Positions 1 to 58,738 of a stretch of DNA of 58,738 nt are shown in pieces. The stretch covers positions 1 through 58,738 of the forward strand of contig NZ_BJNZ01000029.1 in NCBI RefSeq assembly GCF_006539945.1, in the 5' to 3' direction. This DNA is from Cellulosimicrobium cellulans (GTDB lineage: Bacteria; Actinomycetota; Actinomycetes; Actinomycetales; Cellulomonadaceae). The notes below the pieces were generated by a model. The model saw only the letters and a program-made list of their open reading frames with translations. It had not been told where the DNA came from and searched no databases. The translations under genes and the position numbers were made by a program. Within the stretch, counting starts at the first letter, position 1. Every line of letters starts with the position of its first letter.

Positions 1-31
1 CGGACGCTCCCGTGAGCGGCGGCACCGGCCC

Positions 32-1453
32 GTGATCGTCGTCGCGACGCTCGCCTGGCTGCTCGTCGCCGTGCTCGCGCGCCGGTCGCCGGGAGTCCGG
101 TCCGCCGTGAGCACGGCGACGTCGACGCTGCTCGCCCTCGCGGGCGTCGGGGCGGTCGTCGTCGTGGTGGCCGTCGCCGCGGACGACGGCGGGACGCGGG
201 CGCTCGCCGCGCTCGCGAGCGTGCCCGTCGCGGTCGGCGTGGTCGCCGCCGGGACGTGGTGCGCGCGAGAGGTGGTCCGCCCGTGGACGGTGCGGCGGCG
301 CGATCGCGCGGCGGGCCGCGTCCCGTGGCAGGACCGCGTGCTCGTCGCCGCAGCCCGCACCGGGCCGCGCGTGCGGGGGGTGCGCGTCGCCGACGTCGCC
401 GCCCGCTCGGCGTTCCGCGTCGCCGGGGTCCGCGTCACGGGCCTCGCCGCCGAGATGTCGTACTACGGCCTCATCTCGCTCATCCCGCTGACGACCGCGA
501 TCGGGTCCAGCCTCGGCTTCCTGCGCCCGCTCCTCGGCGACGACACCGTCGACTCGATCCGCTCGTCGATCGTCGGCGGTCTCACCACGGTGTTCGCCGA
601 GCACGTGTCGACCTCCGTCGTCGCGCCGCTCGTCGACAGCCTGCTCGACGAGCAGCGCACCGGGTTCGCCGTCGGGTCGTTCCTCGTGGCGCTCTGGCTC
701 GCGAGCCGCGTCTTCCGCGCCGCGGTCCGCGCGCTGGACGACGCGTACGGCGTCGAGCGGCGCCGCGGTGTCGTGGCGCAGTACGTGCTCGGGGTCGCGC
801 TCGCCCTCGGCGCGATCGTCACGGCGGTGTCCGTCGTCGCGCTCGTCGTGGTCGGCCCGCTCCTGGGCGACGGTGCCGAACTGGCCGAGCGGCTCGGTCT
901 CGACGCGGCCTTCCGGCAGACGTGGGACGTGCTGCGCTGGCCGACGGTGGTGCTCGTGTGCGGCGCGTACCTCACGCTGCTCTACCGGTACGCGCCGAAC
1001 GTCGACACGACGTGGCGGCGGTGCCTGCCGGGCGCGGCCGTCGGGACCGGCGGCGTCCTGCTCGTGTCGTGGGGGTTCGGGCTCTACGTCCGGCTCGCGG
1101 GACCGGCGGCGCCGGGCTCCGGAGCGGGGACGACGGCGGTCGTCCAGGCGGCCGGGCAGATGCTCGGTCTCGTCCTCGCGGGGGTCCTCTGGGGCTGGCT
1201 CACGAGCATCGTCGTGCTCGTGGGCGGCGTCGTGAACGCGGAGGCCGACCCGTACCGCGTGGTCCCGGCGGGACGCGCCGCGGGTGGATCGTGGGTCGGC
1301 GGGGAGGGCATCGCCGTGACCAGCGCGAGCGCCGGACCCTTCGACGACCGCTCCCGCGGCACCGGCGCCGGCCGTGTGGGACGCGGCTCCTACGCTGACC
1401 TGCAGGACCACGGGCACGGTGCCCGCGACCGGACCGAGGAGGAGCCCGGGTGA
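32..1453 (+). CDS. YihY/BrkB-family inner membrane protein (5' end may lie outside the window)
   Basis: A polytopic membrane protein of the YihY/virulence factor BrkB family, whose biochemical role is unsettled (it was once mis-called RNase BN). Two hydrophobic segments near the N-terminus (about residues 1-15 and 30-75) precede the family core. The core starts near residue 133 with a GLAAEMSYYGLISLIPL-type segment, followed by several more helices (about 205-235, 250-280, 305-325, 340-360, 375-410) and a polar tail. The GTG used here is the first start in the window, but the frame stays open to the left edge, so the true start may be upstream. Its stop overlaps the next GTG by 4 nt (GTGA), so it is probably co-transcribed with the MoxR operon, although a functional link is not obvious. 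Family assignment is firm; role unknown. Confidence 0.85.
   Translation: MIVVATLAWLLVAVLARRSPGVRSAVSTATSTLLALAGVGAVVVVVAVAADDGGTRALAALASVPVAVGVVAAGTWCAREVVRPWTVRRRDRAAGRVPWQDRVLVAAARTGPRVRGVRVADVAARSAFRVAGVRVTGLAAEMSYYGLISLIPLTTAIGSSLGFLRPLLGDDTVDSIRSSIVGGLTTVFAEHVSTSVVAPLVDSLLDEQRTGFAVGSFLVALWLASRVFRAAVRALDDAYGVERRRGVVAQYVLGVALALGAIVTAVSVVALVVVGPLLGDGAELAERLGLDAAFRQTWDVLRWPTVVLVCGAYLTLLYRYAPNVDTTWRRCLPGAAVGTGGVLLVSWGFGLYVRLAGPAAPGSGAGTTAVVQAAGQMLGLVLAGVLWGWLTSIVVLVGGVVNAEADPYRVVPAGRAAGGSWVGGEGIAVTSASAGPFDDRSRGTGAGRVGRGSYADLQDHGHGARDRTEEEPG
1391..1396 (+). promoter_or_regulatory. Possible -10 element inside the yihY-like gene, upstream of the MoxR operon
   Basis: TACGCT matches the TANNNT -10 hexamer that recurs across this window. 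It would give a leader of about 45 nt carrying a strong GAGGAGGA ribosome-binding site ahead of the MoxR gene, letting the ATPase operon be transcribed without the yihY-like gene. No convincing -35 is visible, and the hexamer lies in coding sequence, so it may be chance. Confidence 0.3.
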
Positions 1454-2583
1454 CGAGCACGACGACCGGTGACGAGCAGGCGCCCGCGGCGCTCGAGGAG
1501 CTGCGACCGCCGGCAGAGGTCCGGTACGCCGACGAGCTCGCGGCGCTCGCGGACGCCGACGCCCGGCGCGGGGCCGACGTCCCGCCGGGCTGGCGCCTGA
1601 GCCCGCGCGCCGTGCGGGCGTTCGTCGTGGGCGACCGGGAGCTGGGCGTGAGCCGCAAGTTCTTCGGCGACGACCCGCTCGTCGACCGCGCGGTCGTGTC
1701 GCTGCTCGGCCGGCAGGGCCTCATGCTCGTCGGCGAGCCCGGCACGGCCAAGTCCCTGCTGTCCGAGCTGCTCGCGGCGGCCGCGAGCGGCACGTCGACC
1801 CTCACGGTGCAGGGCACCGCGGGCACGAGCGAGGACCACGTGCGCTACTCGTGGAACTACGCGCTGCTCATCGCCGAGGGGCCCAGCGAGCGCTCGCTCG
1901 TCCCGTCGCCGGTCTTCCGGGCCATGGAGAGCGGTCGCGTCGCGCGGTTCGAGGAGATCACGCGCTGCGCGCCCGAGATCCAGGACACGCTCGTGTCCGT
2001 GCTCTCGGAGAAGCAGCTCATGGTCCCCGAGCTCGGCGCCGACGCACGCGTCGCTGCCCGTCCCGGCTTCAACGTGCTCGCGACGGCGAACCTGCGCGAC
2101 CGCGGCGTCCACGAGATGTCGGCGGCGCTCAAGCGGCGCTTCAACTTCGAGACCGTCGCACCCATCCGCGACCGCGCGTTCGAGATGGAGCTCGTCGAGA
2201 GCCGCCTCACGGCCGAGCTCGGCCCGGCGCCGGAGCGCCCGCGGCTCGACCGCGACGTGCTCGAGGTGCTCGTCACGGTCTTCCAGGACCTGCGTACGGG
2301 CGCGACGGCGAGCGGCGCCCCGGTCAAGCGGCCCGAGACCGTGATGTCGACGGCCGAGGCCGTGAACGTCGCGGTGGCCGCGTCGCTCGAGGCGCGGTAC
2401 CTGGGTGACGGAACCGTGACCGCCGCCCAGGTCGCCCGTCAGGTGGGCGGCGTCGCGCTCAAGGGCGACGAGGAGGACGCGCGGCGGTTGCGGCACTACG
2501 TGGACAACGTCGTGCGGGAGCGCGCGCGGTCGGACGCACGCTGGAAGGACTTCCTCACCGCGGCGGGCGACCTGTGGCGGTAG
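1450..2583 (+). CDS. MoxR-type AAA+ ATPase (YehL-like)
   Basis: A 377-residue AAA+ ATPase of the MoxR/RavA group. These act as chaperone-like motors that remodel or activate partners, usually together with VWA-domain proteins. Visible motifs are Walker A GEPGTAKS (residues 95-102), a Walker B-like VARFEEI (164-170), sensor 1 ATAN (211-214) and a basic SAALKRRF segment after it that suits an arginine-finger region. The GTG start overlaps the upstream stop by 4 nt and is preceded by GAGGAGGA. It heads a run of four overlapping genes in the same order as E. coli yehL-yehM-yehP-yehQ, so it is probably the motor of a complex with the three following proteins. The molecular target is unknown. Fold and ATPase role are secure; pathway is not. 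Confidence 0.92.
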   Translation: MTSTTTGDEQAPAALEELRPPAEVRYADELAALADADARRGADVPPGWRLSPRAVRAFVVGDRELGVSRKFFGDDPLVDRAVVSLLGRQGLMLVGEPGTAKSLLSELLAAAASGTSTLTVQGTAGTSEDHVRYSWNYALLIAEGPSERSLVPSPVFRAMESGRVARFEEITRCAPEIQDTLVSVLSEKQLMVPELGADARVAARPGFNVLATANLRDRGVHEMSAALKRRFNFETVAPIRDRAFEMELVESRLTAELGPAPERPRLDRDVLEVLVTVFQDLRTGATASGAPVKRPETVMSTAEAVNVAVAASLEARYLGDGTVTAAQVARQVGGVALKGDEEDARRLRHYVDNVVRERARSDARWKDFLTAAGDLWR

Positions 2584-5072
2584 GCCTGCGTGCGGCGTGG
2601 GACGCCGCTCCGCCCCGGCTGCGGCAGGCGGCGCAGGACCTGGTGACCCTGCGGGAGCGCGGCGGCGTGCACCTGTTCGGCGTGCGCCACCACAGCCCGG
2701 CGTGCGCGGTCGCCATGGCCGCCCTGATCGACGAGGTGCGACCGGCGGTCGTGCTCGTCGAGGGTCCGGAGGAGTACACGCGGCTCCTGCCCGCGCTGCT
2801 CGACGAGCGCACGGTGCCGCCCGTCGCGGTCCTCAGCCTCGCCGGCGACCCGGCGGGGGGCGGCGCGCGCGGCGCGGGGTTCTATCCGCTCGCGCGCTAC
2901 TCGCCCGAGTGGGTCGCGCTCCGGGCGGGGCACGCCCTCGGCGCCGAGCTCGCGTTCGTCGACTCCCCGTGGGCGGCGCGGGTGCCGGGGGAGGACGACG
3001 ACCATGCGGACCCGGCGGCGCGCACCGTCCTCGCGGAGCGGCACCTCGCGCACTCGCGCACGGTCGCGCGGCTCGCGGAGCGGCTCGGGTGCCGCGACCA
3101 CGACGAGCTCTGGGACCACCTGTTCGAGGCGCGGGACACCGCGCGCCTGCGCGACTGGCGCGAGCTCACCGACGACGTGTTCGCGTGGGCGGCCCTCGCC
3201 CGCCTCGACTACGAGGACGAGGTGCTCGTCGCGGACGGGTCGCTCGACCGGGAGGCGCGGATGTCGGCGCGCGTCGCCGAGCACGCGGCGCGCGCCGACG
3301 GTCCGGTCGTCGTCGTGACGGGGGCGTTCCACACGCTCGCCCTCGTCGAGGCGCTGACCGGGAGCGCCCACGGTGAGGCCGTCGTCGCGCACCGCCCGGC
3401 GGGCGGGTACGGCGACCTGGCCGACGCCCCCGCGTGGCTCGTCCGGTACGACGACGAGCGGCTCGACGCGCTGCGCGGGTACGGCGCCGGCATGCCGACG
3501 CCCGGGTACTACGATCGGCTCTGGGCCGCGCACCACGACGCGGGCGGCCCCGCCGGCGCGGCGAACGGCGTCCTCGTGGACGTCGGGCGCGGGGCGAGCG
3601 CGCGCGGCGCGCTCGTGAGCGTCGCGCAGTCCCAGGCCGCCGTCGAGCACGCGCACCGGTTGGCCGCGCTGCGCGAGCGGCCGTGGCCGTGCCGCACCGA
3701 CCTGCTCGACGCCATCACGTCCTGCTACGTCAAGGACGCCGACGACCTCGACGCCGCGGGCGACCGGCCCCTCGGGCTCGCGGTCGCGGAGGTGTTCGCC
3801 GGGCGAGCGCTCGGCGACCTGCCGCCCGGGGGCGCGGCCCCGCCGCTCGTGGAGGAGGCGCGCTCGCGCGCACGGAGGCTGCGCCTGGACGTGTCCGACT
3901 CCGTGCCGCGCACCGTCCGGCTCGACGCGCGACGCAAGTCCGCGCACCGCGACCGGCGCCGGTTCCTCGCGCTGTGCGCGTTCCTCGACCTGGGGTTCGC
4001 GCGCCGCGTCTCCGGCCCGGACCACGTCGCCGGGCGCGGTCTCGGCCTCGTGCTCGAGGAGTGGGAGTACGCGTGGACGCCGCTCGTCGAGGCGCGGCTC
4101 GTCGAGCTCTCCCACCGGGGCGCGACGCTCGACGCGGTCGCCGTAGCGTTGCTCGACGACGCGCGCGACCGCGCGCGCGAGGAGCGGTCGAGCGACGCGG
4201 TGGCGCGGCTCGTCGCGCAGTGCGTCGTGGTGGGCCTGGCCGACCGGTTGCCTCCGCTCGTCGGTCTCGTCCGTTCCACGCTCGACGTCGACCCGTCTCT
4301 CGCCTCGGTGGTAGCAGGCATGCGGCGCCTCGTGGGGCTCTGGCGCGCCCGCACCGAGCTCGAGCTCGGCGAGCAGGCCGAGGCCCTGCTCGACCTTGCG
4401 GAGCAGGGGCTCGCCACCGCGGCGTACCTCGTGCCCGACCTCGCGGCCGCCGACGAGGCGACGCAGGACGACGCGTTGGCGAGCCTCGTCGCCCTGCGCT
4501 CCCTGGTCCGGGACCTGCGCGACGCGGGTCGTGACGGCACCGGCTCGGCGGCGGAGTCCGTCGCGCGGGCGCTCGAGCACGTGCGAGAGGACGACGGCGC
4601 GTCGCCCGCGGTGCGCGGCGCGCTCACGGCCTTCGCCGCCGTCGACGACGAGCTCGACGAGCCCGGCGGCAACGGTCTCGTCACGCGCGTGCGCGCCCGG
4701 CTCGCCCCCGGTGCGGACCCCGTGGCCGCGACGGCGTTCCTCAGCGGCGTGATGCGCGCCGCGCCCGACCTCCTGCTCCACACCCCCGAGATGTTCGACG
4801 CGGTCGACGACGGGCTGCGCGGCCTGGGCGAGGAGGCGTTCCGCGCGGTGCTGCCGGACCTGCGCCGGGCGTTCACCTGGCTGCGCCCGACGGAGACGCA
4901 CCGCCTCGCCGAGCGCGTCGCCGCGCGGACCGGCACGAGCGCCGCCGCGCTGGACCGGCACGTCGACGTGACGGAGGACGACCTCCGCACAGGGCTGCTC
5001 GTCGAGCGCGAGCTCGTCGCGGTCCTGGAGCGCGACGGCCTCGGCGCCTGGGCGCGTGGGGGAGCGTCGTGA
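2574..5072 (+). CDS. DUF5682 protein (YehM-like), N-terminal domain with TIKI/TraB-like motifs
   Basis: An 832-residue soluble protein of the DUF5682 family, counterpart of E. coli YehM. The GTG start lies 10 nt before the end of the MoxR gene, indicating translational coupling. The first 260 residues have a recognisable pattern: G-V-R-H at 36-39, LVEGPEE at 62-67, a SLDREARMSARV helix near 223-234 and G-A-F-H at 250-253. Two GxxH motifs with an intervening glutamate and an arginine helix are the signature of the TIKI/TraB/EreA/ChaN superfamily, so a metal-dependent hydrolase-like fold is suggested; this is inference. The remaining 570 residues are mostly alpha-helical and not recognised. It is expected to work with the MoxR ATPase, VWA and SWIM proteins beside it; no activity can be stated. 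Confidence 0.85.
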   Translation: MAVGLRAAWDAAPPRLRQAAQDLVTLRERGGVHLFGVRHHSPACAVAMAALIDEVRPAVVLVEGPEEYTRLLPALLDERTVPPVAVLSLAGDPAGGGARGAGFYPLARYSPEWVALRAGHALGAELAFVDSPWAARVPGEDDDHADPAARTVLAERHLAHSRTVARLAERLGCRDHDELWDHLFEARDTARLRDWRELTDDVFAWAALARLDYEDEVLVADGSLDREARMSARVAEHAARADGPVVVVTGAFHTLALVEALTGSAHGEAVVAHRPAGGYGDLADAPAWLVRYDDERLDALRGYGAGMPTPGYYDRLWAAHHDAGGPAGAANGVLVDVGRGASARGALVSVAQSQAAVEHAHRLAALRERPWPCRTDLLDAITSCYVKDADDLDAAGDRPLGLAVAEVFAGRALGDLPPGGAAPPLVEEARSRARRLRLDVSDSVPRTVRLDARRKSAHRDRRRFLALCAFLDLGFARRVSGPDHVAGRGLGLVLEEWEYAWTPLVEARLVELSHRGATLDAVAVALLDDARDRAREERSSDAVARLVAQCVVVGLADRLPPLVGLVRSTLDVDPSLASVVAGMRRLVGLWRARTELELGEQAEALLDLAEQGLATAAYLVPDLAAADEATQDDALASLVALRSLVRDLRDAGRDGTGSAAESVARALEHVREDDGASPAVRGALTAFAAVDDELDEPGGNGLVTRVRARLAPGADPVAATAFLSGVMRAAPDLLLHTPEMFDAVDDGLRGLGEEAFRAVLPDLRRAFTWLRPTETHRLAERVAARTGTSAAALDRHVDVTEDDLRTGLLVERELVAVLERDGLGAWARGGAS

Positions 5073-6313
5073 CGGCCGCCGGCGTGGGAACGGCGGACGT
5101 GCCGGACACGGCGCCGACCGGGACCCCACGTGCCGGGTTCGGGCCCGGCGCAGGCGAACCCGCCGGGAGCCGCGCGGACGATCAGGAGGCGGCGCGCCGG
5201 TGGCGGCTCGTGCTCGGCCGGTACGCGGGCGACACGTTGCCCGTCGCGCCGCAGGACCAGGGCCTCGACCGCACGCTCGGGCACCTGTACGACCGGGAGT
5301 ACACCGCACGTGGGCACCGGCACGGCGACGGCGACGACTCCCGTGCCGCGCGCGGCGGCGGGGGGCGCGGGGGTTCGGTCGTCGCGGGTCTGGACTGGCT
5401 CGAGTCGGCGCGCGAGCTGTTCCCGCGCGAGACGTTCGAGCGCATGCAGGTCGAGGCCGTGGGTCGCTACGGGATGACGGAGCTGCTCGCGGATCCGCGC
5501 GCCGTCGACGCGGTGGAGCCCAGCACGGAGCTGGCCTCGGCGCTGCTGCGTGCCCGGGGCCGGCTCGGGCCGGGCGTGCAGGACGGCCTGAAGCGGTTGG
5601 TCGCGCGCGTCGTGGAGGACGTCGTGCGGCGGCTGCGCCCCCGCTTCGAGACCGCCGTGGACGGCCGTCGCGACCGCACGCGCCGCTCGTTCGTGCGGTC
5701 GAGCCGCACGTTCGACGCGGCCGCGACCGTGCACGCGAACCTCGGGCGCTGGGACCCGGAACGGCGGAGGCTGCTCGTCACCGACCTCCGGTTCTCGGCG
5801 CGGCGCCGTCGCGCGCTGTCGTACGACGTGGTGCTGCTCGTCGACCAGTCCGGCTCGATGGCCTCCTCGGTGCTGTACAGCGCGGTGAGCGCCGGCATCC
5901 TCGCGGGGCTGCCCGGCATCACGGTGCGGCTCGTGCTGTTCGACACGTCCGTCGTCGACATGTCGCACCTCGCGCACGACCCCGTGACGGTGCTCCTCAC
6001 GGCTCAGCTCGGCGGCGGCACGGACATCGCGCGTGCGGTGCGCTACGCGGAGCAGCACGTGCGCGACCCGCGCCGGACCGTCGTCGCGCTCGTCACCGAC
6101 TTCGAGGAAGGTGGCTCCGTGTCGCAGCTCGTGGCGAGCGTCGGGCGGCTGCACGCGTCCGGCGTGCGGCTGCTCGGTCTCGCCGCCCTCGACGGTCAGG
6201 CGAGCCCCGCGTACGACCGCGGCGTCGCCCGGCGGCTCGCGGAGCAGGGCATGGAGATCGCGGCGCTCACCCCGGAGCGGTTCGCCGAGTGGCTGGGGGA
6301 GGTGCTCCCGTGA
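5069..6313 (+). CDS. VWA-domain protein (YehP-like)
   Basis: A 414-residue protein with a von Willebrand factor A domain in its C-terminal 165 residues. The metal-ion-dependent adhesion site is complete: D-Q-S-G-S at 259-263, the threonine of GGGTDI at 318 and the aspartate of LVTD at 344. It should therefore bind Mg2+ and use it to hold a ligand acid group. The N-terminal 250 residues are polar, with a basic helix-rich stretch (about 170-250). No signal peptide or membrane segment is seen, so it acts in the cytoplasm. GTG start overlaps the upstream stop by 4 nt. MoxR ATPases characteristically work with VWA proteins, and this is the obvious partner. It matches E. coli yehP in position and architecture. 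Confidence 0.9.
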   Translation: MTAAGVGTADVPDTAPTGTPRAGFGPGAGEPAGSRADDQEAARRWRLVLGRYAGDTLPVAPQDQGLDRTLGHLYDREYTARGHRHGDGDDSRAARGGGGRGGSVVAGLDWLESARELFPRETFERMQVEAVGRYGMTELLADPRAVDAVEPSTELASALLRARGRLGPGVQDGLKRLVARVVEDVVRRLRPRFETAVDGRRDRTRRSFVRSSRTFDAAATVHANLGRWDPERRRLLVTDLRFSARRRRALSYDVVLLVDQSGSMASSVLYSAVSAGILAGLPGITVRLVLFDTSVVDMSHLAHDPVTVLLTAQLGGGTDIARAVRYAEQHVRDPRRTVVALVTDFEEGGSVSQLVASVGRLHASGVRLLGLAALDGQASPAYDRGVARRLAEQGMEIAALTPERFAEWLGEVLP

Positions 6314-8565
6314 GCGGCACCACCGGGATCGGACCCTGGGCGGGCGTGTACGCCGGGTACGACGACGCCGCGCTCGCCACCCTCGCCAACGCCGGCCTGG
6401 TCCGTCGCGCGCGCAAGGACGTCGCCGCGGGCAAGGTCGAGGTGCTGGAACAGCGCGCCGACGGTGCCGTGCTGTCGGTCGGGGGCGCACGCGTCGAGCT
6501 GGACGCGCGTGGCCCCGCCGGCGTGCGGTGCGCGTGCCCGACGCCGGGTGCGTGCCAGCACGTCGTGGCCGCGTGCCTGTGGGCGCGCGACGCGGGGGCC
6601 GCGCCGGTGGAGGCGACGGCGGCCGAGCCGATGGAGCCGGTCGTGACGGTCCGTGAACGGACAGCGGCGGTGCGACCCACGGCGGACACTCCCGCCGATG
6701 CCGATGCCGATGCCGATCAAGCGGGTCGCGGTCGAGCCGCTGCTGGTTCCGCGAGTCCGGCAACGGGGCGCGCCGGGGCAGGCGCGCCGCCCGAGCCCGA
6801 CGCCGGCCCCCGCGCCGGGTCCATCGCCGATCCGCTGGGCGAGATCCTCGCGCTCGACCCGCGGGCGGTGCACCGGGCCGCCGGTGCCGCCGTCGTGCGC
6901 GCGGTCGCCCAGGAGAAGCGCGAGGGGGCTGAGGTGCCGGCGCGCGGCGGCTCGACGGACGTGTGGGTGGACGGTCCTCGCGTGGTGGTCTCCTGGCCCG
7001 ACGCCCCGCGCGTCACCTACGTCGCGGGGGCGGGATTCGTCGGCATGCTCGTCGAGCGCGAACGCGTTGCCTCCCCGACGGCGCGCGCGGCGGACGACCG
7101 ACGCTGGCGCCTGGAGGCGCTCGCACGGGTCTGGGACGCGCACGGCCGCGCCTGGCCGTGGCCCGAGGAGACCGCTGCCGCCGCGCCGCGCGCCGCCGGG
7201 GTGCCGGACGCCCGGACGGTCGCGGACGAGGTCGCGCGCGCCGTCGAGCGGGTGCTCGACGTCGGGCTCTCGCACCTCGGTCGCGACGACCTCGAGGAGC
7301 TGCGGGGCGCCGGGGTGCTCGCCCGGCTGGGCCGCCGGCCCGCGGTGCAACGACTCGTCACGTCCGCGGTCGGGCGGCTCGAGGCGCTCGCAGACCGTCG
7401 CGACGCCGTCGACGAGGAGGAGTGCCTGCTCGCGCTGGCAGAGCTCTGGGCGTACGTGCGGGCCGAGCCCGCGCCGGACGCTGCGGGGCCTGACGAGCGC
7501 CTGACGGACCTTCCGCACCTCCTCCCGCTCGGGGCGCGCTGGTGGGTCGCGGCGTCGGGCGCACGGGGCGTCACCGTGCACGTGTGGGACGTCGTCGAGG
7601 GCCGGGCGCGCGCGGTCACCACCGGACGGCCACCCGGCGCCGACCCCACGTTCCGCCGCTCGTGGGACCTCCCGCTCGTCTGGGGACGCTCGGTGGAGGC
7701 GCTGTGCCGCGGCCCGTTCGCCCTGCGCGGGGCGACTGAGCGCGCCGGGGCGCTCCGGCCCGGCGAGGGCCCGGTCGTGGAACCGTTCGGGACGCTGACC
7801 GCCGATGCGCTGCGCGACGTCGCCGAGCGGACTGCGGCGCCCGCCGCGCGGGCCGAGGTCGGGTTCGGGCGGAGGCCGGCCGTGGTGCGGGTGGTCATGG
7901 TCCGGGACGCGGGCCCCGTCGGGGTCGACGAGGTGGCGCAGGAGATCACCTGGACCCTCGTCGCGGCGGACGGCACGCCGACCGTCGTGCGCGTCGACGC
8001 GGCGGACGAGGCAGCCTGCGACACCCTGCTCGGGGTCGCGGCGGGGAGCCGTCGGCTCGTCGCCGTCGCGGTCGAGCACGACCTGGAGTCCGGCGGGGCC
8101 GAGGCCGTCGGTCTGTTCGTCGAGCGCCCCGGTGGAGGGCTCGGGCTCGTCGTGCCGACGCTCACGCCCGCGTACGACCACCGCACATGGTCGACCGCGT
8201 GGACGAGGCTCCGCGCGCGCGTCCGTGCGCTGCGGGGACGCGCGACGACGCACGTGCGCGAGGAGGTGGCGCCGTCGCCCGTCGAGGACGTGTGCGCCAC
8301 GGTGCTCGACGCCGCCGTGGCGCTCGCGGCGACCGGCCGTCGGCACCTCAGCCCGCGCCAGGGTGCCGCGCTGGCCCGCGCGGCGCGGACGGCGGACGAC
8401 CTCGGGGCCCCGACCCTCGCGGGTGCGGTCGCGCTCGTCGCCCACGAGGCCGACGCCGCGCGCCTGCTGCGGGCGGCGCTCGTCGCCTCGCGCGGGCGGG
8501 CCCTCGCGCGGGTCGTGGGCTCGTCCCGCGAGCCCCGGCCGGACCAGCGGGCGGTGCGCCCATGA
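6310..8565 (+). CDS. SWIM zinc-finger protein (YehQ-like)
   Basis: A 751-residue protein with an N-terminal SWIM zinc finger, C-A-C-x5-C-Q-H at residues 74-84, a module that binds DNA or protein. A low-complexity acidic/alanine linker (about 100-180) separates it from a long C-terminal region that is not recognised beyond resemblance to SWIM proteins of MoxR/VWA clusters. The frame is open well upstream, but the GTG at 6310 is chosen because it overlaps the VWA stop by 4 nt (GTGA) and places the zinc finger where the family has it. It corresponds to E. coli yehQ. The stop codon overlaps the ATG of the polymerase gene, so the two are translationally coupled. Confidence 0.85.
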   Translation: MSGTTGIGPWAGVYAGYDDAALATLANAGLVRRARKDVAAGKVEVLEQRADGAVLSVGGARVELDARGPAGVRCACPTPGACQHVVAACLWARDAGAAPVEATAAEPMEPVVTVRERTAAVRPTADTPADADADADQAGRGRAAAGSASPATGRAGAGAPPEPDAGPRAGSIADPLGEILALDPRAVHRAAGAAVVRAVAQEKREGAEVPARGGSTDVWVDGPRVVVSWPDAPRVTYVAGAGFVGMLVERERVASPTARAADDRRWRLEALARVWDAHGRAWPWPEETAAAAPRAAGVPDARTVADEVARAVERVLDVGLSHLGRDDLEELRGAGVLARLGRRPAVQRLVTSAVGRLEALADRRDAVDEEECLLALAELWAYVRAEPAPDAAGPDERLTDLPHLLPLGARWWVAASGARGVTVHVWDVVEGRARAVTTGRPPGADPTFRRSWDLPLVWGRSVEALCRGPFALRGATERAGALRPGEGPVVEPFGTLTADALRDVAERTAAPAARAEVGFGRRPAVVRVVMVRDAGPVGVDEVAQEITWTLVAADGTPTVVRVDAADEAACDTLLGVAAGSRRLVAVAVEHDLESGGAEAVGLFVERPGGGLGLVVPTLTPAYDHRTWSTAWTRLRARVRALRGRATTHVREEVAPSPVEDVCATVLDAAVALAATGRRHLSPRQGAALARAARTADDLGAPTLAGAVALVAHEADAARLLRAALVASRGRALARVVGSSREPRPDQRAVRP

Positions 8566-10259
8566 GCACCTACGCCGTCCACGTCGGGTCGCCCGAGCAC
8601 GGCCGGGTCGAGCACGTCGTCGACGGCCCGGCGGAGCCCGTCCGCGTGACGTGGGACGACACGAACCGCTGGTACCCACGCCTCCTCGCCGACGGCCGGC
8701 GCGTCGAGCGGTCGCACGACCTGCGCCTGTCCCACATCGTGCTGCGCCGCTCGCGGCTCGCGGCGGGATCGGCGCTCGCGTTGCGAGACCCCGGGCCGTG
8801 GGACGCGCTCGCCGCCGCCCCGGCCGGTCGTGAGCCCACGGCCTCGCCGCGTCCCGTCGGCCTGTTCGAGCTCGGGCCGCAGCACGCGCCGCGCGTCGAG
8901 CTCGACACGGTGGCGGAGCTGCGCGACCAGCTCGCCGCGGTCGCGGGCGCCGACGACTCGGACGGACCGGGACGGCTCCGCATGCTGCTCGCCGCCGAGT
9001 CGGCGGGGGCGCTCGTCGCCGCGGAGATGCACCACGCGGGCGTCCCGTGGCGCGCCGACGTGCACGACGCGATCCTCACGGACGCGCTCGGCCCGCGCCC
9101 GCGACCCGGCGAGCGCCCCGCGCTCATGGAGGACCTCGTGGCGCGCATCCGCGCGGCCCTCGACGCGCCGCCGACCCTCAACCCGGACTCGCACCCGGAC
9201 CTGCTGAAGGCGCTCCAGTACGCGGGTGTGGGCGTGCGGTCGCTGCGCAAGTGGGAGCTGGAGCGGACGGACCACCCCGTCGTCGAGCCCCTGCTCGAGT
9301 ACAAGAAGCTCTCGCGGCTCCTCACGGCGAACGGCTGGGCGTGGCTCGACACCTGGGTCCGCGACGGTCGGTTCCGCACCGAGTACGTCGTGGGCGGCGT
9401 CGTCACGGGCCGGTGGTCGTCGAGCGGTGGCGGGGCGCTCCAGCTTCCCAAGCAGGTGCGCCGCGCGGTCGTCGCCGACCCGGGCTGGAGGCTCGTCGTC
9501 GCGGACGCCGCGCAGCTCGAGCCGCGCGTGCTGGCCGGGCTCGCGCACGACGAGCGCATGGCGGCGGCGGGGCGCGGCGGCGACATGTATGCCGGCATCG
9601 TCGCGTCGGGCGCCGTCGCGACGCGCGACCACGCGAAGGTCGGCATGCTCGGCGCCATGTACGGGGGTACGACGGGCGACAGCGCGCTCGTCCTGCCGCG
9701 GCTCGCGAAGGCGTTCCCCGACGCGATCGGCCTCGTGGAGCGTGCCGCGCAGGCCGGCGAGCGCGGCGAGGTCGTGTCGACCCTCCTCGGCCGCGGCTCG
9801 CCACGACCCGGCGAGTCGTGGCATGCGGCCCAGGAGGGTGCCTACGCGGTCGAGGAGGGCGGCGCGGTCGACGTCGAGGGCGGCCGGACGGGCGCGGACG
9901 CGCAGGCGCGCGCCCGGTCGTACACCCGCGCGTGGGGCCGGTTCACGCGGAACTTCGTCGTGCAGGGCACGGCGGCCGAGTGGGCGCTGTGCTGGCTCGC
10001 CTCGATCCGTCGTCGGCTGTGGGACCTGCCCGTGGCGTCGACCCCGGGCGCCGCGCCCGCGCCGTTCGCCGACCGGGCGCACCTCGTGTTCTTCCTCCAC
10101 GACGAGGTCGTCGTGCACGCGCCGGCCGAGCTCGCCGAGGCGGTGGCCGACGAGGTCCGCGCGGCGGCGACGGAGGCAGGGCGCCTCCTGTTCGGGGAGT
10201 TCCCGGTCGACTTCCCGCTCACCGTCGCCGTCGTCGACCACTATGCCGAGGCGAAGTGA
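8562..10259 (+). CDS. Stand-alone family A DNA polymerase (Pol I-like, no recognisable exonuclease site)
   Basis: A protein of about 565 residues with the polymerase half of DNA polymerase I. Motif A is VADAAQLEPR (313-322), with the catalytic Asp at 315 and Glu at 320. A TGRWSSSGGGALQLPK template-contact segment lies at 282-297, the O-helix is R355...K359...Y367, and motif C is HDE at 512-514. The N-terminal 250 residues correspond in place to the 3'-5' exonuclease domain but show no DxE acid pair, and there is no 5' nuclease domain. Motif A departs from the usual DYSQIELR. Databases often label such actinobacterial proteins bifunctional 3'-5' exonuclease/DNA polymerase. The ATG sits inside the SWIM gene stop (ATGA). 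A repair or translesion role is plausible but inferred. Confidence 0.85.
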   Translation: MSTYAVHVGSPEHGRVEHVVDGPAEPVRVTWDDTNRWYPRLLADGRRVERSHDLRLSHIVLRRSRLAAGSALALRDPGPWDALAAAPAGREPTASPRPVGLFELGPQHAPRVELDTVAELRDQLAAVAGADDSDGPGRLRMLLAAESAGALVAAEMHHAGVPWRADVHDAILTDALGPRPRPGERPALMEDLVARIRAALDAPPTLNPDSHPDLLKALQYAGVGVRSLRKWELERTDHPVVEPLLEYKKLSRLLTANGWAWLDTWVRDGRFRTEYVVGGVVTGRWSSSGGGALQLPKQVRRAVVADPGWRLVVADAAQLEPRVLAGLAHDERMAAAGRGGDMYAGIVASGAVATRDHAKVGMLGAMYGGTTGDSALVLPRLAKAFPDAIGLVERAAQAGERGEVVSTLLGRGSPRPGESWHAAQEGAYAVEEGGAVDVEGGRTGADAQARARSYTRAWGRFTRNFVVQGTAAEWALCWLASIRRRLWDLPVASTPGAAPAPFADRAHLVFFLHDEVVVHAPAELAEAVADEVRAAATEAGRLLFGEFPVDFPLTVAVVDHYAEAK

Positions 10260-10317
10260 TCGACGGGGGACGGGACGCAGCAGGCCCGCCGACCGGTGGT
10301 GTCGTCGCCCGGCGGCG

Positions 10318-10806
10318 TCAGCGTCGCGGCTCGCCGCGGTAGGTGCCGAACGACCACAGGTTGCCCTCGGGGTCCTGGAGCACGAGCTCGCGGCTCCCGT
10401 AGTCCGTGTCCCGGAGCGGGACGACGACGCGTCCCCCGGCACCCGGCGCGTGCTCGCGCAGCCGGGCGTCGAGCGCCTCGATCTCGTCGTCGGGGACCAC
10501 GACGTACGTGCCGCAGGTCCCGGGCTCGCGCGACCACTCCCGCTCGGGGGAGTGGCTGCCGAGCATGACGGCGCCGCCGTGCGGCCAGTCGAGCTGCGCG
10601 TGCGCGACGTCGCGGTCCTTGCCCGCCATGACGGCCGTCGCGACGAACCCGACGACGTCGGTGAGGAACGCGACGAGGCTGCGGGCGTCGTGCGCCTGGA
10701 GCGTGGGCCAGACCCACGGTGTCGGCGGCGCGTCGGGCCCCGGGGTCGGCGTCGCGGCCGAGCCGGAGGTTTTAGTCGGGGTGCGGGTGCTCTCGTGGAT
10801 GCTCAT
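10318..10806 (-). CDS. VOC-superfamily (glyoxalase/bleomycin resistance-like) protein
   Basis: A 162-residue protein of the vicinal oxygen chelate fold. After a 30-residue polar lead it runs WPTLQAHDARSLVAFLTDVVGF and closes with the typical LVLQDPEGNLWSFGTY end, which carries a metal-ligand-type acid. The family covers glyoxalases, dioxygenases and drug-binding resistance proteins; PhnB-like or bleomycin-type functions cannot be told apart here. Its ATG overlaps the 3' end of the AraC-type regulator gene by about 35 nt on the same strand, so the two form one transcription unit and the regulator may respond to this protein's substrate. Confidence 0.8.
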   Translation of the reverse strand: MSIHESTRTPTKTSGSAATPTPGPDAPPTPWVWPTLQAHDARSLVAFLTDVVGFVATAVMAGKDRDVAHAQLDWPHGGAVMLGSHSPEREWSREPGTCGTYVVVPDDEIEALDARLREHAPGAGGRVVVPLRDTDYGSRELVLQDPEGNLWSFGTYRGEPRR

Positions 10807-11680
10807 GTCCCCACCCTGGTCCGTCGGTGTGGCCGCCGGCTTGGATGTTCCCGAGCTCTTCGCGCACCCAGGCGGTCGGGCTCGTGCCGGCGAACCGGCG
10901 GAAGTCGCGCACCAGGTGGGAGTGGTCGGCATACCCGGTCTGCGCGGCGACGTCGGCGAGAGTCCGGGCGCCCCGGCCGAGGGCGAGGCGCTGCACCTGG
11001 CGGCGGGCGGCGTCGAACCGTACGAGGCCGCGTGCCGCCCGGGGCGTGACGCCGAGCTCGGCCCGGAACAGCGTCTCGAGCTGCCGCTCGCCGAGGGCGA
11101 CGTGCCGCGCGACGTCGCGCACGCGCGCCCGGCCCCGGGTGCGGACGAGCAGGCGCCACGCCTCCGCGACCTCGGCGCGCACCTCGGCGCGCACCGGCCG
11201 GGCTCCGAGGCTGCCCCGCGGGTCGGTCCGGCCCGCGAACGCCGCGCGCACGGACTCGAACGCGGCTGCCCACGAGCCTGCCTCGGCGGCCTGCTCACGC
11301 AGGCGGGCGGCGGCGGGGCCGAGGACGGCGTCGCCGTCCTCGACGAGGCCGAGGTCTCCCGCGCGCACGCCCAGCAGCCCCCGGCAGGCCAGCGGATCGA
11401 GCGCGAGCTGCACGCCCGCCTGCTCCCGCGGTTGGTGGATCAGGGCGGGGCGCGTGTGCAGGCCGCCGACGAGCGACTCGTAGTGCACCGGGGCGGCGTC
11501 CGGCCCGGGCGACGTCGGGACGACGCCCGCGGTGCTCACGACGAGCGTGAGCCACGGTGACGGCAGGCCGCGGTGGACGGACGGCGCGCCCTCGGTGGGC
11601 GGGGTCCGGAGCCGGTAGCCCACCATCGACACGACGCCGGGCGGCAGCGCGTCGGACGGGGCTCGCACGAACTCGTGCAT
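10772..11680 (-). CDS. AraC-family transcriptional regulator
   Basis: A 302-residue regulator with an N-terminal sensing region (about 1-170) and a C-terminal pair of helix-turn-helix motifs (about 190-285). The second contains the family signature LADVAAQTGYADHSHLVRDFRRFAGTSPTAW. It binds DNA as a transcription factor; the ligand is unknown. Translation starts at an ATG placed 6 nt after a TAGCGT -10 hexamer, so the mRNA is probably leaderless. The gene runs into the VOC-protein gene, its likely target or companion. Confidence 0.88.
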   Translation of the reverse strand: MHEFVRAPSDALPPGVVSMVGYRLRTPPTEGAPSVHRGLPSPWLTLVVSTAGVVPTSPGPDAAPVHYESLVGGLHTRPALIHQPREQAGVQLALDPLACRGLLGVRAGDLGLVEDGDAVLGPAAARLREQAAEAGSWAAAFESVRAAFAGRTDPRGSLGARPVRAEVRAEVAEAWRLLVRTRGRARVRDVARHVALGERQLETLFRAELGVTPRAARGLVRFDAARRQVQRLALGRGARTLADVAAQTGYADHSHLVRDFRRFAGTSPTAWVREELGNIQAGGHTDGPGWGHEHPREHPHPD

Positions 11681-11686
11681 CCCACC

Positions 11687-11692
11687 ACGCTA
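11687..11692 (-). promoter_or_regulatory. -10 element (TAGCGT) of a leaderless promoter for the AraC gene
   Basis: The TANNNT hexamer ends 6 nt before the ATG, so transcription would begin at or next to the start codon. There is no ribosome-binding site. Same geometry as many other genes in the window. Confidence 0.6.
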
Positions 11693-11709
11693 TGCGGCTC
11701 GTGCACCGC

Positions 11710-12099
11710 TCACAGCCCGAGCGGACGGTGCCATCCGACGTCGACGCGGAGCGTGGCGCCGGACGCCTCCTCGTCGACCTCCCACACGCACCGGACCCGC
11801 CGGTCGAGGACGGACATCGCGTCGCACCGCCGCCCCGCGGCGTCGAGGCCGACCCGTGCACGGACGGCGTCGCGGTCGCGCCCGGGCCACGAGATCGTCA
11901 GCTCGCGCCAGCAGCCGCCCGATCCGCAGCCCGTCCCCTCGTCGACCACCTGGAGGCCGTCGGCGAAGGTCGGGACCGGGGGTGTGCCCGCCTCGTCGAG
12001 CTCGACCCAGAGGACGGGACCGACGAGCCAGGCGACGAGGAGGACCAGTCCGACGGTCGCACCGGCGACCCCGGCACGGCGGCCCACCCTGTGCTGCAT
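11710..12099 (-). CDS. Small membrane-anchored protein of unknown function
   Basis: A 129-residue protein not recognised from any family. It has a basic N-terminus (MQHRVGRRAG), one transmembrane or signal-anchor helix at about 11-32, and an exported polar domain with four cysteines (CGSGGC near 58-63 and two near 92 and 104) that could form disulphides. Its reality is supported by a TACGAT hexamer exactly 6 nt upstream of the ATG, matching the leaderless promoter pattern seen elsewhere, and by its compact fit between neighbours. No signal-peptidase II lipobox is present. Confidence 0.6.
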   Translation of the reverse strand: MQHRVGRRAGVAGATVGLVLLVAWLVGPVLWVELDEAGTPPVPTFADGLQVVDEGTGCGSGGCWRELTISWPGRDRDAVRARVGLDAAGRRCDAMSVLDRRVRCVWEVDEEASGATLRVDVGWHRPLGL

Positions 12100-12105
12100 C
12101 GGCGC

Positions 12106-12111
12106 ATCGTA
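12106..12111 (-). promoter_or_regulatory. -10 element (TACGAT) of a leaderless promoter
   Basis: TANNNT with a 6-nt gap to the ATG of the small membrane-anchored protein. It supports that open frame being a real gene. Confidence 0.5.
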
Positions 12112-12119
12112 CCGAGGGG

Positions 12120-13832
12120 TCAGGTCGACGGGCGCAACCCGCGCACCTGGGGGACGTCGGTGCCCCGGGCGGCACGACGCACGTGCGAGCGCGCGTGCTC
12201 GATCGCATCGTCGAGCGTGTCGAAGAGGTGGTTCTCGTGGCGGAGCTCGGCGAGCGCCCCGACGTTCGTGAGGAGCGACCGGTGCCGTTCCTGGACGCCC
12301 TTGACGAGCACGGTCACGCCGCGCGCCTCGAGCCCTTCGACGAGCTCGCCGAGCGCCCTGGCCCCGGTCGCGTCGACCATGCGGAGCTGGGAGAGCCGCA
12401 GGACCACGACCGCGACGTCGTCGTGCGACGAGGCGTCGGTCACCTCGGTGAGCACGCGGTCCGCGGCGCCGAAGAACATGGAACCCTCGAGACGGAAGAG
12501 CGCGATGTGCTCGTCGCCCGGCTGGGCAGGCCCGGGGAGTGGGTCGCGGTGCACGGCCGAGGCGCGCGCGACGGTCCGCAGCGCGAAGAACGCGGCGACG
12601 AGGATGCCGATCTCGATGGCCTGCACGAGGTCGAACGCGACGGTGACGACGGCGGTCACGACGAAGGTCGCCGCGCTCGACCGTCCGGCGCCGACCACCG
12701 ACCGGATGGTGCGGGCGCCGATCATCCGGAAGCTCGTCACCATGAGGACACCGGCGAGCGCGGCGAGCGGGATCCGGGAGACCGGGCCGGTGGCGAGGTA
12801 GATGACGGCGAGGATCACGACCGCGTGCACGACGGCGGCGAGCCGTGTGCGGGCTCCGGAGCGCACGTTGACGGCGGTGCGGGCGATGGCACCCGTGGCA
12901 GGCATGCCGCCGAAGAGGCCGCTGGCCACGGACGCGAGACCCTGCCCGACGAGCTCGCGGTCGGGCTGGTAGACGGAGCCCCCGGGCGACCCCGTCTGCG
13001 TCATGGAGGCGGCGACGCGGGCGGACAGCAGCGACTCGATGGCCGCGAGCGCGGCGATCGCGAGGGCGGCACCGCCGAGGTCACGCAGCGCGCCGGGGGC
13101 GAACGTCGGCAGGACGGGCGCGGGCAGGGACGAGGGCAGCGCGCCGATGCGCGGGACGGGAGCGCCGAGCGCCTCGACGAGGACGGTGGCCAGCACGACC
13201 GCGACGAGCGACGCCGGGATCGCCGCGTGGACGCGGGGGAGCAGCAGCATCGTCGCGGCGACGAGCGCGACGCACCCGAGCGTCCACAGGACCGGGGCGG
13301 GCGGGACGTCGGTCACGGCGGTGCGCACGGCCCCGACGGCGGTCACGAACGTGTTGTGACCGGGGGCCGCCGCGACCCCGACCGCGGCCGGGACCTGCTG
13401 GAGGAAGATGATGCACGCGATCCCGAGCGTGAAGCCCTCGACGACGGGCCAGGGGATGTACGTGACGACCCGGCCGAGCCGGGCGAGCCCCGCGACGAGG
13501 ACGACGAGCCCGCCGAGCACGGTGACGAGCGCGACGGAGCCCAGCCCGTGGGTGACGACGATCGGCGCGAGCACGACGGCCATCGCCCCCGTCGGCCCGG
13601 AGACCTGGTGGTTCGACCCACCGAGCACGGCGGCGACCACGCCGGCGATGACGGCGGTGACGAGCCCGGCCGCCGCCCCGACGCCGGAGCTGACGCCGAA
13701 CGCGAGCGCGAGCGGGAGGGCGACGACGCCCACGGTGACGCCGGCGAGGAGGTCGGCGCGCAGGGTCCGCGGTCGCAGGTCGTAGTCGGAGCGTCGGGGG
13801 AGCAGGTCGCGGACGGCGGCGAGGCGGCTCAT
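12120..13832 (-). CDS. SulP-family anion transporter with C-terminal STAS domain
   Basis: A 570-residue transporter of the SulP/SLC26 family, which carries sulfate, bicarbonate or related anions across the membrane. It opens with the family start DYDLRPRTLRADLLAGVTVGVVALP-like region (about 15-45), followed by 10-14 hydrophobic helices including the SGPTGAMAVVLAPIV segment. The cytoplasmic STAS domain at about 440-550 includes VVVLRLSQLRMVDATGARAL, where the usual STAS serine is Ala-Thr. The ATG at 13832 is chosen because it overlaps the ArsR gene by 4 nt and begins the family N-terminus; the frame is open far upstream, but that part lies antisense to real genes. Co-expression with the ArsR regulator suggests ion- or sulfur-responsive control. 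Confidence 0.9.
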   Translation of the reverse strand: MSRLAAVRDLLPRRSDYDLRPRTLRADLLAGVTVGVVALPLALAFGVSSGVGAAAGLVTAVIAGVVAAVLGGSNHQVSGPTGAMAVVLAPIVVTHGLGSVALVTVLGGLVVLVAGLARLGRVVTYIPWPVVEGFTLGIACIIFLQQVPAAVGVAAAPGHNTFVTAVGAVRTAVTDVPPAPVLWTLGCVALVAATMLLLPRVHAAIPASLVAVVLATVLVEALGAPVPRIGALPSSLPAPVLPTFAPGALRDLGGAALAIAALAAIESLLSARVAASMTQTGSPGGSVYQPDRELVGQGLASVASGLFGGMPATGAIARTAVNVRSGARTRLAAVVHAVVILAVIYLATGPVSRIPLAALAGVLMVTSFRMIGARTIRSVVGAGRSSAATFVVTAVVTVAFDLVQAIEIGILVAAFFALRTVARASAVHRDPLPGPAQPGDEHIALFRLEGSMFFGAADRVLTEVTDASSHDDVAVVVLRLSQLRMVDATGARALGELVEGLEARGVTVLVKGVQERHRSLLTNVGALAELRHENHLFDTLDDAIEHARSHVRRAARGTDVPQVRGLRPST

Positions 13833-14308
13833 GCGGAGGCGGGCGACGTGATGGCGGGCGACGTGGTGGCGTCGAGCACGGCCCGCGCCGACGCGCCCGG
13901 CAGTGCGGGGAGCCGTCGCGCGGCGTCGAGCTGGTCGGACGCACCCGCGAGGCTCGAGAGGAGGAACGCCCGCGCGACGACGAGGAGCTCGGCGACGAGG
14001 GGCTCGGCGAGGCGGTACTCGACCGCGTTGCCGCTGCGGGTCGAGGTGACGACCCCGGCGCGGCGCAGCACGGCGAGGTGCTGGGAGAGCTGGGAGGGCT
14101 CGCACCCCGTGACGTCCAGCAGGTCGGACACGGGCGCCGTGTGGCCGGCGTCGGCCGCGAGGACCTCGAGCACCTGGATGCGGGTGGGGTGGGCGAGGCA
14201 CCGGAAGAGCTCGGCCTTGATGCGGTAGAGGGGAGCGGCCTCGTCGGTGCCGCGGGCGCCGTCGCCGCGCGCGTCGTCGGGCCGGTCGGGGCGGGGGGTG
14301 CGGGGCAC
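13829..14308 (-). CDS. ArsR-family winged-helix repressor
   Basis: A 159-residue winged-helix repressor of the ArsR/SmtB type, core at about residues 25-110 (LFRCLAHPTRIQVLEVL; EPSQLSQHLAVLRRAGVV; NAVEYRL). The usual ELCVCDL metal site in the recognition region is absent. Two cysteines remain, one in FRC and one in TGCEP, so redox or sulfur sensing is possible but unproven. A TTG lies 5 codons further upstream, but GTG at 14308 is preferred because GGAGG sits about 6 nt before it. The stop overlaps the SulP start by 4 nt. A perfect 30-bp palindrome begins 17 nt upstream, almost certainly its operator. Confidence 0.88.
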   Translation of the reverse strand: MPRTPRPDRPDDARGDGARGTDEAAPLYRIKAELFRCLAHPTRIQVLEVLAADAGHTAPVSDLLDVTGCEPSQLSQHLAVLRRAGVVTSTRSGNAVEYRLAEPLVAELLVVARAFLLSSLAGASDQLDAARRLPALPGASARAVLDATTSPAITSPASA

Positions 14309-14324
14309 GGGTCCTCCGAGCAAC

Positions 14325-14354
14325 GGTTTGATGGATTGCGCAATCCATCAAACC
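14325..14354. promoter_or_regulatory. 30-bp perfect palindrome, likely ArsR operator
   Basis: Two uninterrupted 15-nt arms, the left reading GGTTTGATGGATTGC, meet at a central GC with no mismatch. The sequence is A/T-richer than its surroundings and lies between the divergent ArsR-SulP operon and the Nif3-like gene. Its place just upstream of the ArsR start fits autoregulation. It is 46 nt from the Nif3-like start, so it could affect both directions. Confidence 0.8.
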
Positions 14355-14387
14355 ACATCGGACGGCACCCGTGCGTCCCGCGCGGGA

Positions 14388-14393
14388 TAGCCT
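14388..14393 (+). promoter_or_regulatory. -10 element (TAGCCT) of a leaderless promoter for the Nif3-like gene
   Basis: TANNNT hexamer with a 6-nt gap (gccgcc) to the ATG and no ribosome-binding site. No clear -35. Confidence 0.6.
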
Positions 14394-14399
14394 GCCGCC

Positions 14400-15383
14400 A
14401 TGACCGTCGCGCCCGACCCGAGCACCGGCACGTCGACCGAGCCGGAGGAAGACGGCTCCGCGCACCCGACGCTCGGCCGCGTCGTGCGGACCCTGGACGA
14501 GCTGTACCCGCCGTCGACGGCGGAGGCCTGGGACGCCGTCGGGCTCGTGGCCGGGGACCCGGGCGCGCCCGTGCGCAAGGTGCTGTTCGCCGTCGACCCG
14601 GTGGAGGACGTCGCGGACGAGGCGCTCGCCTGGGGCGCGGACCTCCTGGTCACGCATCACCCGCTGTTCCTGCGGCCCGTGCACTCGGTCGCGGCGACGA
14701 CGTTCAAGGGCTCGCTCGTGCACCGGCTCATCCGGGGCGGGTGCGGCCTGTACGTCGCGCACACCAACGCCGACGCGGCGGAGCGCGGCGTCGCGGACGC
14801 GCTCGCGGACGCCCTCGGCCTGCTGCACCGTGTGCCGCTCGTCGCCCACCCGGCGCCGTCCCCGCACGAGGCGGTGCGCACCGGAACCGGCCGCGTGGGG
14901 CGCCTGGCGGAGCCGACGACGCTGCGCGGCTTCGCGCAGCGTGTCGCCGAGGTCCTTCCCCCGACGGTGCAGGGCGTGCGCGTCGCGGGTGACCTCGACG
15001 CGACAGTGGAGTCCGTCGCGGTCGTCGGCGGCTCGGGCGACTCGCTCTTCGACGCCGTCCGCGCGAGCGGCGCCGACGTCTACCTCACGTCCGACCTGCG
15101 CCACCACCCGGTCTCCGAGCTGCGCGAGCGCGCCCGGCTCGAGGGCGACGGCGAGGCGGGCACGCCCTTCCTCGTCGACGTGCCGCACTACGCCTCCGAG
15201 TGGTCGTGGCTCCGCTACGCTGCCGAGGACCTCGCGCGCGCCCTGGAGCACGCGCAGCCGGGGGCGGTCGTCGAGACGCGCGTGAGCATGCTCGTCACCG
15301 ACCCGTGGACCGCTCGGATCGCGTCGGCGCCCGCCGAGCCGCCAGCGGGCCCGCGCACCGAACCCGACGCCCCGTCCGCCTGA
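14400..15383 (+). CDS. Nif3-like dinuclear metal-centre hexameric protein
   Basis: A 327-residue member of the Nif3/YbgI (GTP cyclohydrolase I type 2-like) family, toroidal hexamers holding a two-metal centre whose reaction is still debated. Metal-ligand motifs are visible: THHPLF near residue 85, AHTNAD near 120, and C-terminal VPHYASEWSW near 260. The chain is complete, with an extra acidic N-terminal tail (about 1-22). It leads a three-gene run with the coiled-coil protein and the RNase H/phosphatase. The same trio is found in mycobacteria (Rv2230c-Rv2229c-Rv2228c, from memory), suggesting a shared nucleic acid housekeeping role. Confidence 0.9.
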   Translation: MTVAPDPSTGTSTEPEEDGSAHPTLGRVVRTLDELYPPSTAEAWDAVGLVAGDPGAPVRKVLFAVDPVEDVADEALAWGADLLVTHHPLFLRPVHSVAATTFKGSLVHRLIRGGCGLYVAHTNADAAERGVADALADALGLLHRVPLVAHPAPSPHEAVRTGTGRVGRLAEPTTLRGFAQRVAEVLPPTVQGVRVAGDLDATVESVAVVGGSGDSLFDAVRASGADVYLTSDLRHHPVSELRERARLEGDGEAGTPFLVDVPHYASEWSWLRYAAEDLARALEHAQPGAVVETRVSMLVTDPWTARIASAPAEPPAGPRTEPDAPSA

Positions 15384-15435
15384 CGCCCCGACCCTGCACG
15401 CCGGCCCCGCACGGGGCCCACGAAAGGAACCACCT

Positions 15436-16179
15436 GTGGCCACTGCACCGCCCGCCGACCAGCTCCGCCTGCTCGACGTCCAGGAGCTCGACACGCGGGC
15501 GCAGCAGCTCGCGCACCAGCGCAAGAACCTGCCCGAGCACGCACGCATCGCCGAGCTCGACGCCCAGATCGCGGACCTGCGCGGGAAGCTCGTCGAGTCG
15601 CGCACCGCGGTGAGCGACCTCAAGCGCGAGCTCAGCAAGGCGGAGACCGACGTCGAGCAGGTGCGCACGCGCGCCGCGCGCGACCAGTCGCGGCTCGACT
15701 CGGGGCAGGTCGGGGCCAAGGACGCGCAGGCGCTCGTCGCGGAGCTCGAGTCCCTCGCGCGGCGCCAGGGCGTGCTCGAGGAGGTCGAGCTCGACGTCAT
15801 GGAGCGTCTGGAGGCGCACGAGGAGGCGCTCGCCAAGCTCGAGTCGGCGAACGCCGAGCTGGAGGCCGCGAAGGCCGAGGTCGTGACCGCTCGGGACGCG
15901 CGCTACGCCGAGCTCGACGCCGAGGCGGGCCAGGTCGCGGGCAAGCGCACCGAGGCCGTCGCGGGCCTCGACGCCGGGCTCCTCGCCCTGTACGAGCGCG
16001 TGCGCGACCAGAACGGCGGCCGGGGCGTCGTCGCGCTGCGCGGCCAGCACGTCGACGGGCTCAACGTCTCGCTGAGCCCTGCCGAGCTCGCGGCGATCAC
16101 GTCCGCCGCCCCCGACCAGGTGGTGCGGCTCGAGGACTACGGCCACATCGTCGTGCGGCCGGAGGGCGCCGGCGCGTGA
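15436..16179 (+). CDS. CdsZ-like coiled-coil protein with a degenerate zinc ribbon
   Basis: A 247-residue protein of the DUF164/CdsZ (C4-type zinc ribbon) family. Residues 15-165 form a long antiparallel coiled coil rich in Glu, Lys, Ala and Leu. The C-terminal part (about 195-245) aligns with the zinc ribbon, but all four cysteines are replaced. Where the family has RCEGC it reads QHVDGL, and where it has RCEECG it reads RLEDYG. The rest of the ribbon (LSPAELAAI, HIVVR) is kept, so the fold probably survives without zinc. The GTG start is preceded by AAAGGA at 15424-15429. The stop overlaps the next start by 4 nt. Confidence 0.87.
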   Translation: MATAPPADQLRLLDVQELDTRAQQLAHQRKNLPEHARIAELDAQIADLRGKLVESRTAVSDLKRELSKAETDVEQVRTRAARDQSRLDSGQVGAKDAQALVAELESLARRQGVLEEVELDVMERLEAHEEALAKLESANAELEAAKAEVVTARDARYAELDAEAGQVAGKRTEAVAGLDAGLLALYERVRDQNGGRGVVALRGQHVDGLNVSLSPAELAAITSAAPDQVVRLEDYGHIVVRPEGAGA

Positions 16180-17417
16180 GCGCGGTCGGTCGGCGCCACC
16201 TCGTCGTCGAGGCCGACGGCGGGTCCCGGGGGAACCCGGGCCCCGCGGGCTTCGGCGCGCTCGTGCGCGACGGCGCGAGCGGCCAGGTCCTCGCCGAGCG
16301 CGCCGCGTTCCTCGGGGTGACGACGAACAACGTCGCCGAGTACTCGGGCCTCGTCGCCGGGCTGGGTGCCGCGGCCGAGATCGACCCGGACGCGCGGGTG
16401 ACCGTGCGGATGGACTCGCGGCTCGTCGTCGAGCAGATGTCGGGTCGCTGGCAGATCAAGCACGACGACATGCGTCGCCTCGCCGCCGAGGCGGCCGCGG
16501 TGCTGCCCGCGGAGCAGGTCGCGTACGAGTGGGTGCCGCGCGCGCAGAACTCCGCGGCGGACGCCCTCGCGAACGAGGCGATGGACACGGCGGGGACGGT
16601 CTCACGCGACTACGCGCTCGGCGGCGACGCCGTGCCGGGTCCGGGCGACGACGAGCCGGACCTCGACGCGGCCGACGCGCCCGCGGACGTCCTGGGCGAG
16701 TCGGCCGCGTTCGACACCCCCGCCCGCCCGTCGGGCGCTGCCGTCCGGTTCGACGACGCGCCCGCCCTCACGGTCGTCCTCGTGCGGCACGGGCAGACGC
16801 CGCTCACCGTCGCGGGCGCGTTCAGCGGGTCGTCGGTGCCCGGCCCGTCGCTGACGGCGCGCGGCCGTACGCAGGCCGCGCAGGCCGCCGACCTCGTCTT
16901 CCGGGTCGGGCGCCAGGCGTGGCCCGACCTGCCCAGGCCCACCACGATCGTCGCCTCGCCCATGGTGCGCGCGCAGGAGACCGCGCGAGCGGTCGGCCGC
17001 CGGCTCGGCGTCCACGTCACGACGGACGACCGGTTCGCCGAGGTCGACTTCGGGGAGTGGGAGGGGCGCACGGCCGCGGAGGTCGACGCCGCGTGGCCGG
17101 GCCTCCTGCACGCGTGGCAAACGACCGGCACGACCGCGGCCCCGGGAGGCGAGTCGTACGCCGACGTCGGGGCGCGCGTCTGGCATGGGCTCCAGCACCT
17201 CGTGGAGACGCTTCTGCCGGGGGCGGGACCGGGAGGGCGGACGGCTGTCGTCGTCGGCCACGCGGTGCAGGTGCGCGCCGCGATCGGCACGGCGATCGGC
17301 GCGCCGCCGTCGCAGTGGTCGCGCGTGCGGGTGCCGCCGGCATCGCTGAGCATCCTGCGCCTGTGGGCCGACGGCACGAGCGAGCTCACCGCCCAGGGCG
17401 TCCCGAGCGACCTCTGA
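16176..17417 (+). CDS. Bifunctional RNase HI / histidine phosphatase
   Basis: A 413-residue fusion. Residues 1-140 are RNase HI, which cuts RNA in RNA:DNA hybrids, with acidic residues in VEADGGSRGNPG, NNVAEYSG, RMDSRLVVEQ and NSAADALAN. A linker of about 60 residues leads to a histidine phosphatase (about 203-405) with the LVRHGQT motif and the late VVGHAVQVR histidine. It has the same architecture as M. tuberculosis Rv2228c, where the C-terminal half resembles CobC/alpha-ribazole phosphatase. The GTG overlaps the upstream stop (GTGA). The likely job is removal of RNA primers and R-loops; the phosphatase substrate is unclear. Confidence 0.93.
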   Translation: MSAVGRRHLVVEADGGSRGNPGPAGFGALVRDGASGQVLAERAAFLGVTTNNVAEYSGLVAGLGAAAEIDPDARVTVRMDSRLVVEQMSGRWQIKHDDMRRLAAEAAAVLPAEQVAYEWVPRAQNSAADALANEAMDTAGTVSRDYALGGDAVPGPGDDEPDLDAADAPADVLGESAAFDTPARPSGAAVRFDDAPALTVVLVRHGQTPLTVAGAFSGSSVPGPSLTARGRTQAAQAADLVFRVGRQAWPDLPRPTTIVASPMVRAQETARAVGRRLGVHVTTDDRFAEVDFGEWEGRTAAEVDAAWPGLLHAWQTTGTTAAPGGESYADVGARVWHGLQHLVETLLPGAGPGGRTAVVVGHAVQVRAAIGTAIGAPPSQWSRVRVPPASLSILRLWADGTSELTAQGVPSDL

Positions 17418-17469
17418 GGCCGCTGCACGTTTCTACCTCGCCGCCGGAGTGCGGCGCCGCCCGGCCGGT

Positions 17470-17817
17470 TCAGCTCTTCCGGGGCTTCTTCGCCTTGGCG
17501 GGATCCGCGAGGGCGTGCTCGACGGCCGTCGCGACCCACGCGTCGAGCTCGTCGGGGTCGGCGACGCGTCCGCCGTCGACGAGGATCATCCCCGTCATCG
17601 GGCGACCGCCCATCTCCATGACCGCGCCGCCGCGTTCGAGCGCCGCGCCCATGCCGTCCTTGCCGACCCGCACCATGAGGTCGTCGCGCGTGACGCCGAG
17701 GGCCATGTGGGTGTTCACCATGAAGGCGATCCCGCCGAACATCTTCCGCTCGTCGAACGGCGTCCGGGGCGACAGGGCCGCCCGGATCCGGTCGGCGAGA
17801 TCCTCGCTGTAGACCAT
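17470..17817 (-). CDS. TfoX/Sxy N-terminal domain protein
   Basis: A 115-residue protein consisting of the TfoX N-terminal domain, recognised from KMFGGIAFMVNTHMALGV and GGRPMTGMILVDG. In Gammaproteobacteria TfoX/Sxy promotes competence gene expression, but the single-domain actinobacterial forms have no known function. It ends in a lysine-rich tail. The frame is open upstream, but the ATG at 17817 marks the family start. A 15-nt inverted repeat lies immediately upstream. Confidence 0.85.
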   Translation of the reverse strand: MVYSEDLADRIRAALSPRTPFDERKMFGGIAFMVNTHMALGVTRDDLMVRVGKDGMGAALERGGAVMEMGGRPMTGMILVDGGRVADPDELDAWVATAVEHALADPAKAKKPRKS

Positions 17818-17818
17818 G

Positions 17819-17833
17819 GGTCCACTGTGGACC
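17819..17833. promoter_or_regulatory. Inverted repeat abutting the TfoX-like start
   Basis: GGTCCAC-T-GTGGACC, a 7-bp-arm palindrome 1 nt upstream of the ATG. It could be an operator or a small hairpin over the start; no promoter hexamer is evident. Confidence 0.35.
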
Positions 17834-17928
17834 GCGTCCGGGCGTCGCGCAGGGAATGTCGGACCCCAGGGGTTCACTGGCATCGACGACGCGGCCCCGA
17901 CCGGGGGCCCCGACGAGGGGAGTGCGCG

Positions 17929-18264
17929 ATGACGAGCGCAGGGTCGAACGAGGGCGGAACGGTTCTCGAGCTCGTGGTCTTCAGGGCGAAGGAGGGCGTC
18001 ACGCGCGAACGGCTGCTCGGGACGGTCGATGCGGTCTCGGAGTGGGCGCGGGCGCAGCCGGGGTTCGTGTCGCGCGACCTGACCTACGACGCCGCGGGCG
18101 ACCGCTGGGTCGAGATGATCTGGTGGACGAGCACGGCAGACGCCGAGGCCTCGGTCAAGGCCGCCGAGACGTCGGACCTGTGCGCGCCGATGTTCGCGCT
18201 CATCGACCCGGAGAGCATGCTCTTCCTGCACGGCGTCCCGCAGATCGAGCGGGTCGTCGCCTGA
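17929..18264 (+). CDS. ABM/dimeric alpha-beta barrel domain protein
   Basis: A 111-residue protein with the ferredoxin-like dimeric alpha/beta barrel of the antibiotic-biosynthesis-monooxygenase type. It contains VLELVVFRAKEGVTRERLL, an AQPGFVSRDLTYD strand and WVEMIWWTSTADAEAS. Such proteins are small cofactor-free oxygenases or sensors; the substrate here is unknown. The ATG follows GAGGGGAG at good spacing. It stands alone, convergent with YaaA. Confidence 0.75.
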   Translation: MTSAGSNEGGTVLELVVFRAKEGVTRERLLGTVDAVSEWARAQPGFVSRDLTYDAAGDRWVEMIWWTSTADAEASVKAAETSDLCAPMFALIDPESMLFLHGVPQIERVVA

Positions 18265-18282
18265 CGGGCCGGGCCTCCGGGC

Positions 18283-19125
18283 TCAGGCGATGACGAGCTC
18301 GAGCGTGCGCGGCCCGCTCCGGGTGGTCGCGTCGTGGAGCGTCGTCTCCAGGAGGCGGTAGCTCAGGCCCGAGCCCACCTCCGTGCCGATCACCGTCCCG
18401 ACGAGCTCGCCCGCGGCGTCGAGCAGCCCGTCGGCCGACGCCGGCGCGGCCGCCTCCCGGCGCAGCAGGTGCCCGGCGAGCACGCCGCGGGTGTGCTTGG
18501 CGTTGTGCGAGACGACGGTGCGCTTCCCGGAGTGCTCGCGCACCACCCGCACCGCGACCCAGTCGGCCGAGCGCGGCCCGGAGGTCGCGGGCTTCCACGC
18601 GCCCACGTACGTGGCGGACCGGCAGTCGACGACGACGTCCCGGGCCGCGCGCTCGTCGAGCACGGGGGCGAGGTGCGGGCGCCACGCGGTGGCGAGCTTT
18701 CCCACGCCCGGCAGGGCCACGGACATGGAGAGCCGGTACGCCGGGACCCGGTCGGCGGGGGAGAGCGCGCCCCACAGCGCCGACACGACCCGGACGTCCT
18801 CGCGAGCCCGCCGCGCGGGCTCCCCGCCCGCGGCGAGTGCCCCCGCGAGGTCCGCGGCGCCGTAGAGCACGCCCGTGTAGACGTCGGCCGCGGGACCCGC
18901 CGGGGCCGAGCGCAGCACGGTGTTGCGCCGCACCTCCTCGGTGAGCCCCGGCGTCGTGCCGAGGACGTCGTGCGCGTCCGGGCGCGCGCTCGCCGCGGCG
19001 AGCGCGTCGAGGACCTGCGCGCGCTGCGCGGTGAGGGCGGGAGAGCTGAGCGCGGCGAGGTCGACCGGCGCGGCGCCGTCGGGCGCGGGGGTCTTGCCCT
19101 CGGACGGGGGGAGCAGCACGAGCAC
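18283..19125 (-). CDS. yaaA: YaaA-family peroxide stress protein
   Basis: A 280-residue protein of the YaaA/DUF328 family. In E. coli YaaA limits free iron during hydrogen peroxide stress and has a DNA-binding fold. The family start MLVLLPPSEGK is clear, as are LYGAAD, SALWGALSPADRVPAYRLSM and HNAKHTRGVLAGHLL. The length is a little over the E. coli form (258). GTG at 19125 is chosen because TAGAGT lies exactly 6 nt upstream (leaderless pattern); a second GTG two codons later has no such support. Confidence 0.92.
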   Translation of the reverse strand: MLVLLPPSEGKTPAPDGAAPVDLAALSSPALTAQRAQVLDALAAASARPDAHDVLGTTPGLTEEVRRNTVLRSAPAGPAADVYTGVLYGAADLAGALAAGGEPARRAREDVRVVSALWGALSPADRVPAYRLSMSVALPGVGKLATAWRPHLAPVLDERAARDVVVDCRSATYVGAWKPATSGPRSADWVAVRVVREHSGKRTVVSHNAKHTRGVLAGHLLRREAAAPASADGLLDAAGELVGTVIGTEVGSGLSYRLLETTLHDATTRSGPRTLELVIA

Positions 19126-19131
19126 GCGGCC

Positions 19132-19137
19132 ACTCTA
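19132..19137 (-). promoter_or_regulatory. -10 element (TAGAGT) of a leaderless promoter for yaaA
   Basis: TANNNT with a 6-nt gap to a GTG start; no ribosome-binding site. Confidence 0.55.
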
Positions 19138-19199
19138 CGAGCGCTCGCCGCGTCGCCGCGGCGGGTGACCGGCGCCGACGGCGTGGGGTGCGTCACGGC

Positions 19200-19205
19200 T
19201 ACGCT
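19200..19205 (+). promoter_or_regulatory. -10 element (TACGCT) of a leaderless promoter for the tautomerase-like gene
   Basis: TANNNT with a 6-nt gap to the ATG. It lies within 65 bp of the divergent yaaA hexamer, so the two promoters are back to back. Confidence 0.55.
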
Positions 19206-19211
19206 CGCCCG

Positions 19212-19595
19212 ATGGCCCAGGTGAAGATCTACGGACGGCGCAGCGTGTGGGGCGAGCGGCGGGCGGAGGTGTCCGACGCGCTGCACGACGCGCTGGTGAC
19301 CACGTGGCAGCTCCCGCCGGACAAGCGGTTCCACCGCTTTCTGCTCCTGGACGACGACGACCTGGTCGCGCCCCGCTCGGACGCGTACCTCGTCGTCGAG
19401 GTCGTGTGCTTCACGGGCCGCACACGCGAGGCCAAGCGAGCGCTGATCGCGGCGCTGTACGACGACGTCGCGCCCGCCCTCGGCCTGACCGCGGACGACG
19501 TGGAGCTCGTGATCCTCGAGAGCCCGCGCGAGAACTGGGGCATCCGCGGGGTCAGCGGCGACGAGCTCGCGCTGTCGTACCGCGTCGACGTCTGA
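19212..19595 (+). CDS. Tautomerase-superfamily protein
   Basis: A 127-residue protein of the tautomerase superfamily (4-oxalocrotonate tautomerase/MSAD-like), with PPDKRFHRFLLLDDDDL and GRTREAKRALIAALYDDV. Classic members use an N-terminal proline after Met removal. Here the chain begins Met-Ala-Gln-Val-Lys, so the catalytic Pro is absent if this start is right, and it is supported by the -10 hexamer 6 nt upstream. This looks normal for the MAQVKIYG subgroup (recalled, not checked), whose activity is unknown. Confidence 0.8.
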   Translation: MAQVKIYGRRSVWGERRAEVSDALHDALVTTWQLPPDKRFHRFLLLDDDDLVAPRSDAYLVVEVVCFTGRTREAKRALIAALYDDVAPALGLTADDVELVILESPRENWGIRGVSGDELALSYRVDV

Positions 19596-19656
19596 CACGC
19601 ATCGCGTCCCCTGCCTCGGGGTGGAGGGGGCGGTCCGGAGCCCGGCGCGCGGCCGC

Positions 19657-21498
<1,842 letters not shown>

Positions 21499-21504
21499 CC
21501 GGGC

Positions 21505-21510
21505 ACCCTA
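21505..21510 (-). promoter_or_regulatory. -10 element (TAGGGT) of a leaderless promoter for recQ
   Basis: TANNNT, 6-nt gap to GTG, no ribosome-binding site. Confidence 0.55.
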
Positions 21511-21533
21511 CCGAGGAGAACCGACACGACGGT

Positions 21534-21559
21534 CCCGGCGCGTCCCTCCACGCGCCGGG
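21534..21559 (-). terminator. Hairpin after the HelD-like gene
   Basis: A perfect 10-bp stem (CCCGGCGCGT with ACGCGCCGGG) and a 6-nt loop, 8 nt past the HelD-like stop. The downstream run is only mildly T-rich, as is usual for GC-rich actinobacteria. Confidence 0.6.
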
Positions 21560-21566
21560 GCGCCCG

Positions 21567-23645
21567 TCACGGACGGCGGAGCTCGGCGGGCAGGTCGTCT
21601 CGATGGCGGACGGCGAGGGACGTCACCGCGCGGGTCAGGCAGACGTAGAGCCGCCGCAGACCCGTGACCCGGTCGGGCTCGCCCCGGACCACGCCCTCCG
21701 GGTCGTCCAGCACGACGTGGTCGAACTCCAGCCCCTTCGCGAGCGACGCGGGCACGAGGTCGAGGCGCGCGTCGAACTCGACCGTGCCGGCGTCGTCCGT
21801 CTCCTCGCCGACGACCGCGAAGGCGAGGCCCGCCGCGGCGAGCGCCGTGCGCACGGCCTCCGTGCCGGCGTCGGGCACGATGAGCCCGACCGACCCCTCC
21901 CGGTCGAGCGCCGCGCGCACCAGCTCCACGAGCGGCCCGGTGGTGAGGACCAGCTCGCCCCGCGCCCGGCGGACGGCGACGGGCGGGTCGAGGTCCGGCG
22001 CGATCGAGGGCAGCAGGCGGGCCGCGTACTCGATGACGTCGCCGGGGACGCGGAAGCCCGCGGTGAGCTGCTCCACGTGGCCGTCGGGCTTGCCGAGGTG
22101 CGTCAGCGCGTCGGTCCACGAGGAGACTCCCCACGGCGTCGTCGCCTGGGCCAGGTCGCCCAGCACCGTCAGGGAGCCGGTGCGCGCCCGGCGCCCGAGA
22201 GCGCGCAGCATCATCGGCGACAGGTCCTGCGCCTCGTCCACCACGACGTGCGCCACCGACGTACCGCGGGCCAGCAGGTCCGCGACCTCGTCGAGCAGGA
22301 CGAGGTCGGCCAGCGTCCAGCGGGCCGTGCCCGGCGTCCGGGAAGGTCGGGCCGGGCGCAGCAGCTCCTGCTCGGCCGGGGTGAGGACACCGTCGGCGCT
22401 CGCGGCGAGGAACGCGGGGTCGACGAGGAGCCGGTGCAGCAGCGCCGTCGGCGTGACCTTCGGCCATACCGCGGCGGTGTAGTCCCGGACCGGGCGCGTG
22501 CGCGCGAGCGCGTCCCAGGCCTGCTCGTCGAGGGCCTCCCCGGACTCCTCGATCTGCACGAGGATCCGGTGCGCGAGCGCGTGCCGCAGGTGGTCGCGAC
22601 CGGCGTCGAAGCGCGGCTCCCGGCCGACCACCTGCGCCACGCACTCGCGTGCCTCGTGCGCAGCGACGCGCCAGCGGCGCGCACCGCGCGGCAGCACGAG
22701 CGCCTCGCACGGCTCGACGAGGTGCGACCACACGGCGCGTCGGAGCACCTCGGCCAGGCGCCCGTCGCCCTTGAGCCGGGCGACCTCCGCGGGCTCCGTG
22801 CCGCGCAGGCGGCCGTGCGCCGTGACGATCTGCTCGACGGTGGTCTGGGTCGCGTCGACCTCGCCGAGCGCGGGCAGCACGTCGCGGATGTACCGCAGGA
22901 AGCTCGCGTTGGGCCCCACGACGGTCATCCCGGCGCGGCTCACCCGCTCCCGGTGGGAGTACAGCAGGTAGGCGGCGCGGTGCAGCCCGACGGCGGTCTT
23001 GCCGGTGCCGGGCGCGCCCTGCACGACGACGGTCCGGTCGAGCCCGCCGCGCACGATGACGTCCTGCTCGGGCTGGATGGTGGCGACGATGTCGCGCATC
23101 GGCCCGGTACGGGGCCGCTCGATCTCCGCCTCGAGGATCGCGGAGGACTCCGCACCGGGGCCCGGGGCAGTGAGCGCCTCGTCCTCGAAGCCCGTGAGGG
23201 CGCCGCGCTGGAAGCCGTAGCGGCGGCGGACGGCGACCCCCATCGGCTCGGTGCGGGTGGCGCGGTAGAAGGGCGTGCTCACCGGGGCGCGCCAGTCGAC
23301 GACGAGCGGGTCGCCCTCGGGGTCGGAGACGTGGCGGCGCCCGATGTGGAAGACCTCGGCGGGCTCGTGGTCGGTGCCGTCGAGGTCGATGCGGCCGAAG
23401 AAGAGCGGGACCTCGGGGTCGTCGGCGAGCTGGGCGAGCCGACGGGCGAGCGCCGCCTCGAGATACTCGGCGCTGACCCGGTCCCCGGCGAGGGCGTTCA
23501 GCGACCCGGCCTGCTCACGCATGCGGGCGAGCTGCGTGCGGGCGTTCTCCAGGAACTCCTGCTCCCGGGCGAGCTCGGCCGAGGTGTCCCCGGTGGGTGC
23601 CGCGGTCGGAGCGTCGGGGGCGGACGGTACGGCGGGGGCGGGCAC
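21567..23645 (-). CDS. HelD-like RNA polymerase-associated helicase/ATPase
   Basis: A 692-residue superfamily 1 ATPase of the HelD type. HelD proteins pull RNA polymerase off DNA or nucleic acid traps, and some actinobacterial forms (HelR) protect it from rifampicin. A coiled-coil N-terminus (about 25-80) precedes the ATPase core, with Walker A GAPGTGKT at 210-217 and Walker B HVVVDEAQDLSP later. The C-terminal part has LAKGLEFDHVVLDDP and the LYVCLTRAV motif VI. An ATG at 23684 would add 13 codons, but GTG at 23645 is preferred: GGAGG lies 7 nt before it, and a TAGGAT -10 hexamer overlaps the upstream ATG, which would then not be transcribed intact. Confidence 0.88.
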   Translation of the reverse strand: MPAPAVPSAPDAPTAAPTGDTSAELAREQEFLENARTQLARMREQAGSLNALAGDRVSAEYLEAALARRLAQLADDPEVPLFFGRIDLDGTDHEPAEVFHIGRRHVSDPEGDPLVVDWRAPVSTPFYRATRTEPMGVAVRRRYGFQRGALTGFEDEALTAPGPGAESSAILEAEIERPRTGPMRDIVATIQPEQDVIVRGGLDRTVVVQGAPGTGKTAVGLHRAAYLLYSHRERVSRAGMTVVGPNASFLRYIRDVLPALGEVDATQTTVEQIVTAHGRLRGTEPAEVARLKGDGRLAEVLRRAVWSHLVEPCEALVLPRGARRWRVAAHEARECVAQVVGREPRFDAGRDHLRHALAHRILVQIEESGEALDEQAWDALARTRPVRDYTAAVWPKVTPTALLHRLLVDPAFLAASADGVLTPAEQELLRPARPSRTPGTARWTLADLVLLDEVADLLARGTSVAHVVVDEAQDLSPMMLRALGRRARTGSLTVLGDLAQATTPWGVSSWTDALTHLGKPDGHVEQLTAGFRVPGDVIEYAARLLPSIAPDLDPPVAVRRARGELVLTTGPLVELVRAALDREGSVGLIVPDAGTEAVRTALAAAGLAFAVVGEETDDAGTVEFDARLDLVPASLAKGLEFDHVVLDDPEGVVRGEPDRVTGLRRLYVCLTRAVTSLAVRHRDDLPAELRRP

Positions 23646-23682
23646 GACAGACCTCCGGGAGCCGGCTTCGAGGGGGTCGGCC

Positions 23683-23688
23683 ATCCTA
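23683..23688 (-). promoter_or_regulatory. -10 element (TAGGAT) for the HelD-like gene
   Basis: TANNNT overlapping the upstream in-frame ATG. Transcription from it would give a leader of about 30 nt carrying the GGAGG of the GTG start. It is divergent from the rnpB promoter 34 bp away. Confidence 0.45.
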
Positions 23689-23721
23689 CGGGTACGACGC
23701 TCCCGGTGGACCGGTCGCTGG

Positions 23722-23750
23722 TTCGACGAGTCGTCGGGGAGCGGTAATCT
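23722..23750 (+). promoter_or_regulatory. Promoter of rnpB (TTCGAC - 17 bp - TAATCT)
   Basis: A sigma-70-type promoter with near-consensus -10 TAATCT at 23745-23750 and -35-like TTCGAC at 23722-23727, 17 bp apart. Predicted transcription starts at about 23757-23759, where the P1 helix of RNase P RNA begins. Confidence 0.7.
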
Positions 23751-23758
23751 TGCCGGTG

Positions 23759-24178
23759 CGGACGAGTCGGTCGGACGGTCGCGTCGAGGGGCCTCGTGCT
23801 CCTCGCCGAGGAACGTCCGGGCTCCGAAGGGCAAGGTGGTGGGTAACGCCCACCCGGGGTGACCCGCGGGACAGTGCCACAGAGAACAGACCGCCGCGTC
23901 AGGACGGGCTTCGGCCCGGCCAGGCGCGGTAAGGGTGAAACGGTGGTGTAAGAGACCACCAGCGGGCCGGGTGACCGGTCCGGCTCGGTAAACCCCACCT
24001 GGAGCAAGGTCAGACAGGCTGTGCCTGAGGGCTGCCCGCCCGATTCTCCACGGAGAAGCACAGTCGGGTAGACCGCTCGAGCCCTGCGGCGACGCAGGGC
24101 CTAGATGGATGACCGTCGCCCGCGCGAGGGTGACCTCGCGCGGGAACAGAACCCGGCGTACAGACCGACTCGTCCGTC
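23759..24178 (+). ncRNA. rnpB: RNase P RNA, bacterial class A
   Basis: The catalytic RNA that matures tRNA 5' ends. The P1 helix is formed by 23759-23772 (CGGACGAGTCGGTC) pairing perfectly with 24163-24176. Conserved blocks are present in order: GAGGAACGTCCGGGCTCC (family GAGGAAAGTCCGGGC), a CACAGAGAACAGACCGCC block (family ACAGAAANNANACCGCC), GGTAAGGGTGAAACGG, GTAAGAGACCACCAG, and near the 3' end TAGATGGATGACCGTCGCC and ACAGAACCCGGCGTACAG. The length of about 420 nt suits a high-GC actinobacterium. The exact 3' end is estimated from P1. Confidence 0.97.
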
Positions 24179-24182
24179 CGCC

Positions 24183-24203
24183 CCTCCCGGCACGACCGGG
24201 AGG
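24183..24203 (+). terminator. rnpB terminator hairpin
   Basis: A perfect 8-bp stem CCTCCCGG / CCGGGAGG around the loop CACGA, 5 nt after P1. There is no long U tract (GC-rich, I-shaped type). Confidence 0.65.
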
Positions 24204-24236
24204 ACGGGCCCCGTCCTACTCGTGCCGAGGAGCACC

Positions 24237-25055
24237 ATGTCGCACCACGACTCGCACACGCCTCCGCTCGCCTATGTCATCGCCGGGTCGGAGGCGACCG
24301 GCGGCGCCGGGATCCAGGCCGACCTCAAGACGTTCCAGGAGCTGGGCGCGTACGGCGTCGGCACGCTGACGTGCATCGTGTCTTTCGACCCGAAGAACGA
24401 CTGGGGCCACCGGTTCGTCCCGGTCGACCCGCAGGTGATCGCCGACCAGTTCGAGGCGGCGACGGTCACCCACGAGCCGTCGGTCGTGAAGATCGGCATG
24501 CTCGGCACGCCCGCGACGATCGACGTCGTGGCGGAGTCACTGCGCTCGCGCACGTGGGAGCACGTCGTGCTCGACCCGGTGCTCATCTGCAAGGGCCAGG
24601 AGCCCGGCGCCGCGCTCGACACCGACACCGCACTGCGCGCGCAGGTGCTCCCGCTCGCGACCGTCGTGACGCCCAACCTCTTCGAGACGCGCACGCTCGC
24701 GGGCGTCGAGTCGATCGAGACGGTCGACGAGCTGATCGACGCGGCGCGCAAGGTCCAGGCGCTCGGCCCGCGGGCCGTCGTCGCGAAGGGCGGCGTCGAG
24801 CTGCCCGGACCGGACGCGGTCGACGTGCTGGTCGACGGCGACGAGGTGCACGTGCTGCGCACCCCGAAGATCGGCGAGGAGCGCGTGAGCGGCGCGGGCT
24901 GCACGTTCGCCGCCGCGATCACCGCGGAGCTCGCCAAGGGCGCCTCGGTGCTCGACGCCGCGCGCGTCGCCAAGGACGTCGTCACCGCCTCGATCGAGGA
25001 CCGGGTGGTGTCGAACGCGCCCTTCGACGCGGTCCGCGTCGGCGCGCGCCGCTGA
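24237..25055 (+). CDS. PdxK-type (ThiD-like) pyridoxal/pyridoxine kinase
   Basis: A 272-residue ribokinase-family kinase. The sequence follows the Staphylococcus/Bacillus PdxK subgroup of ThiD-like kinases (GAGIQADLKTFQELGAYG, LDPVLICKGQ, TPNLFETRTL, AKGGVEL, GAGCTFAAAITAEL), so pyridoxal phosphorylation is more likely than the HMP kinase step of thiamine synthesis. The active-site cysteine of GAGCTF is kept, but the histidine that precedes it in S. aureus PdxK is serine. The ATG at 24237 follows CGAGGAG; the frame is open further left but only through rnpB. It follows the rnpB terminator and may use its own promoter. Confidence 0.85.
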   Translation: MSHHDSHTPPLAYVIAGSEATGGAGIQADLKTFQELGAYGVGTLTCIVSFDPKNDWGHRFVPVDPQVIADQFEAATVTHEPSVVKIGMLGTPATIDVVAESLRSRTWEHVVLDPVLICKGQEPGAALDTDTALRAQVLPLATVVTPNLFETRTLAGVESIETVDELIDAARKVQALGPRAVVAKGGVELPGPDAVDVLVDGDEVHVLRTPKIGEERVSGAGCTFAAAITAELAKGASVLDAARVAKDVVTASIEDRVVSNAPFDAVRVGARR

Positions 25056-25157
25056 CCCTCGGGTTCTCGCCGGGTCGCACGCGCCGACCCCGGGCCGACC
25101 CCCGCTCGACCGACGATCACCCCTCGGACGCCTTCACGTCCCCTGACGGTCAAGGAA

Positions 25158-25163
25158 TACTCT
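25158..25163 (+). promoter_or_regulatory. -10 element (TACTCT) of a leaderless promoter for ppc
   Basis: TANNNT with a 7-nt gap to the GTG start; no ribosome-binding site between them. Confidence 0.5.
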
Positions 25164-25170
25164 CGTCACC

Positions 25171-27918
25171 GTGAACGACCTCTCCCCTTCGGAACTGTCC
25201 CCGTCGCCGGGTGCTGCCGACGGCCCTGACCGGGCCGCCGCCGACGTCTCCGACGACACCGGTCACGGCCCGGGCCGCGGCCTGGCCCGCCACGACGTGC
25301 CCGCCCCGCTGCGCGACGACGTCCGCCTGCTCGGCGGCCTGCTCGGCACCGTGCTCCGCGAGACGGGCGGCCAGGACCTGCTCGACGACGTCGAGCGCCT
25401 GCGCGAGCTGTCCATCCGTGCGTACGACGACCCGTCCGGCGCCGTGCTGGCCGAGGCGGAGACCCTCGTCGAGGGCCTCTCCATGGCGCGCGCGGAGCAG
25501 GTCGCCCGGGCCTTCACGTGCTACTTCCACCTGGCGAACCTCGCGGAGGAGTACCACCGCGTGCGCGTCCTGCGCGAGCGTGAGGCCGAGTTCGCGACGC
25601 GCGCGACGACGCCCGACGACTCCCTCCCGGAGGCGTTCGAGCAGCTCGTCGGTGAGGTGGGCCGCGAGGAGGCGCTGCGTCGTCTCCGCCGCCTCGAGTT
25701 CCGCCCGGTGCTCACGGCGCACCCGACCGAGGCCCGCCGTCGTGCGGTGTCCGGCGCGGTCCGCCGCATCGCGACCCTGCTCGACGAGCGGGACGCGCAG
25801 CGCCTCGGCGGCACGTCGCTCGCGGAGAACGAGCGCCGCCTGCTCGCCGAGATCGACACGATGTGGCGCACCGCCCCCATCCGCGAGCACAAGCCGTCCG
25901 TCCTCGACGAGGTCAAGACGGCGCTCGGCGTGTTCGACGCGACGATGTTCGACACGTTCCCGACCGTCTACCGCCGTCTCGACGACTGGCTGCTCGGCGA
26001 CGAGGCGGGCCGCGAGGAGCCCCTCGTGCGGCCGTTCGTCAGCCTCGGCACGTGGATCGGCGGCGACCGCGACGGCAACCCGAACGTCACGGCCGAGGTC
26101 ACGCGCCAGGCCGCCGCGATCGCGGCGGACCACGCGCTCGCCGCGCTCGAGCAGCAGACGCGACTCGTGGGGCGCAAGCTCACGCTCGACCAGGACGGCA
26201 CGCCGCCGTCGGACGGGCTGCGCGCCCTGTGGGAGCGGCAGCGCAGGCTCTCGGAGGCCGTGACCGTCGCCGCGTCCGAGGCGTCCCCGCGCGAGCCGCA
26301 CCGCGCGGTGCTGCTCGTCGTCGCGGACCGCATCGCCGCGACGCGCGCCCGCAACGCGGACCTCGCGTACCCGTCCGCCGAGCAGCTCGAGTCCGACCTG
26401 CGCGTCGTCCAGGAGTCGCTCGTCGCCGCGGGCGCGCCGCGCGCCGCGTACGGGGACCTCCAGCAGCTCGTCTGGCAGGTGGAGACGTTCGGCTTCCACC
26501 TCGCGGAGCTCGAGGTGCGCCAGCACTCCCAGGTCCACGAGGGCGCGCTCGCCGAGATCGCGGAGAAGGGCCTGCGCGGCGACCTCTCCGACCGCACGCG
26601 CGAGGTGCTCGACACGTTCCGCGCGCTGGGCGCGGTCCAGCAGCGGTACGGCATCCGTGCCGCGCGCCGCTACATCGTGTCCTTCACGCAGAAGCCGGAG
26701 CACCTCGCGGCCGTGTACGAGCTCGCGGAGCTCGCGTTCGAGGGCTCCGACGAGGCGCCGGTCGTCGACGCGATCCCGCTGTTCGAGACGTTCGCCGACC
26801 TCCGGGCGAGCGTCGACATCCTCGAGTCGATGCTCACGCTGCCCCAGGTGCAGCGCCGGCTCGCCGAGAACGGGCGCCGCGTCGAGGTCATGCTCGGCTA
26901 CTCGGACTCGTCGAAGGACGTCGGGCCCGTGTCCGCGACCCTGGCGCTCCACGACGCGCAGAGCCGCATCGCGCAGTGGGCGGAGCGCCACGACATCACG
27001 CTCACGCTGTTCCACGGCCGTGGCGGCGCGCTCGGCCGCGGCGGCGGTCCGGCGAACCGCGCCGTGCTCGCCCAGCCCCCGGGCTCGGTCGACGGCCGGT
27101 TCAAGCTCACCGAGCAGGGCGAGGTCATCCTCGCGCGCTACGGCGACCCGACCATCGCGTCGCGCCACATCGAGCAGGTCGCCGCGGCGACCCTGCTCGC
27201 GTCCGCACCGTCGACCGAGAAGCGCAACGCCGAGGCCACCGAGCGGTACCGCGACCTGGCCGCGGCGCTCGACGTGTCGTCGCGCCGCCGGTTCCACGAG
27301 CTGGTCCGTGCGGAGGGCTTCCCGCAGTGGTTCTCCCAGGTGACGCCGCTCGAGGAGGTCGGCCTCCTGCCGATCGGCTCGCGACCGGCCCGCCGCGGCC
27401 TGTCCGTCTCGTCGCTCGACGACCTGCGGGCCATCCCGTGGGTGTTCTCGTGGTCGCAGGCCCGCATCAACCTCGCCGGGTGGTACGGGCTCGGGACGGC
27501 GCTGAAGGAGTTCGGCGACCTCGAGCTGCTCCGTGAGGCGCACCGCGAGTGGCCGCTCTTCGCGACGCTCCTCGACAACGTCGAGATGTCGCTCGCCAAG
27601 ACGGACGAGCGCATTGCGGAGCGCTACCTCGCGCTCGGCGAGCGCGACGACCTCGCACAGGCGATCCTCGACGAGCTGCGCCTCACGCGCGAGCAGGTCC
27701 TCGCGGTGACGGAGAACGCGTGGCCGCTCGCCGGGCGCCGGGTGCTGGGCCGCGCGGTCCAGCTCCGCAGCCCGTACGTCGACGCGCTCTCGCTGCTCCA
27801 GGTCCGCGCGCTGCGCGGTCTGCGATCCGGCGCGGAGGGCCCCGTCAAGGACGAGCTGCAGCACCTTCTGCTGCTCACCGTGAACGGCGTCGCCGCCGGC
27901 CTGCAGAACACCGGCTGA
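25171..27918 (+). CDS. ppc: Phosphoenolpyruvate carboxylase
   Basis: A 915-residue enzyme converting PEP and bicarbonate to oxaloacetate, refilling the TCA cycle. Hallmarks are the catalytic-histidine motif LTAHPTEARRR near residue 180, the mobile-loop glycine/arginine motif FHGRGGALGRGGGP near 614, GYSDSSKDVG, and the C-terminal QNTG that closes the active and aspartate-inhibitor site. An acidic, disordered N-terminal tail (about 1-40) precedes the family start. The GTG start is supported by the upstream hexamer. It is monocistronic, ending in a strong hairpin. Confidence 0.98.
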   Translation: MNDLSPSELSPSPGAADGPDRAAADVSDDTGHGPGRGLARHDVPAPLRDDVRLLGGLLGTVLRETGGQDLLDDVERLRELSIRAYDDPSGAVLAEAETLVEGLSMARAEQVARAFTCYFHLANLAEEYHRVRVLREREAEFATRATTPDDSLPEAFEQLVGEVGREEALRRLRRLEFRPVLTAHPTEARRRAVSGAVRRIATLLDERDAQRLGGTSLAENERRLLAEIDTMWRTAPIREHKPSVLDEVKTALGVFDATMFDTFPTVYRRLDDWLLGDEAGREEPLVRPFVSLGTWIGGDRDGNPNVTAEVTRQAAAIAADHALAALEQQTRLVGRKLTLDQDGTPPSDGLRALWERQRRLSEAVTVAASEASPREPHRAVLLVVADRIAATRARNADLAYPSAEQLESDLRVVQESLVAAGAPRAAYGDLQQLVWQVETFGFHLAELEVRQHSQVHEGALAEIAEKGLRGDLSDRTREVLDTFRALGAVQQRYGIRAARRYIVSFTQKPEHLAAVYELAELAFEGSDEAPVVDAIPLFETFADLRASVDILESMLTLPQVQRRLAENGRRVEVMLGYSDSSKDVGPVSATLALHDAQSRIAQWAERHDITLTLFHGRGGALGRGGGPANRAVLAQPPGSVDGRFKLTEQGEVILARYGDPTIASRHIEQVAAATLLASAPSTEKRNAEATERYRDLAAALDVSSRRRFHELVRAEGFPQWFSQVTPLEEVGLLPIGSRPARRGLSVSSLDDLRAIPWVFSWSQARINLAGWYGLGTALKEFGDLELLREAHREWPLFATLLDNVEMSLAKTDERIAERYLALGERDDLAQAILDELRLTREQVLAVTENAWPLAGRRVLGRAVQLRSPYVDALSLLQVRALRGLRSGAEGPVKDELQHLLLLTVNGVAAGLQNTG

Positions 27919-27937
27919 CGCCCCGCCGCCCCGTCGC

Positions 27938-27981
27938 GACGGCCGCCACGCCGACCCGAGACCGGGTCCGTGGCGGCCGTC
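27938..27981 (+). terminator. Strong ppc terminator
   Basis: A 13-bp stem (27938-27950 with 27969-27981), a CC bulge, then a further 6-bp stem GACCCG/CGGGTC closed by an AGAC tetraloop. It is followed by TTCGTCT, the clearest U-rich tail in the window. Confidence 0.85.
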
Positions 27982-28245
27982 TTCGTCTGGACACCCGTCC
28001 AACTGTTGAATGAATCCTCAACGATCGCTCCGGGGAACGATGTCGAAACGGCCCTGGGTAAAGTCTTCGCCAGAGGCCTACCAGCCAGCGGCATCCGTGG
28101 GGTACGCTGGCGACGTCCGATCATGCCGGAGCCTTCTCGTCGCCCGATGACGTACGACAGCAGGCCCCGACCGATCGACAGCGTCAGGCAGGTGGCGCGT
28201 ACTCGTCGGGGTGGGCGAGGCAGGGGCAGGACGAAGGGCGGGGCA
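27982..28245. other. Non-coding stretch upstream of the STAS gene
   Basis: Gene-free between the ppc terminator and the chosen STAS start. It is A/T-richer than average at 27999-28065. It holds a short inverted repeat GTTGA-N8-TCAAC (28005-28022), a GGGTAA at 28056-28061 without a matching -35, and a TACGCT hexamer at 28103-28108 that could be a -10 giving a leader of about 130 nt. An in-frame ATG at 28123 could extend the STAS protein by 41 residues, but that extension is basic and low in complexity. Confidence 0.4.
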
Positions 28246-28611
28246 GTGTTGGTGCAGGAGCTGGAGCGGAGCGACATCGAGGCGGGAACGGGCGGCATCC
28301 GGCTGCTCGAAGAGCCTGAGGCGAGCGTCGTGGACATGTGGGGCGAGATCGACGTCGCCCTCCGCAGCGAGGCGAGCGCCGCGCTCGCGAACGCGCTCGA
28401 ACGGGACGTCCCCGTGGTGATCGACACGTCCAAGGTGACGTTCATGGACTCCACGGGCATCGCGTTCCTCGTGCAGTTCTACACGATCGGCTCCGAGGAG
28501 GGGCTGTCCGTGACGCTGCGCAACCCGCCGACGGTCGTGACCGACGTCCTCGAGATGCTCGGCGTCATCGACATCTTCGGCACCGAGCGGCACGAGGTCA
28601 CCACGAGCTGA
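28246..28611 (+). CDS. STAS-domain anti-sigma factor antagonist
   Basis: A 121-residue single STAS domain protein of the SpoIIAA/RsbV type. These release a sigma factor by binding its anti-sigma kinase when unphosphorylated. The phosphorylation loop is present as TFMDSTGIAFL, with the acceptor Ser after Asp; hydrophobic strands VVDMWGEIDVAL and VPVVIDTSKV precede it. GTG at 28246 follows a G-rich GGGCGGGG and is preferred over an upstream ATG. No anti-sigma kinase or sigma gene is adjacent, so its partner is elsewhere. Confidence 0.85.
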   Translation: MLVQELERSDIEAGTGGIRLLEEPEASVVDMWGEIDVALRSEASAALANALERDVPVVIDTSKVTFMDSTGIAFLVQFYTIGSEEGLSVTLRNPPTVVTDVLEMLGVIDIFGTERHEVTTS

Positions 28612-28661
28612 CCTCCGGTCGGGCTCCTGCGGCGGGGCGCCACCTGGCGCGTCCGCGCGGG

Positions 28662-29459
28662 TCAGCGCGCGTCCGCCGCGAGCGACGCCGCGCCCACGAT
28701 GCCGGCCGCGTTGCGGAGACGGGCCGGGACGATCGGCGCCCGCAGGTGCAGCAGGGGGAGGAAGTGCTCGTGCTTCTTGCTGACGCCGCCGCCCACGACG
28801 ATGAGGTCTGGCGAGAACAGGTCCTCCACGACGCCGAAGTAGCGCTGCAGTCGCTCGGCCCACTGGGCCCAGTCCAGGTCCTCGCGGTCCCGGGCGGCGT
28901 CGGACGCGCGTGTCTCGGCGTCGAACCCGTCGATCTCGAGGTGCCCGAGCTCGGTGTTGGGGAGCAGGTGGCCGTCGACGACGATCGCGCTGCCGATCCC
29001 GGTGCCGAGCGTCGCGACGAGCACGACCCCGTCCGCCTCGCGCGCGGCGCCGTACCGGACCTCGCCGATCCCGGCGGCGTCGGCGTCGTTGACCGCGACG
29101 ACGTGGCGCCCGGTCTCGCGCGCGACGAGCGCGGGCAGGTCGACGCCGGTCCACGACTGGTCGAGGTTCGCGATGAACCGCACGACGCCGTGCTGCAGCG
29201 GAGCCGGGAACGCGACGCCGATCGGCACGTCCTGCGGGAGGTCGTACTCGCCCACGAGCTCGGCGATCACCTCGGCGACGGCCTGGGGCGTCGACGGCTG
29301 CGGCGTCGGGATCCGGTGGCGCTCCTGCGCGAACTCGCCGGTCGCGAGGTCGACGGGAGCGCCCTTGATGCCGCTGCCGCCGACGTCGATGCCGAACGCC
29401 GTGCGGGGGCGGTCGGTCTGCGCCGGAGGCGCGGCGTGAGAGTCCTGGTGAGCGTTCAT
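28662..29459 (-). CDS. ppgK: Polyphosphate glucokinase (PPGK)
   Basis: A 265-residue ROK-family kinase that phosphorylates glucose using polyphosphate (and often ATP), typical of Actinobacteria. Visible are the phosphate-binding [17 protein letters not shown] near residue 20, catalytic-base region [20 protein letters not shown] and the PPGK-type ELGHLEIDG. No ROK zinc cysteines, as expected for PPGK. The ATG overlaps the map stop by 4 nt (ATGA), so both are translated from the map transcript. Confidence 0.94.
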
Positions 29460-30367
29460 GGCAGTGTGAGGATCTCCGCTCCGTCGTCGGTCACGAGCAG
29501 CGTGTGCTCGAACTGCGCGGTCCGCGAGGCGTCCGCGGTGACTACCGTCCACCCGTCGTCCCACATCCGCCACTCGGAGGTCCCGAGCGTGAGCATGGGC
29601 TCGATGGTGAAGACCATCCCGGGCTCGATGACGGTCGCGTGGTCGGGCGCGGCGTCGTAGTGGGGCACGACGAGGCCCGAGTGGAACGCGCGCCCGACGC
29701 CGTGCCCCGTGTACTCGCGCACGACCCCGTACCCGAACCGGGCGGCGTAGCGCTCGATGACGCGCCCGACCACGTTGATCTGGCGGCCGGGCGCCACCGC
29801 CTTGATGCCGCGAGCGAGCGCCTCGCGTGTGCGCTCGACGAGGAGCGCCGACTCCTCGCCGACCTCGCCGACCGTGAACGTCGCGTTGGTGTCGCCGTGC
29901 ACGCCGCCGACGTAGGCGGTGATGTCGACGTTGACGATGTCACCCTCGACGAGCGCGGTCGAGTCGGGGATCCCGTGGCACACGACCTCGTTGAGCGACG
30001 TGCAGAGCGACTTGGGGAACCCGCGGTAGCCCAGGGTCGAGGGGTACGCGCCGTGGTCGAGGAGGAACTCGTGGCCGACGCGGTCGAGCTCGTCGGTCGT
30101 CACGCCGGGAGCGACGTGCCGCCCGACCTCCACGAGCGCCTGCGCCGCGATCCGCGACGCGGCACGGATCCGCTCGATCGTCTCCGTGTCGTTGACCTCG
30201 CTCCCGGTGAACGGCCGCGGGCCGGGCCGGCCGACGTACTCGGGACGCTCGATCGACTCCGGCACCGCCCGCGGCGGTCCGACGACGCCGGGCACGAGCG
30301 GGCCGCGACGTGCCGTGGGTGGGGGAGCGACGGCGTCGGGCGAGGTCGGGGACGGCGTGGGGCTCAT
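29456..30367 (-). CDS. map: Type I methionine aminopeptidase with proline-rich N-terminal extension
   Basis: A 303-residue enzyme removing initiator Met from nascent proteins. The five metal ligands are in place: Asp of NVDITAY, Asp of HGDTNATF, His of [11 protein letters not shown], Glu of FTIEPM and Glu of AQFEHTL. A Pro/Arg-rich extension of about 50 residues ([18 protein letters not shown]) precedes the core, like the extended type 1c enzyme of M. tuberculosis. The ATG is 7 nt after TAGACT (leaderless). The frame is open further upstream, but those starts lie before the promoter. Confidence 0.95.
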
Positions 30368-30374
30368 GACGGCC

Positions 30375-30380
30375 AGTCTA
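30375..30380 (-). promoter_or_regulatory. -10 element (TAGACT) of a leaderless promoter for map-ppgK
   Basis: TANNNT with a 7-nt gap to the ATG of map. Confidence 0.6.
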
Positions 30381-30434
30381 CGAACTGCGGCGGCGTGGAC
30401 GGCCGGGCGGGCCGGGATGGGGGAGGATCGGGTC

Positions 30435-30656
30435 ATGAGCACCGGATCACGCTTCACCGACGGCGGCGAGCCCGCGGCCGAGGACGAGTACTACTTCGAC
30501 ACCCGCACGGGCGAGGTGCACCGCGGCCCGAGCGGCTCGTGGTCGCACCGCATGGGACCGTACCCGACCCGTGAGGCCGCGCAGAAGGCGCTGGAGACCG
30601 CACGCGAGCGGTCGGACGCCTGGGACGAGGAAGACCGCCGCGAGCGCGGCGAGTGA
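30435..30656 (+). CDS. Small SPOR-like protein
   Basis: A 73-residue acidic protein of a family common in Actinobacteria and often labelled SPOR-domain. It reads [18 protein letters not shown], then [27 protein letters not shown]. Its function is not known; SPOR-type folds bind denuded peptidoglycan in other bacteria. The ATG follows GGGGGAGGA. Its end overlaps the start of the amidase gene (GTGA), which fits a cell-wall connection. Confidence 0.8.
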
Positions 30657-31570
30657 CGCACGCCCCTCCGCCCGGCCCGCGCCGGGTCTGGTCGGGTCGC
30701 CTCGGCCTGCTCCTCGCGGGGCTCGCCGTCGGCGCGCTGACCTTCCTCGTCGCGCTCCAGGTCCGCGCCGGGTCCGGCGGAGGCCCGACGACGCTCGCCC
30801 CCTCGGGCGACGCGGTCGCCTCCGCCCCCGAGCCGGAGCCGACGACCGCGTCCCCGGACCCGACCGTGACCGAGGCCGGGCCGCCACCGGTGCTCGCGGG
30901 CCTCACGGTCGCCGTCGACCCCGGGCACAACGGTGGCAACGGAGCGAACCCGCTCACGGTCAACGCGCCCGTCCCCGACGGGCGGGGCGACACGAAGGCG
31001 TGCAACACGGTGGGCACGTCGACGGACGCGGGCTACCCCGAGCACGCGTTCACGTGGGACGTGAGCAGCCGCCTCGCGGAGGGGCTCACCGAGCTCGGCG
31101 CCGTCGTCGTGCTCACGCGGCCCGACGACGCGGGCGTGGGGCCGTGCGTGGACGCGCGGGGACGCTTCCCCCAGGAGAACGACGCGGACGTCCTCGTCTC
31201 GATCCACGCCAACGGCACCGAGGACCGCAGCGCGCACGGGTTCTTCGCGATCGTCGCGGACCCGCCCGTCCACGACGCCCAGGGGGAGCCGAGCGTCGCC
31301 CTCGCCCACGAGCTCGTGGCGGCGTTGACCGCGGCCGGGTTCGCGCCGTCGTCGTCGGTCGCGGCGGACGACGGCCCGATCCAGCGGCGCGCCGACCTCG
31401 CGACGCTCAACCACGCCGAGCGCCCCGCGGTCATGCTCGAGCTGGGGGAGATGCGCAACCCCGACGAGGCCGCGGTCATGGAGTCCGAGGAGGGCCGCCA
31501 GCGCTACGCCGACGCCCTCGCCGCGGGGCTCACGGCCTGGGTGGCCGACGGCGGTGGGGACGCCGGCTGA
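30653..31570 (+). CDS. N-acetylmuramoyl-L-alanine amidase (Amidase_3), membrane-anchored
   Basis: A 305-residue exported cell-wall hydrolase cleaving the MurNAc-L-Ala bond. A single N-terminal anchor or signal helix (about 17-40) is followed by a Pro/Thr-rich spacer (about 43-80) and the Amidase_3 catalytic domain. Zinc ligands are visible as VDPGHNGG, the Glu of YPEHAFTWD and SIHANG, with the catalytic Glu in MLELGEMRN. GTG start overlaps the SPOR-like gene by 4 nt, so the pair is coupled. Confidence 0.93.
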   Translation: MTHAPPPGPRRVWSGRLGLLLAGLAVGALTFLVALQVRAGSGGGPTTLAPSGDAVASAPEPEPTTASPDPTVTEAGPPPVLAGLTVAVDPGHNGGNGANPLTVNAPVPDGRGDTKACNTVGTSTDAGYPEHAFTWDVSSRLAEGLTELGAVVVLTRPDDAGVGPCVDARGRFPQENDADVLVSIHANGTEDRSAHGFFAIVADPPVHDAQGEPSVALAHELVAALTAAGFAPSSSVAADDGPIQRRADLATLNHAERPAVMLELGEMRNPDEAAVMESEEGRQRYADALAAGLTAWVADGGGDAG

Positions 31571-31597
31571 GCTCGCCCGCCCCGGCAGCCCGGGAGG

Positions 31598-32446
31598 TCA
31601 GCGCGCGAAGCTGTGCGCGTCGTCGGGGAACGTGCCGCCGCGCACGTCCGCGGCGTAGTCGGCCGCCGCCTGGCCGAGCGCCGCGCCGATCTCGGCGTAC
31701 CGCTTGGCGAAGCGCGGCGACCAGTCCGTCATGCCGGCCATGTCCGTCCAGACGAGCACCTGGCCGTCGCACGCGGCGCCCGCGCCGATGCCGATCGTGG
31801 GGATGCGCAGGATCTCGGTGATCCGCGCCGCGACCTCGACCGGCACCATCTCGAGCACGACGGCGACGGCGCCCGCCTCGGCCACCGCGAGGGCGTCCTC
31901 GCTGAGGCGCTCCGCCGCGTCGTCGCCCCGGCCCTGGACGCGCGGCCCGCCGAGCGCGTTCTCCGACTGCGGCGTGAAGCCGAGGTGGCCCACGACGGGG
32001 ATGCCGGCGTCGGTCAGCGCGCGGATCTGCGCGGCGATGCGACGCCCGCCCTCGAGCTTGACCGCGTTCACGCCGGTCTCCTTGAGGAACCGCACGCCCG
32101 TCGCGAGCGCCTGCTCCGCGCTCGCCTCGTACGACCCGAAGGGCAGGTCGACGACCGTGAACGCGCGGCGCGCGGCGCGCGCGACGGCGCGGGCCGGGGG
32201 GATCAGGTCGTCGACCGTGACGGGGAGCGTCGTCGCGTGCCCGTGCATCGTGTTGCCGATCGAGTCGCCGACCAGCAGCATGTCGATCCCGGCGTCGTCG
32301 AAGATGCGCGCGGTCACCGCGTCGTACGCCGTGAGCATCGTGATCTTCTCGCCGCGCGCCTTCGCCTCGGCGAGGTGGTGCACGCGGACGCGGCGCGGTC
32401 CCGTGCCCCCGGTCGTGGCGGGCTCGGGGGCGGTGTGAGCAGACAT
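31598..32446 (-). CDS. panB: 3-methyl-2-oxobutanoate hydroxymethyltransferase
   Basis: A 282-residue enzyme of pantothenate (CoA precursor) synthesis that adds a hydroxymethyl group from methylene-THF to alpha-ketoisovalerate. It contains [21 protein letters not shown] (metal-binding Asp of GDS), GHLGFTPQS and the late [19 protein letters not shown]. The ATG follows AGGAAAGG. It lies 58 nt downstream of nadE on the same strand and is probably co-transcribed; the pair would link CoA and NAD supply. Confidence 0.96.
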
Positions 32447-32504
32447 GACGGCCTTTCCTGGGTGCGGGGTACGGGTCGGACGGCGCGCGGGGTGACCGGC
32501 GCCG

Positions 32505-34208
32505 TCAGTCGAGCGGCTCGCGCCAGCGGTTGGTGATGGGCAGGCGGCGGTCGCGGCCGAACGCGAGGGCGGTGACCTTGGGGCCCGGCGGGTACTGGCG
32601 ACGCTTCCACTCGGCGCGGTCGACGAGCGTGACGACCTTGTCGACGACCTCGGGGTCGAACCCGCGCGCGAGCAGCTCGGCGCGGCCCTCGGCGTGCTCG
32701 ATATAGGCGTCGAGCACCTCGTCGAGGAGGTCGTAGGGCGGGAGCGAGTCCTGGTCGGTCTGGCCCGGACGCAGCTCGGCGGACGGCGGCTTGGTGATGG
32801 ACGACTCGGGGATCGGCGGGATCTCGCCCCGGTCGACCGCCTGGTTGTTCCGCCAGCGCGCGAGCTGCCACACGCGCGACTTGTCGACGTCCTTGAGGGG
32901 GGCGAAGCCGCCGATGCTGCCGGCGTCGTAGATCGTCGCGTACCCGGTCGCGAGCTCGGACTTGTTGCCCGGCGCGATGACGAGGTGGCCCTCGCGGTTG
33001 GAGATCGCCATGAGGATCACCCCGCGCACACGCGCCTGAAGGTTCTCCTCCGCGACGCCCTCGAGCGCGAGCTCGCCCTGGAACGCCTCGACTATGGGCG
33101 CGATGGGCTGGACGCGGTAGTCGGCGCCGAGCCGCTTGGCGAGGTCCGCGGCGTCGTCCTTGCTGTGGTCGGACGAGTACTGCGACGGCATCGAGACGCC
33201 GACGACGTTCTCACCGCCGATCGCGTCGGCGGCGATCGCCGCGGTGAGGGCGGAGTCGATCCCGCCCGAGACGCCGAGGAGGACGGAGCGGAAGCCGTTC
33301 TTGCGGACGTAGCCGGCCAGGCCGGTGACGCAGGCCCGGTACACCTCCTCGTCGGGGTGCAGCTCGGGGGCGCGCGGCCCGCGGGGTGCGCCGTCGGACG
33401 GCAGCTCCCACACGAGCAGGTCCTCGACGAACTGGGGCGAGGTCGCGACGACGGCGCCCGCGGCGTCGGTGACGAACGAGCCGCCGTCGAACACGAGGTC
33501 GTCCTGCCCGCCTACCAGGTTCACGTACGCGACCGGGGCGCTCACCTCGCGCGCGCGGCGCGCCGCGAGGTCCGTGCGGACGTGGCCCTTGCCCTCCTCG
33601 TACGGGGAGCCGTTGAGCACGAGCAGCAGGTCGAGCCCGTTCCCCACCTCGTCGAGCGTCGCCATCTCGGCGACCGGTCCGCCGTCCTGCCAGATGTCCT
33701 CGCAGATCGCGATCCCGACGCGCCGGCCCTCGACCTCGACGACCGTCGTGGTCTCGCCCGGCGCGAAGATCCGGAACTCGTCGAACACGCCGTAGTTGGG
33801 CAGGTGGTGCTTGTCGTACGCGGCCTGCACGACGCCGTCGCGCAGCACGACCGCGCGGTTCGTCGGGAGGTCGGCGGGCGAGCCCGAGGCCTCGCGCTCC
33901 GCCGCGCCCGCGCCGCGCGGGGCCCCCGAGGTCCCGACGGTGCCGAGCACCACGGTGATCCCGCCCAGGCCGTCGGCGGCGAGGCGCGCCGCGATGTCCG
34001 CGGCGGCGTCCCACGCCGCGCGGCGGAACGACGCGCGCAGGGCGAGGTCCTCGATCGGGTAGCCGGTGAGGGTCATCTCCGGGAACGCGACGAGCTGCGC
34101 GCCCGCCGTCGCCGCCTCCCGGGTGCGCTCGAGGACGAGGGCGGCGTTGCCGTCGAGGTCCCCCACGCACGTGTCGACCTGTGCCAGCGCGACGCGCAGA
34201 TCAGCCAT
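32505..34208 (-). CDS. nadE: Glutamine-dependent NAD+ synthetase
   Basis: A 567-residue two-domain enzyme making NAD+ from deamido-NAD+. The N-terminal nitrilase-type glutaminase (about 1-270) shows Glu of [10 protein letters not shown], Lys of [10 protein letters not shown] and the nucleophile Cys of [11 protein letters not shown]. The C-terminal ATP-pyrophosphatase domain has SGGIDSAL near residue 313 and [10 protein letters not shown]. The family has longer (about 680) and shorter (about 560) forms; this is the shorter one. The ATG is 6 nt after TAGGCT (leaderless). Confidence 0.96.
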
Positions 34209-34214
34209 GCCGCC

Positions 34215-34220
34215 AGCCTA
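34215..34220 (-). promoter_or_regulatory. -10 element (TAGGCT) of a leaderless promoter for nadE-panB
   Basis: TANNNT with a 6-nt gap to the nadE ATG. Confidence 0.6.
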
Positions 34221-34286
34221 GACGAGCGGGGCCGCGCGGCCGCTCCAGGGGGTGGTCCCGACGCGCGACGTCCGCCACACGGCCGT

Positions 34287-34302
34287 GTCACCCGTTCGTC
34301 AC
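34287..34302 (+). promoter_or_regulatory. Tandem GTCAC repeat upstream of glnA2, weak GlnR-site candidate
   Basis: GTCAC-N6-GTCAC, two identical half-sites 11 bp apart, 24-39 nt upstream of the glnA2 ATG. The spacing equals that of GlnR half-sites and each matches the GTNAC half, but no GAAAC half is present. Confidence 0.3.
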
Positions 34303-34325
34303 ACGGATCAGGCAGGATGTACCGC

Positions 34326-35663
34326 ATGGACAGGCAGCAGGAGTTCGTGCTCCGCACGGTCGAGGAGCGCGACATCCGCTTCATCCGGCTCTGGTTCACC
34401 GACGTGCTCGGCATGCTCAAGTCGGTGGCGATCGCGCCGGCGGAGCTCGAGTCGGCGTTCGCCGAGGGCATCGGGTTCGACGGCAGCTCGATCGAGGGCC
34501 TCACGCGCGTGTACGAGGCCGACATGATCGCCAAGCCGGACCCCACCACGTTCCAGGTGCTCCCGTGGCGCGGCGAGCGGCACGGCACCGCGCGCATGTT
34601 CTGCGACATCCTCACGCCGGACGGCGAGCCGTCCCTCGCGGACAGCCGCAACGTGCTCAAGCGCGCGCTGGCGAAGGCGAGCGACAAGGGGTTCACGTTC
34701 TACACGCACCCCGAGGTCGAGTTCTACCTGTTCAACCAGCCCGCCGACGCCGAGCACGGCCTCGTGCCCGTCGACCAGGGCGGCTACTTCGACCACCTCG
34801 CGCGGGGATCGACGCACGACTTCCGCCGCGCCGCGATCACGATGCTCGAGTCCATGGGGATCTCGGTCGAGTTCTCCCACCACGAGGCGGGACCGGGCCA
34901 GAACGAGATCGACCTGCGCTACGCGGACGCGCTGACCACGGCCGACAACCTCATGACGTTCCGCACGGTCGTCAAGGAGGTCGCGCTCGAGCAGGGCGTG
35001 TTCGCGTCGTTCATGCCCAAGCCGATGGCCGACCAGCCGGGTTCGGGCATGCACACGCACCTGTCGCTCTTCGAGGGCGACCGCAACGCGTTCCACGAGC
35101 CCGGTGCCCAGTTCGAGCTGTCCAAGACGGCGCGCCAGTTCATCGCGGGACTGCTGGTCCACGCCGCGGAGATCACGGCGATCACCAACCAGTACGTGAA
35201 CTCGTACAAGCGCCTGTGGGGCGGCGCCGAGGCGCCCAGCTACGTGTGCTGGGGCCACAACAACCGCTCGGCGCTCGTGCGCGTGCCGATGTACAAGCCG
35301 GGCAAGGGGAACTCGAGCCGCGTCGAGTACCGCGCGCTCGACTCGGCCACGAACCCGTACCTCGCGTTCGCCGTCATGCTCGCCGCGGGGCTCAAGGGCA
35401 TCGAGGAGGGCTACGAGCTCCCCGAGGCGACCGAGGACGACGTCTGGGAGCTCACGGACGCCGAGCGTCGTGCCCTGGGCATCAAGCCGCTCCCGCAGTC
35501 GCTCGACGAGGCGATCGCGGTCATGGAGAAGTCGGAGCTCGTGGCGGAGACGCTCGGCGAGCACGTCTTCGACTTCGTGCTGCGCAACAAGCGCCAGGAG
35601 TGGGACGGCTACCGCGCGCAGGTCACGCCGTTCGAGCTGAAGCGGTTCCTCCAGGTCCTGTGA
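34326..35663 (+). CDS. glnA2: Glutamine synthetase, GlnA2 type
   Basis: A 445-residue class I glutamine synthetase (glutamate + ammonia + ATP to glutamine) of the shorter, GlnA2 type beside glnE, as in mycobacteria. Signature segments are GFDGSSIEGL, HPEVEFYLF, SHHEAGPGQNEID, SGMHTHLSL and ANQ-like TNQYVNSYKRL. At the adenylylation region it reads YELPEATEDDVW rather than the YELPPEE of GlnA1, so control by GlnE is doubtful. The ATG is preceded by AGGA at 8 nt; an ATG three codons earlier lacks a site. It overlaps glnE by 4 nt. Confidence 0.93.
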   Translation: MDRQQEFVLRTVEERDIRFIRLWFTDVLGMLKSVAIAPAELESAFAEGIGFDGSSIEGLTRVYEADMIAKPDPTTFQVLPWRGERHGTARMFCDILTPDGEPSLADSRNVLKRALAKASDKGFTFYTHPEVEFYLFNQPADAEHGLVPVDQGGYFDHLARGSTHDFRRAAITMLESMGISVEFSHHEAGPGQNEIDLRYADALTTADNLMTFRTVVKEVALEQGVFASFMPKPMADQPGSGMHTHLSLFEGDRNAFHEPGAQFELSKTARQFIAGLLVHAAEITAITNQYVNSYKRLWGGAEAPSYVCWGHNNRSALVRVPMYKPGKGNSSRVEYRALDSATNPYLAFAVMLAAGLKGIEEGYELPEATEDDVWELTDAERRALGIKPLPQSLDEAIAVMEKSELVAETLGEHVFDFVLRNKRQEWDGYRAQVTPFELKRFLQVL

Positions 35664-38600
35664 GCGGTCCCACGACGACGTCCGGTCGGTCCGGCGGCTC
35701 GCGCCGGCCGACGCTCACCGGTCGCCTCGCGCGCGTCGGCTTCGCCGACATCTCGCGCTCGGCGAGCCTGCTCGCGGACCCGGACCTCGCGCTCCTGCTC
35801 GACGGCGGTCGCGCTCCGGGCGCGGACGCTCCGGACGGCGGCGTGGACCCCGCGTCCGTCGTCGACGACGAGCTGCTCGCCGCGTTCGGGGCGGCAGCCG
35901 ACCCCGACCTCGCGCTGCTCCAGGTCGTGCGGCTCGCGGGCGCGTTGCGTGCCGACGTCGAGGCGCGCGGCCCGCTCGCGGACGTCGCGCGGCGCACCCT
36001 GCGGCCCGGCCAGGCGCGCGACCGCCTGCTGGCGGTGCTCGGCGCCTCCGTCTCGCTCGGCGACGACGTCGTGCGCCGACCCGCGCTGCTCGACGTCGTC
36101 GCCGACCCGACCCCGGGGACCGGCGTCGACGTGCGCGACGTCCGGGCCGAGCTGCTGCGCGCCGTCGGCGCCGACCCGGACGGCGCGGTGCCCGTCGCCG
36201 ACCAGGCCGGGCCGGAGCGTGTGGACGCCCTGCGCCGCGCCTACCGCGAGCGGATCCTGCGCATCGCCGCGACCGACCTCACGGCGACCGACCCGCTGAC
36301 CCGCATGCCCGCGGTCGGGGCGGCGCTCGCGGACCTCGCCGCCGCGGCGCTCGAAGGGGCGCTCGCGATCGCCCGCGCCGAGCTCGACGACCACGGCGCG
36401 GGCGTGCGGCTCGCCGTCATCGGCATGGGCAAGTGCGGGGCGCGCGAGCTCAACTACATCTCCGACGTCGACGTCATCTACGTCGTCGAGCCCGCCGAGG
36501 GCTACGACGAGGCGTACGCGACCAGCGTGGGCGCGCGGCTCGCGACGGGTCTGGCGCGCGTGTGCTGGGGGACGTCGGGAGAGCCCGCCCTGTGGCAGGT
36601 CGACGCGGCGCTGCGCCCCGAGGGCAAGCAGGGCCCGCTCGTGCGCACGCTCGCGAGCCACGTCGCGTACTACGAACGCTGGGCCAAGACCTGGGAGTTC
36701 CAGGCGCTGCTCAAGGCGCGCACCGTCGCGGGGGACCGGGACCTGGGCCGCGCGTACGAGGAGGCGATCGCCCCGTTCGTGTGGTCCGCCGCGGGCCGCG
36801 AGAACTTCGTCGAGGACTCGCAGGCGATGCGCCGGCGCGTCGAGGACCACGTGCCGGCGGCCGAGGCCGACCGCCAGCTCAAGCTCGGCAAGGGCGGCCT
36901 GCGCGACGTCGAGTTCACCGTCCAGCTCCTCCAGCTCGTGCACGGCCGGGCGGACGAGTCGATCCGCAGCCGCGGGACGCTCACGGCGCTCGCCGAGCTC
37001 GCCGCGGCCGGGTACGTGGGCCGCGAGCACGCGGCTCGGCTCGGCGTCTGCTACCGGTTCCTGCGCTCGCTCGAGCACCGCATCCAGCTCTTCCGGCTCC
37101 GGCGCACCCACCTCGTGCCGACCGCCGAGGACGAGCTGCGCCGTCTCGCGCGCTCGCTCGGGATGCGCTCCGAGGGCGCGGACGGGCTCACCGAGCGCTG
37201 GCGCGCGACGCGCCGCGAGGTGCGCGGCCTGCACGAGGAGATCTTCTACCGCCCGCTCCTGCCCGCCGTCGCGCAGCTCTCGCCGGACGAGGTGAGCCTG
37301 GCCCCGGAGGCGGCGAAGGCCCGCTTCGCGGCGATCGGCTACCGCGACCCGGCGGGCGCGATGCGCCACGTCACCGCGCTCACCGAGGGCGTGAGCCGGC
37401 GCGCGGCGATCCAGCGCCAGCTCCTGCCCGTCATGCTGGGCTGGTTCGCCGAGGGCGCGGACCCCGACGCGGGCCTGCTCGCGTTCCGCACGCTCTCCGA
37501 GACGCTCGGCGCGACGCACTGGTACCTCAAGCTGCTGCGCGACTCCGGCTCCGCGGCGCAGCGGCTCGCGCACCTGCTCTCGAACTCCCGCTACATGGCG
37601 GACGCGCTCGCCCGGTCGCCCGAGTCGGTCCGGTGGCTCGCGGCGGACGCCGACCTCACCCCCCGCGGCATCGAGCGGCTCTCGAGCGAGACCGACGCCA
37701 TCCTCACGCGCGCCGACGAGGTCGAGCCCGCGACGGTGAGCCTGCGCGCGGTGCGCCGTCGCGAGCTCGCACGCACGGGAGCCGCCGAGCTGCTCGGAGT
37801 CGTCGACGCGGTCGACGCGGCCCGGAGCATCTCCGACGCTGCGGACGTGGTGCTCGCGGGCGCGCTCCGCATCGCGGAGTTCGTCGCGCGCGCTGATCTC
37901 GGGTACGACGCCCAGGACCCCGGCTCGGCGCCCGCGCGCCTGCTCGTCGTCGCGATGGGCCGCCTCGGAGGTCGCGAGATGGGCTACGGCTCGGACGCCG
38001 ACGTGATGTTCGTGCACGACCCGGTGCCCGGCACAGAGGGCGCCGACGCCCAGGCGTACGCGCTCGCCGTGGCGACGCGGCTGCGCCAGCTCCTGTCCGC
38101 CGTCGGCCCGGAGCCCGCGCTCCCGGTCGACGCCGACCTGCGGCCCGAGGGGCGCAACGGCCCGCTCGTGCGCTCGCTCGCGTCGTACACCGAGTACTAC
38201 GAGCGCTGGTCGAGCGTCTGGGAGGCGCAGGCGCTCCTGCGCGCGCGCCCGGTCGCGGGCGACCTCGACGGGCTCGGCGAGGTGTTCACCCGGGTCGTCG
38301 ACGACCGCCGCTACCCGCAGGGCGGGCTCGACCTCGCGGAGGTGCGCGAGGTGCGGCGCATCAAGGCCCGCGTCGAGTCCGAGCGGCTCCCGCGCGGCGT
38401 CGAGGCGTCGCGCCACCTCAAGCTCGGCCGCGGTGGAGTGTCCGACGTCGAGTGGACCGTCCAGCTCCTCCAGCTCCAGCACGCCCACGACGTCCCCGGG
38501 CTGCGGACGACCTCGACGGTCGACGCGCTCGAGGCCGCCGTGGCGGCGGGTCTCGTCGACGCCCACGACGCCGTGGTGCTCGGCGAGGCGTGGCACCTCG

Positions 38601-38815
38601 CGTCCCGCCTGCGCAGCGCGCTCGTGCTGTGGTCGGGCCGGACGACCGGCACGACCGTGGACGTGCTGCCGCACGACCGGTTCGCGCTCAACGGGCTCGC
38701 GCGCGTGCTCGACCTCCCGGACGTCGACACGGGCGCCGAGCTCGAGGAGCACTTCCTGCGCACCGCGCGGCGCGCCCGGACGGTCATGGAGCGCGTCTTC
38801 TACGGCGAGGACTGA
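35660..38815 (+). CDS. glnE: Glutamine synthetase adenylyltransferase / adenylyl-removing enzyme
   Basis: A 1051-residue two-headed enzyme that adds AMP to, or removes it from, a tyrosine of glutamine synthetase. Both nucleotidyltransferase domains are seen. The N-terminal one near residue 254 reads GMGKCGARELNYISDVDVIYV (adenylyl removal in E. coli) and the C-terminal one near 765 reads AMGRLGGREMGYGSDADVMFV (adenylylation). Each is followed by a helical GlnD-PII-uridylyltransferase-like segment (LKLGKGGLRDVEFTVQLLQ and LKLGRGGVSDVEWTVQLLQ). The GTG overlaps the glnA2 stop. Its likely substrate is GlnA1 (43.5-45 kb), which carries the target tyrosine. Confidence 0.97.
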   Translation: MSGPTTTSGRSGGSRRPTLTGRLARVGFADISRSASLLADPDLALLLDGGRAPGADAPDGGVDPASVVDDELLAAFGAAADPDLALLQVVRLAGALRADVEARGPLADVARRTLRPGQARDRLLAVLGASVSLGDDVVRRPALLDVVADPTPGTGVDVRDVRAELLRAVGADPDGAVPVADQAGPERVDALRRAYRERILRIAATDLTATDPLTRMPAVGAALADLAAAALEGALAIARAELDDHGAGVRLAVIGMGKCGARELNYISDVDVIYVVEPAEGYDEAYATSVGARLATGLARVCWGTSGEPALWQVDAALRPEGKQGPLVRTLASHVAYYERWAKTWEFQALLKARTVAGDRDLGRAYEEAIAPFVWSAAGRENFVEDSQAMRRRVEDHVPAAEADRQLKLGKGGLRDVEFTVQLLQLVHGRADESIRSRGTLTALAELAAAGYVGREHAARLGVCYRFLRSLEHRIQLFRLRRTHLVPTAEDELRRLARSLGMRSEGADGLTERWRATRREVRGLHEEIFYRPLLPAVAQLSPDEVSLAPEAAKARFAAIGYRDPAGAMRHVTALTEGVSRRAAIQRQLLPVMLGWFAEGADPDAGLLAFRTLSETLGATHWYLKLLRDSGSAAQRLAHLLSNSRYMADALARSPESVRWLAADADLTPRGIERLSSETDAILTRADEVEPATVSLRAVRRRELARTGAAELLGVVDAVDAARSISDAADVVLAGALRIAEFVARADLGYDAQDPGSAPARLLVVAMGRLGGREMGYGSDADVMFVHDPVPGTEGADAQAYALAVATRLRQLLSAVGPEPALPVDADLRPEGRNGPLVRSLASYTEYYERWSSVWEAQALLRARPVAGDLDGLGEVFTRVVDDRRYPQGGLDLAEVREVRRIKARVESERLPRGVEASRHLKLGRGGVSDVEWTVQLLQLQHAHDVPGLRTTSTVDALEAAVAAGLVDAHDAVVLGEAWHLASRLRSALVLWSGRTTGTTVDVLPHDRFALNGLARVLDLPDVDTGAELEEHFLRTARRARTVMERVFYGED

Positions 38816-38817
38816 CC

Positions 38818-39210
38818 GTGGCCCGGCGCGACGAGCCGCCCGTCCCGGGTCTGCTCGACCGACGTGAGCCGCGCGAGCTGGGTGGTGGTGCGGTCGACCG
38901 CCGCGCGGCCCTGGAGCGCCGTGGTCGCTCGGGCGGGTCGTTCTACGGCTCGCGCCTGCGCTGGGCGGGGTGGATCGCCTGGGCGCTCGCGGCGTTCGCC
39001 GTCGTGCTCACCGTCGTGTGGCAGCGGCCCGAGCCCCTCGGCGCCGCGGCCCTGTGGGGCCTGGCCGGCGTCGGCTGCCGACGGTCCGCGCGCCTCGTGG
39101 AGGGCCCGCTCGGACCGGCCCGCGCGCTCGCGCTCCTCGGCCTCGTGGTGGCGCTCGTCGTGCTGCTGATCGTGGGCGCGGGCCTCGTCGCCCAGGGCGA
39201 GCGCGCCTGA
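38818..39210 (+). CDS. Small integral membrane protein of unknown function
   Basis: A 130-residue protein with a basic cytoplasmic N-terminus (about 1-48) and three predicted membrane helices (about 49-68, 73-88 and 102-125). No family is recognised. It starts at a GTG 2 nt after the glnE stop, so it is probably translated from the glnA2-glnE message. Confidence 0.65.
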   Translation: MARRDEPPVPGLLDRREPRELGGGAVDRRAALERRGRSGGSFYGSRLRWAGWIAWALAAFAVVLTVVWQRPEPLGAAALWGLAGVGCRRSARLVEGPLGPARALALLGLVVALVVLLIVGAGLVAQGERA

Positions 39211-39213
39211 CTC

Positions 39214-39230
39214 GCCCGCCCCGGACGGGC
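39214..39230. terminator. Weak hairpin between convergent genes
   Basis: GCCCG / CGGGC, 5-bp stem with a 7-nt loop, in the 23-bp gap between the membrane-protein gene and the convergent reductase gene. Confidence 0.35.
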
Positions 39231-39233
39231 ACG

Positions 39234-39881
39234 TCAGAGGATGCGGGGCGCCCGGGCGAGGTTCGCGCGCAGCTCGTCGGCGTCCTGGCGCGCGACGTAC
39301 GCCGGACGGTCGCGCTCGACGCGCCACGACTCCGCGAGCGGGCTCGTGTCGACCGCGTCGAACCCGAGCTCGTCGTAGAACCGCACGACCCAGGCGGCGG
39401 CCTCGGGGAAGTCGCTCGCGGTCGCCAGAGCGCGGCGTCCCGGCGTGCCCGCGGGGGTCCCGTCGGTCGTGATGTCCGTCGACCGGATGTGGTTGAACGC
39501 CTTGGCGACCTTGGACCCGGCCAGGTGCTCCTGGAGCAGGCCCGACGACGTGGCCTCGCCCCGGTCGATCGCCTCGACGTGCCCGTCGCGCTCCCAGTAG
39601 TAGTTGTTCGCGTCGAGCACGATCTTCCCGTCCAGCGGTTCGACGGGGACCTCGCGGTACGCCCCGAAGGGAACCGCCACGACGGCGACGTCCGCTGCGC
39701 GCGCGGCCTCCTCGGCGGTCGCCGCGCGTGCTCGCGGACCCAGCTCGGCGACGAGGTCGTCCAGCGTCCGAGGGTCCCGGGAGTTCGCGATCACCACGTC
39801 GTAGCCGTGGATGATGGCCGCCCGTGCGACCTGAGAGCCGATGTTCCCTGCGCCGATGATCCCGAGAGTCGTCATGGTCAT
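39234..39881 (-). CDS. NADP-binding oxidoreductase (F420-dependent NADP reductase-like)
   Basis: A 215-residue Rossmann protein of the NADPH-dependent F420 reductase / NADP_Rossmann (pyrroline-5-carboxylate reductase-like) family. It has LGIIGAGNIGSQVARAAI at the N-terminus, ANSRDPRTL for the adenine phosphate, AVVAVPFGAY, and VAKAFNHI. The cofactor is probably NADP; true F420 use is not established. Start is uncertain: ATG at 39881 is chosen, with alternatives TTG 39887 and ATG 39875, and no convincing ribosome-binding site. It is divergent from the SLC13 permease. Confidence 0.82.
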   Translation of the reverse strand: MTMTTLGIIGAGNIGSQVARAAIIHGYDVVIANSRDPRTLDDLVAELGPRARAATAEEAARAADVAVVAVPFGAYREVPVEPLDGKIVLDANNYYWERDGHVEAIDRGEATSSGLLQEHLAGSKVAKAFNHIRSTDITTDGTPAGTPGRRALATASDFPEAAAWVVRFYDELGFDAVDTSPLAESWRVERDRPAYVARQDADELRANLARAPRIL

Positions 39882-39964
39882 CGACAACGCACCGGCGTGC
39901 CCACTATTCCGGTCCCCACCGCCAGGGGGCGTCCTGTGGCATCCTGACCTCCCAGGGGGTGCCC

Positions 39965-41560
39965 ATGATCGATCCGCTGGTCGCGACGTTCGTCATCCTG
40001 GCGCTGGCGGTCGTGGGCTTCATGACCAACCGGCTCCCTCTCGTCGTCGTGGCGCTCTTCGTGCCGGTCGCCCTGTGGGCGACCGGGGTGCTCACGCTCG
40101 ACGAGGCGCTGGGTGGTTTCAGCGACCCGATCGTGCTGTTCATCGCGACCTTGTTCGTGCTCAGCGACGCGCTGGACTCCACGGGCATCACCGCCTGGAT
40201 CGGGCAGTGGCTCGAGCGGCGCGCGTCGCTCGGCCGCACGGGTTTGCTCGCGCTGATGGTCGGGGTCGCCGCACTGCTCGCGGCCGTCATCAGCATCAAC
40301 GGGGCCGTCGCGGCGCTCCTCCCGGTCGCCGTCGTGGCTGCCGCGCGGGCCGGCATCGTGCCCTCGCGCATGCTCATCCCGCTCGCGTTCGCCGCGGGCG
40401 CCGGGTCGCTCCTGACGCTGACCGGCACGCCCGTGAACATCATCGTGTCCGAGGCGGCCGCGGAGGCGGGCGGCCAGGAGTTCGGCTACTTCGAGTTCGC
40501 GCTGGTGGGGATCCCGCTCGTCCTCGCCACGGCCGTGCTCGTCGTGACGCTCGGCGACCGGCTGCTGCCGGAACGCGTCCCCGAGCACCTCGCCGACACG
40601 GCCACCGACCCGCGCGAGCGCGTGCGCTCGTGGCGCGAGACCTACCCTGCCGAGCTCGACACAGGCCGCCTGTTCTCGGGCGGCACGGGGGTCGTCGAGG
40701 TGCTCATCGCACCCCGCTCGACGCTCGTGGGGCGCCGGGTGAGCCCCGGCATGACGACCCGGGACGAGGGGCTCGTCGTGCTCGCCATCCGCCGCGGCGA
40801 CGGCAGCTCGACCGGGCCGGAGGGCGAGGCTCCGTCAGGCCCGATGACCCTCCAGCCGGGCGACGCCGTGCTCGTGCGCGGGCCCTGGGACGCGCTCCAC
40901 CGCTACACGCAGTCGCCCGACGTCATCGCCGTCGACTCCTCGAAGAGCCTCCAGCGTGGCGTCCCGCTCGGGCGCGGCTGGCGGCGCTGCCTCGGGGTGC
41001 TGGTCGCGACGATCGTGCTGCTCGCGACCGGGGTCGTGCCGCCGGTCATCGCGGGTCTTCTTGCGGCGGGCGCCCTCGTGCTCCTGCGGGTCGTCACCGT
41101 GCCTCAGTCGTTCCGCGCGATCTCGTGGGACACAGTCGTGCTCATCGCGGCCCTCATCCCGCTGTCCGCGGCGTTCGTCTCCTCCGGTGCGGCCGACGCG
41201 ATCGCGGACGTCGTGCTCCGGGTCACCGGCGGCGGCTCACCGCACCTCGCGCTCCTGGTGGTGTGCGTGCTCACGCTCGTGCTCGGCCAGTTCATCTCGA
41301 ACGTCGCGACCGTCCTCGTGATGGCCCCGGTCGCGGTGTCGTTCGCGCAGACTCTGGGCGTGAGCGTGCAGCCGTTCATGATGGCGCTCACGGTCGCCGG
41401 GGCCGCGGCCTTCCTCACGCCGATCGCGACCCCGGTGAATCTCATGGTCCTCCAGCCGGGCGGCTACCGGTTCGGTGACTACTGGCGTCTGGGCCTGCCG
41501 CTGGCGGTCGTCTTCCTCGCCGCCGCTGTCCTCTACGTGCCGCTCGTCTGGCCTTTCTGA
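39965..41560 (+). CDS. SLC13/DASS-type permease with one internal RCK_C domain
   Basis: A 531-residue transporter of the divalent anion:sodium symporter group. The two membrane halves (about 1-205 and 340-531) each end in a family-type loop: TLTGTPVNIIVSEAA in the first and SNVATVLVMAPVA with ATPVNLMVLQPGGYRFGDYW in the second. A cytoplasmic insert at about 235-325 has the RCK_C (TrkA-C) pattern VEVLIAPRSTLVGRRV ... LQPGDAVLVRGP. Members usually carry two RCK_C copies; only one is seen here. Substrate (sulfate, dicarboxylate or other) is unknown. ATG 39965 is preferred over GTG 39959 because AGGGGG lies 5 nt before it. Confidence 0.85.
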   Translation: MIDPLVATFVILALAVVGFMTNRLPLVVVALFVPVALWATGVLTLDEALGGFSDPIVLFIATLFVLSDALDSTGITAWIGQWLERRASLGRTGLLALMVGVAALLAAVISINGAVAALLPVAVVAAARAGIVPSRMLIPLAFAAGAGSLLTLTGTPVNIIVSEAAAEAGGQEFGYFEFALVGIPLVLATAVLVVTLGDRLLPERVPEHLADTATDPRERVRSWRETYPAELDTGRLFSGGTGVVEVLIAPRSTLVGRRVSPGMTTRDEGLVVLAIRRGDGSSTGPEGEAPSGPMTLQPGDAVLVRGPWDALHRYTQSPDVIAVDSSKSLQRGVPLGRGWRRCLGVLVATIVLLATGVVPPVIAGLLAAGALVLLRVVTVPQSFRAISWDTVVLIAALIPLSAAFVSSGAADAIADVVLRVTGGGSPHLALLVVCVLTLVLGQFISNVATVLVMAPVAVSFAQTLGVSVQPFMMALTVAGAAAFLTPIATPVNLMVLQPGGYRFGDYWRLGLPLAVVFLAAAVLYVPLVWPF

Positions 41561-41611
41561 CCTGCTCCCCGCGGCGCGGCTCGCCGTGGCAGGACGCCGC
41601 CGCACATGGGA

Positions 41612-41621
41612 CGGTATACCG
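41612..41621. promoter_or_regulatory. 10-bp palindrome upstream of the monooxygenase
   Basis: CGGTATACCG, perfectly symmetric, about 60 nt upstream of the ATG. Its TATACC could also act as a -10. Weak candidate operator or promoter. Confidence 0.3.
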
Positions 41622-41680
41622 CAGCGCGCGGGCCGTCAGCCCTGCGGTGTCCGGACGGATCTGAGACGGGGGAGCGGTAC

Positions 41681-43387
41681 ATGGGGGATTCGGCGAGCGG
41701 CGAGAGCTACGACGCGGTCGTGATCGGGGCGGGTTTCTCGGGGCTGGCGATGCTCTACCATCTCCGGGAGGTCGGGCTCTCGGTCCTCGTGGTCGACGGC
41801 GCCGGGGGAGTCGGCGGCACGTGGTGGGCCAACCGGTACCCGGGCGTCCGCACCGACTCGGAGTACCTCGCCTACGCGTTCTCGTTCTCCCGCGAGGTCC
41901 GGGACGAGTGGGACTGGAGCGAGCGGTACCCGCGCGGCGAGGAGATCCGCGCCTACCTGGAGTTCGTCGCCAACCGGCTCGACCTGCGGCGCGACATCCG
42001 GCTGAGCGCGACCGTCGAGCGGGCCGAGCACTCGGACGTCACGAACCTGTGGACGCTCACCCTCGCCGACGGGTCGACGCTGCGCGCCACCTACCTCGTC
42101 TCGGCCACGGGGCTGCTCTCGCGTCCCCTCTACCCGAACATCCCCGGCCTGGACACCTTCGCCGGGCCCGCGCACCACTCGGCGAGGTGGCCGCACGAGG
42201 GGGTGGACCTGTCCGGCAAGCGCGTCGGGCTGATCGGCGTGGGGGCTTCCGGGATCCAGCTGCTGCCCGAGCTCGCCGCCCAGGCGGCCCACGTCACGGT
42301 CTTCCAGCGCACCCCGAACTACGTCCTGGAGACGACGAGCCCCGCCGTCACCGCGGACGAGCTCGCCGCGCTGCGCGCGGACTACGACGCCGTCTTCGAG
42401 CGCGCGGCCCAGCACCCTTTCGGTGTGCCGATGGAGATCCCGACGCGGTCCGCGCTCGACGTGGAGGACGACGAGCGCCGCCGGGTGTTCGAGTCCCGCT
42501 GGGAGGCGGGCGGCTTCCGGTTCGCCAACGAGTGCTTCACCGACCTCGTCTCGAGCCCCGAGGCGAGCGCGCTCGCGTCCGAGTTCCTCCGCGGCAAGAT
42601 CCGGGAGATCGTCACCGACCCCCGGACCGCCGAGGCGCTCAGCCCTTCCACCTACACGTTCATGGGCAAGCGTCCGCCCACCGGTCACGGCTACTACGCC
42701 GCGTACAACCGGGAGAACGTCGAGCTCGTCGACGTCCTCGCGACCCCGATCACGCAGGTGACGCCCCGCGGGGTCGTCGTGGGCGGCTCTGCGGACGGGG
42801 CGGAGGAGGTCGAGCACGAGCTCGACGTGCTCGTGCTCGCGACCGGGTTCGACGCCATGACGGGGGCGCTCACCGCGTTCGACATCGTCGGACGTGAGGG
42901 CATCACGCTGCGCGAGCGGTGGGAGCGGGACGGGCTGCGCACCTACCTGGGGATCTCCGTCCACGGGTTCCCCAACCTCTTCCTGTCGCTCGGCCCGCAG
43001 ACGCCGCTGTCCAACCTCACGGTGCCGGTCCAGCGCGGCGCGCAGTGGCTCCAGCGCGCGCTCGCGTTCGCGCGGGAGAACGGCGTCGCGCAGCTCGAGG
43101 CGACGCGCGAGGCCGAGGAGTGGTGGTACGAGGAGACCGAGCGCGCGGGGCGGGCCACCGTCATGTACGAGGAGGGCAAGAAGGCCGGCGCCTGGTTCGT
43201 CGGTGGCAACGTCCCCGGCAAGCGCGCGGAGATGGCGGTGTACCTCGGCGGAGGGCCCGTCTACCAGGACGAGTGCGCCCGGGCCGCGGCCGAGCAGTAC
43301 GCGGGGTTCCGCCCCGGCTCCGGGCTGCCGACGGCCCACGTGCGCGCCGCCGCGACGGAGACCGCCGCGGTTCCTGCCGCAGGCTGA
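41681..43387 (+). CDS. Type I Baeyer-Villiger flavin monooxygenase
   Basis: A 568-residue FAD- and NADPH-dependent monooxygenase. It has the FAD Rossmann GAGFSGLAML near residue 17, GGTWWANRYPGVRTDSEY, the Baeyer-Villiger fingerprint F-A-G-P-A-H-H-S-A-R-W-P, a second dinucleotide site GVGASGIQLL, and ATGFDAMTGA. These fit cyclohexanone/cyclopentadecanone-type enzymes turning ketones into esters or lactones; the natural substrate is unknown. The frame is open further upstream, but the ATG at 41681 follows GGGGGAG and gives the standard N-terminus. It is monocistronic, with its own terminator. Confidence 0.93.
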   Translation: MGDSASGESYDAVVIGAGFSGLAMLYHLREVGLSVLVVDGAGGVGGTWWANRYPGVRTDSEYLAYAFSFSREVRDEWDWSERYPRGEEIRAYLEFVANRLDLRRDIRLSATVERAEHSDVTNLWTLTLADGSTLRATYLVSATGLLSRPLYPNIPGLDTFAGPAHHSARWPHEGVDLSGKRVGLIGVGASGIQLLPELAAQAAHVTVFQRTPNYVLETTSPAVTADELAALRADYDAVFERAAQHPFGVPMEIPTRSALDVEDDERRRVFESRWEAGGFRFANECFTDLVSSPEASALASEFLRGKIREIVTDPRTAEALSPSTYTFMGKRPPTGHGYYAAYNRENVELVDVLATPITQVTPRGVVVGGSADGAEEVEHELDVLVLATGFDAMTGALTAFDIVGREGITLRERWERDGLRTYLGISVHGFPNLFLSLGPQTPLSNLTVPVQRGAQWLQRALAFARENGVAQLEATREAEEWWYEETERAGRATVMYEEGKKAGAWFVGGNVPGKRAEMAVYLGGGPVYQDECARAAAEQYAGFRPGSGLPTAHVRAAATETAAVPAAG

Positions 43388-43389
43388 CA

Positions 43390-43428
43390 GGCGGGTGCGG
43401 CGCGCCCCCTGCGCGCACCGCACCCGCC
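43390..43428 (+). terminator. Terminator of the monooxygenase gene
   Basis: An 11-bp stem (GGCGGGTGCGG with CCGCACCCGCC) topped by a further GCGC/GCGC helix, starting 2 nt after the stop codon. Confidence 0.7.
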
Positions 43429-43491
43429 TCGCTGCGTGCGGGAAATGAGGGCGCGAGGCAAGACATGTCCAGATCCCTGTGCGACACGACG

Positions 43492-43529
43492 ACGGCGGCC
43501 CGCCACCCGGAAGGGTGGCGGGCCGCCGT
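43492..43529 (-). terminator. glnA1 terminator
   Basis: A 17-bp uninterrupted stem closed by a GGAA tetraloop, 23 nt beyond the glnA1 stop. It is symmetric enough to stop transcription from either side of this convergent junction. Confidence 0.8.
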
Positions 43530-43552
43530 GCGGTCCGTCGGTGCGCGACCGA

Positions 43553-44977
43553 TCAGATGTCGTAGTAGAGCTCGAACTCGTGCGGGTGCGGGCGCAGGCG
43601 GATCGGGTCGATCTCGTTGGTGCGCTTGTAGTCGATCCACGTCTGGATGAGGTCCGGCGTGAACACGTCGCCCTGCGTGAGGAACTCGTGGTCGGCCTCG
43701 AGGTTGTCCAGGGCCTCGGCGAGCGAGCCGGGGACCTGCTGGATCTGCGCGTGCTCCTCGGGCGGCAGCTCGTAGAGGTCCTTGTCGATCGGCTCCGGCG
43801 GCTCGATGCGGTTCTTGATGCCGTCGATGCCGGCGAGGAGCTGCGCGGCGAACGCGAGGTACGGGTTGGCCGAGGGGTCCGGCACGCGGAACTCGACGCG
43901 CTTCGCGGCGGCGGACGAGCCGGTCACCGGGATGCGGATGCACGCGGAGCGGTTGCGGGCCGAGTAGACGAGGTTGACCGGGGCCTCGTAGCCGGGGACC
44001 AGGCGGTGGTAGGAGTTCACCGACGGGTTCGTGAACGCGAGAAGCGACGGGGCGTGCTTGAGCAGGCCGCCGATGTACCAGCGCGCGAGGTCGGAGAGGC
44101 CGCCGTAGCCCTTCTCGTCGAAGAACAGCGGCTTGCCGTCCTTCCAGAGGGACTGGTGCGAGTGCATGCCCGAGCCGTTGTCGCCGAAGATCGGCTTCGG
44201 CATGAAGGTGACGGACTTGCCGGCCTCGAACGCCTCGTTGCGGATGACGTACTTGAACTTCATCAGGTCGTCGGCCGCGTGCAGCAGCGTGTTGAAGCGG
44301 TAGTTGATCTCCTGCTGGCCGGCGGTGCCCACCTCGTGGTGCGCGCGCTCGACCTCGAGACCGACCTGCTCCAGCGTCGCGCACATGTCGTCGCGCAGGT
44401 CCGCGAAGCGGTCGGACGGGGAGACGGGGAAGTAGCCGCCCTTGTAGCGCGTCTTGTACGCGAGGTTGCCACCCTCCTCCTCGCGGCCCGTGTTCCACGC
44501 GGCTTCGATCGAGTCGAGGTAGTAGAAGCTCGAGTGCTGGTTCGTCGCGAAGCGCGCCTCGTCGAAGAGGTAGAACTCGGCCTCGGGCGCGAAGAACGCG
44601 GTGTCGGCGATCCCGGTGGAGCGCAGGTACGCCTCCGCCTTGGCCGCGATGTTGCGGGGGTCGCGCGAGTACGGCTCACCCGTGAACGGGTCGACGATGG
44701 AGAAGTTCACGACGAGCGTCTTGCGCTTGCGGAACGGGTCCACGAACGCGGTCTTGACGTCCGGCACGAGCTTCATGTCCGACTCGTGGATCGCCTGGAA
44801 GCCGCGGATCGACGACCCGTCGAACATCAGGCCGTCCTCGAACGCCGACTCGTCGAACTGCGAGACGGGGATGTTGAAGTGCTGCATGATGCCGGGCAGG
44901 TCGCAGAACCGGACGTCGACGAACTCGACGCCCTCGTTCCGCGTGAAGGCGATTGCCTCCTCCGCGTTGTTGAACAT
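43553..44977 (-). CDS. glnA1: Glutamine synthetase type I, GlnA1 (adenylylation-controlled)
   Basis: The main 474-residue class I-beta glutamine synthetase (usual length about 470-478). Seen are [63 protein letters not shown] and the adenylylation loop [11 protein letters not shown] with the target Tyr at about 402, the site GlnE would modify. The ATG follows a strong AAGGAG. The frame is open 35 codons upstream, but that part overlaps the promoter. A GlnR-type operator lies about 85-122 nt upstream. Confidence 0.98.
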
Positions 44978-45045
44978 CCGTTGCTCCTTGATCGGGTGGT
45001 GCCGTCGGGCTGCGCGGCGAACCTGCCGCTGACGTGGCGCCCACG

Positions 45046-45051
45046 AACCTA
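45046..45051 (-). promoter_or_regulatory. Predicted -10 element (TAGGTT) of glnA1
   Basis: TANNNT giving a leader of about 62 nt. No -35 consensus is present at the proper distance; the GlnR-type box occupies that area, as expected for an activated promoter. Confidence 0.5.
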
Positions 45052-45061
45052 GGCCGAGGCG

Positions 45062-45099
45062 GTTTCCCCGCCGTGTACCCATTGTTTCGGTCGTGTTAC
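45062..45099 (-). promoter_or_regulatory. GlnR-type nitrogen-response operator upstream of glnA1
   Basis: Read on the minus strand: GTAAC-N6-GAAAC-N6-TACAC-N6-GAAAC. Three half-sites match the Streptomyces GlnR consensus (GTNAC and GAAAC) exactly, the third partly, and all three gaps are exactly 6 nt. It sits at roughly -22 to -59 from the predicted start point, suiting activation under nitrogen limitation. Confidence 0.75.
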
Positions 45100-45226
45100 G
45101 TCCCGCGTCCCCGTGTGACGTTCGTGCTACACGAGGGCACGCGGCAGCCGCCGGCGGGCGGTGTGCCGTTCGGCACGATACCGCCGTGCGCGACCCGAGC
45201 GTCGAGGTCGTCCACCGACCGGCACG

Positions 45227-45232
45227 TACCCT
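45227..45232 (+). promoter_or_regulatory. -10 element (TACCCT) of a leaderless promoter for the RDD gene
   Basis: TANNNT with a 6-nt gap to GTG 45239; it is the reason for choosing that start. Confidence 0.5.
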
Positions 45233-45238
45233 GGTCCC

Positions 45239-45715
45239 GTGGTTTCACGCGAGGACATGGGTTCGTGGCTCGAGGGCACCCCGGGCGGTCAGCAGGACGG
45301 TCGCGGCGCGCGGCTCGGCCTCCCGCCGGACGGACCGGGCTCGCTCGCGACCCTGGGACGGCGCGTCGTCGCGCTCGTCATCGACTGGGTGCTCGCGACG
45401 CTCGTCGCGTTCCTCTTCTTCCGGCCCGCGGCACCGGGCTTCTTCGAGGGCATCTCGGCACTCCCGGTCTGGTCGCAGCCGCTGGTCTTCGCGATCGAGA
45501 ACGTCCTGCTGGTGAGCACGCTGGGCTTCACGGTCGGGCACCGGGTCATGGGCATGCGGGTCCGTCGCCTGGCCGATCCGGCGCGCATGGTCGGCATCGG
45601 CCGAGGCCTGCTGCGCACCCTGCTGCTGTGCCTCGTCATCCCCGCCGTCGTGTGGGACGCGGACGGGCGCGGGCTGCACGACCGTGCGGCCGGCACCGTC
45701 CTGGTCCGCACCTGA
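45239..45715 (+). CDS. RDD-family membrane protein
   Basis: A 158-residue protein with the RDD domain: an [19 protein letters not shown] first helix with Arg and Asp, a second helix ([27 protein letters not shown]) and a third ([14 protein letters not shown]) before the closing [14 protein letters not shown]. The role is unknown, possibly ion transport. It sits between glnA1 and DUF4191, as in mycobacteria (Rv2219A, from memory). Start GTG 45239 is favoured by the -10 six nt upstream; ATG 45257 is the alternative, but its GAGG is too close. Confidence 0.82.
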
Positions 45716-45755
45716 CGCTGGTCCGCGACCAGCGTCCCGCCGCAGAGTCCCCCGG

Positions 45756-45808
45756 ACGACGACGCCCGGCCGGTGAGGAGCGATCCTCGCCCGGCCGGGC
45801 GTCGTCGT
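45756..45808. terminator. Bidirectional terminator between RDD and DUF4191 genes
   Basis: An 18-bp perfect outer stem (45756-45773 with 45791-45808) and an inner GAGGA/TCCTC helix with a GCGA tetraloop. It serves both convergent genes. Confidence 0.85.
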
Positions 45809-45827
45809 GCAGCAGGAGTATGGTCCG

Positions 45828-46571
45828 TCAGCGACCCTTGAGGCCCTTGCGGTCCGGGCGCGCACGCGTCGGGTCGATGCCCTTGGGGATCGGCAGGCGC
45901 GAGACTCCCAGGGCGCGCAGCCGCTTGGACACCTCGGCGGTCTCCGGCTTGGTGAGCGACGGCTTGAGCTTCTGGACCGCGCGCGGGAGCTTGGGGAGCG
46001 CGACCTGTCCCTCCTCGTCGCCGACCTGGATCGTCGTGATCGGCACGTTCGGCAGCACGCGCGCGACGCGCTTGCGCTCGGCGTCGAGCTGACGCTTCGC
46101 GCGGTGCGCCGGACCTTCGCTCACGAGCACGACGCCGGCCCGGCCGACGCCGCGGAACACGAGGTCCTGCGTGCGCGGGTCGATCGCGACGGGCTCCTCG
46201 TCGAACGTCCACCCGCGGCGGATCGTCCCGAGCGCGGCGCGGGCTGCCCCGGGCTGGCCCTCGATCTGCTGGTACGCCGCGCGCTCCGCACGGCGCGTGA
46301 GGACGAACATCGCGCCCAGAGCGGCGAACGGGATGCCGACGATGAGCGTGTAGACCCACTGGCCCCACCACAGGCCGATGCCGAGCGCGACGGCGAGGAT
46401 GCCGACGAACACGCCGAGCATGACCCACGTGACCGCGGGGTCCTGCTTGCGCGTCATCTGGTACGCGGCCCACACCTGGTGGTACCAGCGCTGCTTCTTG
46501 GGCTTCTTCTGCTTCGCGACCTGCTCTCCGGCGGCGGGCGCGCCGGTGCTGTCCGAGTTCTTGCGGGCCAT
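45828..46571 (-). CDS. DUF4191 membrane protein
   Basis: A 247-residue actinobacterial protein of the DUF4191 family (mycobacterial Rv2219). It has a Lys-rich cytoplasmic N-terminus, two membrane helices (about 48-68 and 72-93) and a soluble C-terminal domain (about 94-247) with VAIDPRTQDLVFRGVGRAGVVLVSEGP and a basic tail. Function is unknown; conservation beside lipA suggests a link to lipoylated complexes or the envelope. The ATG is 7 nt after TAGACT, whose TAG is the lipA stop codon. Confidence 0.88.
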   Translation of the reverse strand: MARKNSDSTGAPAAGEQVAKQKKPKKQRWYHQVWAAYQMTRKQDPAVTWVMLGVFVGILAVALGIGLWWGQWVYTLIVGIPFAALGAMFVLTRRAERAAYQQIEGQPGAARAALGTIRRGWTFDEEPVAIDPRTQDLVFRGVGRAGVVLVSEGPAHRAKRQLDAERKRVARVLPNVPITTIQVGDEEGQVALPKLPRAVQKLKPSLTKPETAEVSKRLRALGVSRLPIPKGIDPTRARPDRKGLKGR

Positions 46572-46578
46572 GCGGGTC

Positions 46579-46584
46579 AGTCTA
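46579..46584 (-). promoter_or_regulatory. -10 element (TAGACT) for DUF4191, sharing its TAG with the lipA stop
   Basis: TANNNT, 7-nt gap to the ATG. The first three bases are the lipA stop codon. Confidence 0.55.
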
Positions 46585-47592
46585 GTGGGGTGCGCGGGCC
46601 AGCAGGCTCGCGGCCTCCTGGCGGGACGTCGTCGGCTCGGCGAGGTGCGCGAGCGCCGGGGGGATCTCCATGCCGCGGCGCGTCATGGCCTGGCCCCACA
46701 GGCGTCCCGCGCGGTACGACGACCGCACGAGCGGGCCGGACATGACGCCGAGGAAGCCGATCTCCTCCGCGGCGTCCGACAGCTCGACGAACTCCTCGGG
46801 CTTGACCCACCGGTCCACCGGGTGGTGCCGCAGCGACGGGCGCAGGTACTGCGTGATCGTCACGAGGTCGCAGCCGGCGTCGTGCAGGTCCTGGAGCGCC
46901 TCCTTGGCCTCGTCGATCGTCTCGCCCATGCCGAGGATGATGTTCGACTTGGTCACGAGGCCTGCCTCGCGTGCCCGCGTGAGCACGGACAGCGAGCGCT
47001 CGTAGCGGAAGCCGGGACGGATCTGCTTGAAGATGCGCGGCACGGTCTCGAGGTTGTGCGCGAGCACCTCGGGGCGCGACGCGTTCACCTCGTCGAGCAG
47101 CTCGGGGATCGCGTTGAAGTCGGGGATGAGCAGCTCGACGCCCGTGCCCGGGTTGAGCTGGTGGATCTGGCGGACGGTCTCCGCGTAGAGCCACGCGCCG
47201 CCGTCGGGCAGGTCGTCGCGCGCGACGCCCGTGATGGTCGAGTAGCGCAGGCCCATCGCCTGGACGGACTCCGCGACGCGACGCGGCTCGTCGGCGTCGA
47301 AGTCGGCCGGCTTGCCCGTGTCGATCTGGCAGAAGTCGCAGCGCCGCGTGCACTGGTCGCCGCCGATGAGGAAGGTCGCCTCGCGGTCCTCCCAGCACTC
47401 GAAGATGTTGGGACAGCCCGCCTCCTCGCAGACCGTGTGCAGGCCCTCGCGCTTCACGAGGCCCTTGAGCTCGGAGTACTCAGGACCCATCGTCGCGCGG
47501 GTCTTGATCCACTCGGGCTTCTTCTCGATCGGCGTCGCGGCGTTGCGGGCCTCGACCCGCAGCATGCGCCGTCCTTCAGGTGCGATCGTCAC
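46582..47592 (-). CDS. lipA: Lipoyl synthase
   Basis: A 336-residue radical-SAM enzyme inserting two sulfurs into octanoylated lipoyl domains. Both iron-sulfur sites are complete: the auxiliary cluster at C55, C60 and C66 ([12 protein letters not shown]) and the radical-SAM cluster at C81, C85 and C88 (CTRRCDFC). The C-terminal RSSY supplies the conserved cluster-ligating serine. GTG start follows GGGAGA. It acts after LipB; the clearest client in the window is the E2 subunit at its right end. An MFS gene lies between lipB and lipA. Confidence 0.97.
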
Positions 47593-47700
47593 GGGTGTCT
47601 CCCGGTCGTCGTGGCGAGTGAGCGCCGACGTCGCGCCGAGCAGGCAGGCGGGCGGCGCACCGTTCGGGTGCGCGCGCCCTGGTACGACGCCGGACTCCGG

Positions 47701-49065
47701 TCAGACTACGCGCTCGCGCTCGTCGTCTCCCGCGCGTCGCTCACCCTGTGGACGTGACGTCAGCGACACCCCGGTCACGACGAGCAGGACCGCCGCGACC
47801 ACGGGCAGGACGAAGGCGGCCGTGGTGGAGAGCCCGTCAGCGAGGGCGCCACCGCCCGAGGCCCCGAGCGCGACGCCCACCACGTTCGCGCTCGCGACGA
47901 GGGTCATGGCGGACGCCGTGCGTCCGGCGGGCGCGCGCTCGCCCGCGACGGTGAACACCGTGACCATGACCGGCCCGACGAACAGACCGGTCACGGCGAC
48001 CGCGACGACGACGGCCGTGAGCGAGCCGCTCGCGGCGGCGACCACGAGGGCGATCGTGCCCGCCACGAGCCCGGCGGCGAAGCTGATCCACCGGCTGCGC
48101 ACGCCCCAGCGGCGGGGGAGCGCGACGACCGACAGCGCGGTGACCGCCGAGCCGACGCCCATCACGGCGTAGACGAGACCCGCGCTGCCGGGGACGCCGG
48201 CGTCGCGCGTGAGCGCGGTGAGCGCGGCCTGCGTGCCGCCGAACAGCAGCCCCATCGCGAGCATCCCGACGAGGACGACGGCCTCGCGCCGCACGAGTGC
48301 CGCGATCCCGACCGCGTGCCCAGCCCGTGTCGCGGGCGATGTCGCACCGTGCGGGGTCGTGCCGTCGTCGGGCGCGGGCCGGGCGAGCGGGGCGACCGCG
48401 CGCGCGGTCGGGTGGAGCGCGAACGCGGTGCCGAAGACGGCGACGCCACCGGCCGCGACGAGCACCGCGACCTGGGGCGAGCCCGCGGAGGCGAGGACGC
48501 CGACGAGCGCCGGGCCGAGGACGAAGCTCACCTCGTCGGCGGTGCTCTCGTAGCTCATGGCGGCCTCCACGGTGCGTGGCTCGTCGGCTGCGAGCCGGAG
48601 CCAGCGCACGCGCGCGAGCGGGCCGACCTGGGGGACGCTCGCTCCGGTCACCGCCGCTGCGGCCAGGACCGTTCCCGTGCCGCCCGGCAGGGCAGCGGCG
48701 AGGACGAGACCCAGCACGGCGAGCGTCGCGAGCGGGACGGCGACGAGCAGGACGCGGCGCTGCCCGACGCGGTCCGCGAGCGCTCCCTGGGTCGGACCGC
48801 CGAGCGCGGTCCCCAGCGCGGTGGCGGCCGAGGCGAGCCCGCCTACCGCGACGGACCCCGTCGTCGACGACACGAGGAGCAGGGTCCCGATGGTGAGCAT
48901 CGAGAACGGGAGCCGGGCGAGGAACGCCACGGGGAGGAACGTGCGGCCCGCGAGCTGCGGCAGGCGCGCGTAGCCGGCGCGCGCAGGGACGTGGTCGCGT
49001 GGCGCGGCGGGGTGGCGAGAAGAGCTGCGGGCGCGCGGCGTCGCGCGTTCCGGGGTGGTGGTCAT
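47701..49065 (-). CDS. MFS transporter
   Basis: A 454-residue major facilitator superfamily permease with about 12 helices and a basic N-terminal tail of about 40 residues. It shows ALADRVGQRRVLLVAVPLA, a loop 2-3 type motif, typical of drug or metabolite efflux proteins. The substrate is unknown. It is inserted between lipB and lipA, which are adjacent in many relatives. The ATG follows CTGAGGA, which a predicted stem in the leader would cover. Confidence 0.85.
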   Translation of the reverse strand: MTTTPERATPRARSSSRHPAAPRDHVPARAGYARLPQLAGRTFLPVAFLARLPFSMLTIGTLLLVSSTTGSVAVGGLASAATALGTALGGPTQGALADRVGQRRVLLVAVPLATLAVLGLVLAAALPGGTGTVLAAAAVTGASVPQVGPLARVRWLRLAADEPRTVEAAMSYESTADEVSFVLGPALVGVLASAGSPQVAVLVAAGGVAVFGTAFALHPTARAVAPLARPAPDDGTTPHGATSPATRAGHAVGIAALVRREAVVLVGMLAMGLLFGGTQAALTALTRDAGVPGSAGLVYAVMGVGSAVTALSVVALPRRWGVRSRWISFAAGLVAGTIALVVAAASGSLTAVVVAVAVTGLFVGPVMVTVFTVAGERAPAGRTASAMTLVASANVVGVALGASGGGALADGLSTTAAFVLPVVAAVLLVVTGVSLTSRPQGERRAGDDERERVV

Positions 49066-49075
49066 GCGGTCGGTT

Positions 49076-49140
49076 CCTCAGGGGTACGTCGTACCGCGCG
49101 CCGACCCACCCGTACTCCGGCGCGCGAGGATTCCCTGAGG
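49076..49140 (-). promoter_or_regulatory. Structured 5' leader of the MFS gene that can hide its ribosome-binding site
   Basis: Two nested helices: an outer 8-bp pairing of 49133-49140 with 49076-49083 that includes the GAGG of the ribosome-binding site, and an inner 9-bp pairing of 49118-49126 with 49095-49103. A competing hairpin GGTAC-gac-GTACC (49083-49095) would disrupt both. This looks like a switchable leader (attenuator, riboswitch or thermometer); no known class was recognised. Confidence 0.4.
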
Positions 49141-49144
49141 TTCC

Positions 49145-49150
49145 AGCCTA
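49145..49150 (-). promoter_or_regulatory. Predicted -10 element (TAGGCT) for the MFS gene, sharing its TAG with the lipB stop
   Basis: TANNNT that would start a leader of about 73 nt; the first three bases are the lipB stop codon. Confidence 0.4.
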
Positions 49151-49822
49151 ACCGGCGAGCGCGTCCTGCGGGGTGTCGTGTGACGCGGTCGACGCGAGCA
49201 GCGGGGCGAGCGCGTCCTCCAGCGCGGCGACGAGCAGGGGCGCGACCTCGGCGAGCGTGACCTCGCGTCCGAGCTCGGCGGTGAGCGACGTCACGTCGGC
49301 GTCCTCGATCCCGCACGGGACGATCCGGTCGAAGCGCGACAGGTCGGGGACGCAGTTGAGGGCGAGTCCGTGCATCGTCACGCCCTTGGCGACGCGCACG
49401 CCGATCGCGCACACCTTGCGCTCGCGGCGGGTCGCGTCGGCCGCGACCCAGACCCCGCTGCGCCCCTCGACGCGCATCGTCGCGAGGCCGAGCCGAGCGC
49501 ACACGCCCATGACGGCCTCCTCGAGCGCGCGCACGTACGCGACGACGTCGACCGGCTCGGCGAGACGGACGATCGGGTAGGCGACCTGCTGACCGGGGCC
49601 GTGCCAGGTGATCTTCCCGCCGCGGTCGACGTCCACGACGGGCGTGCCGTCGTCGGGCCGCTCCGAGCGGTTGGTCCGGCGCCCCGCCGTGTAGACGTCG
49701 GGGTGCTCGACGAGGATCAGGGTGTCCGGCCGGGTCGCTGCGACGACGTCGTCGTGCACCGCGCGCTGGAGGTCCCAGGCCTCGTGGTACTCCGTGATCC
49801 CGGGCAGCGCGAGCAGGTCCAT
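49148..49822 (-). CDS. lipB: Octanoyltransferase
   Basis: A 224-residue enzyme transferring octanoyl groups from acyl carrier protein to lipoyl domains, the first step of lipoate synthesis. The thioester Cys ([11 protein letters not shown]170) and the Lys 34 residues before it ([10 protein letters not shown]136) match the Cys176/Lys142 pair of the M. tuberculosis enzyme. [17 protein letters not shown] is also clear. The ATG is 6 nt after TAGCCT, so it is leaderless and independent of the MarR gene upstream. Confidence 0.97.
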
Positions 49823-49828
49823 CGGCCC

Positions 49829-49834
49829 AGGCTA
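49829..49834 (-). promoter_or_regulatory. -10 element (TAGCCT) of a leaderless promoter for lipB, sharing its TAG with the marR-type gene stop
   Basis: TANNNT, 6-nt gap to the lipB ATG; TAG is the stop of the upstream MarR-type gene. Confidence 0.6.
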
Positions 49835-50335
49835 ACCCTCGTCCAGGGGCGAGCGGGGGAGCGTCTTGAGGAGCGTGAGGAGGGCCTCGCGCAGCGCGAC
49901 GACCTGGGCGTCGTCGAGGCCGCGCGTCGCGAGGTCCTCGGCGGGTCGGCGTCGCGCTGCCGCGAGCCCGGCGTCACGACCGGCGGCCGTGATCGCGACG
50001 GCGCGGCGACGCCGGTCGGTGGGGTCGTCGGTGCGCGTCACGTAGCCGGAGCGCTCGAGCCTCGCCACGACCCGGCTCATCGTCTGCTCGGTCACGCCCG
50101 ACTCCTCGGCGAGCACCCGCTGCGAGCGAGGGCCGGCGAGCAGGTGCATCAGCACAGGGAAGCCCGCGTGGTTGAGGTCCCACTTCCCGAGGTGGGCGTT
50201 CCACTCCCGCTCGATCCGGCGCGCGACGGCGAACAGGAGACGGCCGGTGGCCCACTCCTGGGGTTCGGTGGGCGTGGGGTCGCCGACGTCCGGGTCGGCG
50301 AACGGCCCGGTGCGATCCCTCGGTGAGTGCTCCAA
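49832..50335 (-). CDS. MarR-family transcriptional regulator
   Basis: A 167-residue winged-helix regulator, core about 35-130: HAGFPVLMHLLAG, RVLAEESGVTEQTMSRVVARLERSGYV (recognition helix) and TDDPTDRRRRAVAIT (wing). TTG at 50335 is preferred because GGGAGGA lies 8 nt upstream; ATG 50365 and GTG 50362 have at best a badly spaced AGGA. A 22-bp MarR-like palindrome lies 29-50 nt upstream. It is divergent from an MMPL exporter, the usual arrangement of a repressor and its efflux target. Confidence 0.88.
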   Translation of the reverse strand: MEHSPRDRTGPFADPDVGDPTPTEPQEWATGRLLFAVARRIEREWNAHLGKWDLNHAGFPVLMHLLAGPRSQRVLAEESGVTEQTMSRVVARLERSGYVTRTDDPTDRRRRAVAITAAGRDAGLAAARRRPAEDLATRGLDDAQVVALREALLTLLKTLPRSPLDEG

Positions 50336-50355
50336 CGTGCATTCCTCCCTCCACC

Positions 50356-52743
50356 ATGGCACCATTCCTCAGCATGCTGAGCAATAGGACGGGCGGGTTC
50401 CTCCGCGGACTGATCATTGTCGCAGTCATCGGTCTGTGGATGGCGATCGGCGCACTGGGCGGCCAGGCGCAGGGTCGCCTGAGCAGCGTGCAGACCAACG
50501 ACGCCGCGGCGTTCCTCCCCGCGAGCGCGGAGTCGACGCGCGCCGCCGAGGTCGCGCAGGAGTTCACGGACTCCGAGACGCTCCCCGCGCTCGTCGTCGC
50601 GACCACGGGCGACGGCAGCGCCCTGACGCCCGACGACCTCGCCGCGCTCGACGCCTACGCGCAGGCCGTGCCGGGTGCCCCGCTCGAGGGCACCTCGGGC
50701 GACGAGCCCGCGACCGTGGGCGACGTCTCGGTCGCCGACCCCGTCGTCGTGCCGTCCGAGGACGGAGAGGCGGCGCTCGTCGTCGTCTCGCTCGACGCCT
50801 CCGTGGCGTCCGACCGGATCGGCGCCGACGAGGACAGCGTGAGCGAGCTCGCGGTCGGCGCGCTGCGCGACCTCGCCGCCGCGGACGCGTCCGAGGGCGG
50901 GCTCGCGGGCACCTCGCTCGACGTCTGGGTCACGGGGCCGGCCGGGTTCGTCGCCGACCTCGTCACCGCGTTCGGCGGGATCGACACCGTCCTCCTGCTC
51001 GTCGCGCTCGGCGCCGTGCTCGTCATCCTCGCGATCGTCTACCGGTCGCCGATCCTGCCGTTCCTCGTCATCCTCACGGCCGTGCTCGCCCTGACGCTGG
51101 CAGGCCTCGTCGTCTACCACCTCGCCGCGGCCGACATCCTCACGCTCAACGGGCAGTCGCAGGGCATCCTCTCGATCCTCGTCGTGGGCGCCGCCGTCGA
51201 CTACTCGTTGCTCGTCGTCGCGCGATATCGGGAGGAGCTGCGCCTCGTCCGCTCGACCACGACGGCGCTGCGCCGCGCCGTGCGCGCGTCCGTCGAGCCG
51301 ATCGCGGCGAGCGCCGGGACGGTGATCGCGGGCCTGCTGTGCCTCCTGCTGTCCGACCTGTCGTCGAACCGCAGCCTGGGTCCGGTCGCCGCGATCGGCA
51401 TCGCCGCGGCGTTCGTCGCCGCGCTCACGCTCCTGCCGGCCCTCCTGCTCGTCGCGGGCCAGCGGTCGCGCGCGCTGTTCTGGCCGCGCATGCCCCGGTA
51501 CGAGGGCGCGCACGCAGAGCACGAGGGCGGCGCCGCGGACGCGCAGCCCGCGACCGTCGAGAGCGACGACGCGGTGAGCGTCGAGGGGCACGGCGTGTGG
51601 TCGCGCGTCGCGAGCTTCGTCGGGCGGCACGACCGGCGCGTGTGGGTCGTCACGGCGCTCGTGCTCGCGGCGTGCGCGGCGTTCGTGCCGACGCTCGACG
51701 CCGAGGGCACCGGCGACTCGGAGGTGTTCCTCGCGGACGTCGACTCCGTCGCCGGCGAGGAGGCGCTCACCGAGCACTTCGAAGGGGTCTCTGCCCAGCC
51801 CGCGACCGTCATCGCCCCGGAGGCGGACCTCGACGCGGTCGTCGCGGCGGCCGAGGGCACGGAGGGCGTCGCCGCGGCGACCCCCGTCACGGACCAGCCC
51901 GCCGTCGCCCCCGGCGCGCCCGCGCAGGGCGACCCGGTCGTGGCCGACGGGCAGGTGCGCGTCGACGTCACCACGGACGCGCCCTCGGACAGCCAGGAGG
52001 CCGTGGAGACGGTCTCGGCGCTCCGCGACGCCGTGCACGACGTCTCGCCCGAGGCCGTCGTCGGCGGCGCGGCCGCCGAGCGCCTCGACACCCAGCTCGC
52101 GGGCCAGCGCGACCTGCGGATCATCGTGCCGGTCGTCCTCGCCGTGATCCTGCTCATCCTCATCCTGCTGCTGCGGTCGATCGTCGCGCCGGTCCTGCTC
52201 ATGCTCGCCAACGTGCTGTCGTTCGGCGCAGCGCTCGGCGTCGCCGCGATCGTCTTCAACCACGTGCTCGACTTCCCGGGCGCCGACCCGGCCGTCCCGC
52301 TCTACGCGTTCTGCTTCCTCGTCGCGCTCGGGGTCGACTACTCGATCTTCCTCATGACGCGCGTGCGGGAGGAGAGCCTGCGGGTCGGGACGCGGCGCGG
52401 CGTGCTGCGCGGTCTCGCGGTCACCGGGTCGGTCATCACGTCCGCAGGCGTGGTCCTCGCGACGACGTTCGCCGCGCTCGGGATCATCCCGCTGCTGTTC
52501 CTCGCCCAGCTCGCGTTCATCGTCGCGTTCGGCGTCCTCGTCGACACGCTCGTCGTGCGGTCGCTGCTGGTGCCCGCGCTCGTGCACGACGTCGGTCGTC
52601 GGGCCTGGTGGCCGAGCGCCCTCGGGCGCGCCGACCGGGGGCCGGGGGAGAAGGGTCAGCCCGCGGGGACGGGCTCGGCCGGGCAGTCCTCGAGCACGCG
52701 CGCCATCGCCTCCGACTCGGACGGCGTCACCGAGAGCTCGTAG
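50356..52743 (+). CDS. MMPL/RND-family membrane transporter
   Basis: A 795-residue exporter with 12 predicted helices in two similar halves. Each half has one helix, a large extracytoplasmic domain (about 35-205 and 445-590) and five clustered helices. Typical features are the QGILSILVVGAAVDYSLLVVAR and FLVALGVDYSIFLMTR motifs. In Actinobacteria MMPL proteins export lipids, siderophores or drugs. The start is unsettled: ATG 50356 and ATG 50374 are both possible and neither has a ribosome-binding site. The last 88 nt overlap the convergent nuclease gene. Confidence 0.85.
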   Translation: MAPFLSMLSNRTGGFLRGLIIVAVIGLWMAIGALGGQAQGRLSSVQTNDAAAFLPASAESTRAAEVAQEFTDSETLPALVVATTGDGSALTPDDLAALDAYAQAVPGAPLEGTSGDEPATVGDVSVADPVVVPSEDGEAALVVVSLDASVASDRIGADEDSVSELAVGALRDLAAADASEGGLAGTSLDVWVTGPAGFVADLVTAFGGIDTVLLLVALGAVLVILAIVYRSPILPFLVILTAVLALTLAGLVVYHLAAADILTLNGQSQGILSILVVGAAVDYSLLVVARYREELRLVRSTTTALRRAVRASVEPIAASAGTVIAGLLCLLLSDLSSNRSLGPVAAIGIAAAFVAALTLLPALLLVAGQRSRALFWPRMPRYEGAHAEHEGGAADAQPATVESDDAVSVEGHGVWSRVASFVGRHDRRVWVVTALVLAACAAFVPTLDAEGTGDSEVFLADVDSVAGEEALTEHFEGVSAQPATVIAPEADLDAVVAAAEGTEGVAAATPVTDQPAVAPGAPAQGDPVVADGQVRVDVTTDAPSDSQEAVETVSALRDAVHDVSPEAVVGGAAAERLDTQLAGQRDLRIIVPVVLAVILLILILLLRSIVAPVLLMLANVLSFGAALGVAAIVFNHVLDFPGADPAVPLYAFCFLVALGVDYSIFLMTRVREESLRVGTRRGVLRGLAVTGSVITSAGVVLATTFAALGIIPLLFLAQLAFIVAFGVLVDTLVVRSLLVPALVHDVGRRAWWPSALGRADRGPGEKGQPAGTGSAGQSSSTRAIASDSDGVTESS
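50364..50385. promoter_or_regulatory. MarR-type operator palindrome
   Basis: A perfect CTCAGCATGCTGAG core (50368-50381) extended by ATT...AAT with one mismatched pair in each arm. It resembles classic MarR sites and lies between the divergent regulator and transporter, overlapping the transporter's candidate starts. Confidence 0.7.
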
Positions 52744-53369
52744 GCGGTCTTCACCGCGATCTGCCGCGCGACGTACGGGCAGCGGAACGCGTGGTTCGGG
52801 GGGAGCCACGCGGACGCGTCGCGCGCGCCCTTGGACTGGTTCGCGGGGCCGTCGGACGCGAGCAGGTTGAGCGGGTCGTTGGCGAACTGCCGACGCGTCT
52901 CGTCGTCCCAGGCGCGCGCGCCCTTGCGCCACGCGTCCATCAGCGGGACCACGTGGTCGATCTGGACCGCCATGCTGGTCGCGTTGCCGCGGCGGAAGTC
53001 GATGGTCTCGCCGGTGTACGGGTCCTGGAACGTGCCCGTCCGCACCTCGCAGACCTCGCCCCGCGTCGAGAAGGTGAGGTCGGTGAGGTCGCGCGCCAGG
53101 ATGTCGTTGCGGGTGTCGCACCCGTTGCCGTCGACGTCGGCCCACGCGGGACCGAAGAGCTCCCGCTCGTAGCCCGTGTCCGGGCCGGGCCCCACGACCT
53201 CGAGCCGCGCCAGCGCCTCGAGCGCGCTGCCCCGGGCGGGTTCCGGCTCGTCGTCGGCGGCGACCGACTGCTGGTTGATGACGTTCGCGACCACGATGGC
53301 GACCGCCAACGCGATCAGGACGTAGCGCAGGACGCTCCGACGAGGGACGCGGCGGCTCGTGGTGCTCAA
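52656..53369 (-). CDS. Exported HNH-family nuclease (DUF1524-like)
   Basis: A 237-residue protein with an N-terminal signal-anchor helix (about 12-34) and an HNH/DUF1524 nuclease domain. The active-site segment is VQIDHVVPLMDAWRKGA, followed by NDPLNLLASDGPANQSKGARDASAW. Two cysteine pairs suit an exported protein. Such proteins are presumed extracellular nucleases for nutrition or competition. TTG at 53369 is preferred for its GAAGG 7 nt upstream and because it places the hydrophobic helix correctly; the frame is open further upstream. Its 3' end overlaps the MMPL gene by 88 nt, tail to tail. Confidence 0.82.
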   Translation of the reverse strand: MSTTSRRVPRRSVLRYVLIALAVAIVVANVINQQSVAADDEPEPARGSALEALARLEVVGPGPDTGYERELFGPAWADVDGNGCDTRNDILARDLTDLTFSTRGEVCEVRTGTFQDPYTGETIDFRRGNATSMAVQIDHVVPLMDAWRKGARAWDDETRRQFANDPLNLLASDGPANQSKGARDASAWLPPNHAFRCPYVARQIAVKTAYELSVTPSESEAMARVLEDCPAEPVPAG

Positions 53370-53519
53370 GGGACGACCTTCCCGAAACCGATTCTCGGCC
53401 CGACCCGCGCGAGACGGTACGCAGCGCTCCATACCGGACCAACGCGCACATTCTGCCAGGTCGCGGAGAGTGCTCAGACCACTCCGCAGGACCCCGCGGG
53501 TACCGGTCGACGGCGCGGC

Positions 53520-53525
53520 TAGATT
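53520..53525 (+). promoter_or_regulatory. -10 element (TAGATT) of a leaderless promoter
   Basis: TANNNT with a 7-nt gap to the ATG of the Gfo/Idh/MocA gene. Confidence 0.6.
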
Positions 53526-53532
53526 GGTCGCC

Positions 53533-54573
53533 ATGGACACCGCCGCACGCACGCTCAGGGTCGGGATCGTCGGGTACGGAGGAGCGGGCCGCGGCATCCA
53601 CGCACGCCTCGTCCGCGAGGCCGGGCACGTCGTCACGGCGGTCGTGGTCCGGTCGCCCGAGCGCCGCGCCGCCGCGGTCGAGGACTGGCCGGACGTGCAC
53701 CTGCACGACGACCTCGACGCGCTCCTCGCCGACCGGACGGCCTACGACGTCGTCGTGGTCGCGAGCCCGTCCGCCCTGCACGCCGACCACGCCACCGCGC
53801 TCGCCCGGGCCGGCGTGCCGGTCGTCGTCGACAAGCCGCTCGCGCTCGGCGCCACGGCGTCCCGCGCCGTCGTCGCCGCCGCAGAGGAGACCGGTACACC
53901 CCTCACCGTCTTCCAGAACCGCCGCTGGGACCCCGAGCAGCTCACCCTGCGCTCGGTCCTCGACCGCGGCGAGATCGGTCGCGTCCACACGTTCGAGCGC
54001 CGGTGGGAGCGGTGGCGCCCCGTGCCGCAGCAGCGCTGGAAGGAGAACGACCTCGTCGGAGGTGGCCTGCTCCTCGACCTCGGGCCGCACCTCGTCGACT
54101 CCGCGACCCAGCTCTTCGGGCGCGTCACCGGCGTGTGGGCCGAGCTGCGCTCGCACACCACCCCGACCGAGGACGACGTGTTCCTCGTGCTCCACCACGA
54201 GCCGGACGCCGACGGGAACGCGGTGGTCAGCCGGCTCTGGGCCGGCTCCGTCGTCGGCGCCCCGGGGCCGCGCACGCGCGTGCTCGGCACCGCCGGTGCG
54301 TTCGTCGTGACGACCTTCGAGAACGACGCCTCGCCCTTCGAGGTGTTCGACGACGCCGCGCCCGAGGGCACGCTCGGCTGGGTCACGCGCGGGCGCGAGC
54401 GCGAACCCGTCCCGCAGGCCACGGGCGGGCACGCCGACTTCTACCGAGCCGTCGCGGCCTGGATCCTCGACGGGGGTCCCGTCCCCGTCGACCCGCGCGA
54501 CGCCGTGCGGACCGCCGAGGTCCTCGACGCCGCCCGCCGCAGCGCCCGCGAGGGCCGGCTCCTCGACGTCTGA
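53533..54573 (+). CDS. Gfo/Idh/MocA-family oxidoreductase
   Basis: A 346-residue NAD(P)-dependent dehydrogenase of the Gfo/Idh/MocA family, which oxidise or reduce sugars, inositols and related compounds. It has the Rossmann motif VGIVGYGGAGRGIHARL, the VVDKPLALG lysine motif (EKP equivalent), and a catalytic region GGGLLLDLGPHLVDSATQLFG with the conserved D-x-x-x-H. It is most like YdgJ/scyllo-inositol dehydrogenase-type members. The substrate is unknown. It appears monocistronic and leaderless. Confidence 0.9.
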   Translation: MDTAARTLRVGIVGYGGAGRGIHARLVREAGHVVTAVVVRSPERRAAAVEDWPDVHLHDDLDALLADRTAYDVVVVASPSALHADHATALARAGVPVVVDKPLALGATASRAVVAAAEETGTPLTVFQNRRWDPEQLTLRSVLDRGEIGRVHTFERRWERWRPVPQQRWKENDLVGGGLLLDLGPHLVDSATQLFGRVTGVWAELRSHTTPTEDDVFLVLHHEPDADGNAVVSRLWAGSVVGAPGPRTRVLGTAGAFVVTTFENDASPFEVFDDAAPEGTLGWVTRGREREPVPQATGGHADFYRAVAAWILDGGPVPVDPRDAVRTAEVLDAARRSAREGRLLDV

Positions 54574-54685
54574 CCGCCCTCGGGGCCGGGCTCGAGACCG
54601 GAGCGGGCGCGCACGAGGTCGGTCGTCCCGCGATCCGGCCTGTGGACAACGGCACGCGGGGGTCCTCCGTGCGCTGAGATGAGTC

Positions 54686-56143
54686 ATGCCGTCGTCGACC
54701 TCGCGCCGTGCGCGACCGCCCCTGGAGACCGTCGGGGACCTGGTGCCCGTGCTGGGTGCGGCGGGGTGGTCGGTGCGTCGGGAGCCCGGGGCGCCCGGCG
54801 GTGTGGTGGCGTACGACGACGCCGGGTCCGTGTGCGAGGCCGCGCGGCTGGACGTTCCGGAGGGACCGGGGCTTCGTGCCGCGCTGGTCGAGCACCTGCA
54901 TGCCCTCTCCGAGCCCCACGAGCACCTCGTGGCGGTCCGTGGCGTCGTGGAGGCCGGGGAGTCGTCGCTGGTGGTCCTCACCGACCACGTGGAGGGACTG
55001 CGGCTCGACGATCTCGTCGCGGCACGGGAACCGCTCCGGGCCGCGGAGGCGGTCACGGTGCTCGTCCCGGTCGCCCAGGGCCTGGCCGCGCTCCATCGCG
55101 ACGGCCGCGCCCACGGGAGCCTGGACGCGGCGTGCGTCGTGGTCGCGTCGAGCGGTCGTGCGGTGCTGCGCCCGCCCTTGACGCCCTCGAGCGGTGCGCC
55201 CGCCGACGACGTCCGCGACCTGGCGCGGCTCGTGCTCGACCTCGTGCCGCCTCCGGCGTCGAGCCACCCGTCGTACCAGGTGACCGCCGACCCGGAGGAG
55301 GCGCGTGATCTCGCGGCGCTGCACGCCGAGCTCGCGGTCGCGCTGCGCGACGAACCCTCCGCGCGCCCCGCTGCGGGGACCTTCGCGGCGCGCTGCTACG
55401 ACGCCGTGGAGCCGCGTCCGGTCGTGATGCCCGATGCCGCGCGTCTCGTCGCGGGTGCGTTCGGCGTCCGACGGACCGGGCGGCCCGGCGTCAGGGGGTC
55501 GACAACCAGCGGTGACACCGCGCGCGGCGGGACCAGGACCGGCAGCCGGAGTGCCCGGACGCGACGGCGGCGGGCCGTCCGCGCGATCGCCACGAGTGGG
55601 GGGATCCTCGTCGGGTGCGCGGTGCTCGTGGCGCTGCTGGTCCTCCTCGGCCCCTCCCGCACGACGACGCCCGACGCGGACGAGCCGGCGCCGAGGGCGG
55701 CGACCGCCGCGGTCGAGCCGGACGCGGACGTCGACGCCGACGCCGTGCTCGACCCCGGCGACCCGGCCGGCGCCGCTCGCGCGCTGACCGCGCTCCGCCT
55801 CGCGCTGCTCACCGAGGGCACGGGCGACCTGTCGTCCGTGGTGGTCGGGGGATCGTCGGCGGAGGTCCGCGACACCGCGGTGCTCGAGGCGCTCGACGGC
55901 GTGGACGTGCTCGACGCGCGGGCGGAGGTCGTCGACGCCCGGCTCGGCGAGGACTGGTCACCCGCGCCGACGGGGGCGGGCGCGGCGCCCACCGACGCCG
56001 TGGTCGAGGTCGACTACGCCGTCAGCGCGCACCGGCAGCGCACGGATGACAGCGAGCTGCACGTGCCCGCGACCCCGCGGACCACCGTCGTGCTCGTGCT
56101 CCGCTGGACCGACGACGGGTGGCGCGTCGCCGAGGTGCGGTGA
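54686..56143 (+). CDS. Membrane pseudokinase with an exported C-terminal domain
   Basis: A 485-residue protein. Residues 15-250 resemble a Ser/Thr protein kinase (VEHLHALSEPHEHLVAVRGVV; APVAQGLAALHRDGRAHGSL-like C-lobe) but lack the active site. The VAIK lysine is not evident, HRDLKxxN has become HGSLDAACV, and no DFG is present. A basic stretch and one membrane helix (about 300-322) follow, then an Asp/Ala-rich spacer and an exported domain (about 370-485) ending VVLVLRWTDDGWRVAEVR, reminiscent of NTF2-like or Mce-associated folds. It probably acts as a signalling scaffold. The start lacks a good ribosome-binding site. Confidence 0.7.
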   Translation: MPSSTSRRARPPLETVGDLVPVLGAAGWSVRREPGAPGGVVAYDDAGSVCEAARLDVPEGPGLRAALVEHLHALSEPHEHLVAVRGVVEAGESSLVVLTDHVEGLRLDDLVAAREPLRAAEAVTVLVPVAQGLAALHRDGRAHGSLDAACVVVASSGRAVLRPPLTPSSGAPADDVRDLARLVLDLVPPPASSHPSYQVTADPEEARDLAALHAELAVALRDEPSARPAAGTFAARCYDAVEPRPVVMPDAARLVAGAFGVRRTGRPGVRGSTTSGDTARGGTRTGSRSARTRRRRAVRAIATSGGILVGCAVLVALLVLLGPSRTTTPDADEPAPRAATAAVEPDADVDADAVLDPGDPAGAARALTALRLALLTEGTGDLSSVVVGGSSAEVRDTAVLEALDGVDVLDARAEVVDARLGEDWSPAPTGAGAAPTDAVVEVDYAVSAHRQRTDDSELHVPATPRTTVVLVLRWTDDGWRVAEVR

Positions 56144-56194
56144 CGGGTGCCGTCGCGGGCTCGGCTCGGCACGGTCGGCCGTCGGGGCAGGGCG

Positions 56195-57088
56195 TCAGCG
56201 ACGTTCCGCGACCCGCCGGGCGGCGTCGTCGAGGAGGGGGTCGGAGAAGGTGAACCCGCTCGCCTCGAGCACGGTCGGGAGGGCGCGCTGGGAGCCGAGG
56301 ATGTCCGAGGCCAGCTCGCCCAGCACGACGCGCAGTGCCACGGACGGGACGGCCACCACGGCGGGGCGGTGGAGCTCTCGCGCGAGCGCGCGGGTGATCT
56401 CCGCGTTCGTGGCGGGGTGGGGGGAGCAGAGGTTGACCGGCCCGTGCACGGGGGAGGCGAGCAGGTGGCGCAGCGCGTCGACCTCGTCGCGCAGCGTGAT
56501 CCAGCTCCAGTACTGCGTGCCGGGGCCGAGCCGACCGCCCACGCCGAGGCGCAGGAGCGGCAGGAGCCTGCCGAGGGCGCCGCCCTCGGAGGAGAGCACG
56601 ATGCCCGTCCGGGCGTGCACGACGCGGACGCCCGCCTGCTCGGCCGGTGCCGTCGCGGCCTCCCACTCCCGGACGAGGCGTGCGAGGAAGCCGTCGCCCG
56701 ACGCCGACGTCTCGGTGAGCACCTGCGCGCCCCGGTCGCCGTAGTAGCCGATGGCGGAGCCCTGGACCCAGACGGGCGGCGGCGCGTCGAGACCGGCCAT
56801 GGTCCGGGCGAGGAGGCCGGTGGTCCGGGTCCGGGAGGTGACCAGGGTGCGCTTGTACTCCGTTGTCCAGCGGTGGTCGCCGATCCCCGCGCCGGCGAGG
56901 TTGACGACGGCGTCGGCGCCCTCGAGGACGCCCGGGTCCAGGACGCCCGCGTCGGGGTCCCACTCGTGCTCGTCGGAGGTCTGCGGGGCGCGACGGACGA
57001 GCCGGCGCACGTGGTGGCCGTCCTCGCGCAGCCGCTCCAGCAGCTCGGCACCGATGAATCCGTGCGAGCCCGCCACGACGATGTCCAT
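56195..57088 (-). CDS. TIGR01777-family NAD-dependent epimerase-like protein
   Basis: A 297-residue SDR-fold protein of the TIGR01777 (YfcH/SulA-like) family. It has the dinucleotide motif VAGSHGFIGAELLERL, the family motif VNLAGAGIGDHRWT, an SAIGYYGDRG active-site region and the C-terminal LGSQRALPTVLEASGFTF. Its reaction is unknown. It lies next to the 2-oxoacid dehydrogenase E2 gene, as in mycobacteria (Rv2216 by Rv2215). The ATG is 6 nt after TAGCGT, so it is leaderless. Confidence 0.93.
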   Translation of the reverse strand: MDIVVAGSHGFIGAELLERLREDGHHVRRLVRRAPQTSDEHEWDPDAGVLDPGVLEGADAVVNLAGAGIGDHRWTTEYKRTLVTSRTRTTGLLARTMAGLDAPPPVWVQGSAIGYYGDRGAQVLTETSASGDGFLARLVREWEAATAPAEQAGVRVVHARTGIVLSSEGGALGRLLPLLRLGVGGRLGPGTQYWSWITLRDEVDALRHLLASPVHGPVNLCSPHPATNAEITRALARELHRPAVVAVPSVALRVVLGELASDILGSQRALPTVLEASGFTFSDPLLDDAARRVAERR

Positions 57089-57094
57089 GGGGTC

Positions 57095-57100
57095 ACGCTA
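57095..57100 (-). promoter_or_regulatory. -10 element (TAGCGT) of a leaderless promoter
   Basis: TANNNT with a 6-nt gap to the ATG of the TIGR01777 gene; it lies beyond the E2 terminator. Confidence 0.6.
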
Positions 57101-57173
57101 CGGGTCCGGGACGGTACCGCGCACCCGTGACCGGGAACTTCCCCGCCGCTCGACGCACGGACCGGTCGCGGGA

Positions 57174-57215
57174 ACGCCGCGAGGCCCCGACCTGCTGGTC
57201 GGGGCCTCGCGGCGT
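57174..57215 (-). terminator. Terminator of the E2 gene
   Basis: A 19-bp perfect stem with a TGCT loop, 20 nt past the E2 stop, followed on the minus strand by TTCCC. Confidence 0.85.
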
Positions 57216-57235
57216 GCGTCAGGGAACGCGAAGCG

Positions 57236-58738
57236 TCAGAGACCGACCTCGGCCTCGAACGCGCCCTCCTCGATGCGGTTCTTGATCGTGGTGAGGAAGC
57301 GCGCGGCGTCCGCACCGTCGACCAGGCGGTGGTCGTAGGACAGGAAGATGAAGCACGTCGAACGGATGCCGATCGTGTCGTTCCCGTCCGCGTCCGTGAC
57401 GACGACCGCGCGCTTGGTGATGGTCCCCGTGCCGAGGATCGCGACCTGGCCGACCGGGACGATCGGCGTGTCGAAGACGGCGCCGCCCGACCCGGTGTTG
57501 GTGATCGTGAACGTCCCGCCCGCGAGCTCGTCCGGCCCGACCTTGTTGGCGCGCGTGCGCGAGCCGAGGTCGGAGATCTTGCGCGCGATGCCGGCGAGGT
57601 TGAGGTCGCCCGCGTCCTTGATCACCGGGACGACGAGGCCGCGCTCGGTGTCGACTGCGATGCCGACGTTCTCCTGGCCGTGGTAGGTGATCTCGTCCTC
57701 GGCGAAGGTCGCGTTGATCTTCGGGTAGGCCTTGAGCGCCTCGACCGCGGCGAGCGTGAAGAACGGCAGGAACGTGAGGTTGGCACCCTCGCGCGCCTTG
57801 AAGTCGGCCTTCGCACGGTTGCGCAGGGCGGCGACGCGCGTCACGTCGACCTCGACGGCCGTCGTGAGCTGGGCCTGCGTCGTCAGCGCCTCGACCATGC
57901 GGCTCGCCACGAGCTTGCGCAGGCGGCTCGTCTTCTCGGTCGTGCCGCGCAGCGGCGAGACCGCCGGGACGGAGGCCTTCTTCGGTGCGCCACCGGCTGC
58001 GGGTGCCGCGGGAGCGGCGGCCGGGGCGGCCTTGGCCTCCTCGGCCTTGCGGGCGGCCTCGAGGACGTCCTCCTTGCGGATGCGGCCACCGACGCCGGTC
58101 CCCGAGAGGGTCGACAGGTCGACGCCCTTGTCCGCGGCGAGCTTGCGCACGAGCGGCGTGAGGTAGGTGCCGCCGGCCTTGGCGGCCGGGGCCGGGGTCG
58201 CACCCGGGGCCGACGGCGCGGCCGGCTTCTCGGCGGCGGGAGCGGGGGCGCTCGTCGCCGGGGCAGGCGTCTCCTCCTGTGCGGCCTGGGCCGGGACGTC
58301 CGCCTCGCTCGCGGGCGTGCGCGCCTCGGTCGGCGCCTCGGCGGGAGCGGACTCCTGCTTCGGGGCCTCCTGGGCGGGCTGCTCGGCCGGGGCCGCGGGG
58401 GCCGCGGCCGGGGCGGCGCCCGAACCGACGATCGCGAGCACGGTGCCGACCTCGACCGTCTCGTCCTCCTGGACGAGGATCTGCTGGACGGTGCCGGCTA
58501 CGGGGGAGGGGACCTCGGTGTCGACCTTGTCGGTCGAGACCTCGAGCAGCGGCTCGTCGACCTCGACGGTGTCGCCGACCGACTTGAGCCACCGGGTCAC
58601 GGTGCCCTCGGTGACGGACTCGCCGAGCGCGGGGAGCTTGATCTCCTCGCCGCCCTCGGAGGACTGGGGCGCGGGAGCGGCCTGCTGGGCCGGGGCGGGC
58701 TCGGCGGGGGCCTCCTGCGCGGCGGGCTGCGCCGGCTC
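57236..58738 (-). CDS. sucB: Dihydrolipoamide acyltransferase, E2 of a 2-oxoacid dehydrogenase complex (5' end outside the window)
   Basis: The last 501 codons of an E2 core subunit, passing acyl groups from lipoyl-lysine to CoA. The window edge cuts an Ala/Pro linker, followed by a lipoyl domain ([18 protein letters not shown], lipoyl Lys in STDKVDTE). At least one more lipoyl domain probably lies upstream. A long Ala/Pro/Glu linker, a peripheral subunit-binding domain ([22 protein letters not shown]) and the catalytic domain follow, with the [16 protein letters not shown]is-Asp motif at the C-terminus. It is probably the DlaT/SucB subunit shared in actinobacteria. LipB and LipA in this window supply its cofactor. 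A GTG at 58600 falls inside the lipoyl domain and is not the true start. Confidence 0.95.

Follow-up and report, generated by a model that had tools for sequence, protein, structure and literature searches.

A YehL-M-P-Q gene set beside a family A DNA polymerase in Cellulosimicrobium cellulans, and the likeness of its DUF5682 protein to Tiki/TraB hydrolases

The window analysed here is a 58,738-nt stretch of Cellulosimicrobium cellulans DNA (GCF_006539945.1, contig NZ_BJNZ01000029.1, positions 1 to 58,738). Its left end, which is also the contig end, opens on a run of overlapping genes, all on the forward strand. The run starts with a gene for a BrkB/YihY-type membrane protein (32..1453; PF03631, 138 bits) and continues with a MoxR-type AAA+ ATPase (P0001, 1450..2583; AAA_5 PF07728, 126.5 bits), a DUF5682 protein (P0002, 2574..5072; PF18934, 346.9 bits), a VWA protein (P0003, 5069..6313; VWA_CoxE PF05762, 151.1 bits), a SWIM protein (P0004, 6310..8565) and a family A DNA polymerase (P0005, 8562..10259). 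The five open reading frames from MoxR to polymerase lie where the initial annotation had placed them, with overlaps of 10, 4, 4 and 4 nt; the 4-nt overlap of the BrkB/YihY-type gene with the MoxR gene had been missed. A single 4-nt overlap is common here (seen in 47 of 381 adjacent same-strand pairs that do not belong to the set), but the one between the VWA and SWIM genes is kept in all 26 operons compared. The BrkB/YihY-type gene is found between a DUF4132 gene and the MoxR gene in L039 and L042, is not at that position in L040, L041 or other genera, and is not part of the conserved set.

The four genes that follow it are, as had been proposed, homologues of E. coli yehLMPQ in the same order. 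Identities by blastp are 50% between the MoxR protein and YehL, 28% between the DUF5682 protein and YehM and 42% between the VWA protein and YehP; for the SWIM protein, a 98-residue match to YehQ at 27% is joined by a profile match with an E-value of 2.8e-14. The MoxR protein carries a Walker A motif (GEPGTAKS, residue 95), as do all 27 MoxR proteins compared, and FEEITR at residue 167. The MIDAS motif of the VWA protein (DQSGSM, residues 259–264; 5843..5860) is likewise kept in 27/27. No Pfam model matched the SWIM protein of the window, whilst PF04434 matched 26 of 36 aligned members; its metal-binding motif (C74-x-C76...C82-x-H84; 6529..6561) has each of the four residues at least 90% conserved among those 36 sequences.

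The full set comprises five genes, DUF4132/YehI, MoxR/YehL, DUF5682/YehM, VWA/YehP and SWIM/YehQ, of which the window holds four. DUF4132, homologous to YehI, lies directly upstream of the set in relatives, a partner overlooked by the initial annotation; in the window its position would fall beyond the contig end, and each of the four congeners whose operon can be read (L039–L042) has it. Among 80 DUF5682 loci listed, 62 were well flanked, and in 54 of these, from several phyla, DUF4132, MoxR, VWA and SWIM genes all lie beside DUF5682. The order MoxR-DUF5682-VWA holds in 68 of the 70 loci having all three; of the two exceptions, L160 arises artefactually from a long open frame and L106 has VWA and SWIM upstream. 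In a coarse look at the well-flanked loci listed, no other recurrent neighbour stood out, and the top clusters inspected resembled shadow frames of the core genes. The E. coli K-12 locus, yehI-yehK-yehL-yehM-yehP-yehQ (L079), has the five in the same order with homology detectable for each. It differs in having YehK, to which no gene called in the operons of the window's family is similar, and in lacking both the BrkB-type gene that some members of the window's genus have between DUF4132 and MoxR and the polymerase seen 3' of the set in the window's clade. A literature search found no function for the yehL–Q genes. RavA-ViaA and other MoxR-VWA pairs likewise place a MoxR AAA+ ATPase beside a MIDAS-bearing VWA partner, but YehL belongs to a separate MoxR subfamily (PMC3893208, in excerpt), and the present set adds DUF5682, SWIM and DUF4132.

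The fifth gene of the original proposal, the polymerase, is a member of the NF011538 family of Actinomycetota (702 bits against a cut-off of 389; PF00476, 72 bits), with the catalytic residues D315, E320, R355, K359, Y367, D514 and E515 invariant among 15 aligned sequences. At the sequence level, its N-terminus has no conserved DxE motif in these 15 and no Pfam exonuclease domain, yet the family is named bifunctional 3'-5' exonuclease.

The initial annotation had taken this polymerase as the fifth subunit of a repair or replication-rescue machine with the MoxR, DUF5682, VWA and SWIM proteins. The attraction of that reading is local: the 4-nt overlap is exact in 5/5 unbroken loci of the window's genus, and because of this the set and the polymerase are probably co-transcribed there. 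In the window's family (111 genomes), the polymerase is present in 100, the set, scored by DUF5682, in 34, and the two are neighbours in 21 of those 34, a neighbourhood that recurs in four genera of one family. Further afield the two are mostly apart. Only 2 of the 62 well-flanked DUF5682 loci listed have the polymerase, and these two belong to the window's family; among 33 genomes with both genes in a draw from the class, the two are side by side only in the window's own. Of the other 32, 14 carry both genes on a single contig with some 80 kb or more between them; in the other 18 they lie on different contigs, and in a few of these a contig break may conceal a neighbour (e.g. G182 and G401, near contig ends). 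Even within the family, the 4-nt overlap was seen only in the window's genus (5 of 21 neighbour loci); at the other neighbour loci 81–4665 nt separate set and polymerase, often with foreign genes, and other called genes intervene in 12 of the 21. The set also occurs elsewhere without the polymerase at five family loci (L069–L073), and in three congeners without the set (L059, L060, L061) the polymerase still stands before NIF3. The NF011538 polymerase adjoins the YehL-Q set only here and in sister lineages. Its home is a conserved locus, AceE - DUF3052 - peroxiredoxin ... polymerase - NIF3, where it is found with or without the set; the set sits at that locus in one clade.

Links to DNA damage would have lent weight to the repair reading, and a few exist at a distance. 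DRA0166, another DUF4132 gene, is in the DdrO response (PMC8533742, in excerpt), and molR, also a DUF4132 gene, appears on SOS lists (excerpt of PMC3978071); in a further excerpted source, the yehF transcript is mildly up in the SOS response (PMC11002266). All three links are weak. A LexA-like site does lie before yehF in E. coli, but that stretch has 11 sites against 7.1 expected, no excess over chance. SOS control in the window's clade was rejected: the 828,342 bases scanned contain five exact GAAC-N4-GTTC sites of the actinobacterial LexA type, none upstream of a set gene in the regions in view (several scanned loci start at or near the DUF4132 start, so that the region upstream of DUF4132 is not always included), and the only one near a polymerase lies upstream of it in L055.

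The initial annotation had named a polymerase found mostly away from these genes as the outcome that would tell against it, and this is the distribution seen (together in 1/33 class genomes, 2/62 loci listed and 21/100 family genomes). We therefore reject the polymerase as a fifth or sixth component, and with its membership the suggested roles in DNA repair, replication rescue or defence against phage lose their support. By distribution, the repair-machine reading is largely refuted, and we give it hardly any credence.

A milder account would keep a functional tie at the level of the clade, with the polymerase recruited to operon control in the family as part of a shared stress response and no single complex being formed. 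The overlap in one genus would fit this, as would same-strand gaps of 81–114 nt in L046, L047, L049 and L051, and an operon tree places the polymerase-site operons in one large group, which also includes three g289 operons from another site. The intervening genes are harder to reconcile with recruitment: genes on the opposite strand in L053–L058, a carbonic-anhydrase-like gene in the L043–L045/L048 group and five genes in L050. Since other neighbours at the locus, such as NIF3, are also kept, plain synteny suffices, and we regard recruitment as rather improbable.

An anti-phage system would be a different role for the set itself. MoxR-vWA systems of a different, ternary kind have been assigned to the conflict systems (PMC10910872, in excerpt), and the set has a patchy distribution across the window's family (34 of 111 genomes). 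On the other side, bpMoxR (PF20030), of the MoxR-vWA-beta-propeller ternary systems, scores 22.7 bits, below its cut-off of 27, and the five proteins gave no full PADLOC match, only weak or domain-level ones, the best being the polymerase against the PolA domain of the RTasPolA model (3e-11). The set occupies conserved chromosomal sites in the window's family. In E. coli it is near-universal and chromosomal: it is found at 80% coverage or more in 5162 of 5426 genomes, and 5320 of its 5322 places are chromosomal. The genome-reduced E. coli strain DGF-298, which is viable, lacks the yehI–yehQ block (PMC10652928). Given the lack of a good PADLOC match and the near-universal presence in E. coli, an anti-phage system was rejected as very improbable.

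The initial annotation had also mentioned a possible hydrolase, and here the DUF5682 protein provides support that makes such a role probable. Its N-terminus (residues 30–261; 2661..3356) resembles the Tiki/TraB hydrolase superfamily, a likeness that is new here. Against a three-sequence PrgY/TraB alignment (A5), hhalign returned 90.7%, with 60 shuffled controls at or below 4.2%; A5 was chosen from a broader TraB alignment (A4) after weaker results with A4 (36.7%, first motif only) and with E. coli YbaP alone (0.8%). Over 196 aligned columns, the shared features are an N-terminal His motif, a Glu after the second strand, a Glu before the last strand and a terminal G-x-x-H. R38, H39, H40, E63, E112, G250 and H253 are invariant in 44/44 DUF5682 members and E227 is kept in 43/44. 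The Tiki/TraB active site consists of two His and two Glu (PMC6254334, in excerpt); DUF5682 has His and Glu residues to fill these places (H39, H40 and H253; E63, E112 and E227), and their residue-to-residue matching is our own suggestion. The second motif is G-x-x-H in all 44 members. The place of the Gly in the first motif is P in 26/44, G in 14/44, A in 2/44 and a gap in 2/44, so the motif is P-x-R-H or G-x-R-H and not a strict GxxH. DUF5682 further differs from Tiki/TraB/PrgY in about 550 extra residues, in its first motif of P/G-x-R-H-H and in its MoxR-operon setting. PF01963 matched one of the 44 relatives (1e-4). Neither PF01963 nor PF04187 gave a match in 98 genomes of the class; the controls for PF04187 likewise had none, which makes that search uninformative. 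A sequence search of solved structures returned none for DUF5682, SWIM or VWA, apart from one chance-like match (E 0.22), and the DUF5682 profile found no solved Tiki structure.

The Tiki likeness could point elsewhere. MoxR proteins paired with VWA proteins have established roles as maturation factors (PMC3893208, in excerpt), and the VWA protein here belongs to the CoxE type (PF05762); the MoxR-VWA pair might then be a chaperone that matures a cofactor enzyme, DUF5682 being a non-catalytic handler of cofactor or metal of the ChaN kind. PF04187, the ChaN family of the Tiki superfamily, was touched by 5/44 DUF5682 members, with a best E-value of 0.034. However, the coarse look at neighbours of the loci listed revealed no client enzyme recurring next to the set, and the Tiki-core His and Glu residues are conserved in 44/44 members, as expected of a catalytic site. 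We consider a chaperone of this kind unlikely, if still worth keeping in mind.

We judge it somewhat probable that the four window genes belong to a five-gene set encoding an ATP-driven machine, and that the polymerase is a separate resident with its own work. In such a machine, ATP would power the remodelling of a client by the MoxR ring together with its VWA partner, selection of that client would fall to the HEAT-repeat protein DUF4132 and the SWIM protein, and DUF5682, through its Tiki-like domain (H39, E63, E112, E227 and H253), may hydrolyse a peptide or ester bond within the client. The polymerase in the window's genus would share the transcript and carry out its own gap filling. Counted against this reading is that set and polymerase have remained neighbours across four genera, for which selection is another conceivable cause.

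Also new here, this core is found again with DUF5691, in a second architecture whose constant parts are MoxR, DUF5682 and VWA, the remaining parts being exchanged. As a tentative extension, which we think possible but would not yet bet on, the YehI-L-M-P-Q set and this DUF5691 sister could represent a single, so far unrecognised type of ATP-dependent hydrolase with two branches. The MoxR ring and VWA adaptor would drive a Tiki-fold DUF5682, and the substrate would be chosen by the SWIM protein together with a HEAT-repeat scaffold, either DUF4132 or DUF5691. A false lead, the polymerase-containing repair machine, is removed and a testable one put in its place: the Tiki-type domain in YehM offers the first concrete residues to test for the yehL–Q genes. 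If the extension is true, this kind of hydrolase would span several phyla and include nearly every E. coli.

In the window, five same-strand ORFs follow one another with successive overlaps of 10, 4, 4 and 4 nt, as the initial annotation had described. In order, they encode a MoxR AAA+ ATPase (1450-2583), a DUF5682 protein (2574-5072), a VWA protein (5069-6313), a SWIM protein (6310-8565) and a family A DNA polymerase (8562-10259), all on the forward strand. Upstream, a BrkB/YihY-type gene (32-1453) runs 4 nt into MoxR. In some members of the window's genus this gene separates DUF4132 from MoxR, and it remains ahead of the polymerase in two congeners without the set. The window is one complete contig (C29 of genome G000) and therefore stops short of the next upstream gene, which in relatives encodes a protein of ~1,200-1,290 residues that carries DUF4132 and HEAT repeats. 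With genes called by a simple codon-based script, a single 4-nt overlap is not rare (47 of 381 other same-strand gene pairs). The VWA-SWIM 4-nt overlap was kept in 26/26 operons, five of which (L069-L073) lie at other sites and lack the polymerase.

The proteins of the set match those of the E. coli yeh locus: DUF4132 with YehI (E 3.2e-41), MoxR with YehL (6.9e-121), DUF5682 with YehM (2.7e-84), VWA with YehP (3.2e-119) and SWIM with YehQ (2.8e-14). The gene order in E. coli K-12 is identical, bearing out the likeness to yehLMPQ originally proposed. The set is dispensable in one genome-reduced E. coli strain (PMC10652928). An alignment scan with DUF5682, using one genome per species, returned at least 576 relatives (at least 591 stretches). 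Neighbours were counted at those 62 of the best 80 loci whose flanks each measured 4.5 kb or more; ranking by likeness to the query makes this an uneven sample. By record title, these loci belong to Actinomycetota, Pseudomonadota, Planctomycetota, Verrucomicrobiota, Bacillota and others. MoxR was present in 60, VWA in 60, SWIM in 58 and DUF4132 in 54, with all four together in 54. At two loci, L127 and L155, DUF5682 genes have unrelated neighbours, with no MoxR, VWA or SWIM close by.

A second gene order was also seen, SWIM (~440 aa)-DUF5691-MoxR-DUF5682-VWA, with a different DUF5682 subtype. Pfam confirmed SWIM and DUF5691 at five loci (L165, L169, L170, L175 and L204), and one of the five DUF5691 proteins gave a weak HEAT match under the cut-off. 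At L201, judged by ORFs alone, genes for SWIM/DUF5691-like proteins are oriented divergently to those for MoxR, DUF5682 and VWA. MoxR, DUF5682 and VWA are shared by both architectures and are therefore the constant core.

Among 44 DUF5682 members, R38, H39, H40, E63, P65, S110, P111, E112, D130, E185, R210, R226, G250 and H253 are invariant. The DUF5682 profile scored 90.7% over 196 columns (90.3% on repeat) against three PrgY/TraB proteins. Weighing against this match, the three were picked after the results with a broader TraB alignment (36.7%, covering the first motif alone) and with YbaP alone (0.8%). As controls, 60 column-shuffled versions scored at most 4.2%, and unrelated alignments 0.2-0.95%. 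Independently, PF01963 was matched by one of the 44 members (1e-4) and PF04187 touched by five (best 0.034); the window's own protein matches neither model. Tiki enzymes have an active site of two His and two Glu (PMC6254334). The DUF5682 N-terminus is taken to be a Tiki-type domain.

The polymerase, which the initial annotation had counted as part of the machine, is distributed differently. In a draw of 197 genomes of the window's class, its family model (NF011538) was above cut-off in 63 and DUF5682 in 42. Crossing the two tables gave 33 genomes with both, adjacent only in the window's genome; in the other 32, the two genes are either on separate contigs (18) or share a contig at a distance of ~80 kb or more (14). 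Within the window's family, the polymerase was found in 100/111 genomes and DUF5682 in 34/111; in 21 no more than 8 kb separates the two on a shared contig and strand, in 12 they are apart, and in G531 both are cut by contig ends. The 21 neighbour cases fall in four genera: the window's own (5), g298 (7), g282 (7) and g278 (2). The window's genus has the polymerase in 9/9 genomes, and the entire set in 6/9 (missing in 3/9). That the polymerase neighbours the set in 1/33 class genomes with both, in 21 of the 100 polymerase-bearing family genomes and at 2/62 well-flanked loci (from the best 80 of at least 576) argues against its being a component.

Spacing also varies. The SWIM and polymerase genes overlap by 4 nt at 5 of the 21 loci, every one in the window's genus, and stand 81-114 nt apart at 4 and 639-4665 nt apart at 12. 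Called genes intervene in those 12: a carbonic-anhydrase-like gene (L043 and kin), opposite-strand genes (L053-L058; DUF222 in L053), five genes (L050) or one small gene call (L052).

L059, L060 and L061, from congeners that lack the operon, have AceE, DUF3052 and peroxiredoxin genes before the polymerase and NIF3 after it. Identical flanks occur in several further genera without the operon here (e.g. L083, L084, L090 and L094), and different ones at other such loci (e.g. L081, L085 and L086). The polymerase is thus a resident of the site. In a tree of joined MoxR, DUF5682 and VWA, operons at the polymerase site group together; three g289 operons located at another site fall within this group, and L069 and L071 fall outside it. 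This quick tree, with several forks unresolved, needs a minimum of only two site changes, so that a single arrival at the polymerase site, followed by moves and losses, would suffice. A link between operon and polymerase draws some support from a neighbourhood that persisted in four genera; however, NIF3 beside the polymerase has persisted as well.

As for the polymerase itself, all 15 aligned sequences share the catalytic residues D315, E320, R355, K359, Y367, D514 and E515. L363, Leu in 15/15, occupies the position of the E. coli O-helix phenylalanine, which we take to be residue 762. The N-terminal part matched no exonuclease model and has no DxE conserved among the 15, whilst single acidic residues are conserved. 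The polymerase is therefore likely exonuclease-less, as first annotated, although the NCBI name of NF011538 is bifunctional 3'-5' exonuclease/polymerase.

DUF4132 relatives have been linked to DNA damage (PMC8533742, PMC3978071 and PMC11002266); none of these links concerns MoxR, DUF5682, VWA or SWIM. No LexA-type box was seen ahead of a set gene in the loci scanned. Only one genome has a GAAC-N4-GTTC site ahead of the polymerase, at a distance of 105 nt (L055:6985). In E. coli, a LexA-like site, CTGGATAAAATTACAG (L079:4450-4465), stops 9 nt short of yehF on the upstream side of yehI-Q; the count of such sites in this stretch is within chance. In the open-access journal papers searched, we found no mention of DUF5682, nothing on MoxR together with DUF4132 or with the phrase "SWIM zinc finger", and, among the matches listed, the yehL-Q names in lists only.

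Known MoxR-VWA pairs serve as chaperones when protein complexes mature (PMC3893208). Given the putative Tiki-type domain encoded between MoxR and VWA here, our preferred reading, an inference, is that the set would be an ATP-driven hydrolase whose targeting parts are exchangeable.
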